DNA of 64,000 nucleotides from Vaginimicrobium propionicum (GTDB taxonomy: Bacteria > Actinomycetota > Actinomycetes > Propionibacteriales > Propionibacteriaceae), in the NCBI RefSeq assembly GCF_900155645.1, contig NZ_LT706985.1, positions 930,001 through 994,000 on the forward strand, read 5' to 3'. Under the pieces are notes generated by a model. It saw nothing but the letters and a program-made list of their open reading frames with translations, was not told the origin of the DNA and did no database searches. Both the position numbers and the translations under genes were made by a program. This document shows, piece after piece, positions 1 to 64,000 of the stretch. How positions within the stretch are numbered: position 1 is the stretch's first letter; the number at the start of each line of letters is the position of its first letter.

Positions 1-1232
1 ATGTGAGAGAAGTAGTGGTTTCTGGACACCAAGGTGGCTCTTCACTAGACATCTTGTCCGGCGTAGTAGCTGGTAACTTCTCCGCCTTCTGGATTGGCCT
101 GGCGATCGTCGCGCTAATGGGTGTCGCGTCAGTGGTTTCCTCACTGGGGCTTAGTGATTTCATGGTGGCACCGGCGGTGTTCGCATTCGGCCTGGTAGCT
201 TTCGGCTTCCTAGGTATGGGGCCAGTAACTATTGCTGTTGACTCCTATGGGCCAGTTACTGACAATGCTCAATCTGTCTACGAATTGTCCACTATCGAAG
301 ACATTGACGGCATCGAGGATGAGATCAAGAAGGATTTCGGATTCGACGTCAAGTGGGAGAACGCTAAGCGCTTCCTAGAGGAGAACGATGGTGCTGGTAA
401 CACCTTCAAGGCGACCGCTAAGCCGGTACTCATCGGCACCGCGGTAGTGGGCGCTACCACCATGATTTTCTCGATCATTATGACGCTGACAGATCGTGAC
501 CCATTTGGCACAATGGGCATGAACCTGTCGTTGTTAAACCCTGGTCTATTGCTTGGCTTAATCACCGGCGGTTGCATTGTCTACTGGTTCTCCGGCGCAT
601 CAATGCAAGCTGTTACTACCGGCGCCTACCGAGCGGTCGAGTTTATTAAAGCGAACATCAAATTGGATGGTATTACCAAGGCTTCGGCTGCCGACTCGAA
701 ACGAGTTGTCCAGATTTGCACGCAATATGCACAAAAAGGCATGTTGAATATCTTCCTTGGCGTATTCTTCTCAACTTTGGCATTCGCTTTCATTGACCAA
801 TGGTTCTTCATCGGTTATTTGATTTCGATAGCTATCTTCGGACTTTTCCAAGCTATCTATATGGCTAATGCTGGTGGCTCCTGGGACAACGCCAAGAAGA
901 TTGTTGAAGTTGATCTAGACGCTAAAGGCACTGCACTTCACGATGCAGCTGTCGTTGGTGACACTGTTGGTGACCCATTCAAGGACACCAGCTCGGTTTC
1001 TCTTAACCCAATCATCAAGTTCTCTACGCTATTTGGGTTACTAGCCGTTGAGTTGGCAGTGTCCTTGCGTGCAGATAATCCTGTCTTGGTTGGCGTTTGC
1101 GCACTGGTTTTCCTCCTCGTGGCATTGTTCTACGTCTACCGTTCCTTCTATGGAATGCGTACCGGCCTTGATTTGGACGAGGTTGCCAAGGCGCTAGAGA
1201 AAGAAAAGGAATCGCTTCCAGAGCTGAACTGA
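1..1232 (+). CDS. hppA: Membrane-bound proton/sodium pyrophosphatase, C-terminal part
   Basis: C-terminal 409 residues of an ion-pumping membrane pyrophosphatase, which uses PPi hydrolysis to drive ions across the cytoplasmic membrane. The frame is open at the window edge, so the 5' end lies outside. Seen: DSYGPVTDNA (about residue 80), GNTFKATAKP (132), NAGGSWDNAKK (289) and GDPFKDTSSVSLNP (323), which are substrate-site signatures of the family, plus several hydrophobic segments. The Lys in GNTFKA sits where K+-dependent members have Ala, so the enzyme is probably K+-independent. The long acidic stretch between the first two motifs (about residues 95-130) and the wording TAKPVLIGTA resemble the divergent Na+-regulated H+-pumping clade known from Chlorobium and Cellulomonas; assignment to that clade is an inference. 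Confidence 0.95.
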   Translation, partial: VREVVVSGHQGGSSLDILSGVVAGNFSAFWIGLAIVALMGVASVVSSLGLSDFMVAPAVFAFGLVAFGFLGMGPVTIAVDSYGPVTDNAQSVYELSTIEDIDGIEDEIKKDFGFDVKWENAKRFLEENDGAGNTFKATAKPVLIGTAVVGATTMIFSIIMTLTDRDPFGTMGMNLSLLNPGLLLGLITGGCIVYWFSGASMQAVTTGAYRAVEFIKANIKLDGITKASAADSKRVVQICTQYAQKGMLNIFLGVFFSTLAFAFIDQWFFIGYLISIAIFGLFQAIYMANAGGSWDNAKKIVEVDLDAKGTALHDAAVVGDTVGDPFKDTSSVSLNPIIKFSTLFGLLAVELAVSLRADNPVLVGVCALVFLLVALFYVYRSFYGMRTGLDLDEVAKALEKEKESLPELN

Positions 1233-1261
1233 TAGAGCGGTTTGGCTCAAGAGCTAAGAAC

Positions 1262-1310
1262 AGCGTTGGGGTTTAGGCAATAGCATTGCCTAAACCCCAA
1301 CGCTTTATTA
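1262..1310 (+). terminator. Rho-independent terminator after hppA
   Basis: Perfect 20-bp inverted repeat with a 3-base loop (arms 1262-1281 and 1285-1304), followed by TTATTA. It lies 30 bases after the hppA stop codon and separates hppA from the downstream kinase gene. Confidence 0.9.
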
Positions 1311-1436
1311 ATGCTGCGGGTCATCTATATATCAAAAAGACTGCCATGTTTATTTTTATTCATCGAAAAACTGGCCTATCCAACTCAATTTTTTTTAATC
1401 ACGCAAAAGGTGTCACTAACAGATAAGTTTGTGCGT

Positions 1437-2915
1437 ATGGGTTTTGAGATTGGTATCAAAGACGCCCAAGCTCCGCTAGTTATCGGATTGGACGTCGGAT
1501 CAACCGCCAGCCGAGGAATGCTTTACGATGCAGCTGGCCGGCCCGCCGGGTCACGGTCAAAAAAGCCGCATTCATTCACGACCAACCGTGATGGCACCTC
1601 CGCGATCGACGCCGATCAAGTAGTCGACGAGCTAAGCGAGATTATCTGCGATTTAATTAAAGAAGCTAAGGGTCGTCGCATTCAAGGAGTTAGCCTTGAC
1701 ACATTTTCTAGCTCACTAGTTGGGGTAGATAAATCCGGCAATGCCATCACCCCGTGCTTTACCTACGCGGACTCCCGTTGTGCAAGCCAAGTAAAAAGTC
1801 TGCGCGACGAATTGGATGAAGACGAACTGCAGCAGCGCACCGGAGCCAGACTCCATTCTTCCTATTTGCCAGCACGTTTTAGGTGGCTGAGACAAGAGTG
1901 TCCAGACCTTTTTGAAAAGGCGGATCGCTGGATAGCGTTAGGGGCTTATGTATTCCTTAAACTCACAGGAGAGGCCGTAATCGGCACCTCAGCAGCAGCT
2001 TGGACGGGTTTGCTAAACCGAGCTACTGGCGATTGGGACGACCAGATTCTTGATCTTCTAGATCTTGATAAAGCGAAACTTTCTCGCATACTCAACCCAA
2101 ATGAACCGCTATTCCCTAGTCAACATAATTGGGACGAATTACGCGGCGCCGCCTGGTTTGCCCCGGTTGCTGACGGACACGCAGCGAATCTAGGGGCTGG
2201 CGCTGTTGGCGTCGGCGAACTCGTGTGTACATTGGCTACTTCAGGGGCGGCTCGCGTCATCATAGATGATCCGGTAGGTTCAGCGTTGAAACCTATTCCG
2301 TCTGGCTTATGGTGCTACCGTCTAGACGCTAACACCAGTCTCTTAGGCGGAGCCATGAATGACTGTGGGCGCGCCTTCACCTGGGCGGAACGCGAATTCA
2401 CCGAGGTAGTTAAGGGCGGTGACGAGGCGCTACTTAGAGCTGACCCGTCCCCTCATTCCCCAGTAGTGTTGCCATTTTTCACCGGAGAACGATCTACGGG
2501 TTGGCGAGGAGATGCTCGAGTAGTGATGTCTGGCATATCTTTCTCGACCAGTGGAAGCGACATTTTCCGTGGAGTTATGGAAGGCGTTGGACTGCAATAT
2601 TTACGCATTATCAACCAACTACGCCAAGTGGCTGGGAACTTGGATGCTGCGCGCACTGCCGGATCTATGACCCGTAACCTGCCAGGAATCGTGACATTAC
2701 TAGCGGACGTCATGCAAATGGAGTTAACTCCGGTTACTATTAAACGCTCGACCTTGCACGGCACAGCTCTACTGGCGTTAGACACTTTGGCTCCCGATGT
2801 TGAACGAGCAAAAGTTGATGTCGGAGAAGTTGCAAAGCCTCGTCCAGAAAATGCCGAGCACTATAGGAAACTTATGGAAACAGCGGACGAAATGTACGCC
2901 AGTTTCTATGGTTAG
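1437..2915 (+). CDS. FGGY-family carbohydrate kinase, probably gluconokinase
   Basis: Sugar kinase of the FGGY/actin-like ATPase fold, about 492 residues. The N-terminal phosphate loop IGLDVGSTASRG, the DSR motif (YADSRCASQ), the substrate region TGARLHSSYLPARFRWL and the late GGAMNDCG and GERSTGW segments fit bacterial FGGY gluconokinases better than xylulokinases or glycerol kinases. The substrate is inferred from these motifs and from neighbouring pentose-phosphate genes. The frame stays open upstream to 1311, but that part is AT-rich and unlike the family; ATG 1437 (or GTG 1431) places the phosphate loop at the usual distance. No ribosome binding site is visible; a TAAGTT hexamer at 1424-1429 suggests a leaderless or near-leaderless start. 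Confidence 0.8.
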   Translation: MGFEIGIKDAQAPLVIGLDVGSTASRGMLYDAAGRPAGSRSKKPHSFTTNRDGTSAIDADQVVDELSEIICDLIKEAKGRRIQGVSLDTFSSSLVGVDKSGNAITPCFTYADSRCASQVKSLRDELDEDELQQRTGARLHSSYLPARFRWLRQECPDLFEKADRWIALGAYVFLKLTGEAVIGTSAAAWTGLLNRATGDWDDQILDLLDLDKAKLSRILNPNEPLFPSQHNWDELRGAAWFAPVADGHAANLGAGAVGVGELVCTLATSGAARVIIDDPVGSALKPIPSGLWCYRLDANTSLLGGAMNDCGRAFTWAEREFTEVVKGGDEALLRADPSPHSPVVLPFFTGERSTGWRGDARVVMSGISFSTSGSDIFRGVMEGVGLQYLRIINQLRQVAGNLDAARTAGSMTRNLPGIVTLLADVMQMELTPVTIKRSTLHGTALLALDTLAPDVERAKVDVGEVAKPRPENAEHYRKLMETADEMYASFYG

Positions 2916-2981
2916 AAATAGCTATCCGACTACCGAGAAGGCGCGGCTTAAGTCCGCATTTTAATAGAAGTAAGGAATTGA

Positions 2982-4085
2982 ATGAACAAGAATCTTAAAG
3001 CACTCCACGATGCTGGAATTTCTATTTGGTTGGATGACCTGTCCCGTCAGCGTATTGATTCTGGTGAGTTAGCCGAGATGATTACCGATTCTTCGGTAAC
3101 AGGTGTCACTACAAACCCAACTATTTTCGCGGCTGCTTTCAAAGACATGTCGGTTTATGGGGATAAGTTACGCGAACTCAAAGCCTCTGGAGCTGACGTA
3201 GAAGAAGTTATCCGGCAGTTGATGAGCGCTGACGTACGCGACGCTTGTAAGGTCTTCGACGATATTTTCGTCAAGTCGGCTGGCTACGATGGTCGAGTTT
3301 CCATTGAGGTCTCCCCCGAGTTAGCAAACGAAACCCAGCCCACCATTGACCAGGCCAAAGTGTTGCACGATCTTGTTGGCGCTCAGAATGTGCTCATTAA
3401 GATTCCGGCGACCAAGGCTGGTTTGCCAGCTATTCGCCAAACCATAGCTGCTGGCATTTCAGTTAACGTCACCCTCATTTTCAGTATTGAGCGTTACCGC
3501 GAAGTAACGGAGGCCTATATCGCTGGCCTAGAGGATGCCGCAAAAGCTGGCAAGGACTTGTCGAAGATCCACTCAGTAGCTTCTTTCTTTGTCTCTCGTG
3601 TGGATACGGAGATTGACGCGCGGCTGGAGGCTATCGGCACTGACCAGGCGAAAGCACTGCGCGGTAAGGCTGCGGTGGCTAACGCCCGGCTAGCCTTTGA
3701 GGCCTATGAGGAGATCTTCAGCTCTGAGCGTTTCAAGGCTCTTGAATCCAAGGGCGCTAACGTGCAGCGTCCGTTGTGGGCCTCGACCGGCGTCAAGAAT
3801 CCGGATTACCCAGACACCCTATATGTGAGCGAATTGATTGCTAAGCCGTGCGTAAACACTATGCCAGGCGCTACCATGAGCGCTTTCGCTGATCACGGTG
3901 AAGTTAAAGGTGACACCATTACCGCTAACTACGCTGACGCCCACAAAGTGCTAGAAGATGTCGCCGCTATTGGCGTCAACCTCGACGATGTCTACGTCAA
4001 ATTAGAAGACGAAGGCGTTGAGAAGTTCATCGTTAGCTGGCATGAGCTAGTTGATGGGGTTAAAGAAGCCCTCGCCAAGGCATAA
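2982..4085 (+). CDS. tal: Transaldolase
   Basis: Transaldolase of the non-oxidative pentose phosphate pathway, moving a dihydroxyacetone unit between sugar phosphates in the cytoplasm. Its 367 residues match the longer actinobacterial and cyanobacterial type. Seen: SSVTGVTTNPTIF near residue 37, the Schiff-base lysine segment NVLIKIPATKAG near 136, and the late MPGATMSAFADHG stretch. AAGGA lies about seven bases before the ATG. It follows the kinase by 66 bases and ends in a strong terminator, so kinase and tal may share a transcript. Confidence 0.96.
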   Translation: MNKNLKALHDAGISIWLDDLSRQRIDSGELAEMITDSSVTGVTTNPTIFAAAFKDMSVYGDKLRELKASGADVEEVIRQLMSADVRDACKVFDDIFVKSAGYDGRVSIEVSPELANETQPTIDQAKVLHDLVGAQNVLIKIPATKAGLPAIRQTIAAGISVNVTLIFSIERYREVTEAYIAGLEDAAKAGKDLSKIHSVASFFVSRVDTEIDARLEAIGTDQAKALRGKAAVANARLAFEAYEEIFSSERFKALESKGANVQRPLWASTGVKNPDYPDTLYVSELIAKPCVNTMPGATMSAFADHGEVKGDTITANYADAHKVLEDVAAIGVNLDDVYVKLEDEGVEKFIVSWHELVDGVKEALAKA

Positions 4086-4104
4086 CCTGAGCTAAAAAGT
4101 AATT

Positions 4105-4142
4105 CCGGCGGGCGAAATTTAGTGTTTCGTCCGCCGGTTTTT
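4105..4142 (+). terminator. Rho-independent terminator after tal
   Basis: G+C-rich inverted repeat: CCGGCGG(G)CGAAA pairs with TTTCG(T)CCGCCGG, followed by five T residues, 20 bases after the tal stop codon. Confidence 0.9.
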
Positions 4143-4270
4143 CGTGCTCGGGTCATGTAGTGAAGCTATCAATGGGTTTTCTTTGGCTTTGGCTGGCTTA
4201 GTGAGCCAAAACATTTTTAACGCTCAAGGCTTGAAAAATCAGCACTCTAAAATCTTGTCAGATTATTCGA

Positions 4271-4282
4271 TAGACTCGTGGA
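4271..4282 (+). promoter_or_regulatory. Leaderless promoter -10 box for pgl
   Basis: TAGACT at 4271-4276 ends exactly six bases before the pgl ATG, and there is no Shine-Dalgarno sequence. This is the standard actinobacterial layout for a transcript starting at the A of the start codon. Confidence 0.6.
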
Positions 4283-5035
4283 ATGGCCGATTTGGAAGAA
4301 GCAACCAACGTTAGGGTGCATCGTTACCCCGATGAAATCGGTCTAACCCGAGGGATGGCCGGGCAGTTAGCGAAACGGCTGAGCCAGCTCTCCCCCGCGC
4401 CTGAGGGTAAAATTAACCTCGGCTTATCTGGCGGCGAAAGTGCTAACCAGATGTATCGCGCACTAGCAAATCTGTGGACAGCAGCAGATATTGACTCTAG
4501 CGCAGTGGAATTATGGTGGACGAGTGAGCGTTACGTGCCAAGTACAGACGCTAGACGCAATTCCACCCAGGCTTTGGCAGCATTAGCTGGCTCTGTTGAC
4601 GTCATACCTGCTCAGACCCACGCCATGCCTAGCCCAACAAGCACCTCAGACCCAGACCAGGCCGCAATGAGCTATGCCCAAGAATTAGGAAATCGTAGAT
4701 TCGATATTTGCCTGTTAACCTTGGCTGAAGATGGTCACATCGCCGATCTATATGCCGGAGGCTCCGGTCTAAGTGACCAAACTGTAAGCGTTATTGGTGT
4801 AGTAAACGCCCCTAATGAGCCTAAAGAACGCATCACCTGCACCCTACAGACAATCAATGATTCCACCGAAGTTTGGGTACTAGCTAGCGGTTATTCCCGT
4901 GCAGATGCAGTGGTTGAGGCTTTGAGGCCAGGATCTAAACTGCCCGCAGGCCTAGTGCGCGGCCGGAAAGTGACCCACTGGTTTGTTGACGAGCGAGCAG
5001 CGTCCAAACTTCTCTACCACACCTGCAATCTCTAG
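4283..5035 (+). CDS. pgl: 6-phosphogluconolactonase (DevB/Pgl type)
   Basis: Hydrolyses 6-phosphogluconolactone to 6-phosphogluconate in the oxidative pentose phosphate pathway. The 250 residues have the usual family length and order: INLGLSGGESAN near residue 45, WWTSERYVP near 75, NSTQAL, and the LLTLAEDGHIADLYAGG stretch near 150. Compared with typical members the 'GDERFVP' motif reads TSERYVP, with Ser in place of the usual Asp, and 'SGGSTP' reads SGGESAN, so the enzyme is divergent. zwf and opcA, which usually lie between tal and pgl in actinobacteria, are absent here. The gene appears leaderless. Its 3' end stops six bases short of the convergent glucosidase. Confidence 0.85.
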   Translation: MADLEEATNVRVHRYPDEIGLTRGMAGQLAKRLSQLSPAPEGKINLGLSGGESANQMYRALANLWTAADIDSSAVELWWTSERYVPSTDARRNSTQALAALAGSVDVIPAQTHAMPSPTSTSDPDQAAMSYAQELGNRRFDICLLTLAEDGHIADLYAGGSGLSDQTVSVIGVVNAPNEPKERITCTLQTINDSTEVWVLASGYSRADAVVEALRPGSKLPAGLVRGRKVTHWFVDERAASKLLYHTCNL

Positions 5036-5041
5036 GTCAGC

Positions 5042-6670
5042 CTAGCGGTACCAAATCGTTGTTTCTGCGGGAAGAACATCACTAACCTCGCCAGAGGACA
5101 ACAGAATCTGCCCGTCGGGTATCCCTATCGGATTCACCCCAAAATTAGACAGCACCCGCCACCCGTTCGGACGTGAAAACGCCAGCACATCTGGGCTGCC
5201 CGTTTCCTCCCAGGTCAGGGACTCGTGAGTCAATAGTTCGCGACGTAACTTTAGCGCCTGGCGATATAGGCGCAGCGTGGAGCCAGGGGTTTGTTCCTCA
5301 GTCTGGACGCTGTAACCACTAAACCACAGCGGCTGTGGCAGGTGAGACCCTGCCGTCCCAAAACCGTAAGATGGCCCGCTTCTCGTCCACGGCAGCGGGA
5401 CTCGGCAGCCATCGCGACCGATGTCAACCCCCCGGTGGCGGAAAAACGTGGGATCTTGGCGATCTTTGTCGCTTATCTCAGCGACTTCTTGCAGCCCCAA
5501 CTCTTCACCTTGGTACAGGTAAACCGCCCCAGGTAGCGCCAACAACAGCAGAGTCGCTGCCCTAGCACGCCGCAAGCCTTTAGCCGCATCAATAAGCACT
5601 GGGTCACCGCCAGATAGCAGCCAGTCACCACCATGCTTGCGCACTGGCTGACCGTTGGCGTCTAAGCCTGGATAAGCAGTTCCGTACCGGCTGGCGTGAC
5701 GGACAGTGTCATGGTTATTTAGCACCCACGTTACTGAAGAGCCTGATGTTCTAGCGACCTCTAGGCATTCGTCAATAATCGTCTTGAACCTGTCAGCCGA
5801 ATAGTCACTGTGTTGCAAATCAAAGAAAAACGCCTGACCCAGGGTATCTGGGGAAGCGTAGAGCGGCACGCGGGAGGGCGGCACGTCAGCTTCGGCAACC
5901 GCTGTGCGAGGTGGGTCATAAGAGTTGAAAACTTCTCGCCACTCTGCGTAGATATCGCGTAATTCATCGCGATCAACTAAGGGATGATGACCGTCTCGCG
6001 GCCTGGCCTCTAACTCTGCCTTGGACGGCAGCGGCAAGCTCATGTCTTTGGCTAGGAAGTGAGCGGCGTCCACCCGGAAACCATCTACCCCGAGATCTGC
6101 CCAGAATCGCAGTGTGTCTAGGAAATCTTGGCGTACCTCGGGGTTATCCCAGTTCAAATCTGGTTGTTCGACAGCGAACGTGTGCAGATACCATTGGCCG
6201 TCTGGCACTTGGGTCCAGGCGGATCCGCCAAAAGCTGACTGCCAATCGCTCGGCGGCTGATTGCCGTCCGACCCATCGAAGAAATGGTATCTGGCGCGCT
6301 CGCGGGAACCGGGCTCAGAGTTAACCGCAGCCACAAACCACGGGTGTTTATTTGACGTGTGGTTCGGGACGATGTCTATCACTACCCGAATGCCACGCTC
6401 ATGTAATGCTGTCACCAGGTCGCGAAATTGCGCTAGCGTACCGATGCGTGGATCAACATCGCGATAGTCAATCACGTCATATCCGCCATCAGCTAGTTCT
6501 GACGGATAAAAGGGGCTTAGCCACACCGCGTCGATATTTAGGCATGCCAAATAATCAATACGCGAGGCAATGCCAGCCAAATCCCCGATGCCGTCAGCAT
6601 TAGAGTCAGCGAAGCTGCGCGGATAAATCTGGTAGACAACACCTTGACGCCACCAATCTGCGTCTGACAA
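5042..6670 (-). CDS. GH13 alpha-glucosidase, alpha-1,4-type signature
   Basis: Cytoplasmic GH13 exo-glucosidase of 542 residues. Conserved regions in order: DIVPNHTS, GFRVDAAHF (catalytic Asp nucleophile), AVAEADV (general acid Glu) and VLNNHDTVRH. The residue after the nucleophile Asp is Ala, as in family members that favour alpha-1,4 links (maltase-like), in contrast to the Val of the neighbouring paralogue. Translation seems to start at TTG 6670, which has AAGGAAGGA about eight bases upstream. It is the last gene of the sugar operon, 15 bases after the other glucosidase, and it converges on pgl with a six-base gap. Confidence 0.9.
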   Translation of the reverse strand: MSDADWWRQGVVYQIYPRSFADSNADGIGDLAGIASRIDYLACLNIDAVWLSPFYPSELADGGYDVIDYRDVDPRIGTLAQFRDLVTALHERGIRVVIDIVPNHTSNKHPWFVAAVNSEPGSRERARYHFFDGSDGNQPPSDWQSAFGGSAWTQVPDGQWYLHTFAVEQPDLNWDNPEVRQDFLDTLRFWADLGVDGFRVDAAHFLAKDMSLPLPSKAELEARPRDGHHPLVDRDELRDIYAEWREVFNSYDPPRTAVAEADVPPSRVPLYASPDTLGQAFFFDLQHSDYSADRFKTIIDECLEVARTSGSSVTWVLNNHDTVRHASRYGTAYPGLDANGQPVRKHGGDWLLSGGDPVLIDAAKGLRRARAATLLLLALPGAVYLYQGEELGLQEVAEISDKDRQDPTFFRHRGVDIGRDGCRVPLPWTRSGPSYGFGTAGSHLPQPLWFSGYSVQTEEQTPGSTLRLYRQALKLRRELLTHESLTWEETGSPDVLAFSRPNGWRVLSNFGVNPIGIPDGQILLSSGEVSDVLPAETTIWYR

Positions 6671-6685
6671 GGCGATAATCCTTCC

Positions 6686-8407
6686 TTAAGCGTTCTTGAA
6701 AGACAAAATTCGAGATTCCCAGGGCGCCAAATAATCCGGTGCATTATCGGCATGGGTGCCCAGTACCAGTTCGCCGCCGTTAAGATCCGGCAGGTCGTTT
6801 GGAATAGCCGCCCGCTTAGACGAACAATTAGCTAAAACTAATAAGGTCCGGTCGCCGAGAGTACGGGTAAATGCCCAAATTTGTTCGTGTTCCGCCAGCA
6901 GCAATTCAAAACGCCCTTCACGCACCACCTCGGATTCGTGGCGCAGTTTAATGAGTGCCTGGTAGTGCTTGAATACCGAGTTCGGGTCTTGACGAGCCGC
7001 TTTGGCATTTATCTTCGGGTAATTTGGGTTGGGCTTAAACCATGGTTCACCGTTGGTGAATCCAGCATTGTCCGACTCGTCCCATTGCATTGGGGTGCGG
7101 GCATGATCGCGACTCTTAGCAGCCAGCGAGGTCAATATCTCAGCCTCGGGTTTGCCGGCAGCCAGCGCTAAGCGGTAATAGTTGAGCGATTCCACATCGC
7201 GATAGTCGTCAATACGGGCGAAGGGCACATTAGTCATGCCTATCTCTTCACCTTGGTAAATAAATGGGGTGCCTTTGTGCATGTGCAAGACCGTAGCCAA
7301 GGTTTTCGCGGAATTGACCCGGTGCTCATCGCTGTCATCACCGAAGCGAGACACCACGCGCGGCTGATCATGGTTATCCCAATAGAGGGAGTTCCAGCCG
7401 ACATCGGCCAATCCGTCCTGCCAGGCAGCAAGGTTCTTTTTCAAATCTGGTAGATGAAGCTTGGCCAAGTCCCATTTGGTGCCCTGGTCAGCCTGATCAA
7501 GGGTTACGTGCTCAAAAGTGAAAACCATGTTCAGCTCGTGCCGATCACTGCCAGTAATTCTCTTGGCAACCTCAATAGTGGCACCTGGAGTTTCACCAAC
7601 AGTCATCAAATTTTCGCGTTCTAAACCGACTTCCCGATTCATCTCGGCAAGAAATTCGTCCAGCCGAGGCCCATTGACTATATCCCGCTCTTTCGCACCT
7701 TCAGGTGCTAGCGGCCCACCACTGGTTAGACTGTCGGGTTTAGAAATCATGTTGATGACGTCCATGCGGAAACCGTCGACCCCGCGAGCAACCCACCAGC
7801 GCATCATCTCGTAGACAGCCTGGCGAACCTCAGGGTTTTCCCAGTTCAGATCTGGCTGACCTGGGCTGAAAGCACCCAAGTAATATTGCCCGCTAACTTC
7901 GTCGAAATTCCAGGCTGAGGGGCTAAACGCCGCCGGGGAAGCATCTGGCTCAGCGCCGGGCGCACCTGGGGTGCAGCCAGGCTTCGCATCACGCCAGTAA
8001 TACCAATCTCGTTTGTCCGAGTTCGTCTCACGCGAGGAAATAAACCACTCATGCTTATTGGACGTGTGGTTGACGACTAAATCCATCATGATTTTGATGC
8101 CTAAACGATGAGCTTTGGCAATCAATTCGTCAATGTCTTTTAGTGCCCCGAAGATAGGGTCAATATCGCGATAGTCAGAAATGTCATAGCCGTTATCGAC
8201 CTGCGGCGAACGGTATACCGGGGAGAGCCAAACCACGTCCACCCCCAAATCAGCAAGGTAATCCAGCCGAGCCGTGATGCCCGGTATATCGCCTATCCCG
8301 TCGTCATTCGAGTCTTGAAATGAACGCGGATATATCTGGTAGACGACCGCGCTGCGCCACCAATCTTTGTGCCTGGAAATAACGTTACTATTTGGTGATG
8401 AAAGCAT
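6686..8407 (-). CDS. GH13 oligo-1,6-glucosidase / alpha-glucosidase
   Basis: GH13 subfamily-31-like enzyme of 573 residues acting on short alpha-glucosides imported by the adjacent transporter. Seen in order: WWRSAVVYQIYPRSF near the N-terminus, DLVVNHTSNKH, GFRMDVINM (nucleophile Asp), VGETPG (acid Glu), WDNHDQPR, and ARTPMQWD. Val directly after the nucleophile is the residue linked by work on isomaltases to alpha-1,6 specificity. TAGGAG precedes the ATG. A segment at about residues 145-165 (PGCTPGAPGAEPDASPAAFS) is Pro/Ala-rich compared with the usual loop. Confidence 0.92.
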   Translation of the reverse strand: MLSSPNSNVISRHKDWWRSAVVYQIYPRSFQDSNDDGIGDIPGITARLDYLADLGVDVVWLSPVYRSPQVDNGYDISDYRDIDPIFGALKDIDELIAKAHRLGIKIMMDLVVNHTSNKHEWFISSRETNSDKRDWYYWRDAKPGCTPGAPGAEPDASPAAFSPSAWNFDEVSGQYYLGAFSPGQPDLNWENPEVRQAVYEMMRWWVARGVDGFRMDVINMISKPDSLTSGGPLAPEGAKERDIVNGPRLDEFLAEMNREVGLERENLMTVGETPGATIEVAKRITGSDRHELNMVFTFEHVTLDQADQGTKWDLAKLHLPDLKKNLAAWQDGLADVGWNSLYWDNHDQPRVVSRFGDDSDEHRVNSAKTLATVLHMHKGTPFIYQGEEIGMTNVPFARIDDYRDVESLNYYRLALAAGKPEAEILTSLAAKSRDHARTPMQWDESDNAGFTNGEPWFKPNPNYPKINAKAARQDPNSVFKHYQALIKLRHESEVVREGRFELLLAEHEQIWAFTRTLGDRTLLVLANCSSKRAAIPNDLPDLNGGELVLGTHADNAPDYLAPWESRILSFKNA

Positions 8408-8443
8408 GAATCACTCCTACCAGTTGGGTGGCACTCAATCAAC

Positions 8444-9301
8444 TTAGCCCTTGACAGCTCCCTGGGTAACGCCGGCAATCACCCAACGCTGGGCAAATAG
8501 GTAAGCCAGCAATGCGGGAGCCATAGCCATTAAATAGGACGCGAAAGCGACGTTATAGCTGTTCGAGAACTGCGTCTGGAACAAATTTTGACGCACTGGC
8601 AAGGTCTGCAAAGCGGGGTCTGAAATGATCAGGGACGGCATCATGAAGTCGTTCCACGCATATAGGAAAGCAAAGATTCCAACCGTCGCACTCATCGGTG
8701 CCAGCAGGGGAAAAATTAACTGCCAAAAGGTTTGCCAGGTACTCGCCCCGTCAATTCTTGCAGACTCCTCAATCTCGACCGGGATAGAACGCAAGAAAGC
8801 CGTGAATAATAGCACCGAGAAACTCAGCTGGAACATCGTTGCCAAGATAATCACACCGACCGGGTTGTCTAGACCAACTCGTCCGGTTAACTGAATCTGC
8901 GGTAGTGCAACCACCGGGAAGGGAATGAACATTGCCGCTAACAGATAGAAGAAAGACCACTTAAAGAGGCGTTTATCCCAATTTCTGACAATCGCGTAGG
9001 ACGCGAACGCCGCCAAGAAAATCGTTAATATCACGGTTCCGGCCGTCACGAATAGCGAGACTCCAGCACCAACCGGGAACTTCGTTAGTTTCCAGGCGGC
9101 CACGAACCCTTCAAAAGAGAACGGGTTCGGTAGCGAAAAAGCATTCCCGTCTACCGCTTGATTGGTTGTCTTAAAGGCCATGGCGATGGTGACATACATG
9201 GGAAGCAGCACCGTAATGGTGCACAAAATCAGAATGATGGTTTTAGAAAAACTGTATCTGTCTTTCTTAATTTTCACGTTTTCGAGTGTTGAAGCGGACA
9301 T
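8444..9301 (-). CDS. Sugar ABC transporter permease, MalG type
   Basis: Inner-membrane permease of the carbohydrate uptake-1 family, 285 residues with six predicted membrane segments. The EAA-type cytoplasmic loop that contacts the ATPase is visible as ESARIDGASTWQTFWQLIFPLLAP near residue 180. Its ATG overlaps the stop codon of the upstream permease by one base (TAATG), so translation is coupled. It ends 36 bases before the first glucosidase. Confidence 0.93.
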   Translation of the reverse strand: MSASTLENVKIKKDRYSFSKTIILILCTITVLLPMYVTIAMAFKTTNQAVDGNAFSLPNPFSFEGFVAAWKLTKFPVGAGVSLFVTAGTVILTIFLAAFASYAIVRNWDKRLFKWSFFYLLAAMFIPFPVVALPQIQLTGRVGLDNPVGVIILATMFQLSFSVLLFTAFLRSIPVEIEESARIDGASTWQTFWQLIFPLLAPMSATVGIFAFLYAWNDFMMPSLIISDPALQTLPVRQNLFQTQFSNSYNVAFASYLMAMAPALLAYLFAQRWVIAGVTQGAVKG

Positions 9302-10197
9302 TACAGTTGATTCCTCCCGCGCATCAGTGACAGTTGGAGAAGTGAGATAAGCACCGCGATGATGAAGAATATCGTGGCATTAGCCATTTGATAGGCGTAA
9401 TCACCGCCGTTGAAGCCGGCGATGATGGTCATTGCGATAGATCGGGTAGCCGTCCCAGGCCCGCCATTTGTTAAACCGACGATGATGTCGTAAGCATTCA
9501 AGAAACCCTTGAACCCAATAATCGTGTTGATAATCACGTAGCCGAATACCAGTGGCAACGTGATTTTTAGCAATTGCTGAGACTTTGATGCTCCATCGAT
9601 ATCGGCGGCTTCATAAACATCGGCAGGCACCGACGTCAAACCGGCGATATAAATCAGCAAGGTGCTGGGAATGGCTTGCCAAGCGGTCACCGCGACGATT
9701 GCCGTCCAAGCCCAATCGGAATTGGCCAAGATACTTGTGGACAGCCAATCGATACCTAATGTCTCGCCCAGGGACGGGAAGGAATTAGAGAAGAGGAAGT
9801 TAAACACATAGGCGATGATGATGCCCGAGATGACCATCGGGATAACGAAAATCGTCCGCAATCCGGTCGTGAATCGTATTTTTGACGTCAACCCGACCGC
9901 CAGCAAGAAAGCAATCACATTTACGACAATCACCGTAGCTATCGAGAACCCGAAGGTAAATAGATAGCTTCTCAAGATGGCCGGATCAGAGAAAGAGGCA
10001 ATATAGTTCGTGAACCCAATGAAATGCCATTCCCCGATTCCTATCGAATCTGTGAAGCTGAAGAAGATCCCGATAATGCCCGGCACGGTGATAGCCAGCG
10101 TAAACAGAATCAGGCTCGGCACCAGGAATAGGTAGTAAATCGGCTCCACCCGCCGCTTTGAATAACGCGATTGTTTCGTTTTTGTGGTGCTGCTCAT
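9301..10197 (-). CDS. Sugar ABC transporter permease, MalF type
   Basis: Partner permease of 298 residues, with an N-terminal cytoplasmic tail, six hydrophobic segments and the EAA loop YEAADIDGASKSQQLLKITLP near residue 195. It starts just after the binding-protein stop codon and overlaps the next permease. No ATP-binding subunit is encoded in the operon, so the importer probably uses a shared MsmK-like ATPase from elsewhere; this last point is inference. Confidence 0.93.
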   Translation of the reverse strand: MSSTTKTKQSRYSKRRVEPIYYLFLVPSLILFTLAITVPGIIGIFFSFTDSIGIGEWHFIGFTNYIASFSDPAILRSYLFTFGFSIATVIVVNVIAFLLAVGLTSKIRFTTGLRTIFVIPMVISGIIIAYVFNFLFSNSFPSLGETLGIDWLSTSILANSDWAWTAIVAVTAWQAIPSTLLIYIAGLTSVPADVYEAADIDGASKSQQLLKITLPLVFGYVIINTIIGFKGFLNAYDIIVGLTNGGPGTATRSIAMTIIAGFNGGDYAYQMANATIFFIIAVLISLLQLSLMRGRNQL

Positions 10198-10199
10198 TA

Positions 10200-11489
10200 T
10201 CAGGCCTCCTTCTTAGGCGCGCGGAACGCTAACCGAGCCCAGTCAGCATCTAACGTTGTCAGGTACTCGTCCGCACTGGCACCTAAAGCCATGGCTTGGG
10301 CGTAGTTGAATACGGGGATGGTCTTTGGCACCAAAACCGACGGACCTTGATATACAGCGCCCGAATCGACATATTCGATCATTCCGGCGATCCTCGGGTC
10401 AGACGGCGCCGGGGCTGTTTTCGTCGGCGTGAACCCTAGTTGAGAATCGTTATAGGCTTCGATCACTTCCGGCTGGAAAAGGTATTCGAGGAAGTCACGG
10501 GCAGCTTCCTGGTGCTTCGACCCTTTCGGAATCATCGCCGCCAAATCCAAGTTGACACGCACCTTGAGGTCGGCTTCATCATTCGTCATTGGCAGCGGGA
10601 AAGTGCCTAGGTTCAAGTCCGGTACTGTCTTGGCTATCTCGCTGAACGCCCATGGCCCTTGGAAATACATCGCGGCCTGACCATTGGCAAAAGCTAGGTT
10701 GCCATCGCCGTAACCCCTAGAGTTAGCGTCCGGGTTGAGGTAGGAAGCCGATATCTGTTGCATTTTAGCCATCGGCTCTGCGAAGTTCTTCGAGAAAGAC
10801 ACCTCAGATTCAGACGAAACGTCGTCACCTTGCGCAGCCAACTTGTCGAAGAAATCGAGCACATCAATAGCGCCACCAACGGTGTAGTCATACAGACCCT
10901 GGCCGACTGTCCAGTCATCTTTCAAGGTAGCCTGAATCGGCGTTATCCCAGCGGCCTTTAGTTTTTCGCATACAGCTATGAACTCGTCCCAGGTTTTTGG
11001 CACTGACAAGCCGTTGGCGGCGAAAATGTCTTTGTTGTAGATGACGGCAGCCGCCATAACCGAATACGGGATTGCGCTCATTTGCCCCTCACACACGCCG
11101 TATTGGTCAAGCAGAGGTTGATATTTCTCCGGCATCCCCGAGGCCGCCTTCGTGTCACTCAAGTCAGTCAGGGCGCACCGGTCTACGAAACGCGCCACCT
11201 CCATGTTGTAATTCGCTAGCATCAGATCGGGCGGGTTGCCACGCACGAAGCTAGCCGAAACAACATCCACACCTGAAGTGTCCATCTCGACTCGCACTTT
11301 GTTTTGTGACTGGTTGTAAGTCGCAACAACCTCGTCCATAAATGCAATAGCCTCACGCTTGCTGAATGTAAAACGGATTTTCTCCGGCCCGCCGCTGCCA
11401 GCGCATCCGGCGATGGTGGGCAGCGCTAATGCAGCCGCCAGAACCCCTATAACCAGGCGTTTTATCCTTTTTGACCCGATAGACACCAT
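10200..11489 (-). CDS. Sugar ABC transporter solute-binding lipoprotein
   Basis: Extracellular sugar-binding lipoprotein that delivers oligosaccharides to the two permeases. From ATG 11489 the protein has a short basic N-terminus, a hydrophobic core and the lipobox LPTIAGC, so it should be lipid-anchored at Cys about 29. The body shows binding-protein family 1 features (KTWDEFIAVCEKLK, ANGQAAMYFQGPWAF). GGAGG lies just upstream of this ATG; a longer open frame to 11582 lacks such support and would bury the signal peptide. It is the first gene of the alpha-glucoside operon. Confidence 0.92.
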   Translation of the reverse strand: MVSIGSKRIKRLVIGVLAAALALPTIAGCAGSGGPEKIRFTFSKREAIAFMDEVVATYNQSQNKVRVEMDTSGVDVVSASFVRGNPPDLMLANYNMEVARFVDRCALTDLSDTKAASGMPEKYQPLLDQYGVCEGQMSAIPYSVMAAAVIYNKDIFAANGLSVPKTWDEFIAVCEKLKAAGITPIQATLKDDWTVGQGLYDYTVGGAIDVLDFFDKLAAQGDDVSSESEVSFSKNFAEPMAKMQQISASYLNPDANSRGYGDGNLAFANGQAAMYFQGPWAFSEIAKTVPDLNLGTFPLPMTNDEADLKVRVNLDLAAMIPKGSKHQEAARDFLEYLFQPEVIEAYNDSQLGFTPTKTAPAPSDPRIAGMIEYVDSGAVYQGPSVLVPKTIPVFNYAQAMALGASADEYLTTLDADWARLAFRAPKKEA

Positions 11490-11541
11490 TGTCCCTCCAC
11501 TAGATATCCCAAGTGATTCAGTATGGGCACATCTAGCGGCA

Positions 11542-11569
11542 AGTATAGGGGGACACTTTCCTGGCCAGG
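11542..11569 (-). promoter_or_regulatory. Possible promoter and operator of the alpha-glucoside operon
   Basis: On the minus strand TATACT (11547-11542) makes a good -10 box about 50 bases before the binding-protein ATG. Where a -35 box is expected lies instead the perfect 10-bp palindrome CCTGGCCAGG (11560-11569). A weak -35 replaced by a palindrome suggests a regulated promoter. No LacI-type regulator gene is present in the window. Confidence 0.35.
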
Positions 11570-11665
11570 GGCTTTTACACAAAAAGGTGAACTAAACGAT
11601 ACCTGTCGGCAAAAATTAGAGCCCAACCGTTAGTGGTTGAGCCCATAATGGTAGATTTCTCGTCT

Positions 11666-12022
11666 CTAGTAGATAACCTCGCCGTTAGCTCGACGCTCGC
11701 GTAGCGATTCAAGAGCCTCTTTAAGAATCGCAGAAGCCTCTTTTTCGTTGCGACGCTCTTTCACATAAGCCAAGTGAGTTTTATAGACAGCAGTTTTCGG
11801 CGGTGGTGGCGGGTTATTTTGGTCTTTACTTGCCGGCAGACCACAACGAGTACATTCCCAATCGTCAGGAACCTCAGCTCCAGCAGCAAATGCTGGACGC
11901 GTCTCGTGTCCGTTAGCGCAAAAATAACTTACCCGCATCCGGGGAGCAGCATCACCGCGTTCAGCCTCCCCTACTGGACCGGCACCGACCCTACTGCCGC
12001 GAATCGCAATTCCACCTGACAC
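11666..12022 (-). CDS. rbpA: RNA polymerase-binding protein RbpA
   Basis: Actinobacteria-specific general transcription factor that binds the principal sigma factor and stabilises the promoter complex. The 118 residues show the basic N-terminal arm, the small core domain with the Cys/His cluster YFCANGHE...CTRCG near residues 33-62, the basic linker, and the C-terminal sigma-interacting helices (HLAYVKERRNEKEASAIL). The start is GTG with AGGGAG eight bases upstream. Confidence 0.96.
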   Translation of the reverse strand: MSGGIAIRGSRVGAGPVGEAERGDAAPRMRVSYFCANGHETRPAFAAGAEVPDDWECTRCGLPASKDQNNPPPPPKTAVYKTHLAYVKERRNEKEASAILKEALESLRERRANGEVIY

Positions 12023-12063
12023 TAAATTGCTCCCTGAAATAGAACTTGAATTACTGCTACAAA

Positions 12064-12309
12064 TTAAGCGCTGATCTTATAAAGAATTGCCAGCGCGAAA
12101 ATACACACGACCCAAACCACACCAACGATGATGGTTAGTCGGTCAAGGTTGCGTTCGGCCACTGACGTGCCAGAAAGCCCGGTGGTCATACCGCCACCAA
12201 ACAGGTCGCCTAAGCCACCACCCTTGCCTTTGTGCAGCAGAATAAATGCGGTCAGAACGATGCTGACGATCACCAAAATGATCGACACCGCCAAAATAGC
12301 TCCGTTCAT
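12064..12309 (-). CDS. secG: Preprotein translocase subunit SecG
   Basis: Small auxiliary subunit of the SecYEG channel. The 81 residues have two membrane helices around a conserved glycine-rich loop (HKGKGGGLGDLFGGG, about residues 25-40). It sits downstream of tpiA and upstream of rbpA, as in many actinobacteria. A hairpin in the tpiA-secG gap suggests it also has its own promoter. Confidence 0.95.
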   Translation of the reverse strand: MNGAILAVSIILVIVSIVLTAFILLHKGKGGGLGDLFGGGMTTGLSGTSVAERNLDRLTIIVGVVWVVCIFALAILYKISA

Positions 12310-12387
12310 CGCTCCCTCTCGCTATTGCCGTAAGTCACCGACCCATGTTATCTCATTGCCCCCACACACGCTAAACCGGGCAATGTA

Positions 12388-12421
12388 AAAGGGTGGCCTC
12401 CAACGAAGAAAACCACCCTTT
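12388..12421 (-). terminator. Terminator of the pgk-tpiA transcript
   Basis: Nine-base arms AAAGGGTGG and CCACCCTTT separated by 16 bases. Read on the minus strand the hairpin is followed by TTTTAC. It lies 19 bases beyond the tpiA stop codon. Confidence 0.6.
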
Positions 12422-12439
12422 ACAGCTAATATTTCAGAT

Positions 12440-13210
12440 TCAGAACAGCACAATTGAGGCGAACTTATCTGGGTCTAGCGACGCACCGCCAACCAAAGCG
12501 CCGTCAATATCTGGCTGCGCCATGATTTCAGCCACATTGTCGGGTTTGACGGAGCCGCCGTACTGGATACGCACTTTGTCCGCAACATCCTGGCTGTATA
12601 GTTCAGCAACCTTATTGCGGATTGCCCCACAGACCTCTTGAGCGTCCTGCGGCGAGGCCGTCTTGCCAGTACCAATCGCCCAAATCGGCTCGTAAGCGAT
12701 CACCATTTTCTCAACATCCTGGGCAGCAATGCCTGACAGGCCAGCCGCAACTTGGCCGGTGACGTGGGCAACATGGTTGCCAGCTTCACGAATCTCCAAG
12801 CCTTCACCACAGCACATTATTGGGGTCATGCCATACTCGATGACTTTCTTAACCTTAGAGCAGACAACTTCATCAGTCTCATTGTGATACTGACGTCTTT
12901 CAGAGTGGCCAACAATTACGTACTGGCACCCTAATTTGGCCAGCATTTCCCCAGAAACGTCGCCAGTGTAAGCACCATTATCATGCTCAGAAATATCTTG
13001 AGCACCATAATGCAACTTCAACCGATCACCATTAATGATGGTTTGAACCGTGTGAATTGCAGTGAATGGCGGGATGACTACAGCCTCAACTTGGTCAGCA
13101 TCCCATTTCTTGTCTTGCAAAGTCCAGGCTAGCTTCTGCACTAGACCTAACCCGTCAACGTGAGTTAGATTCATCTTCCAGTTGCCAGCCATAATCGGCT
13201 TGCGCGCCAT
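12440..13210 (-). CDS. tpiA: Triose-phosphate isomerase
   Basis: Interconverts dihydroxyacetone phosphate and glyceraldehyde 3-phosphate. The 256-residue TIM barrel shows GNWKMN at the N-terminus (catalytic Lys), the catalytic His in VGHSERRQ near residue 100, the catalytic Glu segment VIAYEPIWAIGTG near 170, and the phosphate loop YGGSVKPDN. It begins directly after the pgk stop codon, so the two are translationally linked. Confidence 0.97.
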   Translation of the reverse strand: MARKPIMAGNWKMNLTHVDGLGLVQKLAWTLQDKKWDADQVEAVVIPPFTAIHTVQTIINGDRLKLHYGAQDISEHDNGAYTGDVSGEMLAKLGCQYVIVGHSERRQYHNETDEVVCSKVKKVIEYGMTPIMCCGEGLEIREAGNHVAHVTGQVAAGLSGIAAQDVEKMVIAYEPIWAIGTGKTASPQDAQEVCGAIRNKVAELYSQDVADKVRIQYGGSVKPDNVAEIMAQPDIDGALVGGASLDPDKFASIVLF

Positions 13211-14419
13211 TTAATTCTCCTTCAAAACGCTAAGGCCCGGCAGTTCCTTACCTTCAAGATATTCTAGCGACGCCCCGCCACCGGTGCTGATCCAGCCGAA
13301 CTGGTCGTCAGCGTATCCGAGGTCTCGCACGATAGCTGCGGAATCACCGCCACCAATTACGGTAAAGGCATCCGATTGAGCTAATGCTTTAGCTAGTGCT
13401 TTTGTTCCATTAGCAAATTCGTTGATTTCGGCAACGCCCATCGGCCCATTCCAAAATACTGTCTTGGCCTTAGAGATAGCCTCGCTAAACAGCTTCTCAG
13501 TTTCTGGGCCAATATCTAGGCCTTCTTTCCCTGCAGGAATCGCGTCAGCAGCAACAACGCTAACCTCACCTAATGGCTTCTTAGCGTCGAAATCCATGCC
13601 TTGGGCAACTCGCACATCCACTGGTAACAGGATTTGCTTACCTGCAGCCTTGGCTTGATCCAGATAGCCTCTAACCTCAGCCAGTTTCGATTCGTCAAGA
13701 ATGGATTCACCGACTTCTAAGCCCTGGGCTTTCAAGAAGGTGTAGGCCATACCACCGCCAACAATTAGAGTGTCGGCAATTTTTAGCAGATTGTCGATAA
13801 CGGCCAGCTTGTCGGCGACTTTGGCGCCACCCAAGACAACCACGAATGGCCGTTCCGGATTCTCGGTTACCTTGGAGAGTACCTCAACCTCTTTGCCAAC
13901 TAATTCGCCAGCAGCGGCCGGTAGCAGCTTGGCAACATCATAAACGGAGGCCTGCTTACGATGGACAACACCGAAACCGTCAGAGACGAAAACATCACCA
14001 AAAGCAGCATATTTCTTCGCCAGATCGCCTCGTTCCGCTTCGTCCTTGCTTTGTTCTGCTGGCTCGTAACGGACGTTCTCCACTAAAGCAATCTCGCCGT
14101 CCAAAAGCGATTTAGAAATTTCCTGGGCAGACTGTCCGACCACGTCATCAGCGAATTTGACCTCTTGACCCAGCAACTCACCCAACCTCTTAGCTACTGG
14201 AGCCAAAGAGAACTTTGGATTCACTTGCCCTTTAGGGCGACCAAGGTGCGCCATGACGGTGACCCTGGCGCCAGCGTTAAGCAGTTTGGTAAGTGTCGGC
14301 AAAGCAGCCTTGATCCGGCCATCATCAGTAATAGTGTCGCCGTCGAGCGGCACATTAAAATCACAACGGATAACTACGCGCTTGCCGCGTAGCTCACCCA
14401 AATCAGCTAAAGACCTCAT
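13211..14419 (-). CDS. pgk: Phosphoglycerate kinase
   Basis: Produces ATP from 1,3-bisphosphoglycerate in glycolysis. Seen: [12 protein letters not shown] near residue 14, MAHLGRP, the GGAKVADKL hinge region, and the nucleotide-binding end [11 protein letters not shown]...[17 protein letters not shown] 14419 is preferred because AAGGAA lies seven bases upstream and homologues begin here; an open frame runs ten codons further. The length of 402 residues is normal. Confidence 0.97.
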
Positions 14420-14439
14420 GTTTTCCTTTCGTTCGAACA

Positions 14440-14474
14440 TAAAAGACAAGGACGCACCAGGTGGCGCGTCCTTG
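14440..14474 (-). terminator. Terminator between gap and pgk
   Basis: Perfect arms CAAGGACGC and GCGTCCTTG (14447-14455 and 14466-14474), with further pairing in the loop. On the minus strand it is followed by TCTTTT. It lies 20 bases after the gap stop codon, so part of gap transcription probably ends here, giving gap and pgk-tpiA different mRNA levels. Confidence 0.75.
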
Positions 14475-14494
14475 CTTTATTCACAATTTTTCGA

Positions 14495-15499
<1,005 letters not shown>

Positions 15500-15622
15500 T
15501 CAGATCTCCTTTGCGAAATTTAGGAACGCTTTTGATTCTACCGGAAGTAGGTCACAACACGTAACACCACCTCGGTATGATTTTCGTCTAAGCCAACCAG
15601 CGGATATTACTCGCTCACAAAA

Positions 15623-16600
15623 CTATTGGTCAGCTATTTGTTGTAACGCAGATTTGGTATCAGGTATTCCTTGTTCACTAGCAGCTTTATCTGCCATAGC
15701 CAATAATCTACGGATCCGACCGGCAATTGCGTCCTTAGTTATTGGCGGCTCATGCAACTGACCCAATTCTTCAAGACTGGCCTGTTTATTGGCTAGCCGC
15801 AGTTTTCCGGCAGCCAGCAAATGCGCAGGGATATCGTCACCTAAAATCTCTAAAGCTCTATTTACTCTGGCACTGGCTGCCACAGCTGCTTTAGCAGAAC
15901 GACGCAGGTTGGCATCATCAAAATTAGCTAGACGCGTAGCTGAAGCCTTGACTTCCCGACGAATCCGACGCTCCTCCCAAACGAGTACAGCATCGTGAGC
16001 ACCCATTCGAGCTAGCAGTCCAGAAATCGCATCCCCATCTTTGATGACGACCTTGTCTACGCCTCGCGACTGCCTAGCTTTTGCAATGATGTCTAGTCGC
16101 CTGGCAGAGCCAACCATGGCTAACGCCGATTCGGACGAAGGGCAGGTAATCTCCAACGACATTGAGCGACCAGGCTCAGTTAATGAACCGCGAGCCAAGA
16201 ATGCTCCTCGCCAAGCAGCAACCTGCTCCCTAATCCCACCGCCGACGATCTGTGGCGGCATGCCGCGCACCGGAAAGCCGCGTGAATCAATTAATCCAAT
16301 AAGTCTGGCAAGATCTCTGCCGTTCTTTATCATTCGAATGACATATCTGCTGTTTTTCCTTATTCCAGCAGGATTAATCACCACTAAATCAGAATCAAAG
16401 CCATAAAGATCGGCGATAGTCTTCCTGACCCGCCGAGCGGCAGCACCAATATCGAATTCGGCTTCCACCACAATTTTCCCGCCCACTAGGTGAAGGCTGC
16501 CAGCAAAGCGCAACATCGCCGCTAACTCTGCACGCCTAGTCTCGGGCTTAGAAACATGCACCGCAGCCAATTCCGCTTTCACTTGCCGCGTTAACGCCAT
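15623..16600 (-). CDS. whiA: Sporulation/cell-division regulator WhiA
   Basis: DNA-binding protein conserved in Gram-positive bacteria, with an inactive LAGLIDADG homing-endonuclease-like N-terminal part and a C-terminal helix-turn-helix ([20 protein letters not shown] near residue 285). The 325 residues are normal. GAGGAG lies before the ATG. It follows yvcK by 19 bases in the standard rapZ-yvcK-whiA operon. In streptomycetes it acts with WhiB to stop growth before septation; a role in division is the likely one here. Confidence 0.96.
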
Positions 16601-16619
16601 GCGTTTTTCTCCTCAACCA

Positions 16620-17588
16620 TCATGCCCCAGCCTGCGGATACATCAAATCTGCATAGACACTAGCTAGACGCAAAGTTTCATGCCGAGCGCTACCATCACG
16701 CATTCTGACATCAGCCATCACTAATTCCCCTCCGAGGCTAGCCACAAAATTCCGTAACGGTGTTTCATCTTTTACAAAGGAATTATCGGCAATTACGTAA
16801 TCAAGACGCAACATGGGGGCGTGTTCGGCTAATACCTCAATATGGCGAGCTGCCGAAAAACCCTTAGTTTCGTTAGTGGCATCAACATTCAAAGTCAGCA
16901 CTCTTTTGCCTGGAGAATTGACTATCGCCGCTGCTAAATCAGGCACCAATAAATGTGGCAACACCGAGGTAAACCACGACCCGGGACCTAGGACGATGTA
17001 GTCGGCGTCCATGATGGCCTGAGCTGCCTCTTTACAAACTGGCGGAGAATCCGGAACCAAGCGAACAGCCATGACTTCACCTTCGGTTATTGCCACTTTA
17101 TGCTGACCAAAAACCACCCTGGCCTCATCTGGCATCGACCGATCGACTTCCATAACATCCGCTTCTATCTCCAGCGGGATGGTGGACATTGGCAACACTC
17201 GCCCAACGATGCCGATTAGGTTTCCAACTAGGTCTAGGCCGCTAACAAAATCAGTGTCTTGCCAGGCAGACTCGATCAACAAGTTACCAACCGCGTGACC
17301 ATTTAAGGGGCCTGTTGAAACGAATCTGCGCTGTAATAATTTAGCCCATGCCCGCCCAGAGGCATTATTAGGGCACAATGCAGCTAGCGCCATCCGTAAA
17401 TCACCAGGAGGAATACCACCAATCTCATTACGTAGCCGCCCAGAAGATCCACCATCATCAGCTACCGTGACTACAGCCGTTAAATACTCTGTAATCTGAC
17501 GTAATGCACGCAACGAAGCCGATAATCCGTGTCCCCCACCAAGGGCAACCACCTTTGGCCTAACTGGTTCAACACTTGAGCGCCACAT
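16620..17588 (-). CDS. yvcK: Gluconeogenesis/morphology factor YvcK (CofD-like family)
   Basis: UDP-sugar-binding protein of the CofD-like Rossmann family, linked in other Gram-positives to cell shape and growth on gluconeogenic carbon. Seen: VVALGGGHGLSASLRALR at the N-terminus, TVADDGGSSGRLR, GDLRMALAAL and LGPGSWFTSVLPHLLVPDL. It is separated from rapZ by two bases and precedes whiA. Confidence 0.95.
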   Translation of the reverse strand: MWRSSVEPVRPKVVALGGGHGLSASLRALRQITEYLTAVVTVADDGGSSGRLRNEIGGIPPGDLRMALAALCPNNASGRAWAKLLQRRFVSTGPLNGHAVGNLLIESAWQDTDFVSGLDLVGNLIGIVGRVLPMSTIPLEIEADVMEVDRSMPDEARVVFGQHKVAITEGEVMAVRLVPDSPPVCKEAAQAIMDADYIVLGPGSWFTSVLPHLLVPDLAAAIVNSPGKRVLTLNVDATNETKGFSAARHIEVLAEHAPMLRLDYVIADNSFVKDETPLRNFVASLGGELVMADVRMRDGSARHETLRLASVYADLMYPQAGA

Positions 17589-17590
17589 CT

Positions 17591-18454
17591 TTACTCCAAA
17601 CCCAGATCACGATGCAGCACGCTGACGCTCATACCACGCTCGCGTAACCTAGCCGCCAAGGCCTCGCTCATTGACGTTGAACGATGTTTTCCACCAGTAC
17701 AGCCAATAGCTACCGTGGCCAGGAGTTTACCTTCTCGAACATAGCCTGGCTCAATAGTGGAAATGATCTCAACCAACTGATCAAGAAATTCTTCAGCCCC
17801 GTCCTGACCTAGCACATAGCTGCTCACTTCTTCAGACAAACCAGTCTTAGGACGCAAATGCGGTACCCAATGTGGGTTGGGTAAAAATCGGACATCAAAA
17901 ACCATGTCGGCGTCCAACGGCAGACCATTCTTGAATCCGAAACTCATCACCTGAATACGCAAATTATCTGCTTGCTCGCCACCATAAAGATGAGCAATCC
18001 GACGCTTTAGTTGGTGAACATTAGTCGCTGAAGTATCAATAACAACGTCTGCCGAAGCACGAATATTACGCAACATCCGACGTTCTTTAGCCAAAGCCTC
18101 CATTATCGAGCCGCCATCTTGAAGCGGCAGCGGGCGACGAGATGATTCTTGACGCTTAACGATAGTTTCGTCATTAGCCTCTAAAAAACACACTTCCGGC
18201 GTTATCCCTAGCGCTGCCAAACTAACGAAAACTCTAGGAAGCTGCTCAAACATTTCTCGACTACGCACATCCAAACCGACTGCCAGGCGGGTTTCATTCC
18301 CCCTGCCAGCAACATCAATGAGGTTTGGTAATAGCACCGGCGGAATGTTATCGACCACAAACCAGCCCAGATCCTCCATGGCGTGCATGGCCGTTCGGCG
18401 TCCCGCACCAGACAATCCGGTAACAATCACAACCTTGGGCAGCTGTTTATCCAC
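17591..18454 (-). CDS. rapZ: RNase adapter / nucleotide-binding protein RapZ
   Basis: P-loop protein of 287 residues. The Walker A motif reads GLSGAGRRTA, with Arg where most bacteria have Lys, a common actinobacterial form. The C-terminal domain keeps the phosphosugar-binding VAIGCTGGKHRSTSMSEAL stretch. In proteobacteria it directs RNase E to sRNAs; in actinobacteria the role is less clear. The start is GTG, with CATACT ending six bases upstream and a GGAGG too close to act as a normal ribosome binding site, so initiation may be leaderless. Confidence 0.95.
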   Translation of the reverse strand: MDKQLPKVVIVTGLSGAGRRTAMHAMEDLGWFVVDNIPPVLLPNLIDVAGRGNETRLAVGLDVRSREMFEQLPRVFVSLAALGITPEVCFLEANDETIVKRQESSRRPLPLQDGGSIMEALAKERRMLRNIRASADVVIDTSATNVHQLKRRIAHLYGGEQADNLRIQVMSFGFKNGLPLDADMVFDVRFLPNPHWVPHLRPKTGLSEEVSSYVLGQDGAEEFLDQLVEIISTIEPGYVREGKLLATVAIGCTGGKHRSTSMSEALAARLRERGMSVSVLHRDLGLE

Positions 18455-18615
18455 CCCTCCAGTATGGCCGTTTCTGAGCTGACGTGCCGAGTATCCGGCC
18501 AGGCTAAGACCAGATACGCAACCTTTCGCACCTAGCTATACCCACAAATTTGTGCTCGATTGCCCAGATTTACACATTAGAGTCAACTATTTGTCTCTTA
18601 AAGCAAGCTTGATAT

Positions 18616-20571
18616 TTAGTCCAAAAGTTCACCGGTGGCGGTATTTACCCCAAGTTGTTCTGGCTCCTCAGCTAGGACGTCAACCACAGCTTGCGCGGTT
18701 TTCGTTCCAAAACCTGGTAATTGGGCAATCTCGTTAACTGAAGCAGCACGCAACTGTTTTAGAGATGGGAAAACTGACAGCAGCGTCTTACGGCGCATTT
18801 CACCTAAACCAGGAACATCGTCGAGCACAGATTCGACCATCGCTTTTGCGCGCCGGCTGCGATGAAAGGTGATAGCGAAGCGGTGGGATTCATCACGTAC
18901 CCGCTGCAAAAGGTATAGCGCCTGAGAGCCGCGTGGCAAGATAACCGGAAACTCCTGGCCAGGAATCCACACCTCTTCTAGACGTTTCGCTAATCCAATG
19001 AGAGTAATTTCGCCAGCGAAACCAGTTTCGTCCAATACTTTTTGAGCAGCATTAACCTGAGGAAGACCACCATCAACAACTATTAACGCCGGCGCGTAAG
19101 AGAATTTCCTAGCCACCCCCGTTGTTGGGTCAATAAGCATCTCATCATCTGCCATGGCTTTCCGGTCTTGAGCCAGACGAGTCAATCGTCGCCTCAACAC
19201 CTCATCCATGGCGCCGACGTCGTTAGAACCTTCAAAAGATTTAATAATAAAGCGCCGATACTCAGATTTTCTGGCCAACCCATCTTCGAAAACAACCATT
19301 GAACCGACAACTTGCTGACCTTGAGTATGCGAGATGTCATAACCTTCAATGCGTAATGGCGCGCTATCTAAACCAATGGCTTCTTGAAGCTGGCTTAATG
19401 CTTGATTTCTGGTGGTCAAATCAGCTGCACGTTTCGTCTTATGCCTAGCCAAAGCTTCTTTCGCGTTAAGCCCAACAGTTAAAAATAAATCATGTTTTCC
19501 CCCACGCTGCGGCACCCGTAACTCGACGTTAGACCCACGTTGGTCACTTAAAAGCTGAGCCAAAATATCCGCGCTTTCCGGCATAGCCGGCAATAGAATC
19601 TCTGGGGGTATGGTCTCTGTTTCGGTGCGTAATGCCTTGTCATCATAGATTTGCAGCAGCAACGCCTCGAGCAGCTCCCCCACCGGAGAATCATCTGGGC
19701 GGTCAGCAACCCAGGCATGTTCGGAACGAACCCTGCCATTGCGCACTCGGAAAATCTGGACGGCGATCTCTAGTGGCTCATCCGCCACATTAATCACATC
19801 CAGGTCGCTACCTTCCGGTAAGACGATGGCATTTTTCTCACTGACTTGTGCAAGCGCCGCCAAGGCATCACGCAGACTCGCAGCACGCTCATATTCCATT
19901 GCCTCAGCTGCGGCAGTCATCTGCTTAGCCAACTTCTTCTCTAAGGCTTTGGAATGGCCAGACCAAAATGACATGAAATCTTCAACTATCGCGCGATGTT
20001 CGTCAGCAGTCACTCGTCCGACACAAGGAGCCGAGCATTTTCCGATAAAACCTAGTAGGCAAGGCCTTCCCGTGGCCTGGGCACGCTTAAAAACCCCGTC
20101 GGTGCATGAGCGCATCGGAAAAACTTTCAGTAGCTCATCGACGCTTTCGCGTACCGTCCAAGCTTTGGCGAAAGGACCGAAGTAGCGCCATCCACGTCGT
20201 TTTTGCCCCCTGCCGACGAATACTCTCGGGAAAGTATCGCTAAAGGTAATAGCTAACCACGGGTAAGATTTATCGTCGCGATACATGATATTGAATCGCG
20301 GCTTATAAAGCTGAATCCAGGTGTATTCAAGTTGTAGCGATTCCAATTCGTTTCGCACCACTGTCCAATCAATTTTGGCGGCAGTACGCATCATCGTTTG
20401 AGTACGCGGGTGCAAGCTGGCTGGGTCGCCGAAATAGGAGTTTAATCTGTTGCGCAGATTTTTCGCTTTGCCGACATAAATCACCTTGCCGTGAGCATCA
20501 AGGTAACGATAAACGCCTGGGTCTGTAGGTATCGAGCCTGGAGGCGGACGGTAACTGGCCGGATCTGCCAT
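18616..20571 (-). CDS. uvrC: Excinuclease ABC subunit C
   Basis: Makes both incisions in nucleotide excision repair. The 651 residues hold an N-terminal GIY-YIG nuclease ([20 protein letters not shown]), a Cys cluster near 150-175, a UVR motif that binds UvrB near 215, an RNase H-like nuclease ([21 protein letters not shown]) and C-terminal helix-hairpin-helix repeats ([25 protein letters not shown]). The ATG overlaps the uvrA stop codon (TGATG), coupling the two. Confidence 0.97.
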
Positions 20572-23411
20572 CAGCTCATCCTAAGAATGGGCTTTAGAAA
20601 CTCCCCAGTAAATGAGCCAGGGGTGGCAGCAATCTGTTCTGGTGTGCCAGTGGCTACCACCATGCCACCGCGTTCTCCGCCCTCAGGCCCCATGTCTATC
20701 ACCCAGTCGGCAGCCTTAATAACGTCTAGATTGTGTTCGATAACGACGACGGAATTGCCTTGGTCAACTAGTCTATTCAACACTTCCAGGAGGCGACGGA
20801 TGTCTTCGAAATGCAATCCGGTGGTGGGCTCGTCGAGAATATACATGGTCGAACCAGTGGATCTACGCTGCAACTCGCTAGCTAATTTCACCCTTTGAGC
20901 TTCCCCGCCTGACAAGGTGGTTGCCGGCTGACCGAGACGAACATACCCCAACCCGACATCCACCAAGGTGTCTAGATGCCTGGCGATAGATCGTATCGGA
21001 GCAAAGAAATCGGCGGCTTCTTCAATAGGCATATCTAGGACGTCAGAAATAGTTTTGCCTTTATAGCGCACCTCTAGAGTCTCGCGGTTGTAACGGGCAC
21101 CGTGACAAACTTCGCACGGAACATAAACATCCGGCAAAAAGTTCATCTCAATTTTTATGGTGCCGTCACCTTTACAGTGTTCACAGCGCCCACCCTTAAC
21201 GTTGAACGAGAAGCGTCCGGGACGGTAGCCGCGGATCTTCGCCTCAGGGGTTTGGGCGAATAAGTCACGGATCTTGTTGAAAACGCCCGTGTAGGTGGCC
21301 GGGTTAGACCTTGGGGTACGCCCAATCGGGGATTGGTCTACGTGGATGACCTTGTTGATCGCTTGGCCACCGTCAATCTGGCGATGCTTTCCAGGTATCG
21401 CTTTGGCTCCGTAAAGCGAATGTGCCAACGCTTTGTAGAGAATGGCATTAACCAAAGAAGATTTTCCGGATCCAGAAACCCCGGTGACTACGTCAAATTT
21501 GCCCAGAGGAAAAGCCACATCAATATCGCGCAAGTTATTTTCTTGGGCGCCACGCACCAAAATTTGCTGCCCATTTCCCTTTCGGCGCACCAGCGGAATA
21601 GGTATTTCTTTTCGTCCAGTTAAATAGTCAGCAGTTACTGAATCAGAGTTCAATAAATCTTGGTAGCTGCCAGAGACGACTATCTGACCGCCATGTTCAC
21701 CGGCGCCAGGGCCAATATCGACAATCCAGTCGGCTGCCCGCATGGTGTCTTCGTCATGTTCGACAACGATAAGGGTGTTTCCTAAATCACGCAGCTTCTT
21801 TAAGGTAGTGATAAGGCGCATATCGTCACGCTGGTGCAACCCGATTGACGGTTCGTCGAGCACATAAAGAACGCCAGCCAACCCGGAACCAATCTGAGTA
21901 GCTAACCGAATTCGTTGGGCTTCACCTCCCGACAAGGACGCTGCCGAACGCGATAATTTCAGGTAATCCAACCCGACATCAAGTAAGAATTTGAGTCGGT
22001 GATCAGTTTCCTTAAGCACCAAATTAGCTATCTGGCGCTCAGATTCACTCAGTTGAAGGCCAGAAAGAAACTTGGCCACGCCAGTGATTGGCAGGTCGCA
22101 CAATTCTGCAATATTCAAACCCCCTACCGTCACCGCCAAGCTAGCTTCCTTTAATCTTTTCCCTTGACAGGATTGGCAAGGGATTTCGCGCATATATTGA
22201 CCCCAACGATCCCTGGCGGCATCTGTTTCGGCTTCCTGAAAACGCCGTTTAACGTTGGGCAGCACACCCTCATATTGCTGAGGGAATGAACGCACCCGAC
22301 CAAATCGGTTTCGGTAGCGGACGATAACTACGTCCTTATTGCCATTAAGAATATATTTACGCACACTGGCTGGCAGTTCGCACCAGGGGGTATCCATAGT
22401 GAAACCATCGCGCTCTGCTAGGGACTCGAAAACATGCTGATAGTGACGAGCCACAGTTGGGCTGGCCCACGGAGCTATCGCCCGTTCGGCAAGAGACTTA
22501 GATTCGTCCGGTACGACTAACACTGGATCAACTTCAGTTGTTACGCCAAGCCCGTCACAGGCTGGGCAAGCTCCCCAAGGCGAATTAAACGAGAATTGTC
22601 TAGGTTCTTGCTCATCCATAGTCTGATCGTGACCCTGCGGGCAGGCCAGTTTTTCTGAGAATGTGCGGCTGCGACGCTCATCGTCCGCGTCTAAATCCAC
22701 GAAATCTAAAGTGACAAGACCATCTGCTAACCCAAGCGCAGTTTCAACAGAATCAGTGATGCGTTGTCTAGCGGATTGTTTGACCGAAATCCGATCAACG
22801 ACTACGTCAATGTCGTGTTTGCGCTGTTTCGCTAATTTTGGGCTTTCAGCGAGTCGATAGTTTTTCCCGTCCACCCTTACCCTGGCATAGCCTTGGGTAG
22901 CTAAGTTCCGGAAAAGCTCAACATATTCGCCCTTGCGACCCCGAATAACCGGCGCCAGCACTTGAGCCCTAGTGCCTTCAGGCAACTCAAGAATCCGATC
23001 AACAATTTGTTGCGGGGTTTGCTGAGATATCGGCTCTCCGCAAATTACACAATGCGGGTGCCCGATACGGGCGTAAAGCAACCGCAAATAATCATAGATT
23101 TCAGTGACGGTACCCACCGTTGAGCGCGGATTCTTAGAAGTAGATTTCTGATCAATTGCTACCGCCGGCGACAGGCCTTCGATGAGGTCAACAGCAGGTT
23201 TATCCATTTGTCCTAAGAACTGTCGCGCATAAGCCGACAACGACTCAACGTAACGCCGCTGCCCCTCAGCAAAAATAGTGTCGAAAGCTAACGAGGACTT
23301 CCCCGACCCCGATAACCCAGTGAAAACGATCATCGAGTCTCTCGGCAATTTCAGCGACACATTTTTTAGATTGTGCTGTCTAGCACCTCGAATAACCAGT
23401 TGATCCTTCAC
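20571..23411 (-). CDS. uvrA: Excinuclease ABC subunit A
   Basis: Damage-recognition ATPase of nucleotide excision repair, 946 residues. Both ABC modules are complete: Walker [13 protein letters not shown] near residue 31 and [12 protein letters not shown] near 640, signatures [10 protein letters not shown] and [10 protein letters not shown], and Walker [13 protein letters not shown] and [12 protein letters not shown]. Zinc sites appear as CVICG, CPACDG and CEHCKGDG...CEVCHG. Translation starts at GTG, with TACGAT seven bases before it and no ribosome binding site. It is divergent from the thiol-related gene at 23490, with 78 bases between. Confidence 0.98.
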
Positions 23412-23489
23412 GCATCATATCGTACGCATCAACGCCAATTTAATGCTTTTCAGCTAGACAACAACGCTTAGTAATGAAATTGTTTAGAC

Positions 23490-24221
23490 ATGAGTCACCC
23501 CGTCCTGCGCTACTCATGCTTGAGCGTCTCAATCGTAAAAGATGAGCTTCGTCAACGCCGTTTGGACGAAACCAGCCGCCTGTTAGGCAGCACTATCACC
23601 ATCCTAGATGAGGCTTGGCAACAGCCATGTGCGTTACCTGGCTGGACTCGCGCTCACCTGGCCAGTCACCTAATTATCGGTGCACAGAATTTGCTCTACC
23701 TAATTGAAAGCATCAAAGCCGGCAGACAGGCTAGATGGTGGCCTACTAGCCTCCAATCTTTAGAGCGCGGCTCGGAACGTTCTGCTTTGGAGTTACAAAT
23801 TGATTTAGACACCAGCTGTGGGCGGGTAGACGCCGCGTTAGATGAGCTCAACGATTTGGCAGCCAACCTGACATTCATCGACGAATATGGCTGCGAAGTA
23901 GATGTGAGCTTCCTGCCGCTACTGCGACTAAACGAGATTATGTTGCACCACGTAGATCTGCGTTGCGGCTTTAACGTTGAAGATATTGACCAGCACAGTG
24001 CCCGGTGGTTGAGTGAATTGAATATTTTGCGTCACGGTAAAAAATTACCTTCAGCTCATCTGGAATCAGAATCGGGGCTAATGGCTGATGTTGGCCCGCA
24101 GACTGTTTCACCACCCCATATTTTTGCGCCAGACAATATTTTGCTTGGCTGGATTACTGGTCGCCTCCAACCAGAAACCATAGAAAAGTTTGATCTGCCT
24201 ACCCAACCGGAAGTGTTATAA
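23490..24221 (+). CDS. Maleylpyruvate isomerase-family mycothiol-dependent protein
   Basis: DinB-like four-helix protein of the mycothiol-dependent maleylpyruvate isomerase family, 243 residues. The metal-site pattern is visible: LPGWTRAHLASHL near residue 50 and the ExxxHHVDL stretch (NEIMLHHVDLRCGF) near 150. The precise substrate is unknown; many members are general mycothiol-S-transferases. It lies three bases before a metallo-hydrolase gene and diverges from uvrA, a grouping common in actinobacteria. The first 15-20 residues look unlike the family, so the true start may be slightly downstream. Confidence 0.75.
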   Translation: MSHPVLRYSCLSVSIVKDELRQRRLDETSRLLGSTITILDEAWQQPCALPGWTRAHLASHLIIGAQNLLYLIESIKAGRQARWWPTSLQSLERGSERSALELQIDLDTSCGRVDAALDELNDLAANLTFIDEYGCEVDVSFLPLLRLNEIMLHHVDLRCGFNVEDIDQHSARWLSELNILRHGKKLPSAHLESESGLMADVGPQTVSPPHIFAPDNILLGWITGRLQPETIEKFDLPTQPEVL

Positions 24222-24224
24222 GAG

Positions 24225-24866
24225 ATGGCTAATCACGTAGAACCCTTCGCAGACAGCGTCACCTTTACCGTAGGAAACCTTGAGGTGACGAAAAAGAGCA
24301 TCTCAGCTATGGACAATAATACTTATTTGATTAGCGCCCCTGACGGCGTGAACGTCCTCATCGATGCCGCCGATTGTGCTAGCGCGATATTGCGTTTATT
24401 GGGCAAACGTAAACTAAATGCCGTAATCACGACTCATCGACATCAAGATCACCTACTGGCATTGGCTGAAATCGTTGAGGCTACCGACGCGATACCCATT
24501 GCTGGACGCTGGGACGCGGATGCCATCGAAACTGCCACCGGGGTACGGTGTAAAAAAGTTTGGACTAAAGACAAGCTAATCTTCGGCGCAATCGATCTGG
24601 ACGTGATCGGCCTTGTAGGTCATACGCCGGGTTCAATAGCTTTGGCGTTAGGTACCAAACATATCTTCACCGGAGACTCGCTATTCCCTGGCGGACTCGG
24701 CAAAACAAACTCTGCCAGGGATTTTGACTCACTATTCACAGACGTTAAGACGCTGGTGTTTGACCGGTTCGACGATGACACTCAAATTCACCCTGGGCAC
24801 GGCGACGACACCACGCTTGGCGCGGAGCGAGGCAATCTAGCCGAATGGCGCGCACGCGGTTGGTGA
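24225..24866 (+). CDS. MBL-fold metallo-hydrolase (glyoxalase II-like)
   Basis: Metallo-beta-lactamase fold hydrolase of 213 residues. It has the metal motif TTHRHQDH (THxHxDH) near residue 65, a later His in GHTPGSIAL, GDSLFPGG near 150 and the C-terminal HPGHGDDTTLGAE. Enzymes of this shape cleave thioesters or S-conjugates. Given the neighbouring mycothiol-type protein and a mycothiol biosynthesis gene in the window, a role on mycothiol adducts is plausible but inferred. Its stop lies two bases from the stop of convergent terC. Confidence 0.85.
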   Translation: MANHVEPFADSVTFTVGNLEVTKKSISAMDNNTYLISAPDGVNVLIDAADCASAILRLLGKRKLNAVITTHRHQDHLLALAEIVEATDAIPIAGRWDADAIETATGVRCKKVWTKDKLIFGAIDLDVIGLVGHTPGSIALALGTKHIFTGDSLFPGGLGKTNSARDFDSLFTDVKTLVFDRFDDDTQIHPGHGDDTTLGAERGNLAEWRARGW

Positions 24867-24868
24867 TT

Positions 24869-25882
24869 TCACTCGGCTACCTTTTCGTCCTTGGTCTGAC
24901 CCTTAGTTTTCATCAGGCTAGCCACTGCAGTAACGGCCAAGGTGGCGATGATGACTACTAGAGACAGCCAGGTGGGCACCTCGAAACCAACCCACCCATA
25001 GTGGTGGGCAGCATGCAAGAAAAGTTTTACGCCAATGAAGGCCAGAATAAATGAAAGCCCCAGCGAAAGGTAAACCAGTCTTTCTAGTAGTCCACCGAGT
25101 AAGAAGTAGAGCTGACGTAGCCCCATCAAGGCAAAGAAGTTTGCCGTAAATACTAGGTAAGGCTCTTGGGTTAGGCCAAAAATAGCTGGAATTGAGTCCA
25201 GAGCGAACATTACGTCTATCGAGCCAAGAGCGACGATGACAAAGAACAGCGGAGTAAAAACTCGTTTTCCGGATATTTTCAAGCTTAGGTGAGTGTCGTG
25301 GTATTCGTCCGTTGAAGGAATAATTTTTTTAATCCAGGCGATAAAACGGTTCTCACCCTCATCGGTTTTTTCCTCAGTATCAGCATTTGATCCGTGGGTG
25401 TTGCGGTACTCTACAACGAGTTTTGCAGCCGTATAAAGCAAGAAAATACCGAAGATAAAGAACGCCCATGCGAAGGTGTTAATGATAACTGCACCTAAAG
25501 CAATAAATATGCCTCTAAACACCAGCGCCAAAATAATGCCGCACATCAGCGCGAACTGTTGATATTTACGCGGCACATTCATTGCGGTCAGCAAAATAAT
25601 GAAAACAAAAAGGTTATCTATAGACAGTGAGTATTCGGTGAGGAAGCCAGCAATAAATTCTGTCGCGTAATCCCAGCTTGTTTTTGCTGGATTCGTTGGA
25701 TGCGCGAATAAGCCAATGCCTAGGGCAAATAAGAACGCTGCTGAGATATAAATACTAATTGCGATACCGCATTCTTTCATGGACGGCTCATGGGGTTTGC
25801 GACGCATCTCATAAACATCGAAAACCAACACTGCACTTAGACACACCAAGGTAATAACCCAGGCTAATGGCGTGACATGCAT
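24869..25882 (-). CDS. TerC-family integral membrane protein, likely Mn2+ exporter
   Basis: TerC/Alx-type membrane protein of 337 residues with seven to nine hydrophobic segments. The family's acidic metal-coordinating helices are present: EYSLSIDNLFVFIILL near residue 80 and GSIDVMFALDSIPAIFG near 220. Bacterial Alx/MeeF/MeeY members export manganese. ATG 25882 is chosen because GAAAGG lies nine bases upstream; nine further codons of open frame precede it. A manganese-riboswitch-like leader immediately upstream supports the metal role. Confidence 0.9.
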   Translation of the reverse strand: MHVTPLAWVITLVCLSAVLVFDVYEMRRKPHEPSMKECGIAISIYISAAFLFALGIGLFAHPTNPAKTSWDYATEFIAGFLTEYSLSIDNLFVFIILLTAMNVPRKYQQFALMCGIILALVFRGIFIALGAVIINTFAWAFFIFGIFLLYTAAKLVVEYRNTHGSNADTEEKTDEGENRFIAWIKKIIPSTDEYHDTHLSLKISGKRVFTPLFFVIVALGSIDVMFALDSIPAIFGLTQEPYLVFTANFFALMGLRQLYFLLGGLLERLVYLSLGLSFILAFIGVKLFLHAAHHYGWVGFEVPTWLSLVVIIATLAVTAVASLMKTKGQTKDEKVAE

Positions 25883-25911
25883 GAATAAACCTTTCAACTC
25901 GGGCAACATTA

Positions 25912-26004
25912 GCCGGAGGTCTGGCCGCTATCATAGATCAGCTGTGGAACCGGAAGCTTACGCTTCGAGATGACGGCACCACACGGGGGTTACTCCCCTC
26001 CAAC
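25912..26004 (-). ncRNA. yybP-ykoY-type manganese riboswitch upstream of terC
   Basis: On the minus strand the segment opens with GGAGGGGAGTA (rc of 25991-26001), closely matching the 5' conserved loop GGGGAGUA of the yybP-ykoY class. It closes with GGCCAGACCTCCGG (rc of 25913-25926), matching the 3' conserved AGACC loop. GGAGG and CCTCC pair as the closing stem, and an internal hairpin (CGAAGC-GTAA-GCTTCCG) lies between. This class binds Mn2+ and often controls TerC-family exporters. No T-run follows, so control of translation is more likely than termination. Confidence 0.75.
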
Positions 26005-26058
26005 AATTCCATTGTGCCCTCTAAAACTAATATTGGCCAGCGGGAAAGCGCTAACAGG

Positions 26059-28101
26059 CTACTTATTAGCTTCGACCAGTTGTCGTAAATCCTGTTTAAG
26101 ATCTGCTATCTCGTCGCGCAGTCTGGCAGCTAACTCAAATTGAAGATCTGCGGCAGCAGATCTCATTTGGTTAGACAGCTCCGTAATCAACTCAGCTAGG
26201 TCATTAGCCGCCATATTCTTGGTATCTAGGGCTTTCTTTGGTTGTTCAAAGAGACGTTGAGTATCAGCTTCTTCCCTAGCGAGTAATTCGGTAATATCAG
26301 AAATTTTCTTACGCAGCGGTTGCGGGTCTATCCCATTCTTGGCGTTGTAGGCGATTTGTTTAGCTCGTCGACGATTCGTTTCATCTATCGCTTTAGCCAT
26401 TGACGCCGTGATCTTATCGGCATACATGTGTACTTGTCCCGATACATTTCGAGCAGCGCGTCCGATGGTTTGAATCAAAGACCGATCCGAACGTAGGAAA
26501 CCCTCTTTATCCGCGTCCAAAATTGACACTAACGAGACTTCAGGCAAATCAAGACCCTCACGCAGCAAGTTGATACCAACCAGCACGTCATAGGCACCTT
26601 CTCGTAATTCTCTTAACAGCGTCACCCGCTGCAAAGTATCAATATCTGAATGTAGATACCGAGCCCTAATACCATTCTTGACTAGGTAATCCGTTAAATC
26701 CTCAGCCATTTTTTTAGTAAGCGTAGTAACTAAGATTCGCTCATTACGTTTAGTTCGTGTCGTTATCTCGCCCATCAAGTCATTGATTTGGTTTCGTGTC
26801 GGTTTGACGATCACCTCAGGGTCTACCAATCCGGTAGGACGGATAATCTGTTCGACGACACCACTGGCTCTTTCCATTTCATAAGCCCCAGGGGTGGCTG
26901 AAAGATAGACAGTTTGACCAATACGCTCACAAAATTCCTCAAAGCGCAGGGGTCTGTTGTCTTGGGCGCTTGGCAGTCTGAACCCATGCTCAACCAGGGT
27001 GCGTTTGCGGCTCATATCCCCCTCATACATGCCGCCAATTTGTGGGACGGTGACATGGGATTCATCAATTACTAACACGAAATCTTCCGGAAAATAATCC
27101 AGTAAACAGTTTGGGGGTGAACCTGCATGGCGACCATCAATATGACGAGAATAATTTTCGATACCCTCGCAGGTACCTATTTGATGCATCATTTCAAGAT
27201 CGTAGGTGGTACGCATTTTTAACCGCTGTGCCTCAAGCAGTTTGCCTTGCTGCTCGAGCTCGGCAACCCGTTCCACCAATTCGTCCTCGATGTCGTGCAT
27301 GGCACGTTGCATGCGCTGTTCGCTAGCTGTGTAGTGGCTAGCAGGAAATACATAGATCTCATCATCATTGGATAAAATCTCGCCACTTATCGGGTGCATC
27401 GTCGATAAGGCATCTATCTCATCACCAAAAAATTCGACACGCACTGCGTTTTCTTCGTACATAGGGAAAATGTCTAACGTGTCACCACGCACTCGAAAGG
27501 TTCCGCGAGTGGCGGCGATGTCATTGCGCGTGTATTGCATTGAGACTAGGTGCTTCAATAAATCGTTGCGATGGGTTTCATCACCTACACGCAAAGTCAA
27601 CATTTGATCCACATACTCTTGTGGGGTACCGAGACCGTAGATGGCGCTGACAGTTGCCACCACTATGACGTCACGCCTAGTCAGAAGCGAGTTTGTGGCT
27701 GAGTGCCGCAGACGCTCAACTTCCTCATTAAGCGACGAGTCCTTCTCAATGTAGGTATCTGTTTGTGGAATATAGGCTTCCGGCTGGTAGTAGTCGTAAT
27801 AGCTGACGAAATACTCGACGGCATTATCCGGAAAGAAATGCCGCAGCTCGTTAGCAAATTGTGCCGCCAGCGTCTTATTCGGCTGCATTACCAGCATGGG
27901 GCGCTGAATCTGCTCGGCCAACCAGGCGACAGTCGCAGTTTTTCCGGTACCCGTAGCACCCAATAGGACGACGTCCTTCTCCCCAGCCTTAATACGGCGC
28001 GTTAACTCAGCTATAGCTGTCGGCTGGTCACCGGCAGGCTGAAAATCCGAGTACACCTTAAACGGCGCGACTCGGCGGGCGATTTTTTCTTTAGGACGCA
28101 T
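26059..28101 (-). CDS. uvrB: Excinuclease ABC subunit B
   Basis: DNA helicase-like subunit of nucleotide excision repair, about 680 residues. Seen: [17 protein letters not shown] (Walker A) near residue 40, the beta-hairpin region [12 protein letters not shown]...EKDSS near 100, VIDESHVT (Walker B), helicase motif QTIGRAARN, and a C-terminal UVR domain that pairs with UvrC. ATG 28101 is chosen from homology; TAGGCT ends seven bases upstream and no ribosome binding site is visible, so it may be leaderless. It is divergent from the dehydrogenase gene. Confidence 0.97.
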
Positions 28102-28205
28102 AGCCCCAAGCCTATGCGCACTCTTGATTCGCTTATTACTTGCCCCCAGCAAACTATCTATCCGATAACCAACCGCCAACATCTTTAACTGCTTATTCTT
28201 ATGTC

Positions 28206-28958
28206 ATGACTTCTTGGGCAGTAGTAACAGGCGCATCCGCCGGTTTAGGTGAAGAATTTGCCAAACGGCTTTCTCGTGCAGGTAACAAAGTAATTTTGGT
28301 AGCTCGGAGGGTTGACAGGCTAGAGGCATTGGCCGAGAAATTGCCTTCTGAGGCTAGGGTGCGCCCGGCTGACTTATTGGATCCTAAACAGCGTGGCGAA
28401 TTAGCCGAAGAGCTAGCGGGGCTAGATATTTCTTATCTAGTCAACAATGCCGGTTTCGGCACTTTGGATACTTTCGTGGATATTGCGGCTGATCGCGTAG
28501 TCAACGAGGCGACCTTGGACGTAATCGCACCAACCCAATTGACTCGCCACGTTTTACCCGGAATGATCGAGCGCGGCCGAGGGGCGATAATCAACGTGGC
28601 TTCTATGGCATCTTTCCAAGCGATTCCGACAATGGCGGTGTATGCGGCAGCTAAGGCTTACATGTTGAGTTTCACTATCGCTATCCGAGACGAGCTACGC
28701 GGTAGTGGTGTACGCGCCACTGCGGTATGTCCTGGCCCAACAAAGACCGAATTTTTTAAGGCTAATAACATTGGCAAGACTTTGACTATGCTGAAACGCC
28801 GCACTCCAGAGCAGGTGGTTGAGACTGCTTTTAGAGCTTTACAGAAAGATCAGGCTTTCGCTGTTGATGGGTTTTTCAATAACTTAACAGTGCTAACGAA
28901 TCGCTTCATTCCGCGCGAAATGGCAGCCCGAATTTCGGGGTGGATGTCAAACCATTAA
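28206..28958 (+). CDS. Short-chain dehydrogenase/reductase
   Basis: Classical SDR of about 250 residues. The Rossmann motif TGASAGLGEEFAK starts at residue 8, NNAGFG follows near 80, the catalytic Ser is in NVASMASFQ near 135 and the YxxxK motif is YAAAKAYML. The substrate cannot be told from sequence. ATG 28206 is supported by TATTCT at 28194-28199, which places a -10 box exactly for a leaderless mRNA; an open frame to 28140 is rejected. The gene overlaps convergent coaE by four bases. Confidence 0.92.
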   Translation: MTSWAVVTGASAGLGEEFAKRLSRAGNKVILVARRVDRLEALAEKLPSEARVRPADLLDPKQRGELAEELAGLDISYLVNNAGFGTLDTFVDIAADRVVNEATLDVIAPTQLTRHVLPGMIERGRGAIINVASMASFQAIPTMAVYAAAKAYMLSFTIAIRDELRGSGVRATAVCPGPTKTEFFKANNIGKTLTMLKRRTPEQVVETAFRALQKDQAFAVDGFFNNLTVLTNRFIPREMAARISGWMSNH

Positions 28959-29557
28959 CTTCTCGGTGAGCGCATCTGGACAATTTGATTCCAGACTTCA
29001 TCGACTCTGGCCAGGGTATCTTCCAGTGCCCCAGAATTGTCGATGACAACATCTGCAACGGCTAGTCGCTGCTCACGACTAGCCTGAGCAGCAAGACGCG
29101 CTTTCGCTTCATGCAGGCTGTAACCATTTCGCTTCATTAACCGCTCTAATTGCATTTCGACAGGCAAATCAACGACGATTAGCAAATCGAAGGCGTCCTG
29201 TTGCCCAGTTTCAACAAGCAACGGAATGACCTCTATCGCTACCTCATCTGAAGGTATTTCGTTTAAGGCAGCTAAGGAGGCTGCTTTTACTTCAGGATGG
29301 ACGATAGCGTTGAGGTCGGCACGCGCTTCATCATCATTAAAGACCACATCTGCTAACCACTTGCGGTCAATTTCGCCGTCCGAGCCGATTACCGAACGGG
29401 AAAACCGTTTGACTATCCGCTCAAAACCAGACGTACCATTCTCAACGACTCGTCTGGCCAAAACGTCCGCGTCAACGATGTGGGCACCAAGGCTAGCAAA
29501 CCGCTTAGCGACCACGCTCTTGCCAGAGGCGATTCCGCCGGTTAATCCGATAATCAT
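28955..29557 (-). CDS. coaE: Dephospho-CoA kinase (complete copy)
   Basis: Last step of coenzyme A synthesis. The 200 residues contain the P-loop IGLTGGIASGKSVVAKRF, DADVLARRVVENG near 30, and the lid region. TAAAGT lies at -12 to -7 before the ATG with no ribosome binding site, fitting a leaderless start. The first 260 coding bases (from 29557 down to 29298) recur as a second, truncated copy at 35559-35818 with seven differences, so this gene is probably a hybrid created when the neighbouring island integrated. Confidence 0.97.
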   Translation of the reverse strand: MIIGLTGGIASGKSVVAKRFASLGAHIVDADVLARRVVENGTSGFERIVKRFSRSVIGSDGEIDRKWLADVVFNDDEARADLNAIVHPEVKAASLAALNEIPSDEVAIEVIPLLVETGQQDAFDLLIVVDLPVEMQLERLMKRNGYSLHEAKARLAAQASREQRLAVADVVIDNSGALEDTLARVDEVWNQIVQMRSPRS

Positions 29558-29913
29558 GCGCCCACTTTAACCCGAAATTATTGGTTACAGGCGATCAGGC
29601 AATCAGCTTAGCCGCATCATGGGCTAACGACAGCGCAGTGGCATGAACCCCGGTACCCCAACCGCGCGGTTGATAGTCCACCTCGGCTAACGAGTCAGCA
29701 GTGAAAAGTAACTGTCCAAAGCTGATAGAACGAAAATCTGCGCAAGCAGCAAATGCTGAGCATTCCATTTCGACAACATCACAGCCTTCTTCACGCCGGT
29801 TAGCAATCATTTTCTCGGTTTCTCGATAAAAACCATCAGTTGTCCAGGTGGTTACCGACTTAACTTGAAAGCCGGCAGTATTTATTGCTTGGGTGACGGC
29901 GTCATTGATCATT
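29298..29913. repeat. Left 616-bp direct repeat flanking the island
   Basis: Covers the 5' 260 bases of coaE, the intergenic space and the last 319 bases of a nucleoside phosphorylase gene. Aligned by eye without gaps to 35559-36174; I count 44 differences in 616 bases (about 93% identity), seven of them in the coaE part. Both copies have the same orientation. Confidence 0.9.
29595..29913 (-). pseudogene. Nucleoside phosphorylase, 3' fragment
   Basis: Last 106 codons of the phosphorylase found complete at 35856-36617. The frame is intact, and most differences from the full copy are silent or conservative (for example TTWTTDGFYRETE and TADSLAEVDYQPRGWG are kept). It has no 5' end: homology stops abruptly at 29913, where unrelated island sequence begins. 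The conserved frame suggests it evolved as part of a working gene before it was cut. Confidence 0.85.
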
Positions 29914-30001
29914 TGATTAAAAGTCCCGAACGACGTTATTCAGATAGATCGGGGATGTCCTGCAAGAAATATATATATAAAACCAAAGCCGCATTTTCCA
30001 T

Positions 30002-30190
30002 TCATAGCGATCTAGCTTGCGCAGGAGACACAAAGCGGTGACCATAGCATCGGCCTATGAAGCTAGCGAGAGCATAACCACCGCGAGTAGCATATTGAAG
30101 ACCTTCAGCCCATGATCCTACTTGAATAAGATTATGGGTTGCCCATATACCTATGTAAGCAGTCACATGCAAACCGCGCGGGCATGACAT
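30002..30190 (-). CDS. Small hypothetical protein, 62 residues
   Basis: Open frame in the 320-base stretch between the left repeat and the toxin-antitoxin fusion. It encodes a mildly hydrophobic, Gly/Tyr-rich peptide with no family I recognise. The start codon is 12 bases from the palindrome in front of the divergent fusion gene, so the two could share control. No ribosome binding site or clear -10 box was found for it. It may be chance; the rest of this stretch (29914-30001) is AT-rich and shows nothing else. Confidence 0.25.
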   Translation of the reverse strand: MSCPRGLHVTAYIGIWATHNLIQVGSWAEGLQYATRGGYALASFIGRCYGHRFVSPAQARSL

Positions 30191-30198
30191 TATTATTA

Positions 30199-30228
30199 CT
30201 GCAAAAGTAACACCCGTATGTTACTTTT
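30199..30228 (+). promoter_or_regulatory. Promoter and autorepressor operator of the AbiE-type fusion
   Basis: Perfect 10-bp inverted repeat, AAAAGTAACA (30203-30212) and TGTTACTTTT (30219-30228), with a six-base spacer. The right arm contains TACTTT at -12 to -7 from the ATG, and CTGCAA (30199-30204) lies 17 bases before it as a -35 box. A protein bound to the palindrome would cover the whole core promoter. AbiEi-family antitoxins are known to repress their own promoters through inverted repeats. Confidence 0.7.
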
Positions 30229-30233
30229 GAAGC

Positions 30234-31763
30234 ATGGATAGGGTTGATCAGCTAGAGGCGTTGAATCGAATTTCTGTTGGCCAGTGGGGGTTGTTCACTA
30301 CGGCACAAGCCCTGCGAGTTGGTTTTTCAAAAATGCAGCTATCTAGACTTGCTGAATATTTAGGTTTCTGGCGTATCAGAGAAGGCGTATACCAGATGCC
30401 AGGTTGGCCAGCAGGAGAAACTATTGAGATAAAGGCAAATTGGCTAGCCTTTGACCCAGAAAAAACTGCTGCTGAACGCTTAGATGATCCTTCTCCGGTA
30501 GCCGTCTCACATGAAAGCGCTTGCCTTATTTGGGGTATTGGAGATTTTCTCAGCCCAGAAATTTATTTCACTTCGCCTCAAAGAAGACAAACAAGACAAG
30601 AAAACGTAAAAATACACACCGCCAGTTTTCCTGGTAAAACAATCCACTACGTTGATTCCCTAGCGGTAACAAGCCCGCGACGCAGCCTAGAAGATGTAGC
30701 CAAAAGCAACAGATGGGACGACCAGCAGCTACGTTCAGCAATATTCGATGCGCTTAACAAAAAGATTCTCACAAACGGTGATGTATCTAAATCGAAAATC
30801 CTAAGCAGGCTCGCTCCTGAGTTAGCCGAACCTGCAAGCGACCAATCAGTACGAAGGTTATTGGCAAATGATGCCAAACGCCGAAACACAGATGTTAATG
30901 CTTCCTACACTCTCTTCCATCGAGCTTTGTTTTGCGATCGCCTTTGTCAGCTTTCAGACCAGTGGATACTTAAAGGCGGCACCGGAATGGTTCTGCGAGG
31001 TATCAGCACCAGAACTACCCGCGACCTTGATCTGACAAAGCCCAAGGGAAATAATCTACTCAAAGATGCTGCACAACTCGTAGAGCTAATGAACGGGCAA
31101 AAAGTCGGAAGATACACTTACCGAATCAAAATGCCAGAACACACGACCCCCGAAAATGTCGATACTTTGAAACTACACACAAAGATCCTTTACGGCGAAT
31201 CAATGCTGGATGTAGGTAGCTTCTCAATAGACGTAACCAATTCTCAACCGCTAGCGAAAGCACCTATAACTCAAACACTTTCGCGCGGAGACCAAGCGGT
31301 TATACCCGGGTACAGTTTCTACTTAAAAGTACGCATGTACCCCATAGAAAATCAGATTGCAGATAAAATCTGCGCACTCTATGAAAGCCATGCAAATCAA
31401 ACCTCAACACGTTTCAGAGATCTTTACGACCTAGCTTTACTAGGCAAAACAAAAGAATTCGATCTAAAGCTACTGGCTCAAGCGATACGCCAAGAAGCCC
31501 TCACTAGAAGCAATCTAAATCTCCCTGAAAAATTCATAGCCCCTTCGCCACACTGGCCTACCCAGTACAACAAAGTTATTTCAAAAACTAAAGGAACCGA
31601 CAAAGAACTCACTGACTTCGATGCCGCAATGCATGTAGTTTCTGACGCTTTTAATCCAGCCCTGGCCAACTACCACCAGCAAGCTAGCAGCAGAACTACC
31701 CGCCTAGATGAAATCCATCCTCACTCATGGCAAGAAACCGGAGAAATTGGCCGCACCGAGTAA
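30234..31763 (+). CDS. Single-chain AbiEi-like antitoxin / AbiEii-like nucleotidyltransferase toxin
   Basis: The 509-residue protein joins two parts normally made by separate genes. Residues 10-55 form a winged-helix DNA-binding region (GLFTTAQALRVGFSKMQLSRL, then EGVYQMPG). Residues 90-155 match the AbiEi C-terminal domain (SHESACLIWGIGDF, TSPQRR, TSPRRSLEDV). After a linker (about 195-215), residues 220-500 match AbiEii/AbiGii toxins: KGGTGMVLRG (247-256) and TTRDLDL (261-267) form the nucleotidyltransferase G-G-T/DxD site, YPIENQIADKICA (369-381) and RFRDLYDLALL (393-403) follow. All motifs look intact, so it is probably functional. The family gives abortive-infection defence. There is no frameshift between the parts and no separate partner gene nearby. 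The start is leaderless. Confidence 0.85.
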   Translation: MDRVDQLEALNRISVGQWGLFTTAQALRVGFSKMQLSRLAEYLGFWRIREGVYQMPGWPAGETIEIKANWLAFDPEKTAAERLDDPSPVAVSHESACLIWGIGDFLSPEIYFTSPQRRQTRQENVKIHTASFPGKTIHYVDSLAVTSPRRSLEDVAKSNRWDDQQLRSAIFDALNKKILTNGDVSKSKILSRLAPELAEPASDQSVRRLLANDAKRRNTDVNASYTLFHRALFCDRLCQLSDQWILKGGTGMVLRGISTRTTRDLDLTKPKGNNLLKDAAQLVELMNGQKVGRYTYRIKMPEHTTPENVDTLKLHTKILYGESMLDVGSFSIDVTNSQPLAKAPITQTLSRGDQAVIPGYSFYLKVRMYPIENQIADKICALYESHANQTSTRFRDLYDLALLGKTKEFDLKLLAQAIRQEALTRSNLNLPEKFIAPSPHWPTQYNKVISKTKGTDKELTDFDAAMHVVSDAFNPALANYHQQASSRTTRLDEIHPHSWQETGEIGRTE

Positions 31764-31812
31764 GTGCGAGTTCAAACGCTCTCACACGCGGAATTAAGCC
31801 TATGATCCCTGA

Positions 31813-32265
31813 ATGGTGCTTGTTCCTGATTCTTGGGTTGAATCGCTTAAGGCGTTCACAAATTATTTGATAGTTGCTGGATACAGTTTTGCGACGATAA
31901 GCACCCGGTACTATCAACTCTCGCAACTGCCAGAGCCTTCCCGGAAGGCGTAGAGGCAGCAAAGAACGAATCCTGCCTATCACAGAATCAATGGCCGAAC
32001 GACTCAGCTGGAAACAAGGGTGGGCGTTCCCGTCGCAACCAGACAACTCAAAACACATCACACCCGGCCACGTTGGAAAGATGATAAAAACTAACAGACG
32101 GGCGATGGACTCTTCACCAACTGCGACACAGGTTCGGAACAACTGTCTGGCAGCAGACACACGACCTGCTAACCGTGCAGACCTTGCTAGGGCACGAATC
32201 CCCGAGCCAGCAGATTTACCGCCAGAACAACGTCCTGGAGATGTACCCGAAGCACAGATCACAGA
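31813..32265 (+). pseudogene. Tyrosine recombinase (integrase) remnant
   Basis: Starts at ATG 31813 with an integrase core-binding domain (WVESLKAFTNYLIVAGYSF), stops in frame at 31953, and continues in other frames. LPITESMAERLSW...GWAFPSQ (about 31970-32060) and then the catalytic box WTLHQLRHRFGTT...LLTVQTLLGH (about 32105-32205) with the nucleophile Tyr in QQIYRQ. About 100-150 residues in the middle are missing and at least two frameshifts occur, so it cannot be active. It was probably the element's own integrase. Confidence 0.75.
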
Positions 32266-32946
32266 CGATAATGAAACCTACTCGCCAGTATTCGATGAGG
32301 ACGGCAATCAGCTCGACACCACCAGAACTGAGCGCATACTCGAGCTGAACAAGGCGGCAGCCGACTACTTCGCATGCAACTACAGCACAGACCCAGCCGC
32401 TTATATTGCTTCACGCTTTGGCAGTGACCTCAAAAATGATCCACGCTTCAATATCGACTACGCCCCACCAGGATGGGACAACCTCACCCGCCGCTTACAA
32501 ACAACCATGAACGCCAGCAAGGACGAACTCGTTGATGCCGGACTAGCCAAATACTCCTCTCGTGGAACACTCATAGACGTATTCCGCGACCGCGTAACAA
32601 TCGCAATGAGCGACGGAGACAAGATCTTAGGCTTCACAGGCAGAGCAAACCCCGCAGACAAACGCGCACCAAAATACCTAAATACACCCGCCACAAAAGT
32701 CTTCACCAAGGGCAACTATTTATACGGCGCAGACCAGCTCAACTCGGACGCGACTCCGGTACATGCGAAGGCCCGCTAGACACAATAGCGATCACCCTAA
32801 ACGGAGACAAGAACACCACCGGACTAGCCCAAAACAAAACCATTGGCATGGCCCCCAAAGGCACCGCGCTAACACATGCTCAAGTAGCTAAACTCTCAAA
32901 GCGTTTTACTGAAAACCCTCTCCTAGTCCTAGCAACAGACAACTGA
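32226..32946 (+). pseudogene. DnaG-type primase/Toprim fragment of a mobile element
   Basis: Decoded residues match the catalytic core of Toprim primase domains found in actinobacterial relaxase-type proteins: ELNKAAADYF, RFNIDYAPPGWDNLTRRL, SSRGTLIDVFRDRV, GFTGRANP...KYLNTPATKVFTKGNYLYG. A one-base deletion near 32767 shifts the frame; beyond it EGPLDTIAIT, MAPKGTALT and LLVLATDN are recognisable, where the DxD of the Toprim site begins. The IS3 element interrupts directly after TDN, and its first bases supply the stop codon. Both ends of the original, probably very large, gene are missing. Confidence 0.7.
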
Positions 32947-33010
32947 GGTTACCCTGCATTTGTGGACACCTGAGTTAGCGGGATTGGTTCCCGCGTGAAA
33001 GGGTGCCGTT

Positions 33011-33331
33011 ATGGCAGGAGTAGGAAAGACCCGGCGTAGGTTCACGCCGGAATATCGTGAAGAGGCCGCTCGTTTGGTCGTCGACACTGGAAGACCGATC
33101 GCGCATGTCGCACGAGAGCTCGGTTTGGGTGAACAGCTCTTGGGTAAATGGGTGCGCAAGTACCGGCAGGAACAGGGAAACGAGCCGACTGGCGAGTTGT
33201 CTGTGGATGAGCGGGTTGAGCTCAAACGGTTACGGCGTGAGGTTCAAGAGCTGAAAAAGGACAACGCGTTTTTGGGAAAAGCAGCAGCCTTCTTCGCGTC
33301 GAAGCAACCACCTGCGAACGGTTTGAGCTAA
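33011..33331 (+). CDS. IS3-family transposase OrfA
   Basis: DNA-binding half of the transposase, 106 residues: helix-turn-helix (FTPEYREEAARLVVDTG...IAHVARELGLGEQLLGKW) and a leucine-zipper-like tail (VELKRLRREVQELKKDNAFL). Near the end the bases G GGA AAA (33274-33280) form a classic -1 slippery heptamer in the correct phase. The -1 frame beyond it reads EATTCERFELMEQEK and runs into OrfB, so an OrfAB fusion made by frameshifting is likely. Confidence 0.9.
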   Translation: MAGVGKTRRRFTPEYREEAARLVVDTGRPIAHVARELGLGEQLLGKWVRKYRQEQGNEPTGELSVDERVELKRLRREVQELKKDNAFLGKAAAFFASKQPPANGLS

Positions 33332-34224
33332 TGGAACAGGAGAAGGCAAACTTCGAGATCACACGCATGGCTCGGCTGTTAGAGGTGTCACGGTCAGGCT
33401 ATTACGCCTGGGTCAAGCGACGGAAAACGGGGCCGTCTCCACGAGCGCAGAAACAGGCCATACTTGACCAGAAAGTCCGCGAGTTTCATGCCGATTCCGA
33501 TGGTGTTTACGGGGCACCCAGGATCACGGCTGATTTTCACGCTGAAGGCACGCAGGTGAATGTGAAAACAGTGGCGGCATCCATGCGCCGACAAGGCCTT
33601 GAAGGCATTTCACCACGCGGATTCACCCCAGTGACGACAATTCCTGGGATCCCGACTCATGCGATTTTTGACCGTGTCAAACGGGTGTGGGATACCGGAA
33701 AACTCAACACAGTGTGGATCTCGGACATCACCTATTTACGTACTGGCGAGGGCTGGCTCTACCTGTGTGTCGTTCGTGATGGCTGTTCACGTCGCGTCTT
33801 GGGATGGGCCATGGACAGCCACCAAGATGCCGACCTGGTTGAACGCGCATTGGTGATGGCCAAAACTTTACGCGGCGATTTCCCCGGCCGCGTCATCTTC
33901 CATGCTGATCGCGGCACTCAATACACCTCCGAGCAGTTATACAAAGCCACTAAGCGACTTAGCATCGATCAATCGATGGGCCGCACTGGCGTGTGCTACG
34001 ACAACGCGATGGCAGAATCCTTCTGGTCAACGCTGAAAAACGAGTTCTACAACCGTTTCACATGGCCGACACGAGCCGATGCCAGACAAGGCGTCGCCCG
34101 CTGGATCGAAGTCACCTACAATCGCACACGCCGACACTCATCAATCGGCTACCTCCGCCCAGTCGAATACGAAACCAACCTGGAAAAACAAGAACAAACA
34201 CACCAACAACCACAAGCAGCATAA
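33331..34224 (+). CDS. IS3-family transposase OrfB (DDE integrase)
   Basis: Catalytic half of 297 residues with an rve fold. The DDE triad is intact: Asp in WISDITYLRTG, Asp in FHADRGTQYTS, and Glu in NAMAESFWSTLKNE with the usual 35-residue spacing. The ATG overlaps the OrfA stop codon (TAATG), which allows coupled translation; the productive transposase is probably the frameshifted OrfAB fusion. Both frames look intact, so the element may still be mobile. Confidence 0.93.
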   Translation: MEQEKANFEITRMARLLEVSRSGYYAWVKRRKTGPSPRAQKQAILDQKVREFHADSDGVYGAPRITADFHAEGTQVNVKTVAASMRRQGLEGISPRGFTPVTTIPGIPTHAIFDRVKRVWDTGKLNTVWISDITYLRTGEGWLYLCVVRDGCSRRVLGWAMDSHQDADLVERALVMAKTLRGDFPGRVIFHADRGTQYTSEQLYKATKRLSIDQSMGRTGVCYDNAMAESFWSTLKNEFYNRFTWPTRADARQGVARWIEVTYNRTRRHSSIGYLRPVEYETNLEKQEQTHQQPQAA

Positions 34225-34346
34225 GCGGGACGTGTCCACAACTTGCGGTCAACCACACTATCTTTTACCTGGTATCGAGCGTGACGGTGGTGTTTCTCGC
34301 TAGCTTGTTAGCTCGCTAAACGGTTTTCTTGGTGTCTTAGTAGGTT

Positions 34347-35310
34347 TTAGTAGGTTATTTGTTCCTTTTCTAGCGCGGCTGGGGAGGTTCCTAGGCCGCG
34401 TCGGGTGGCTTCGGTTAGGCCGTAACCTAGCGTGGCGAGTTCCGTTAGGCCTTGGAGTGTTTCGTTCCAGCTGGCTTTGGTGTATTTAGCGCTTGGTTGG
34501 CAGGTGGGGTCATCTGGGTCGCTGTATGCGGCAAGGCTCCGCCAACCTGCTTTAACGGCTGTCTGGCGGGTGTTTTCGCTTGTTTTGCCGGTAGACCAGA
34601 TACCCGCGAGACGTTTAGTACAAGCCGCGATCATGTCGTATTCGGTGGTGTTCACGTTTTTTACTTGCCCTTGCTGGACACCCGCTAACCGTACCGGGTC
34701 TAGGTGTGTCTCGGTGGTTAGCTGCGCGATAGACCAACCGGCTAGGGCTAGGGCTTGAAGTCGTCTGGTAGCTCCCACAGCTGGCTTAAAATCGGCCCAC
34801 TCTAGGGTGGTTGCGAGGTGATGCTGCCGGGCGGTGACGTGGTTTAGTTTCCCGGTGAGCACGTCACGTAGTTTGCTGGGGCTGATCTCAGTGGGTTCAG
34901 CGATAACGGTTTGCTTGATACCAGATGCTAAATATTTTTTACTCGATTACGATATGGTTCGGCACTAAATTCCCGGTCGTATTCCCTGATCTGACGGCAG
35001 CTGAGTTGCATTATCGCGGCTTGTGTTGCTCGTTGAACCCGTTGTGCTTGCCCGGTGATGATTCTTTTCAGGGTTCGGGTACTGATGCCGCTAGTGCCTG
35101 CGGCAGCCTCAAGACTTACCCCGGAGGCTTGTATTTTTTCTAGCCTCAACCTCGATAGTTCAGCATCAACGAGGCTCCCCAGTACGGTTCGGTGTTTGTT
35201 CCAGCGGCGCACCGCCCGCACACACCCCGCACAACGACACCCACAACGGTAACCAATTGTGTCGCGTGATGATGTTTACGTTCGTGCCCACAAGTGGCTA
35301 TGACCGTCAT
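34347..35310 (-). pseudogene. Actinobacterial HTH protein of mobile elements, frameshifted
   Basis: Three pieces on the minus strand make one gene of about 320 codons. ATG 35310 opens with TCGHERKHHH; after a frameshift near 35258 it continues DTIGYRCGCRCAGCVRAVRRW (Cys-rich start) and a helix-turn-helix-like part (SGISTRTLKRIITGQ) to a stop at 34928. A second frameshift near 34930 restores the frame: ASGIKQTVIAEPTEISPSK, then GATRRLQALALAGWSIAQL and a C-terminal domain to 34347. This layout resembles a family I recall from actinobacterial prophages and integrative elements. Its function is unknown. Confidence 0.55.
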
Positions 35311-35334
35311 AAATTTTTCCCCTTCAATCAGCGG

Positions 35335-35558
35335 TTAGTTGTTTTGTAGAACTTTTATGCGTCTTCGTAGACTGGCGGGCATAGGTGCCCGATTTTCTGG
35401 TGGCACGGGTGGACGGTCGCGTTCAGCTCGATGCAGGAGTTGATCAAGTGACGGTGGTGGTGCGAGCGGTAGCGACTTGATGCGGTAAGCGACCAGACCC
35501 GTCAAATTCTGCACGGTTTCTGGTAGCCGGTTACCGGCAAGCGTGGCTTTCAACCGGG
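35335..35558 (-). pseudogene. C-terminal remnant of an unidentified island gene
   Basis: The frame runs from the edge of the right repeat (35558) to a stop at 35335 and encodes a Pro-rich tail (NLTGLVAYRIKSLPLAPPP, then PPVPPENRAPMP). Such tails occur at the ends of replication or helicase-like proteins of actinobacterial mobile elements, but I cannot name the family. Its 5' part was lost at the junction with the coaE fragment; the open frame that reads further back enters antisense coaE sequence by chance. Confidence 0.4.
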
Positions 35559-35818
35559 TGGACGATAGCGTTGAGGTCGGCACGCGCTTCATCATCATTA
35601 AAGACCACATCTGCTAACCACTTGCGGTCAATTTCCCCGTCTGAACCGATGACCGAACGGGAAAACCGTTTGACTATGCGCTCAAAACCAGGCGTACCAT
35701 TCTCAACGACTCGTCTGGCCAAAACGTCCGCGTCAACGATGTGGGCACCAAGGCTAGCAAACCGCTTAGCGACCACGCTCTTGCCAGAGGCGACTCCGCC
35801 GGTTAATCCGATAATCAT
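35559..35818 (-). pseudogene. coaE: Dephospho-CoA kinase, 5' fragment
   Basis: First 86 codons of coaE (P-loop LTGGVASGKSVVAKRF to DLNAIVHP), ending at the island junction at 35559. Identical to the complete copy except for seven bases, including Ile to Val in the P-loop region. The upstream -10 box and leaderless start are also copied, so a short truncated peptide may still be made. Confidence 0.9.
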
Positions 35819-36174
35819 GCGCCCACTTTAACCCGAAATTATTGGTTACAGGCGATCAGGCAATCAGCTTAGCTGCATCATGGGCTAACGACAGCGCGGC
35901 AGCATGGACGCCAACACCCCAACCGCGCGGTTGGTAGTCCACCTCGGCTAACGAGTCAGCGGTGAAAAGCAACTGCCCGAAAGCGATATTTCGAAAATTG
36001 GCGCAAGCGGCGAATGCTGAGCATTCCATTTCGACAACATCACAACCTTCTTCGCGTCGATGGGCAATCATTTGCTCGGTTTCTCGATAAAAACCATCAG
36101 TTGTCCAGGTGGTTACCGGCTTAGCTTGGAAACCGGCAGTATTTATTGCTTGGGTAACGGCGTCATTAATCATT
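35559..36174. repeat. Right 616-bp direct repeat flanking the island
   Basis: Same-orientation partner of 29298-29913 with no gaps. Its left edge meets island sequence at 35558 and its right edge continues into the complete phosphorylase gene. See the left copy for the count of differences. Confidence 0.9.
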
Positions 36175-36617
36175 GGGTTAGTGGTTATCCATCGGGCAGC
36201 TTCGAGGTAGTGATAGCTGGCACCTTCATCGCGCAGAGCACGTACCGGAACTAAAAATTCGCCTTCCTCAAAGTCATGCAAAGTGCCACAAGAACCCACT
36301 GCGATTATTTTCTTAGCTCCACGTTGAATAAGATTCTCCATGAGAATCAAGGCGGCTGGTGCTCCAATTGGGGTTTTCGCTAAACCTATTCCTTGCTCTA
36401 ACTTCCAAACCGGGTAGCGGTCTGTTACCAGATCGATATCACCAATTTTCTGCGCCTTGTTATCCTCCACATAACGATTTATTTGTTCGCCAATGATCGC
36501 CATTATCATGACTGAAGGAACCAAAAAATCGTTCGAACTTTTCTGCTTATGCGCAGTTATGACATCTAAAGTTTCGTCATCACGATCTAATATCGGCCAC
36601 TGACCCAAATACAACAC
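35856..36617 (-). CDS. Nucleoside phosphorylase (PNP/UDP family), complete copy
   Basis: Phosphorolytic nucleosidase-type enzyme of about 253 residues. Seen: GLAKTPIGAPAA and GSCGTLHDF (phosphate and base site), TTDGFYRE, and the ribose-binding VVEMECSAFAACA near the C-terminus. The nucleoside used cannot be told. GTG 36617 is preferred: TACGCT lies at -12 to -7, and the length then fits the family; an open frame reaches 36749 but that part is low-complexity. The last 319 coding bases lie in the right repeat. The gene sits just beyond the rRNA operon terminators. Confidence 0.8.
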   Translation of the reverse strand: MLYLGQWPILDRDDETLDVITAHKQKSSNDFLVPSVMIMAIIGEQINRYVEDNKAQKIGDIDLVTDRYPVWKLEQGIGLAKTPIGAPAALILMENLIQRGAKKIIAVGSCGTLHDFEEGEFLVPVRALRDEGASYHYLEAARWITTNPMINDAVTQAINTAGFQAKPVTTWTTDGFYRETEQMIAHRREEGCDVVEMECSAFAACANFRNIAFGQLLFTADSLAEVDYQPRGWGVGVHAAALSLAHDAAKLIA

Positions 36618-36837
36618 ACCTAAAGCGTAGCTGGAAGAGCCAGTAGGTATCTGGACTTGGGTTGACTCGGCGATTGTCACGTGTATTTGGTTGGTTGTTT
36701 TCACGCGAGTCGTGGCTGTGTGACTACCCGTGTTCACACGTGAACACACAAAACAAAAAAATTAAAGAAACCAAACCAAACAAAACACAAGCAAGCAAAA
36801 CCACACACTCGCCTGATTTTGGGCATAAAAAATATTT

Positions 36838-36945
36838 TGGTGGCCGCCAAATACTCAACTAAAACCGAGTACTCGACAACCACCAACAAAAAAAATTGTT
36901 TGGCAGGTAACAGTAAAAACCACTACCTACCAAACAATCAAAAAA
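36838..36945 (-). terminator. Tandem terminators of the rRNA operon
   Basis: On the minus strand, directly after 5S rRNA: first hairpin with 15-base arms (36924-36938 and 36895-36909, one G-U pair) followed by eight T residues. Second hairpin with 19-base arms (36885-36867 and 36856-36838) closed with G-U pairs and followed by AAAATATTTTTT. The rest of the 337-base gap up to the phosphorylase start (about 36660-36837) is A-rich low-complexity sequence without a gene. Confidence 0.85.
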
Positions 36946-36954
36946 AATTTATAG

Positions 36955-37072
36955 TGTCCGGCAGCGTCTTACTCTCCCACAAGCCCACGCTTGCAGTACC
37001 ATCAGCGCTGAATAGCTTAACTACCGGGTTCGGAATGGGACCGGGTGTTTCCTAAACGCTATAACCACCGAA
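36955..37072 (-). rRNA. rrf: 5S ribosomal RNA
   Basis: The minus strand reads CGGTGGTTATAGCG, then CCCGGTCCCATTCCGAACCCGG, GTAGTTAAGC and the closing GACGCTGCCGGAC, all typical of actinobacterial 5S rRNA. Ends are estimated to within a few bases. It lies about 85 bases after 23S. Confidence 0.93.
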
Positions 37073-37156
37073 ACACTAAAACCTATGCACTTATAAAAAC
37101 CCATGTAACCGGGTTTACTGTCATGAAACAACACAGTGGACGCGAACAAAAACTTA

Positions 37157-40236
<3,080 letters not shown>

Positions 40237-40414
40237 CACAAAACAAATTACAAAGATGCTCGCGTCCACTATGAAGTTACAAAACAACAAACCCAAAAAC
40301 CCAAACAAACCAAAATCCATCCAGGCCACAGGCAAAGAAGCCAACCAAAAACAGGCCAACCCCTCAAAACCCAACAGCGTACCCCTGATCCACGCCCAAA
40401 ATGATTGTTAAACT

Positions 40415-41940
<1,526 letters not shown>

Positions 41941-42264
41941 AAAACAGAAAGAAAAAAACCCAGCAAACAAAAACTGGACAAAATCAATCCAAAAACCACA
42001 CAACCCAACCACACCCACAACCCAAAAAGGTCACAAACACAACCAGGCCATGCAGAAAAGAACATGAACCAAAAGCACGCTATTGAGTTCAAAAAAGTCA
42101 ACCACACAAAACCACCACAACCAAAACAGCCACAGCAGCAAAGGAGGCTAAAACAACGCAAGACTCAAAACCAGGTATTAAAACCGATTCGTCGATCAAG
42201 GTTGCGCTGAACTTAACAGTTTCTCTACCTAAAGAAGAATAGGAACCGAAAAAACAGCTCTATC

Positions 42265-42293
42265 AGCCTAGCCAGATCATTTACCTCTGTCAA
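42265..42293 (-). promoter_or_regulatory. rRNA operon promoter
   Basis: On the minus strand TTGACA (42293-42288), a 17-base spacer, and TAGGCT (42270-42265). This is a near-consensus core promoter about 320 bases before the 16S start. The leader between (41941-42264) is low-complexity and has no gene. A weaker pair (TTGATC, 16 bases, TACCTG) lies nearer the 16S. The remaining 290 bases toward the capA-like promoter hold only a 14-bp palindrome at 42366-42379. Confidence 0.8.
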
Positions 42294-42585
42294 GTCCATT
42301 ATTTAATTTTCTATCTGTCACCTTGAACTCCCGTTTAAGGCGACTCGTCCAACTTTAGTAAATCTGGACTTAAAAGTCCAATCAAGTAGATCTACCGACT
42401 AGGCAAGGCAATCCAGTACGAATGCCTTCTTAATCGACGACTTGATGCAACTTGCAGTCAGACGTTTTAGCTTTCTGAAATGAATGCCTGACACCGTAAT
42501 TTATCGGCGCTGGCTTGGGCTTTCGCCTCACTCAGACAGCTCGACATACGTTAGACTAACCAAGCAAAAAATTCAAAATCGAACT

Positions 42586-42613
42586 TTGCAAGTCAGTTGC
42601 CACAGGGTATCTT
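42586..42613 (+). promoter_or_regulatory. Leaderless promoter of the CapA-like gene
   Basis: TTGCAA (42586-42591), a 16-base spacer and TATCTT (42608-42613), which ends six bases before the ATG at 42620. No ribosome binding site is present. Confidence 0.65.
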
Positions 42614-42619
42614 CATGGC

Positions 42620-43800
42620 ATGAAACCCACAAAATCGAGACTTTCGTTAGCCATATTTTTAACGCTATCGCTTGCACTTACGGGGTGCAGTACGGGTACA
42701 AGTACTTCGACTCCGTCACCTGCTACCCCAAGCGTAACTAGCTCTACTCCGACACCTACACCGGAACCAGTGTCGGTAACTATAAACGTTTCGGGGGATC
42801 TACTCTGGCATGACAATCTATTCCAGGCTGCCAGTGAGGACGCTGCAGCGCTAGGTGAAAGTGGCATGAATTTCGCTCCTATGCTTGCCAGCGCAGGGGC
42901 TTATGCTGCCGAAGCAGATATCGGCGTCTGCCACGAAGAGGTACCTTTCGCCCCGGAAGGCGGCCCCTACACTGGTTACCCGCAATTTCAAGCTCCACCG
43001 GTTATTGCTAAAGCTATTAAGGAATTAGGGTGGGACATTTGCACCACCGCCTCAAACCACACGGTAGATGCTGGCTGGGAAGGGCTGGCTCGAACTGTGA
43101 ATACCCTTCGTGACGCGGGTCTTAAAACCGTCGGTAGTTATTTAACCGCTGAAGAGGCCGAAACACCCACTATCGTCGAAACCGCTGACGGGGTTAAAGT
43201 TGCTTTTATTTCTCAAACGTATGGACTAAATGGGCTGCCAATTCCAGCAGAACAACCTTGGTCCGTCCAACTTCTAGACGCTGACGCTGCCGTCCAGGCA
43301 GCTCGCAAAGCTAAGGAGGCTGGTGCCGACATCGTCGCAGTTCACATGCATGGTGGGGATGAATACGTTCACGAGCCGAATCAGCAACAACTTGACTACG
43401 TTCAACAAGTAACTGCATCACCAGACGTTGATTTCGTCTTTGGCGAACACGTGCATGTTGTTCAACCAATAGATAAGGTCAACGGGAAATGGGTGGTTTA
43501 CGGCACCGGAAACCTAATTGCTCAATCAGGTCCAGGCCAGCCATACACCTATGACGGATATATGGCGCAAATCACCTTTACAGGCCTCAAGGGACAAAAG
43601 TTCGAGGCGACCGCGATGGAATGGGCGCCCACCATGATTACCCACTATGGTTATTCACCGCAGGCACCCGCTCGTGTCTTAGTAATCCCAACCGAGCTAG
43701 CGAACGGCTCCGAGATGGCAGCCGAATTAGAAGCCTCAGCTGCCAGAACCCGGGAGATTGTTAATTCGCTAGGTGTTAGCGGATTAACAGAACGTGATCA

Positions 43801-43804
<4 letters not shown>
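42620..43804 (+). CDS. CapA-family (poly-gamma-glutamate synthesis type) lipoprotein
   Basis: Surface lipoprotein of 394 residues. The signal peptide ends in the lipobox LALTGC (Cys about residue 23), followed by a Ser/Thr/Pro linker to about 50. The CapA metallophosphatase-like domain follows: VSGDLLWHDN, TTASNHTVDAGWEGL, VHMHGGDEYVHEPNQQQ, FGEHVHVVQP and VVYGTGNLIAQSG. In the family such His/Asp/Asn residues form a metal site. Relatives help make poly-gamma-glutamate capsules, but many standalone actinobacterial copies have unknown substrates. No capB or capC is nearby. It overlaps convergent tyrS by four bases. Confidence 0.85.
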
Positions 43805-46546
<2,742 letters not shown>

Positions 46547-47014
46547 TTATTTATTGGCCATTGACCCGCGAAGCCAATCGGCCACCTCTGGCGCACTACC
46601 TTCGGCAGCGATCACTACAACGGTGTCGTCTCCAGCTATCGTGCCGAGAATCTGTGGATTCGAAACCCTGTCAATAGCAGAGGCAAAGTACTGCGCCGCT
46701 CCAGGGGGCGTTTTCAACACCACCAAATTCCCCGATACCGTTGCCGATACCAGCAACTCTGTTTTGACTCTGGAAAGCATAGATTTTCTTGTCGGGTGAG
46801 CATTCGCTTTATCAGCATTGGGTTGAGCATAGATCAACATGCCGCTGTCATCTCTAACCCGCACTGCCCCCAGCTCAAGTAGGTCTTTACTTAGGGTTGA
46901 CTGGCTAACTTCGATGCCCTCTTTGGCTAGCAGCGCCGCCAACTCCGCTTGGGAGGCCACCCGATGATTAGTAATTAACCCCAATATTTTACCTTGTCGC
47001 GCTGTTCTACTCAT
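46547..47014 (-). CDS. argR: Arginine repressor
   Basis: Hexameric arginine-responsive repressor of 155 residues: an N-terminal winged helix (HRVASQAELAALLAKEGIEVSQSTLSKDL) and a C-terminal arginine-binding domain (GTIAGDDTVVVIAAEG). The ATG overlaps the argD stop codon (ATGA). It probably controls its own operon through the boxes upstream of argC. Confidence 0.95.
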   Translation of the reverse strand: MSRTARQGKILGLITNHRVASQAELAALLAKEGIEVSQSTLSKDLLELGAVRVRDDSGMLIYAQPNADKANAHPTRKSMLSRVKTELLVSATVSGNLVVLKTPPGAAQYFASAIDRVSNPQILGTIAGDDTVVVIAAEGSAPEVADWLRGSMANK

Positions 47015-48210
47015 GCACTAGCCTTCCTAATCGCAGCATCTAACTGCGGCAAGAAATCATCGATCTGTTGGTTACTGATTATTAGCGGCGGAGCCAGCCT
47101 GATGACAGTTGGTCGGGTAGCGTTAACGATCCAACGCCAAGCTAACAGGGTATTAGCTACCTGGCTAGCGATTTCACCGTGCAGCTCGATACCGATAAGA
47201 AGCCCCCGCCCCCTGACTTCTTTAATCATCGGGTTATTTAAGTTGATAATCCCCTCACGTAATCGCTGGCCCGCATCACGACTTCTAGACAGCAATTCAT
47301 CGTTTTCAATAACGTCTAGGACGGCGTTACCAGCGGCGGCAGCTACCGGATTACCCGAAAAAGTAGAGCCGTGACTGCCTGGGGTGAAAAATTCACCAGC
47401 TGACCCGATTCCGATACATGCCCCAATCGGAAAACCATTGCCTAGCCCCTTTGCCACCGTAATTAAATCGGGACAAATACCCTCTGCAATCGAGACAAAC
47501 CATTCCCCACAACGCCCGATGCCGGTTTGAACTTCGTCTATCCAAAGCATTGCATCATGGGTGGCGCTAATCTCGCGCGCTTTCGCTAAATAGCCATCTG
47601 GCGGGACGATGACACCATTTTCTCCTTGAATCGGCTCCATCACCACTGCCGCTGTCTCGTCATCAACTGCTTGGGCTAGACGATCGATGTCGCCAAAAGG
47701 AACAAATGTCACCTCACCTGGGAGCGGAGCAAACGGCTCACGATATTTGGCCGTATAAGTCAGCGCTAGAGAACCCATCGTCCGCCCGTGGAAGGAACCC
47801 TCCATAGCGACGATCTTTTTCCTACCCGTCAACCTAGTTATTTTGAAGGCAGCTTCATTAGCTTCCGTCCCAGAATTAGCGAAATACACCCTAGCCTGCT
47901 TATTAGGGTTATTAGCCGTTGCTAGCTGCCCTAACCGGTGAGCCAGAGTGATTTGCGGTTCGGAAGCAAACAGATTCGAGATATGACCTAATGTGCGCAT
48001 CTGATGACTGACAGCATCAGTTATTGCTGGATGGGCGTGTCCCAAACCCCCAACTGCGATACCAGAAAACATATCGGTGTAATGATGGCCGTCTTGATCC
48101 CATAGATCAGCCCCGCTACCCCGAGAAAACACCACTTTTGGCGTGCCGAAATTGTGCATCAATGCCTGGTCGTAACGTTTCAACCACTCAAGTTGCGAGT
48201 CGTTAGTCAT
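47011..48210 (-). CDS. argD: Acetylornithine aminotransferase
   Basis: PLP-dependent class III aminotransferase of 399 residues. Seen: [42 protein letters not shown] and the PLP lysine in [14 protein letters not shown]. It overlaps argB by eight bases and argR by four. argF, usually next in actinobacteria, is absent between argD and argR. Confidence 0.95.
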
Positions 48211-49111
48211 CTTCCCTCTTCCAGACCATGGTGCCGAAACCTTCTGAGGTAAATACTTCCAGCAACAGCGAATGCTCTACTCGACCGTCCAAAATGGTTG
48301 CTCGCGGCACCCCACCACGCACTGCACGCAGACATGCCTCCATCTTGGGACGCATACCCGAGGCCAAATCTGGCAGTAATTCTTCCAAATCATCGTCATA
48401 TATGCGATGAACGAACGAGTTGGTATTTGGCCAGTCCGCGTACAGGCCGGCGACATCGGTCAGCATTACTAACCGTTCAGCCCCCAAAGCCACAGCAATC
48501 GCTGCGGCGGCAGTATCAGCATTCACGTTGTAGACGTCGCCATCAACGTCTGGGGCGACGGTCGCTACTACTGGGATTTGTCCAGCATGAACGAGGTTGA
48601 GAATGCCTTGCGGGTTTACTTCAACGACCTCCCCGACTCGTCCTAAATCGATAGTGTCGCCGTCCAACTCAATAGTTTTCGGCTCGGCGATCAACATGGA
48701 CGCATCCTCGCCTGACATCCCAACCGCCAGCGGACCGTGCCGATTGATCAAATTGACGAGTTGACGCCCGACCTGACCAACCAAGACCATTCGCACCACC
48801 TGCATCGCTTCGGTGGAGGTGACACGCAAACCGCCGCGAAACTCCGAGTGAATATCCAAGCGGTTGAGCATTTCATTGATTTGCGGGCCGCCACCGTGAA
48901 CGACAACCGGCAATATCCCGCATTGGCGCATGAAAACGATATCGTCAGCGAATGCTTCCTTTAACTTCTCGTCAACCATCGCATTGCCACCGTATTTTAT
49001 GACAACAATTTTATCGGAATAGCGTTGCAGCCACGGCAGAGCCTCAATCAGTACCCGAGCCTTGCCGAGTACCTGGTTTTGGTTTTCGATGTGTGGCATT
49101 GGCGCGTTCAT
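48203..49111 (-). CDS. argB: Acetylglutamate kinase
   Basis: Second step of arginine synthesis, usually the feedback-controlled one. The 302 residues show [11 protein letters not shown] near residue 35, [10 protein letters not shown], and the ATP-site segment [13 protein letters not shown]...[11 protein letters not shown]. The N-terminal helix before the kinase core is the type that mediates arginine inhibition and hexamer formation in other species. ATGA overlap with argJ. Confidence 0.96.
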
Positions 49112-50274
49112 GAAGAATACTCCGCATTCTCTTTAACGTAGTCATAGGTCAAATCGTTGGTTAGAACGGTAACCTCTTCATCACCAGCGTTGAGGTCAAT
49201 TAGCACTTGGCAATCCCTCGGGGTTAAATCAACCAGATTCCTATCCTCACCAATTTCGCCGCCACGGCACACCATCACGCCATTGAAACTGACATCAATA
49301 TCTGCTGGGTTAAATTGCGCGCCGGTCACTCCGACAGCACTTAATACTCGACCCCAATTCGGATCATTACCAAAAACAGCGCACTTAAATAGATTCGATC
49401 GGGCAACTTGGCGCGCAACCTCTAGTCCATCCGCCTCGCTGGCAGCGCCAGTGACGGTGATAGCAATATCGTGATTAGCACCCTCGGCGTCGCCTATTAA
49501 TTGCCGCGCTAGGCAGTCACAAACCTCAGTTAACCCTTGAGTGAAATCCTCAATGTTTACCACCTGGTCACAAGCCCCCGAGGCCATCGCTATAACGGTG
49601 TCGTTGGTGGACATGCAGCCATCTGAATCTGTCCTGTCGAATGTGAGCCGGGTGGCCTGGCGCAAAGCCTGCTGAAGTTGGGCTGAGGTGATTTTCGCGT
49701 CGGTGGTGATAACCACGAGCATGGTGGCAAGACCGGGCGCCAACATTCCGGCACCTTTGGCCATGCCTCCGATTTTTATGTTTCCAACATTGACGCTGGC
49801 TTGTTTGGGGTGGGTGTCCGTCGTCATAATCGCGGTGGCTGCGGCCAACCCACCGTCAGCGCTTAATTTGGTAGCCGCAGCGCCCAAACCGGGCAGCAGC
49901 TTGTCCATTGGCAGGCGCTCACCGATTAGTCCGGTGGAACAAACTGCTACGTCTGTTGGCGGGCACCCCAACAGCTCGGCTACCCGTGCTACTGTCACTG
50001 CCGAATCCTTAAATCCCGGCTCTCCGGTACACGCATTTGCCCCGCCGGAATTAAGCACCACCGCTTTTAGGTTGCCATCTGCAAGGGCTTGCCGCGTCCA
50101 GATAACGGGAGCAGCAGCTACGCGGTTAGAGGTTGTTACTCCGGCAGCGGAAAAATTTGGACCTAGGTTGACTACCAAAGCTAAGTCAGGTTTTCCACTA
50201 GGTTTAATGCCAGCCCTAACACCTGCAGCTAGGAATCCATCCGCGAAGGTTACCCCATTGTTTTTTGCCGTCAC
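49108..50274 (-). CDS. argJ: Glutamate N-acetyltransferase / amino-acid acetyltransferase
   Basis: Bifunctional or monofunctional ornithine acetyltransferase of 388 residues that cleaves itself into two chains. The self-cleavage and nucleophile site is visible as [20 protein letters not shown], and the substrate segment as [12 protein letters not shown]. The true start is GTG 50274, which overlaps the argC stop codon (GTGA); a longer frame to 50496 runs antisense-free inside argC but is out of its frame and unlike the family. It supplies acetylglutamate by recycling. Confidence 0.93.
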
Positions 50275-51296
50275 GGCGCCACTCCAATCCCGCTTAACCC
50301 ACTGGTTTCTTCCAGTCCGAGCGCGATATTCATTGATTGCACCGCCGAACCGGCTGTGCCCTTCGTCAGATTGTCTAACACACCCACTGCCACCAGACGT
50401 CCAGCAGCCTCGTCTATCGTGGCCTGGACGCTGAATCCATTCGAGCCAAGAACGGACTGGGTAGACGGCCAGATACCTTCTGGCAAGGTAAAACAAAAAG
50501 GCTCATCAAAATAGGCATCAACGTAGGCTTGGCGAATTTCACTCCCCTTAGCCTTAGTTGGAGCAGTAACGACAGCAATAATGCCACGCGACATTGGAGC
50601 CAACAGCGGCGTGAATGATATTGACGGATTCTTCGCCCCTAACACCCGCATATTTTGCAGCATTTCCGGAATATGACGGTGAGTGCCGCCAACCCCGTAA
50701 GCACTCATAGCTCCCATAACCTCGGCGCCTAATAGGTGCGCCTTAGCAGAACGTCCCGCCCCAGAAGTGCCCGAGGCGGCAGCCACCGTCACATCGCAGC
50801 CATCGATCAAGCCTTTGGTCAAAGCTGGAAGCAACGACAAAGTAACGGTTGCTACATAGCATCCACCAACACCTATTCGACGAGTATGAGCTAACGCTGC
50901 ACGCTGACCTGGCAGCTCTGGCAACCCGTAAACCCAAGGTTGGCAATAATGCCCCCCATAGAATTTCTGCCAATCATCCTGATTGGTAAGACGATGGTCA
51001 GCGCCGACGTCAATGACCAAAATATTTTCGGAAAGTTGAGCCGCTATCTCGCCTGATTTGCCGTGCGGCAACGCCAAGAAGACAACATCGCAGTCAGCCA
51101 GATTTTCGACAGTAGTTGCCTCAACTCGTCTATCAGCAATCGACAATAGGTTTGAATGAAAGTCTCCCAAGCGTCTGCCGGCACTCTCACCTGCTGTCAA
51201 GACGCTCAACTCGATATGCGGATGGCCGAGAAGTAGTCGGGCTATCTCCCCGCCCGCATATCCAGTACATCCAACAACAGCGGCTTTATAGGTCAT
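50271..51296 (-). CDS. argC: N-acetyl-gamma-glutamyl-phosphate reductase
   Basis: Third step of arginine synthesis, 341 residues. It has the NADP motif VVGCTGYAGGEIARLL at residue 8 and the catalytic Cys in RIGVGGCYVATVTLSLLPAL near 140. It is the first gene of the operon. No ribosome binding site precedes the ATG; the promoter layout suggests a leaderless mRNA. Confidence 0.95.
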   Translation of the reverse strand: MTYKAAVVGCTGYAGGEIARLLLGHPHIELSVLTAGESAGRRLGDFHSNLLSIADRRVEATTVENLADCDVVFLALPHGKSGEIAAQLSENILVIDVGADHRLTNQDDWQKFYGGHYCQPWVYGLPELPGQRAALAHTRRIGVGGCYVATVTLSLLPALTKGLIDGCDVTVAAASGTSGAGRSAKAHLLGAEVMGAMSAYGVGGTHRHIPEMLQNMRVLGAKNPSISFTPLLAPMSRGIIAVVTAPTKAKGSEIRQAYVDAYFDEPFCFTLPEGIWPSTQSVLGSNGFSVQATIDEAAGRLVAVGVLDNLTKGTAGSAVQSMNIALGLEETSGLSGIGVAP

Positions 51297-51298
51297 AG

Positions 51299-51331
51299 AA
51301 TAACTATGTCATCGAGAAAATAAGTATGCAA
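51299..51331 (-). promoter_or_regulatory. argC promoter with tandem ArgR-like boxes
   Basis: On the minus strand TTGCAT (51331-51326), 17 bases, and CATAGT (51308-51303) ending six bases before the argC ATG. The decamers CATACTTATT (51328-51319) and CATAGTTATT (51308-51299) differ at one base and lie exactly 20 bases apart, about two helical turns. They resemble half of the ARG-box consensus. One covers the -35 side and the other the -10 and start site. Confidence 0.6.
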
Positions 51332-51337
51332 CGAATG

Positions 51338-51877
51338 TCACCTAATGGTCATCTCACGACATCCAGCAATTAGTATCTGAAGACCAACATCAAATCCCTC
51401 GCCATCAAGAGCTTCGGAACTAGACTTCAACACCCCAAGCTCAATTAATCTGGCTCTGGATTGCTCCTGAAAAACATGTCCTAAAACAAAATGGACGAAG
51501 ACTTTAGCAACTGAATATTCACAGCCTTTAGCTAACCCTTGCTTTTCAAGAATCGTTGCTGCATCTTCGACTGGCGTGTGCAGGCCGAGTTCAACCGCCA
51601 GAGTTGCCGACACGATTTCAGCACCGTCACGATGAGCCAACAATGTTCGTCTAAGCTCCGCAGCCCAGGTCTTCAAATCGCTGGCGTCGGTTTGGTTGAC
51701 TAGCAACCTGTCAGATACTGCAGCCAACAGGCTTTGCTTATTAGCGAAGTGGTAATAGATGGAAGCCGCCTGAATACCAGCCGCCTCCGCTACCCGCCGC
51801 ATCGACAAATCAGCTAGCCCCCACTCATCAAGAATGGCGATGGCAGAATCAATGATTGTGTCACGAGTCGTTGCCAT
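51338..51877 (-). CDS. TetR-family transcriptional regulator
   Basis: The 179 residues open with a standard TetR DNA-binding domain (IIDSAIAILDEWGLADLSMRRVAEAAG, then ASIYYHFANKQSLLAAV). The C-terminal domain resembles that of tetracycline-type repressors but its ligand is unknown. It is divergent from an aminotransferase gene with only 26 bases between the start codons and most likely controls it and itself. TAGGGT at -12 to -7 indicates a leaderless mRNA. Confidence 0.9.
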   Translation of the reverse strand: MATTRDTIIDSAIAILDEWGLADLSMRRVAEAAGIQAASIYYHFANKQSLLAAVSDRLLVNQTDASDLKTWAAELRRTLLAHRDGAEIVSATLAVELGLHTPVEDAATILEKQGLAKGCEYSVAKVFVHFVLGHVFQEQSRARLIELGVLKSSSEALDGEGFDVGLQILIAGCREMTIR

Positions 51878-51882
51878 AGCTA

Positions 51883-51897
51883 AACCCTACTAAGGTT
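51883..51897. promoter_or_regulatory. Shared palindromic operator with two divergent -10 boxes
   Basis: AACCCTACTAAGGTT is a 15-bp near-palindrome (six of seven arm bases match around a central C). It contains TAGGGT (minus strand, 51889-51884), at -12 to -7 of tetR, and TAAGGT (51891-51896), seven bases before the aminotransferase ATG. One bound TetR dimer would block both promoters. Confidence 0.6.
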
Positions 51898-51903
51898 ATT
51901 GAC

Positions 51904-53115
51904 ATGAAATATCAGCAGGCCTACCGACTCCAAGGCGTTCACTATGACGTTAGAGGCCGCAATATGGTGGCGGCACAGCAGATGGAGGCGCAAGGCCAGC
52001 GCATTCTTCATCTAAATATCGGCAACCTAAAAACTTTCGGCTTCGACACCCCAGAATCTGTGGTGCGCTCGGTGATAGCCCATATCCATGAGTCCGAGGG
52101 ATATTCGGACGCTCGCGGCGTCTACAGTGCGCGCACGGCAGTCGCTAACCACTACCAAACCGTCGGGCTCGACGTGGACGTCCCACAGGTGCTGTTGGGC
52201 AACGGCGTCTCGGAGTTAATCGCAATGTTGCTGCAAGCCTTAGTTGATCCCGGCGATGAAATCCTCATTCCTGCCCCCGACTACCCACTTTGGACGGCCC
52301 AAGCCACCCTAACTGGTGGCAACGCGGTGCATTATTTGTGTGACGAATCAAACGAGTGGAACCCGAATATCGACGATATTCGCTCGAAAATAACGAATAA
52401 GACTAAGGCCATCGTCATCATCAACCCGAATAACCCAACCGGGGCTGTTTATTCCCGGGACGTACTGGGTGAAATTGTTGATATCGCTCGCGAAAATAAT
52501 TTGATTGTTTTGGCTGACGAAATATATGAAAAAATCGTCTACCACGGTCAACACGTCTATACCGCTGAATTGTGCGGCTCTGACGTACTGTGCTTCACTT
52601 TTTCCGGCCTGTCGAAAGCCTATCGAGCTTGCGGTTATCGCGCCGGATGGGTGGTAGCAACTGGCCCGCTAAACGAAGCCAAATCACTACTGGAAGGGTT
52701 GCAACTGCTAGCCAATATGCGCATGTGCGCTAACGTCCCTGGCCAGCATGCCATTCAAACCTGCCTAGGCGGGGTACAGTCTATCGAGAGCCTGGTTGCT
52801 CCGGGCGGACGTTTCTATGACCAAATCACTCTAGCCGCCGATCTATTGAACGAGATTCCTGGCGTTAGCTGCGTGCCAGCGGCCGGAGCGCTTTATCTTT
52901 TCCCACGTCTTGACCCGGAGTACTACCCGATTCCAGACGATGAAGAGTGGGCGCTGGGGTTGCTCCAATCGAAGAAGATTCTCATTTCGCATGGACGCGG
53001 CTTTAATTGGCCTGCCCCCGACCACTTCCGATTAGTCGCCCTGCCCGAGGAAGAAACACTGCGGGAAGCAATCGCCGGTATCGCTGAATACTGTGAAGAA
53101 ACTAGAGGCTGGTAA
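51904..53115 (+). CDS. PLP-dependent aminotransferase, alanine aminotransferase type
   Basis: Class I/II aminotransferase of 403 residues, close to AlaA/AlaT by its motifs: LLGNGVSELIAM, PAPDYPLWTA, INPNNPTGAVYSRDVL, LADEIYEKIVY, and the PLP lysine in FSGLSKAYRACGYRAGW. It probably makes alanine from pyruvate and glutamate; the substrate is inferred. Leaderless start. One base separates its stop codon from that of the convergent PEBP gene. Confidence 0.9.
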   Translation: MKYQQAYRLQGVHYDVRGRNMVAAQQMEAQGQRILHLNIGNLKTFGFDTPESVVRSVIAHIHESEGYSDARGVYSARTAVANHYQTVGLDVDVPQVLLGNGVSELIAMLLQALVDPGDEILIPAPDYPLWTAQATLTGGNAVHYLCDESNEWNPNIDDIRSKITNKTKAIVIINPNNPTGAVYSRDVLGEIVDIARENNLIVLADEIYEKIVYHGQHVYTAELCGSDVLCFTFSGLSKAYRACGYRAGWVVATGPLNEAKSLLEGLQLLANMRMCANVPGQHAIQTCLGGVQSIESLVAPGGRFYDQITLAADLLNEIPGVSCVPAAGALYLFPRLDPEYYPIPDDEEWALGLLQSKKILISHGRGFNWPAPDHFRLVALPEEETLREAIAGIAEYCEETRGW

Positions 53116-53116
53116 T

Positions 53117-53620
53117 TTATTTATTTTCCCAGGTACCAACTATCGAGCCGCGCGCTAGGGTATGCATTCGCGCCATGAAAGCTGCCGTAGTTGGTGTGGT
53201 CTCCGCATTGACCGGGAGTTTAGCGTCCAACGCATACACCGTGAAGAAATAGCGGTGTGGCCCGTGGCCTGCTGGCGGAGCCGCTCCCATATATTCTTGT
53301 TGGCCTGCGTCATTGCGCAAGGTTATTGAGCCTTGGGGCGGATTCTTCGCCGCCCCGCGCGGCAAATGCGTCAACCCTGGATCCAAATTGACTAGCGACC
53401 AATGCCAATATCCTGACGGCGTGGGGGCGTCAGGGTCGTAGCAGTGAATATAAATCGACTTCGTTCCTGCAGGAACCGGCGACCACGCCAGTTGCGGCGA
53501 GATATTCTTGCCGCCTTTTGACGCGGTTGTCTCAAGAGGAAGGACACCCTGGTCGGTGAAGTCGTCGCTTGTTACCTTAAGTTCGGCACCTGGATCTATG
53601 CCTTCGTACGGGTTTCTCAT
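53117..53620 (-). CDS. YbhB/YbcL (phosphatidylethanolamine-binding) family protein
   Basis: PEBP-like protein of 167 residues. The family signatures are present: SPQLAWSPVPAGTKSIYIHCYDPDAP (near residue 42) and GHGPHRYFFTVYALD near 120. No signal peptide, so it is cytoplasmic. The role of bacterial PEBP proteins is not well known. It lies alone between the aminotransferase and pheT. Confidence 0.9.
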   Translation of the reverse strand: MRNPYEGIDPGAELKVTSDDFTDQGVLPLETTASKGGKNISPQLAWSPVPAGTKSIYIHCYDPDAPTPSGYWHWSLVNLDPGLTHLPRGAAKNPPQGSITLRNDAGQQEYMGAAPPAGHGPHRYFFTVYALDAKLPVNAETTPTTAAFMARMHTLARGSIVGTWENK

Positions 53621-53688
53621 GGCTCTAGTGCACCAGGAAAATCGTCGGCTTGCACCAAATTCCTATATTCTGCACGACATAAATGGGC

Positions 53689-56163
53689 TTAATCAACACC
53701 GCGTTGCACAGCGCCACACCGTTGGCTAGCCAACTCAACGGCGTCAGCTAACGCTGCTACCGCCTCAGATTCTTTCAAAGTGCGTTGTGGATGACGGAAT
53801 CCTAGGGCAAAAGCCAGAGATTTCTTACCCACACCGATTTGATCTCCACGGTAAATATCGAATAACCGAATTGTTTCTAACCATTGCCCGCCACCATCAA
53901 TCAGGGCTTGCTGCACGGTATCCACTGGCACTGATTCATCGACTATCAAAGCGACGTCTTCTTTGGTTAAGGGGAAAGGTGACAATGCCTGCACTTCACC
54001 GCCGTCAGGGGCTAGAGCGATGAGCTCGTCCAAGTCGATTTCTAGAGCGCAAGATCTAGCCGGTAATTCGAAGGCTTGGCACACGTTCGGGTGCAATTCA
54101 CCGGCGTAGCCGATTACCGTCTCGCCCACGTTTAACTGGGCACAACGTCCGGGATGCCACGGAGCCTGTTTGCCGGCTTTGCGGGTCAATTTCAGTCCCA
54201 CGGTGGCCACTATCGTCTCAGCTAGCGCTAAAGCATGTCGCCAGTCTGCCGCCACCGCCGGGTGATCCCAGGCAGCTGGCAACCAGTTACCAGTCAAGAC
54301 GGCTCCCAAGTGACGAGGCTGACGCGGCACCGAATCAAATAGCTCGCGAATTTGTTGGGCGCTTGGCCGTTGTCTGACCGGCAGCATGGGGGCTGGCGCA
54401 GTGTTTCCGCCAGGGAACACTGAACCCACCTCAAATAGCGAAAGGTCGCTCTGGCTACGCGAAACATTACGAGCTGCAGCAGCAAACAAGCCAGGTAGCA
54501 AGGTGGTTCGCAAATATGGCTGGGTGTCGGAGAGCGGGTTAGCCAGCCGGACGCTAGCTCGTCTCGGGTCTGAGGCGTCTAAGCCTAATTTGTCCAATTC
54601 GTCGTAGCCAACAAATGGCAGCGTCAGCACTTCGACGAAACCAGCCGCTGCGCTTGCAGAGACTATAGCACGTTTGGCTTTTTGACTCTTCGACAGCCCG
54701 CGACCAGCGCTGGCGCGTGGAACTCTGGCTACCAAATCATCAATACCGACTTTGCGCCCGACCTCTTCTACATAGTCATAGCGATCTACTAGGTCGGCTC
54801 GCCAGCTAGGCGGAGTTAAGGTGAGCTCATCATGACCCTCAACATGAACGCCTGCAGTACGCAAAATCTGCACGACTTCGTCCGCTTCAACTGGCGTTCC
54901 AAGAATTTTGGCCGGCAACTCAGCAGACATTGTTTGCTGAGGCATTTCGTAAGCTGAACCAACAACGGTCAGTTTATCGGTGATAGTTGCACCACCGTAT
55001 TGGGCTAATAATTCGCCAGCTCTAAGCACGGCCGCAAACCCAAGTTGTGGGTCAACCGTCCTGGCAAAGCGAGTTGATGCTTCACTGGGCAGTTTGTGAC
55101 GCCGGAAAGTGCGACCAATTAATACGGGATCGAAATGGGCGCCTTCTAAAACGATATTCGTGGTGCCCAACTCAATTTCGGTGGTTAGTCCACCCATTAC
55201 ACCGGCCAAACCAATTGGTCCAGAATCGTCAGTAATCAGAATGTCTTCTTCGGTAAGCTCACGTTTGACGTTGTCCAGGGTAACTAGCGTCTCACCTTGA
55301 TGGGCTTGGCGCACCGTGATGGCACCCGATAAGCGATCACCGTCATAGGCATGTAGCGGCTGGCCGGATTCCAACATCACATAATTAGTGACGTCAACAG
55401 CCAAGCTGATAGAACGCATTCCAGCGGCAGCCAACCTAGCCTTCATCCACAGTGGGCTTGGGGCTTTAGGATTCAGATTTTCTACAGTCAACGCAACAAA
55501 AGACGTACAACCCTTAGTAGCTAGTTCGACAGCTTGGCCGCTATCACAAGGTTCAGGCAACTTTGTCGCATATGGGTCATCGAAATTCAAGCCGAATGAT
55601 TGGGCAACTTCTCGAGCCATACCCCGCATCGACAACGCATAACAACCCAGATCCGGAGTGACATCAATTTCTAGCACCTCATCAGGGGCACCTAGAATCG
55701 GCATGGCCTTGTCGCCGGTAGCTGCGTCAATGTCTGCGGGCAGCACGATGATACCGCTATGGTCTTCTCCAATGCCTAACTCGTCAGCGGCACAAATCAT
55801 GCCATCAGAAATGTGGCCATAAGTTTTACGCGCGCTGATTTGGAAATCACCTGGCAGCACAGCTCCAGGCAGAGCAACCACCACCAGATCGCCAGGAGCG
55901 AAATTGTGCGCCCCACAGATAATGCCGCGTGGTTTTTCTTCACCAACGTCAACCTGACACCAACGAATCAGTTTGCCATTCTTTTGCTCATTTTCTTCAA
56001 ACTCCAGCACCCGTCCAACTACGATTGGGCCGCTGACTTCGCCGAATGTTTCGATACGTTCAACCTGCAAGCCCATTCGGGTTAAGGCCTGAGCAATCTC
56101 GACGGTAGTTACGTCTGCCCCAACGTCTACCAGAGAACGCAACCAATTTATTGAAACTCTCAT
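53689..56163 (-). CDS. pheT: Phenylalanyl-tRNA synthetase beta subunit
   Basis: Large subunit of the heterotetrameric synthetase, 824 residues: an N-terminal EMAP/OB domain (GPIVVGRVLEFEENEQ...CQVDVGEE), B3/B4 editing domain, B5 domain (YEMPQQTMSAELPAKILGTP), the inactive synthetase core, and a C-terminal anticodon-binding (FDX-ACB) domain ending LKESEAVAALADAVELASQ. Its ATG overlaps the pheS stop codon (ATGA). Confidence 0.96.
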   Translation of the reverse strand: MRVSINWLRSLVDVGADVTTVEIAQALTRMGLQVERIETFGEVSGPIVVGRVLEFEENEQKNGKLIRWCQVDVGEEKPRGIICGAHNFAPGDLVVVALPGAVLPGDFQISARKTYGHISDGMICAADELGIGEDHSGIIVLPADIDAATGDKAMPILGAPDEVLEIDVTPDLGCYALSMRGMAREVAQSFGLNFDDPYATKLPEPCDSGQAVELATKGCTSFVALTVENLNPKAPSPLWMKARLAAAGMRSISLAVDVTNYVMLESGQPLHAYDGDRLSGAITVRQAHQGETLVTLDNVKRELTEEDILITDDSGPIGLAGVMGGLTTEIELGTTNIVLEGAHFDPVLIGRTFRRHKLPSEASTRFARTVDPQLGFAAVLRAGELLAQYGGATITDKLTVVGSAYEMPQQTMSAELPAKILGTPVEADEVVQILRTAGVHVEGHDELTLTPPSWRADLVDRYDYVEEVGRKVGIDDLVARVPRASAGRGLSKSQKAKRAIVSASAAAGFVEVLTLPFVGYDELDKLGLDASDPRRASVRLANPLSDTQPYLRTTLLPGLFAAAARNVSRSQSDLSLFEVGSVFPGGNTAPAPMLPVRQRPSAQQIRELFDSVPRQPRHLGAVLTGNWLPAAWDHPAVAADWRHALALAETIVATVGLKLTRKAGKQAPWHPGRCAQLNVGETVIGYAGELHPNVCQAFELPARSCALEIDLDELIALAPDGGEVQALSPFPLTKEDVALIVDESVPVDTVQQALIDGGGQWLETIRLFDIYRGDQIGVGKKSLAFALGFRHPQRTLKESEAVAALADAVELASQRCGAVQRGVD

Positions 56164-57305
56164 CGAGCACCTCCAAGCAGGGAACGCGAGAAGCGAATGT
56201 CTCCCTCAACAAAATCACGAAGGTCGGGGGCATTATTACGAAACATAACTGTGCGATCTATACCCATACCGAAGGCGAAACCTGAATAAACGTCTGGGTC
56301 AATACCAGCAGTCTCTAGTACGCGCGGATTCACTACTCCACAGCCACCCCACTCAATCCAGCCCTCAGACTTGCACGTCCTACACGGCTTATCGGGGTTT
56401 GATACCGATTCCCCACGGCAGACGAAACATTCTAGATCCATTTCCGCACTAGGTTCAGTAAACGGGAAATAGTGCGGACGAAGCCTGGTTTTAATATCCC
56501 CAAACATCGCTTGAGCTAGGTGATCGAGGGTGCCCTTCAAATCAGCAAGAGTGATGTCTTTGTCAATGGCTAGTCCTTCAAGCTGATGGAATACCGGTAG
56601 ATGCGTGGCGTCATACTCGTCTGCCCGGTAAACCTTTCCCGGCGAAACGATATATAACGGCACATCGCGAGTGAGCATAGTGCGCATCTGAACCGGCGAA
56701 GTTTGGGTACGCATCAGCAAATGATTTTCCAACGGATCAACAAATAAGGTGTCTGTCAAACCACGTGCCGGATGGTCAGGTCCAATATTTAGTGAATCAA
56801 AGTTCAACCATTCGGCTTCAAACTCTGGGCCTTCTACGACTTCCCAACCCATCGCCAAAAACACGTCACACATAGAGTCAATCAATGCGGTGATTGGATG
56901 GATCGCCCCGACAGGATGCTGAGAAACCGGCAGGGTGAGGTCGACTTTTTCTTCAGCCAGCTTGGCTTCCAATTCAGCGGCCTTAACTTTTTCTGTAGCT
57001 CTAGTCAGGGCTTGATTGACCGCTGCCCTGGCTTGTCCAATCAGCTTACCGGCTGCTTTGCGCTGGCCAGGCTCGAGCTTTCCAATTCCTCGATTGGCCA
57101 TACCAAGCGGCGATTTGTCACCAGCATGGTCATTTCGAGCTTGTTTGAGCTTTTCGCTAGTATTCGCCGCTTCTATAGCAGCCAATGCTTTAGTAACGCA
57201 ATCTGCCACAAAATCGGCATCTAAAGGTGAGCCAACAGGCTGCGAGTTTCGAGTTGATGCTTCAGATTTTGGGAACTCAGCGCGCTTTTCGTCTTGCCCA
57301 GACAT
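56160..57305 (-). CDS. pheS: Phenylalanyl-tRNA synthetase alpha subunit
   Basis: Catalytic subunit of 381 residues: an N-terminal coiled-coil arm that binds the tRNA, then the class II core with HPITALIDSMCDVFLAMGWEV, TSPVQMRTM (motif 2 region), FQLEGL-like FHQLEGLAID and GFAFGMGIDRTVMF (motif 3). About 25 extra residues at the N-terminus are Ser/Glu-rich. AAAGGAG precedes the ATG. Confidence 0.96.
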   Translation of the reverse strand: MSGQDEKRAEFPKSEASTRNSQPVGSPLDADFVADCVTKALAAIEAANTSEKLKQARNDHAGDKSPLGMANRGIGKLEPGQRKAAGKLIGQARAAVNQALTRATEKVKAAELEAKLAEEKVDLTLPVSQHPVGAIHPITALIDSMCDVFLAMGWEVVEGPEFEAEWLNFDSLNIGPDHPARGLTDTLFVDPLENHLLMRTQTSPVQMRTMLTRDVPLYIVSPGKVYRADEYDATHLPVFHQLEGLAIDKDITLADLKGTLDHLAQAMFGDIKTRLRPHYFPFTEPSAEMDLECFVCRGESVSNPDKPCRTCKSEGWIEWGGCGVVNPRVLETAGIDPDVYSGFAFGMGIDRTVMFRNNAPDLRDFVEGDIRFSRSLLGGAR

Positions 57306-57421
57306 GGGCGCTCCTTTTCGATCAGAATCTTCCAGATTAAGCAGACAGCAGGCCTAGACCTGCACAGTAAACCGCTTGAAGATCACAGACATATCTGCAC
57401 CTTATCAGAGCCTAGCCGCAC

Positions 57422-58234
57422 CTAGTGACTGCGTCCGAGCGTTCTGGCGTGTTGGACGCTGGCGGTGGCATAGAGGCACACAGCGGCTGCGGTAGATAAA
57501 TTCAAGCTTTCTGCTTTACCCCACATTGGGACAGAAACAACCTTGTGACAAGCATTTATGACAGCTTTGTCATATCCCCAAGCTTCATTTCCGAAGACCC
57601 AAGCAGTTGGGTTTTCTAGTTGCGAACCTAATTCACCCAAACTCGTCCCACCCGCATCTGAGGCCAACAGTTGTAAACCACTGGCAGCAGCCCATTTCGC
57701 AGCATCGCTGAAATTGACGTTCGTGACGGTTGGGACATGAAAAATGGTGCCCACACTGGCGCGAACAGTTTTCGGGTTAGTCAATTCAACGGAGTCGGTG
57801 GTTAAAATCACCGCGTCTGCCCCGAAAGCGTCTGCGCAACGGATCACCGTGCCAGCATTACCTGGGTCGCGCACCTGAGCGCAGATTGCCACTAGCTTTG
57901 GGGAAGTAGTTAAGTCTTCAAGGTCGACAGCCGGGCTCTTACACACTGCAATAATGTCTTGAGGTGTTGAGGTGGTAGCCAGTTGGGATATTTCACGATG
58001 ATTGGCAACCAAAATTTCAACGTCTCCCCCAGCTAGATCAGCCACTAAACTGCTGGACTCCCCGACGATAAGAGTTTTAGCGAAGCCATAATTTACAGCC
58101 TCTAGAACGGCCTGTTTACCTTCGGCTAGAAATAACCCTTGTTCTAAACGAGCCTTACGCCGCAGTAACGCACGAACCGAGCGCAGACGAGTCTTAGATA
58201 GTCTCGATACGCTCGGTTCGGTTAAGCTATGCAA
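57422..58234 (-). CDS. SpoU/TrmH-family RNA 2'-O-methyltransferase
   Basis: SPOUT-fold methyltransferase of 270 residues, with an N-terminal substrate-binding domain (LRRKARLEQGLFLAEG) and the knotted SAM domain (QVRDPGNAGTVIRCADAFGA, WVFGNEAWGYD, VPMWGKAESLNLSTAAAVCLY). The target rRNA or tRNA is unknown. Only six bases separate it from rplT, as in many actinobacteria where it follows infC-rpmI-rplT. Confidence 0.93.
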   Translation of the reverse strand: MHSLTEPSVSRLSKTRLRSVRALLRRKARLEQGLFLAEGKQAVLEAVNYGFAKTLIVGESSSLVADLAGGDVEILVANHREISQLATTSTPQDIIAVCKSPAVDLEDLTTSPKLVAICAQVRDPGNAGTVIRCADAFGADAVILTTDSVELTNPKTVRASVGTIFHVPTVTNVNFSDAAKWAAASGLQLLASDAGGTSLGELGSQLENPTAWVFGNEAWGYDKAVINACHKVVSVPMWGKAESLNLSTAAAVCLYATASVQHARTLGRSH

Positions 58235-58240
58235 GATGTT

Positions 58241-58606
58241 TTAGATGGTTTCCGGTTGGGCGTTCTTAGCAGCGTCAACCAAGCTCGCGAAAGCCTTGGG
58301 ATCGCTGACTGCCAGCTCAGCTAGAATCTTGCGGTCAACTTCGATGCCAGCATTACGTAGGCCACAAATGAATCGATTGTAGGTCATACCGTTGCTGCGA
58401 CATGCAGCGTTGATCCGCTGAATCCACAAGCTGCGGAAATCGCCTTTCTTAGCGCGACGATCTCGGTAGGCATAGGTAGCTGAGTGCAGCAACTGCTCCT
58501 TGGCCTTGCGATAGAGCCTAGAGCGCTGGCCACGGTAACCGGACGCGGCTTCTAGGACCTCACGACGCTTCTTCTTCGCATTAACTGCGCGCTTAACGCG
58601 TGCCAT
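58241..58606 (-). CDS. rplT: 50S ribosomal protein L20
   Basis: Basic large-subunit protein of 121 residues needed early in 50S assembly ([14 protein letters not shown]...[17 protein letters not shown], and [12 protein letters not shown]). In other bacteria L20 represses the infC operon by binding its leader. Third gene of the infC-rpmI-rplT operon. Confidence 0.98.
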
Positions 58607-58628
58607 ATCTACTCCTTAAAATTCCTAG

Positions 58629-58850
58629 TTAACCGCGTTTTGACTTTGGCTTATAGCTGCCAAGCAGACGCTTGACCTTCTTTTGGTCGCCAGCGCCATG
58701 CAACGGGGCGTCAACACTGAGTCGGCGGGTTCTAGTGCTCGGCTTGTGCTCATTCAAGTGGGCTTTGCCAGCTCGCTTATGCATTAGCTTGCCGGTGCCA
58801 CTCACCTTGAACCGTTTCTTAGCACCCGAGTGCGTCTTCATCTTCGGCAT
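58629..58850 (-). CDS. rpmI: 50S ribosomal protein L35
   Basis: Basic 73-residue protein starting [21 protein letters not shown], the family signature. It lies between infC and rplT, with the C-terminal [10 protein letters not shown] motif intact. Confidence 0.97.
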
Positions 58851-58902
58851 TTGAGCCGCTCCTTATCTATTAATCCAGCCTTTCAAGCCGGAGTTGATCG
58901 CT

Positions 58903-59586
58903 CTACAGATCTATGTCTGGATCCATATTGTCTGCCGGACCGCGCTTCTTCTTAGACTGACCAGCAGCTTTAGCACGCTGAGCAGCCTCATAACGTTTAT
59001 CGGCCTCGGCAGCAGCGCGACGTTCTTCCGCCTTGCGGTTGCGTTCCGCAGAGCTTTGACGTCGAGCCTCGCTCTTTTTCCGGGTGGGAGCCAACACCAT
59101 ATGCATATTGCGGCCCTCCTGCCTCGGGGCTGACTCGACAATACCGAATTCGGTCACTTCTTCAGCCAATCTGGTTAGCAGTTGGGTTCCCAATTCTGGA
59201 CGGGATTGCTCGCGCCCACGGAACATGATGGTTATTTTGACCTTGTCTCCGCCTTTTAGGAAGCGAACAACATGGCCTTTCTTGGTGTTGTAGTCATGCT
59301 CGTCAATCTTTGGACGAAGCTTCATCTCTTTGACGATGCTATTGGACTGGTTACGGCGCGACTCACGAGCCTTTTGGGCATTCTCATACTTGAATTTGCC
59401 GTAGTCCATGAGCTTGCAGACCGGCGGACGCGCGTCAGGAGCGACCTCGACAAGATCAAGACCTGCCTCATCTGCCAAGGTCAATGCCTGCTCAACGCGA
59501 ACGATACCTGCTTGCTCACCGTTGGGCCCTACTAAGCGAACCTCTGGTACCCTGATCCGCTCGTTAATCCGGAATTCGCTGCTGAT
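58903..59586 (-). CDS. infC: Translation initiation factor IF-3
   Basis: Prevents premature 30S-50S joining and proofreads start codons. From ATC 59586 the protein (227 residues) opens [20 protein letters not shown], the expected N-terminus, then [33 protein letters not shown] and the C-terminal domain, with a long basic actinobacterial tail. In frame upstream of ATC there is a TAA stop and no ATG, GTG or TTG, while GGAG lies eight bases before ATC. Starting at the TTG within LTLADE (59484) would remove 34 conserved residues. Non-standard AUU/AUC starts are known for infC and serve autoregulation. Confidence 0.88.
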
Positions 59587-59862
59587 GTTTTCTCCTTCAC
59601 TCAGGCTCGCCCTAGGCGTACCTTAAATGTTTTGGCGTCCAATGTTTTTCAGTCTGTGCTGAGTAACTAAAAAGACCCTCGCAAATGCGAAGGCCTGAGC
59701 AATGCGCGAAAATCACGCTCACTGACCCGACAACCCGAAAGCTGCTCAGGTGGAGGTAGGCCCTCACTTTGAGATGGTCGATTCAATCAATCGGCCTGGC
59801 TAGGTTACCAGAATCACTGTCTAACTCCCAAAACTCAGTAGTTAGCAACACAAAGTGTCAAC
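59587..59862 (-). promoter_or_regulatory. infC leader with promoter and attenuator
   Basis: On the minus strand TTGACA (59861-59856) marks a -35 box right after the hisG stop. In the leader of about 240 bases, 8-bp arms (59693-59686 and 59683-59676) followed by TCTTTTT form an intrinsic terminator. Just upstream TGCTCAGG (59701-59694), next to the terminator arm, is perfectly complementary to CCTGAGCA (59750-59743), giving a competing stem. The pattern is that of a conditional attenuator. Confidence 0.6.
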
Positions 59863-60723
59863 TTAGAGTCGGCATGCTCGCAAATCAGTAACCAGAATGG
59901 CTCTAGCACCCAAATCATATAAATCGTCCATCAATCTTTGAGCCGATTTCGAAGGCACCATGGAACGCACCGCAACCCATCCTGGTTTCGATAGCGGAGA
60001 CACTGTAGGCGCTTCCAGACCTGGGGTTAATCGTGTTGCCGCCTCTAGCAAGTCGTCTGGGATATCATAGTCGAGGAGAGCGTAATCCCTTGCCACAAGG
60101 ACGCCAGAGATTCTTTGCAACAGGTGATCATAGACCGCATCCCCATCGCGACGGTTCTCGTCTCTAGCTATCAACACCGCTTCTGATTCAAGAATCGGGT
60201 CGCCAAAAATATGCAACCCAGCCTTGCGCAAGGTTGTGCCAGTTTCCACGACGTCAGCAATAGCATCGGCAACCCCTAATTGGATTGAACTTTCAACGGC
60301 TCCATCTAGGTGAATGAGCCTGGCGGTTACCGACTGCTTGTCCAAATATTTACCAAGTAGGCCAGGATAGCTGGTAGCAATGCGTTTATTCTGCAGATCT
60401 TCCAGAGTCCAGTTTTGGTTAGGGGCAGCGAAGTGGAAACGAGAACGACCAAACCCCAGCTGCATAATTTCGCTGGCTTCTGCACCAGAATCGATTAACA
60501 TGTCGCGGCCAGTGATTCCTAGATCTAAGGTGCCTTCACCAACGTAGACTGCGATATCACGCGGACGTAGATAGTAGAAATCAACGCCGTTTTCGGGGTC
60601 ACGGCGCACTAATTCTTTGGCATCAGCACGCTGCGGGTAGCCGGCTTCGCGAAATAGTCTGGCAGCACTTTCAGCCAACGCGCCCTTATTTGGGACGGCA
60701 ATTTTTAGCACTCGATCACTCAT
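59863..60723 (-). CDS. hisG: ATP phosphoribosyltransferase (long form)
   Basis: First step of histidine synthesis. The 286 residues correspond to the long, self-regulated type: two binding lobes (LKIAVPNKGALAESA, VGEGTLDLGITGRDML, and the PRPP loop DAIADVVETGTTLRKAGL) and a C-terminal ACT-like regulatory domain. It follows hisE by 12 bases. Other his genes are not in the window. Confidence 0.96.
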   Translation of the reverse strand: MSDRVLKIAVPNKGALAESAARLFREAGYPQRADAKELVRRDPENGVDFYYLRPRDIAVYVGEGTLDLGITGRDMLIDSGAEASEIMQLGFGRSRFHFAAPNQNWTLEDLQNKRIATSYPGLLGKYLDKQSVTARLIHLDGAVESSIQLGVADAIADVVETGTTLRKAGLHIFGDPILESEAVLIARDENRRDGDAVYDHLLQRISGVLVARDYALLDYDIPDDLLEAATRLTPGLEAPTVSPLSKPGWVAVRSMVPSKSAQRLMDDLYDLGARAILVTDLRACRL

Positions 60724-60735
60724 TGTTGCCTCAAG

Positions 60736-61002
60736 TTATAGATATTTGTAGACGTCGTCCAGGCTCAGCCCGAGCTTAATCATCATCGTTTGCAGGTGGT
60801 AAAGCAACTGGCTGATCTCTTCTGCAGCAGCAGCGTTACCCTCGTATTCGCTAGCCATCCACACTTCGGCGGCTTCTTCGACAATCTTCTTGCCGATAGC
60901 GTGAACTCCGGCATCTAGACGCTGGACAGTGCCCGAACCGGCTGGGCGAACTTCCGCAATTCGGGTTAACTCTGCAAATAACTGCTCAAAAGACTTACTC
61001 AC
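60736..61002 (-). CDS. hisE: Phosphoribosyl-ATP pyrophosphohydrolase
   Basis: Second step of histidine synthesis, an all-alpha pyrophosphohydrolase of 88 residues with the family pattern [14 protein letters not shown]...[17 protein letters not shown] 61002 is the likely start ([11 protein letters not shown] follows); a longer frame to 61050 reads into the ftsH promoter region. Divergent from ftsH. Confidence 0.93.
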
Positions 61003-61049
61003 GCCCAGAATCCTAGTGCACGAAACACAACTCGAAACTGTCCCCGCCA

Positions 61050-61080
61050 CCTCCTAAGATAGACGAAGCATCTTAGGAGG
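61050..61080 (+). promoter_or_regulatory. 11-bp inverted repeat overlapping the ftsH ribosome binding site
   Basis: Perfect arms CCTCCTAAGAT (61050-61060) and ATCTTAGGAGG (61070-61080) around nine bases. The right arm ends in AGGAGG, the ribosome binding site of ftsH, six bases before the ATG. The left arm contains TAAGAT, a possible -10 box. It could be an operator or an mRNA hairpin hiding the ribosome binding site. Confidence 0.65.
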
Positions 61081-61086
61081 ACCTTG

Positions 61087-63150
61087 ATGAGTGACCAGCG
61101 CACCCGTCGGTGGCAGGAAAGCCGCCGCACACCAGAGCGCGCAACCAGCGACGAACGGCTGCAAAGTAACCGTCCAAACGGTAAGGAGCCGCTTAATTCA
61201 CCGCGCCCCTGGCGCACTGAAGGTCTACCGAACCAGGGCGAAGGTAGAGCTAAAAAACCTAAACGCTGGGTGTTTTGGGTAGCCGCCGCTGCACTATTCG
61301 CAGTTATTTGGGGAGTTTTGAGTTGGCAAGACGCCCGCAACGCTCCCCCGACAATTGCTTATACAGAATTTATTTCCCAAGTCGCTGATGGCAATGTCAA
61401 GCAGATATACGCCAAAGGCGACACCATCCAGGGTGAACTGAAAAAGGCTGCCACTCTGCCACCTGCTGAGGGCGAAGAAAAACCAACCGGTAAAGATTAC
61501 ACCAAGTTCTCCACTGAAAGGCCTACCTTCGCAGCAGATGACTTGCTGAATGATCTAGATAAGACCGGCGCTGAGGTACGCGCTACTCCCGTCATTGATG
61601 AGCGTGGCCCGTGGATCAACCTGTTATCAACCATCCTCATGTGGGGTCTACTCATTGGTCTGGCCGTATGGCTGTTCAAGCGGGCGTCCAAAGCTGGCGG
61701 ACCCTTCGGGATGGGACGAGAAGTTAAACCAGTTGAACAATCGAAAGTAAGAGTCAATTTTTCTGATGTTGCTGGTATCGATGAGGTCGAGGAACAGGTT
61801 AACCAAATTGTTGACTTTCTAAAAGATCCGAACAAGTATGCCAAAGTTGGCGCCCGAGCCCCTAAGGGCGTGCTTCTAGAGGGGGCTCCTGGCACTGGCA
61901 AGACGCTGCTGGCCAGGGCAACAGCCGGCGAAGCAGATGTTCCATTCTTCAGCGCCTCCGCCAGCGAATTCATCGAGATGATTGTCGGCGTTGGTGCCCA
62001 ACGAGTACGACAGCTATTTGATGAGGCTAGAAAAGTCGCTCCGGCAATCATTTTCATCGATGAGATAGACGCTATTGGCCGCTCACGTGGCTCTGCAAGG
62101 GTTTCCGGCGGCAACGATGAGCGGGAACAAACGCTAAACCAGATTCTTACCGAGATGGATGGTTTCGACGGCACTGAGGGGGTAATCGTCATGGCCGCCA
62201 CAAACCGCTCTGACGTGCTTGACCCTGCCCTAACCCGTCCTGGACGATTTGATCGAGTCATCACAGTAAGCGCTCCCGACCAGAATGGGCGCGCCCAAAT
62301 TTTGAAAGTCCATACCCGCGATATCCCCTTAGCTGCTGACGTGGATCTCCAACAGATTGCTGCCACCACACCAGGCGCTACCGGCGCTGATTTAGCTAAC
62401 CTGGCCAACGAGGCAGCCATTTTGGCAGCTCGCCGCAGCGACAGTTTGGTTTACTTACGGGATTTCATGAACGCCTTGGAGCAAATCCAATTGGGTGTAG
62501 AACGCTCAGTCGTCATCCCAGAAGATGAGCGCCGCCGCACTGCTTTCCACGAAGGTGGGCACGCACTTTTGGGGATGCTGAGAAAAGGCGCTGACCCTGT
62601 TCGTAAGGTATCAATTATTCCGCGTGGGCAGGCTCTAGGTGTCACCTTGTCAACGCCAGATACTGACCGCTACGGCTATGACGAAGAATATTTGCGCGGG
62701 CGAATTATCGGAGCGTTGGGTGGTATGGCAGCCGAAGATGCTGTGTTCGGGGTCGTTACCACTGGCGCAGAATCTGACTTGCGGCAAGCCACCGCTATCG
62801 CTAGGCAGATGGTCGGCAAGTGGGGAATGTCTAAGAAGGTTGGCCCAATGACCGTCCTGTTAGACGATGCGGATCCCAGGTCTATCGGCATTTCGGAGCT
62901 AACTTTGGAAACTGTTGACGCCGAGGTGCGCCGCATAATCGCTGAATGCCAAGCCCAAGCCGTCCAGTTACTCAGGGAACACCGTAGTCAACTGGACGCT
63001 ATTGCTGACGCATTATTGGCTAAAGAGACCTTGGACGAGGATGAGGTATATCGGGTCGCAGGCATTGAGCGACCGCCTACTCACAATCTTCCTGACTCAT
63101 CGAACACACCTAGCCGCGCCGATTCGTCTGACTCTCCAGCGGCTAGCTGA
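61087..63150 (+). CDS. ftsH: ATP-dependent zinc metalloprotease FtsH
   Basis: Membrane-anchored AAA+ protease that removes damaged and regulatory proteins. About 687 residues: a basic N-terminal tail, a membrane helix near 65-80, a small extracytoplasmic domain, a second helix near 175-195, the AAA module ([25 protein letters not shown], second region of homology TRPGRFDR) and the protease with zinc site [12 protein letters not shown]. The C-terminus is Ser/Pro-rich. ATG 61087 has AGGAGG six bases upstream; the TTG just before it is too close. It overlaps convergent mshC by eight bases. Confidence 0.97.
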
Positions 63151-64000
63151 ACCGAACCCCCAAGATTGCGTCAACTGCATCAGCGATTTGGCTAGGGGCT
63201 TGACTGTCAGAGCCATCATCGGCAAGAGTGCTTGCCGTCCAATCATCAACGACTCGCATTGCTTGCGGAGTGTTCAAATTGTTTCGGACGGCTCGCCGAA
63301 GCTGGCTAATCACTGGATCCGCCGGGGCGCCAGATCTAGCAGCAAATGCTGCCCGCCAAGCATCCATACGTCTTTGAGCTTGCTCTAGATCGTGGAGTGA
63401 CCATTCCCAATCCTGGTCGAACGGATGATTCAACAAGGCGAGACGAATCACCATCGGGTTGTGGCCGCGAGCCATTAACCTTGAGACCATTTCAAGGTTG
63501 CCTTTTGTTTTACTCATTTTTTCGCCGTCTAACCCCACCATGCCGACGTGCACATAGGCTTGGGCGAATGCATGTCCTAAACCAAGCGACTGCGCATTAC
63601 ACATTTCATGATGCGGGAACACTAAATCACGTCCCCCGCCTTGAACCGAGAAGTTGAATCCTAAACGGTTTAGCGCTGTTGCAGTGCATTCTATATGCCA
63701 CCCCGGGCGTCCCTTACCTAACGCGCTATCCCAAGCTGGCTCGCCTGGTCTAGCCAAACGCCAAACGAGTGCGTCTAGTGGGTCTTTTTTTTCTAAGCGT
63801 TCAGGGTCGCCACCGTGCTCAGCAAAACTTGCGATCATTGAATCTTTGTCCAGGTTGCCAACCTGCCCGAAACCGTCAATTTTGCTGGATCTGAAATACC
63901 AATCAGGGTATTTCGCGTCATCAATCTGATAGATCCAACCGTCAGCGCGTAGTTCAGTGACCATGTCTACCACCTCGGGTATTACCGCGGTAGCTGGCAC
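63143..64000 (-). CDS. mshC: Mycothiol ligase MshC (L-cysteine:GlcN-Ins ligase), partial
   Basis: C-terminal 285 residues of a cysteinyl-tRNA-synthetase-like ligase that joins cysteine to glucosaminyl-inositol in mycothiol synthesis. Seen: GRPGWHIECTATALNRLG, the metal-site segment FPHHEMCNAQS, and the KMSKS-type loop GEKMSKTKGNL. A tRNA-binding C-terminal domain, needed in true cysteinyl-tRNA synthetases, is too short here, which favours MshC. The N-terminus lies outside the window. Mycothiol is confined to actinobacteria. Confidence 0.88.
   Translation of the reverse strand: MPATAVIPEVVDMVTELRADGWIYQIDDAKYPDWYFRSSKIDGFGQVGNLDKDSMIASFAEHGGDPERLEKKDPLDALVWRLARPGEPAWDSALGKGRPGWHIECTATALNRLGFNFSVQGGGRDLVFPHHEMCNAQSLGLGHAFAQAYVHVGMVGLDGEKMSKTKGNLEMVSRLMARGHNPMVIRLALLNHPFDQDWEWSLHDLEQAQRRMDAWRAAFAARSGAPADPVISQLRRAVRNNLNTPQAMRVVDDWTASTLADDGSDSQAPSQIADAVDAILGVRFS

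What the first reader, a model, noticed from the sequence alone, without database searches (positions are those of the whole stretch)
30234..31763. AbiEi antitoxin and AbiEii toxin in one polypeptide
Type IV AbiE systems are normally two genes whose products are thought not to form a stable complex. Here a winged helix, the AbiEi C-terminal domain and a complete nucleotidyltransferase with intact GGT and DxD motifs are read in a single 509-codon frame with no frameshift and no separate partner. If active, the DNA-binding antitoxin would always travel with the toxin, which calls for within-chain control, for proteolytic release, or for a different regulatory logic. Related MenT toxins modify tRNA 3' ends, so tRNA is a candidate target.
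Basis: partly seen in the sequence, partly recalled or inferred. Interest (0 to 1): 0.75.

Follow-up and report, generated by a model that had tools for sequence, protein, structure and literature searches.

The report
Single-chain AbiE toxin–antitoxin fusion
One bacterial gene here makes an AbiE growth-stopping toxin and its DNA-binding antitoxin as a single conserved protein instead of two; the joined form has persisted in several related bacteria, so how such a toxin is kept off and switched on can now be tested in one molecule.

Summary
Window 30234-31763 (+) is one uninterrupted 509-codon frame: residues 1-~200 are an AbiEi antitoxin and ~201-485 an AbiEii/MenT nucleotidyltransferase with every catalytic motif intact. 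It is neither a sequencing accident nor unique. Fused homologues (34-39% identical) occur in Acidipropionibacterium timonense, Propioniciclava tarda and two more Propionibacteriaceae genomes. They form one clade (bootstrap/SH-aLRT 100/100), with dN/dS about 0.2 across the join between the closest pair. A second fusion, in an Actinophytocola metagenome assembly, arose independently (AU p = 0.002). All other actinobacterial relatives examined are two-gene pairs, and this genome also carries an ordinary AbiE pair elsewhere. The fused gene keeps the palindromic operator GTAAC-N8-GTTAC of its two-gene sister clade, directly before the start codon. AlphaFold gives one ordered molecule with a helical, confident junction, matching MenT3 and AbiEi structures. 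The phosphoacceptor Ser/Thr used to silence MenT3 and MenT1 is retained (T262). Most likely this is a single-gene AbiE: an autorepressing antitoxin domain holding its own toxin off in cis and released by a trigger, as in CapRel. Toxicity, cis-inhibition and phage defence are untested. No published AbiEi-AbiEii fusion was found. New variant of a known kind.

The parts
30234..31763 (+). Fused abiEi-abiEii gene, 509 aa
   Evidence: fused homologues
30234..30824 (+). AbiEi antitoxin part, residues 1-197: winged helix about 1-55, then the AbiEi C-terminal domain with conserved D154
   Evidence: PADLOC PDLC02231 1.6e-57; Foldseek hit to AbiEi 6Y8Q 4.5e-5
30816..30899 (+). Junction, residues 195-222; equals the AbiEi-stop/AbiEii-start position of split systems; predicted helical, pLDDT 91-96
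30900..31688 (+). AbiEii/MenT-type nucleotidyltransferase, residues 223-485
   Evidence: PDLC02291 1.6e-57, PF08843 5.8e-22, Foldseek hit to TglT/MenT3 7.4e-14
30972..30983 (+). Motif I, K247-G-G-T250
31011..31031 (+). Motif II, R260-T-T262-R-D264-L-D266; T262 lies at the phosphoacceptor position (MenT3 S78, MenT1 T39)
   Evidence: alignment to Rv1045 structures; S/T in 7 of 7 fused-clade and L062 rows and 89 of 89 filled split rows
31365..31430 (+). Motifs III and IV: K378, R393, D396, D399
30199..30232 (.). Operator-like palindrome CTGCAAAAGTAACA-N6-TGTTACTTTTGAAG immediately before the ATG
   Evidence: 13 pairs, 1 mismatch, 0 of 100 shuffles as good; core GTAAC-N8-GTTAC shared with fused and split relatives; expected 0.04 in 64 kb

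Best explanation
It is a single-gene form of the AbiE (MenAT3-like) toxin-antitoxin system. SHOWN by sequence: an AbiEi antitoxin and a complete AbiEii nucleotidyltransferase in one frame, conserved as a fusion in a Propionibacteriaceae clade under purifying selection, behind the ancestral AbiE operator. INFERRED: (1) the winged helix binds the palindrome at 30199-30232 and represses its own gene, so the toxin is also bound at that operator; (2) in the resting state the AbiEi domain keeps the nucleotidyltransferase silent in cis, by covering the pocket and/or by promoting auto-phosphorylation of T262, as MenA3 does for MenT3 S78; (3) because the antitoxin cannot be degraded separately, activation must come from a trigger that alters the AbiEi domain or the operator-bound state (for example a phage product), as in the fused CapRel system, rather than from antitoxin decay; (4) once active, the enzyme transfers nucleotides to an RNA, probably tRNA 3' ends, and stops growth.
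For: Both families full length in one chain. Five fused Propionibacteriaceae genes including the window. Fused clade 100/100 with sister two-gene systems. pN/pS 0.20/0.60 over the chain, and 0.23/0.68 across the 50 junction codons, between A. timonense and L034. Catalytic and phosphoacceptor residues all kept. Operator core GTAAC-N8-GTTAC shared by the window, A. timonense, L034 and the two-gene sister clade; two places in the whole own genome, one of them here. AlphaFold pLDDT 88 and 89, pTM 0.79 and 0.78 for two fused homologues 38% identical, with an ordered junction. Foldseek matches to TglT/MenT3 and to AbiEi. No Shine-Dalgarno plus in-frame start near the junction in the window, P. tarda or L035. 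Literature: AbiEi binds inverted repeats in its promoter (PMC3985639); MenA3/TakA causes S78 phosphorylation (PMC7205606, PMC11375011); the CapRel antitoxin domain inhibits its toxin in cis and senses phage capsid (PMC9712102).
Against: No activity data. MenA3 H98, needed for antitoxicity, has no firmly aligned counterpart; the likely position is W100 here and varies W/H/Y. A 14-row alignment is shallow for domain packing. One clade member (L034/L061) has a frameshift inside the toxin and another (L036/L063) a 1-nt shift at the junction; both are metagenome assemblies, so error or decay cannot be told apart. P. tarda, L036 and L035 lack the exact operator core, though L035 has AACA-N6-TGTT.
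Confidence: 0.55

Rival explanations
1. Proteolytic or translational release: the chain is only a precursor, and a free toxin is made by cleavage at the junction or by internal initiation.
For: The junction coincides with the natural gene boundary. A. timonense codon 215 and L034 codon 200 have weak Shine-Dalgarno-like stretches before an in-frame start.
Against: Junction predicted helical with pLDDT 91-96 in two homologues and conserved (APELAPPASHQSV; pN/pS 0.23/0.68). No internal start with Shine-Dalgarno in the window, P. tarda or L035.
Confidence: 0.15
2. A nucleotidyltransferase-containing transcriptional regulator that is no longer a toxin: the enzyme domain serves as a nucleotide sensor or has a non-toxic substrate.
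For: Winged helix and operator conserved; the gene stands alone, with no partner.
Against: All four toxicity motifs defined by mutagenesis in AbiEii are intact (PMC3985639). The operator core has only one other place in the genome, so there is no regulon. Genes sit in mobile or patchy contexts.
Confidence: 0.15
3. A relic: an accidental fusion that inactivated the system, kept by chance on a decaying mobile element.
For: The window copy lies beside a truncated primase and an IS3 element between a 93% direct duplication. Two clade members carry frameshifts.
Against: Fusion shared by at least five divergent genomes with all catalytic residues kept and dN/dS about 0.2, including the junction.
Confidence: 0.12

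Closest known systems
AbiE type IV toxin-antitoxin system (AbiEi/AbiEii, Streptococcus agalactiae; PMC3985639)
   Same: Both protein families, all NTase motifs, and inverted repeats just before the first gene.
   Different: One gene and one polypeptide instead of a bicistronic operon; fixed 1:1 stoichiometry; the antitoxin cannot be lost separately; the AbiEi tail of many actinobacterial homologues is missing.
MenA3-MenT3 (TakA-TglT, Rv1044-Rv1045; PMC7205606, PMC11375011)
   Same: Closest solved fold for the toxin half (TglT/MenT3, Foldseek 7.4e-14); conserved Ser/Thr phosphoacceptor, K61/R76/D80/D82/K189/R205/D208/D211 equivalents; COG5340-type antitoxin.
   Different: Two separate proteins in M. 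tuberculosis; about 21% identity; kinase or auto-phosphorylation activity untested here.
CapRel fused toxin-antitoxin (toxSAS; PMC9712102)
   Same: Toxin and antitoxin in one chain; a tRNA-modifying toxin class; regulatory logic proposed as analogous.
   Different: Unrelated toxin (alarmone-synthetase fold) and antitoxin (pseudo-zinc-finger) domains in the opposite order; CapRel's antitoxin is not a winged-helix repressor.

Membership tests
AbiE type IV TA | AbiEi antitoxin (COG5340-type winged helix plus C-terminal domain) | tested here: met
   PDLC02231 1.6e-57 over residues 1-217; Foldseek hit to AbiEi 6Y8Q. Pfam AbiEi_4 alone is below its cut-off.
AbiE type IV TA | AbiEii/DUF1814 NTase with motifs I-IV | tested here: met
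   PF08843 5.8e-22; residues conserved
AbiE type IV TA | Bicistronic operon of two separate proteins | tested here: not met
   One 509-codon frame, fused homologues. Hence filed as a single-gene variant, not a canonical AbiE.
AbiE type IV TA | Antitoxin autoregulates through inverted repeats in the promoter | tested here: inconclusive
   Conserved palindrome at the right place; binding and repression not assayed
AbiE type IV TA | Toxin arrests growth, antitoxin neutralises, partners do not stably interact | not testable with these tools
   Needs expression, pull-down and growth assays
MenA3-MenT3 (TakA-TglT) | Phosphorylatable Ser/Thr two residues before the first catalytic Asp | tested here: met
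   T262-R263-D264; S/T in all filled rows
MenA3-MenT3 (TakA-TglT) | Antitoxin residues H98 and D155 needed for neutralisation | tested here: inconclusive
   D154 is near-invariant and W100 lies at a position usually His, but MenA3 itself was not aligned, so equivalence is by position only
CapRel fused toxSAS | Alarmone-synthetase toxin domain and pseudo-zinc-finger antitoxin | tested here: not met
   Domains are AbiEi and AbiEii; works-like comparison only

The most novel reading that the evidence does not exclude
A DNA-anchored, self-inhibited tRNA-modifying immune protein: the winged helix parks the toxin on its own operator and the AbiEi domain is itself the phage sensor, so that trigger binding releases repression and toxin together. 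This would be a CapRel-like sensor-effector evolved independently from AbiE parts, at least twice.
Probability: 0.22. Interest if true: 0.82.

Novelty: new variant of a known kind. Interest (0 to 1): 0.6.

Why it matters
AbiE is among the commonest prokaryotic defence/TA systems, yet whether AbiEi and AbiEii must touch each other is disputed (type IV versus induced auto-phosphorylation). A natural, selected fusion shows that covalent linkage is compatible with function, and it provides a single chain in which neutralisation, DNA binding and activation can be dissected. It also predicts that the fused form should be poor at plasmid addiction (there is no separately decaying antitoxin) while possibly remaining a phage-defence switch, so it can separate the two proposed roles of AbiE. 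It would be a second toxin family, after toxSAS/CapRel, in which a translation-targeting toxin has been fused to its antitoxin.

Tried and rejected
Sequencing or assembly artefact: rejected, since independent isolates share the fusion. One-off fusion: rejected. Single origin of all fusions including Actinophytocola L062: rejected by AU test, p = 0.0019. G024 (L007) at first looked fused because of one long open frame; it is two genes in the same frame separated by a stop and 3 nt. First genome-contig scan with the single protein found nothing; phage records and viral contigs hold no relative; plasmid relatives that were listed with annotation are separate genes. A 125-row alignment mixing N-only and C-only fragments was misaligned by MAFFT (A2) and was not used. 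The sigma-70 promoter scan gave nothing above chance near the start. The viral fold library gave only weak, generic matches. Literature searches for an AbiEi-AbiEii fusion found none; the library lacks most subscription journals.

Full report
Observation. The window holds one uninterrupted ORF at 30234-31763 (+), 509 aa, starting with ATG. PADLOC profiles assign residues 1-217 to AbiEi (PDLC02231, 1.6e-57) and 201-484 to AbiEii (PDLC02291, 1.6e-57). Pfam finds AbiEii at 5.8e-22, while its AbiEi_4 model alone is sub-threshold. A profile of the family finds Rv1045 (TglT/MenT3) structures at 6e-18. An AlphaFold model (mean pLDDT 88, pTM 0.79) matches TglT/MenT3 (7.4e-14) and S. agalactiae AbiEi 6Y8Q (4.5e-5).

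Catalytic anatomy. Against Rv1045 (residue numbers from PMC7205606 and PMC11375011) the toxin half keeps K61/G62/G63 = K247/G248/G249, R76 = R260, S78 = T262, D80/D82 = D264/D266, K189 = K378, R205 = R393 and D208/D211 = D396/D399. Across the 99 loci with both halves these positions are nearly invariant, and the phosphoacceptor position is Ser or Thr in every filled row, fused or split. AbiEii motif mutants lose toxicity in S. agalactiae (PMC3985639), so by sequence the enzyme is competent; activity itself is untested.

Distribution. In the 199 held genomes of the family, five carry a fused gene: the window genome, A. timonense (G053/L003/L060), P. tarda (G068/L004/L064), G168 (L035) and G214 (L034/L061). 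A sixth clade member, G211 (L036/L063), is shifted by one nucleotide exactly at the junction, giving an AbiEi stop that overlaps a GTG start (GTGA). L034/L061 reads through the junction but has a frameshift between K378 and R393. Both of these are metagenome assemblies. Searches of about 400 genomes each at order, class and phylum level gave no further fusions above threshold; all other pairs were separate genes. One further fused gene, L062 (Actinophytocola metagenome assembly), was found by the genome-contig scan. The survey covers Actinomycetota; other phyla were not surveyed for fusions.

Phylogeny. On concatenated halves the Propionibacteriaceae fused genes plus L036 form one clade (99 in the 99-row quick tree; 100/100 in the careful 34-row tree). 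Its sister is a two-gene clade from another family of the order, at 94/91. L036 nests inside as sister of P. tarda (100/99), so its split state is secondary or an error. Holding L062 with the clade is rejected (p-AU 0.0019), hence at least two fusion events. In L062 the first part of AbiEii is missing, another sign of a separate event. Several unrelated split systems (L007, L037, L137, L139, L155) have both genes in the same frame separated by a single stop, which shows how easily a fusion can arise.

Selection. Between A. timonense and L034 (66% identical), pN/pS is 0.20/0.60 overall, 0.19/0.58 in the winged-helix end, 0.22/0.58 in the AbiEi C-terminal domain, 0.23/0.68 in the 50 junction codons and 0.19/0.60 in the NTase. 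The fused frame, junction included, is therefore under purifying selection, with the caveat that L034 carries a later frameshift.

Operator. Directly before the ATG (30199-30232) lies CTGCAAAAGTAACA-N6-TGTTACTTTTGAAG, 13 of 14 complementary, not matched in 100 shuffles. Its core GTAAC-N8-GTTAC occurs once in the window (0.04 expected) and at only two places in the 2.01 Mb genome. The same core precedes fused A. timonense and L034 and members of the order's two-gene systems, including the sister clade (L009, L012, L013, L166, L170, L174). L035 has AACA-N6-TGTT at the same distance from the start codon as the window and A. timonense. P. tarda and L036 do not have the exact core. Retained autorepression is therefore likely; binding is inferred from S. 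agalactiae AbiEi (PMC3985639).

Mechanism. S. agalactiae AbiEi and AbiEii did not co-precipitate and were called type IV (PMC3985639), but TakA and TglT interact and TakA causes S78 phosphorylation (PMC7205606), later explained as antitoxin-induced auto-phosphorylation through an antitoxin loop that pushes S78 toward ATP (PMC11375011). Such a transient contact is easily accommodated in one chain. The junction here is predicted helical and confident (pLDDT 91-96) in two homologues only 38% identical, and pTM 0.78-0.79 suggests a defined domain arrangement (inference). No coordinates were available to check pocket occlusion. A loose, cleavable linker is therefore not favoured, and no internal ribosome-binding site with start codon is seen in the window, P. 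tarda or L035. Since the antitoxin cannot decay alone, activation by trigger sensing, as in the fused CapRel system (PMC9712102), is the most economical reading. This last step is inference.

Context. The gene lies in a 5.6 kb insert between two copies (29295-29919 and 35556-36180, 92.8% identical) of a coaE-mtnN segment, with a DnaG-N primase fragment and an IS3 element. L035 sits next to a TrwC relaxase and P. tarda next to a Mutator transposase. The A. timonense and L061 copies start about 130-175 nt downstream of a tRNA gene. The same genome has an ordinary AbiE pair with a 4-nt overlap near position 1,055,000, a natural internal control.

Verdict. The protein is a conserved single-gene variant of AbiE; the two-gene criterion of canonical AbiE is not met. 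The cis-inhibited, operator-binding toxin is the best explanation (0.55). Interest 0.6: not a new kind of system, but an undescribed architecture in the literature searched, and one that makes the disputed AbiEi-AbiEii contact directly testable.

Noticed in passing
window 29295-29919 and 35556-36180: 625-nt direct duplication (92.8%) of a coaE 5'/mtnN 3' segment brackets a 5.6 kb insert carrying the fused gene; arrangement as after single-crossover integration of a small element.
   Followed up: partly
window 31991-32779 and 33011-34224: Truncated DnaG-N primase reading frame and an IS3-family transposase (two ORFs) in the same insert.
   Followed up: partly
L002 1333-2771 (own genome C1 about 1,054,900-1,056,350): Second, conventional AbiE pair in the same genome (AbiEi 199 aa, AbiEii 280 aa, 4-nt overlap).
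   Followed up: yes
L063 about 6580 (= L036): Clade member split by one nucleotide exactly at the fusion junction, giving a GTGA stop/start overlap; real fission or assembly error unresolved.
   Followed up: partly
L060 5739-5818 and L061 1365-1439: Fused abiE genes lie just downstream of tRNA-Gln and tRNA-Lys genes in two genomes.
   Followed up: no
L071, L077, L088, L090, L091, L092, L101, L102, L124: Streptomyces frames of 565-724 codons carry an AbiEi-like domain but show no AbiEii match behind it; the partner domain was not identified.
   Followed up: no
L014, L039, L042, L022, L013, L065 upstream of abiEi: Many split actinobacterial abiE operons carry long palindromes at or just before the start codon (e.g. 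TGCTTGGATACTAACA-N7-TGTTAGTATCCAAGCA), suggesting a family-wide operator and, in some, leaderless transcripts.
   Followed up: partly

Follow-up and report, generated by a model that had tools for sequence, protein, structure and literature searches.

A lineage-private palindrome spanning the predicted -10 box and the ribosome binding site of ftsH in Vaginimicrobium propionicum: a possible operator

Introduction

When a perfect inverted repeat ends in the Shine-Dalgarno sequence of a gene, it may act in the mRNA as a hairpin over the ribosome binding site, it may act in the DNA as the binding site of a regulator, or it may have no role. This question is raised by a palindrome located just upstream of the protease gene ftsH of V. 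propionicum, a member of the Propionibacteriaceae with a genome of 2.01 Mb that lies near Propionimicrobium lymphophilum. A first-pass annotation of the locus had put forward both an RNA thermosensor and an operator. Here, the palindrome was analyzed within the window (the whole 64-kb stretch of DNA studied), in the complete genome and in related genomes.

Structure and Surroundings of the Palindrome

A perfect inverted repeat, CCTCCTAAGAT-N9-ATCTTAGGAGG, was present upstream of ftsH at 61050-61080 (Table 1). It had previously been extended to 61086, but positions 61081-61086 (ACCTTG) are merely the gap between the AGGAGG and the ATG. The arms of 11 bp and the nine-base spacer were otherwise as described, and the right arm does end in the AGGAGG of ftsH, with ATCTT as the remainder of this arm; the outer part of the left arm is CCTCC (61050-61054). 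The centers of the two half-sites are 20 bp apart, about two helical turns, and the dyad is centered near the predicted start point of transcription. A terminator was considered and discarded, as there is no T-run and a terminator search of the palindrome found none.

Table 1. Features of the hisE-ftsH intergenic region and its flanking genes (positions within the window).
Feature	Position	Strand	Remarks
hisE, divergent from ftsH	60736..61002	-	GTG start at 61002; PF01503 PRA-PH
hisE predicted -10 box TAGGAT	61010..61015	-	7 nt before the GTG; TAGGCT at the corresponding position in P. lymphophilum (L036) and L041
Possible -35 box TCGAAA	61032..61037	+	17 nt before the -10 box; weak, 4/6 to TTGACA
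Left arm CCTCCTAAGAT	61050..61060	+	Sequence; only the TAAGAT portion kept in relatives
ftsH predicted -10 box TAAGAT	61055..61060	+	TAnnnT class, the -10 class of C. acnes; conserved across ftsH leaders
Spacer AGACGAAGC	61061..61069	+	9 nt; contains the predicted transcription start (~61066-61068, from the -10 position and spacing)
Right arm ATCTTAGGAGG	61070..61080	+	Sequence
Shine-Dalgarno AGGAGG	61075..61080	+	6 nt before the ATG at 61087; similar spacing in nearly all orthologs
ftsH	61087..63150	+	687 aa; domains FtsH_ext, AAA, AAA_lid_3, Peptidase_M41

The genes to the left of hisE were read by eye from their translations as hisG, infC, rplT, an rRNA methyltransferase gene and pheST, all on the minus strand, and an MshC/CysS-like gene, recognized in the same way, was also among the neighbors of ftsH. 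No regulator gene adjoining the palindrome was found among the neighboring ORFs (hisE, hisG, infC, rplT and the MshC/CysS-like gene). Since the -10 box of hisE stands so close to its GTG, this gene is probably leaderless and would not make use of the palindrome. A minus-strand hisE promoter built on the symmetric TAAGAT is possible, but it was set aside because the conserved hisE -10 box is nearer to the start of that gene.

The V. propionicum genome encodes a single type of FtsH, that of the gene studied here. This type was detected in 22 of 198 genomes of the family at E <= 1e-200. Other relatives carry an FtsH only about 50% identical to it, and some genomes, such as G025 (near P. lymphophilum), have both types.

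The Promoter of ftsH

The first-pass annotation had suggested that the TAAGAT hexamer within the left arm could be a -10 box, and this suggestion was borne out by the comparison of ftsH leaders. A TAnnnT hexamer ending 22-27 nt before the start codon was present in 17 of the 24 leaders (V. propionicum and 23 others, non-redundant but related, and hence not independent), as against a mean of 1.8 and a maximum of 7 in 5,000 shuffles, and in only 0-4 leaders when the adjacent 6-nt windows were inspected. P. lymphophilum has TAAGAT-N26-ATG, a spacing identical to that of V. propionicum, without the palindrome. On the plus strand, TAAGAT is the sole TAnnnT between 60903 and 61060.

This pattern can be set beside the mapped promoters of Cutibacterium acnes, in which a TAnnnT -10 box centered near -9 was found at 79% of 1,106 transcription starts and a weak -35 box is usual (PMC3848588). 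A consensus scanner returned no sigma-70-type site in the region. As TAnnnT is conserved at a fixed distance in ftsH leaders, the TAAGAT of the left arm is the predicted -10 box of ftsH. Transcription should then begin at about 61066-61068, within the spacer; the normal mRNA would consequently lack the left arm, so the hairpin could not form in it. The same had been put forward in the first-pass annotation as its second alternative, and the comparison with relatives supports it, the start point itself being predicted. Taken jointly, the -10 box in the left arm, the start in the spacer and the absence of the hairpin from the normal mRNA are considered very probable.

Folding of the ftsH Leader

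If the palindrome were transcribed whole, the Shine-Dalgarno sequence would be fully paired within a hairpin, as it is in RNA thermometers such as ROSE and FourU, and a thermosensor that would cover the ribosome site at low temperature and open on heat shock had been proposed on this basis. In silico folding at 37 °C gave an unpaired probability for AGGAGG of at most 0.010 for every tested RNA starting at or before 61050 vs. about 0.51 for starts at 61066-61068. For the full-length folds this value was still no higher than 0.012 at 42 °C and 0.015 at 60 °C; in the full hairpin it stayed below 0.03 throughout 42-70 °C, and the hairpin was mostly closed even at 90 °C. By nearest-neighbor energies, the ribosome site remained shut in silico up to 80-90 °C, far from the melting within the physiological heat-shock range that is proper to a thermometer. 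Unlike the stems of ROSE and FourU elements, that of ftsH is perfect and very stable, and its left arm lies in the promoter, outside the normal mRNA: with the predicted start in the spacer, the structure would be missing from the RNA that is translated.

Furthermore, no thermometer family of Rfam matched the palindrome region, the sole match, to a lncRNA family of insects, being a chance one (E = 3). Relatives keep the ribosome binding site and retain the left arm only as the -10 hexamer, which is the pattern that the first-pass annotation had named as refuting its reading. Hence, the promoter position and the folding at 20-90 °C led to the rejection of this reading, which is regarded as extremely improbable.

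Distribution of the Palindrome in the Genome and in Relatives

Among the genomes with this FtsH, those closest to V. propionicum are P. lymphophilum, whose protein is 76% identical, and Propionibacterium-like genomes. A purine-rich Shine-Dalgarno sequence was near universal in the 24 leaders, but neither the CCTCC of the left arm nor the ATCTT of the right one occurred in the ftsH leader of any relative compared. When the leaders were anchored on the Shine-Dalgarno sequence, at most 7 of 11 positions could pair in the other leaders, whereas in V. propionicum this register allows 10 of 11. A 6-bp inverted repeat lies between the -10 box and the Shine-Dalgarno sequence of P. lymphophilum; such a repeat is expected by chance in about 0.2 of 75-nt regions (own estimate), and no weight was given to it.

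The search for further copies, which the first-pass annotation had recommended, returned nothing beyond the site itself, either in the genome or in relatives. With as many as 3 mismatches allowed, the window contained no second copy; no further full site was found in the whole genome (2,010,679 bases), in which the palindrome is unique. Its 16-bp core matched five other places of the genome, all with 3 mismatches, as compared with seven for a reversed control; these places did not exceed the control and gave no sign of a wider regulon in the genome. The core was not found with up to 1 mismatch in any other of 197 genomes of the family, and among 396 genomes of the phylum the full site, allowing 3 mismatches, occurred only in V. 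propionicum, whose genome alone represents the genus in the set compared. These comparisons suggest that the symmetry is private to the V. propionicum lineage, with a putative function.

In four distant orthologs (L013, L044, L046, and L049), a gene for a MarR-like regulator, recognized by eye, lies divergent from ftsH, and a short palindromic sequence covers the promoter. The FtsH type of these lineages may be a regulated one.

The relation to the CIRCE element of HrcA was also considered. Like CIRCE, the ftsH palindrome has perfect arms and a nine-nucleotide spacer and lies close to the promoter of a gene for proteostasis, but its arms are of 11 bp and their sequence is unrelated, the difference in sequence having been noted in the first-pass annotation. 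Five ordinary CIRCE-like sites (TTAGCACTC-N9-GAGTGCTAA, up to 3 mismatches) are present elsewhere in the genome and the ftsH palindrome is not among them; its identity with CIRCE was therefore rejected.

Chance Expectation and Other Repeats

The probability of a perfect repeat with arms of at least 11 bp and a spacer of 3-20 was calculated analytically, for this composition, as about 1.2e-4 per 75-nt start region, and 1 in 20,000 simulated start regions contained one. This corresponds to about 0.007 repeats expected by chance per window and about 0.2 per genome, with the numbers of starts (~58 and ~1,750, respectively) being estimates. When the -10 box and the Shine-Dalgarno sequence were held fixed and the rest of the leader was randomized, 17 of 400,000 leaders had 11-bp arms, and none of them had both elements inside the arms, a condition chosen post hoc.

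In the window, three perfect repeats with arms of at least 11 bp were found vs. 0.07 expected under a first-order Markov model: the ftsH palindrome, a terminator-like hairpin of 20 bp and a repeat upstream of an AbiEii-domain gene. The background was counted on 464 kb of the genome, made up of the window and 20 further stretches of 20 kb each, and 30 such repeats were obtained, the majority of them intergenic and terminator-like. Three of the 30 lie directly at a gene start: the ftsH palindrome, a repeat before an ORF with an AbiEii domain, and one at an arsR-phosphatase/ars locus (contig stretch L138). A possible fourth, L138:15117, is separated by about 35 nt from a crudely predicted ORF start.

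The repeat at the AbiEii ORF, CAAAAGTAACA-N6-TGTTACTTTTG, has perfect 11-bp arms and occupies positions 30202-30229 of the window, immediately before the ATG (30234) of a 509-aa ORF. The AbiEii toxin domain (PF08843) is in the C-terminal half and the N-terminal part looks AbiEi-like by eye; judging from its sequence, this ORF may encode a type IV toxin-antitoxin fusion, and the repeat may be its operator. At L138:1314-1369, an inverted repeat with perfect 25-bp arms and a 6-nt loop separates an ArsR-phosphatase fusion gene from arsD/arsA-like genes and is probably an ArsR operator. Additionally, an inverted repeat with perfect 20-bp arms and a 3-nt loop lies between two plus-strand genes at 1262-1304 of the window and is terminator-like, and one and the same perfect 11-bp repeat, AAATCGAGGTT...AACCTCGATTT with a 15-nt spacer, occurs at L142:16490-16526 and L142:16686-16722, 196 bp apart and with identical near flanks.

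Discussion

The reading placed first, ahead of chance and then of a lock on transcripts, is that the palindrome would be a lineage-specific operator bound by an unlinked dimeric regulator, although this preference is a tentative one that falls short of an even chance. RNA polymerase would recognize the TAAGAT of the left arm as its -10 box and begin the RNA in the spacer. The resulting leader, about 20 nt long, would have the Shine-Dalgarno sequence and lack the left arm, so that no hairpin would form in the normal mRNA. The symmetry would act in the double-stranded DNA as two 11-bp half-sites around a center close to the start point, where a bound dimeric regulator could block the polymerase at the -10 box and the start. 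The postulated regulator would be encoded elsewhere and its site would be private to the lineage. This arrangement resembles the operators of dimeric repressors of the ArsR, MarR, and TetR types, with a perfect dyad and half-sites about two turns apart over the -10 box and the start. It is favored because a perfect repeat is improbable at a start and because the other two start-site repeats of at least 11 bp in the 464 kb sit at loci often controlled by local operators.

The operator proposed in the first-pass annotation has accordingly stood in part: a dyad over the -10 box and the start point is compatible with it, but there is no second site in the genome, no relative with the site and no adjoining regulator gene. 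An adjacent regulator gene or further sites in the genome would be expected of such an operator, and here the palindrome is single and the regulator only postulated, although an unlinked regulator with a single site would still be compatible with the data. Literature searches turned up nothing on operators of ftsH in this group. Moreover, the arms are largely built of the -10 box and the Shine-Dalgarno sequence, which would be present regardless of any symmetry. The same facts fit a coincidence, in which the bases next to the two conserved elements came to match in one lineage and the palindrome has no role. The closest relatives, like the others, keep both elements and not the symmetry, the genome has no further copies, and the scanning of many windows would surface some start-site repeats of this kind, of which chance allows about 0.2 per genome. 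Nevertheless, arms enclosing both elements were rarer still in the simulated leaders, by the post hoc count given above, and the other clear start-site repeats of this length found in the sampled part of the genome appear to be functional. Coincidence is therefore held to be a serious possibility, ranked after the operator.

An RNA role of another kind would be a lock on outside transcripts. RNAs entering from upstream would carry both arms and bury the Shine-Dalgarno sequence in a very stable hairpin, and only RNAs from the own promoter would be translated. IS10 and IS50 guard their transposase in a comparable manner. In phage T4, the gene e promoter is located in the 5' strand of such a structure, and translation of the long transcripts is about 100-fold lower (PMC3014915); the I-TevI leader has a similar arrangement, with an operator that likewise overlaps its promoter (PMC2988022). 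Sequence comparison places the ftsH elements in exactly this architecture, with the predicted -10 box in the 5' arm, the start in the loop and the Shine-Dalgarno sequence in the 3' arm, and with a hairpin possible only in longer transcripts; the difference in AGGAGG accessibility between long and short RNAs at 37 °C counts in favor of a lock. However, ftsH is a chromosomal housekeeping gene with a sigma-A-type -10 box and not a T4 late promoter, and the T4 gene e hairpin is common to related phages whereas the ftsH palindrome is private and its left arm is not conserved. A hypothetical outside transcript would have to be antisense to hisE/hisG, as the upstream genes are oppositely oriented, and FtsH is no obvious product to shield from such transcripts. 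A lock is consequently judged unlikely, and the fuller claim, that an actinobacterial chromosomal housekeeping protease gene would carry a start-site discriminator like that of T4 late genes, leaving its own transcripts translatable and all outside ones locked, is viewed as less likely again.

The case of ftsH calls for caution, in that the position of the promoter should be examined before a hairpin predicted over a ribosome site is named a riboregulator; here, the left arm would serve as the -10 box. If the symmetry is functional, it would mean a lineage-specific control of ftsH in V. propionicum, either through a postulated repressor or through a T4-like lock on outside transcripts.
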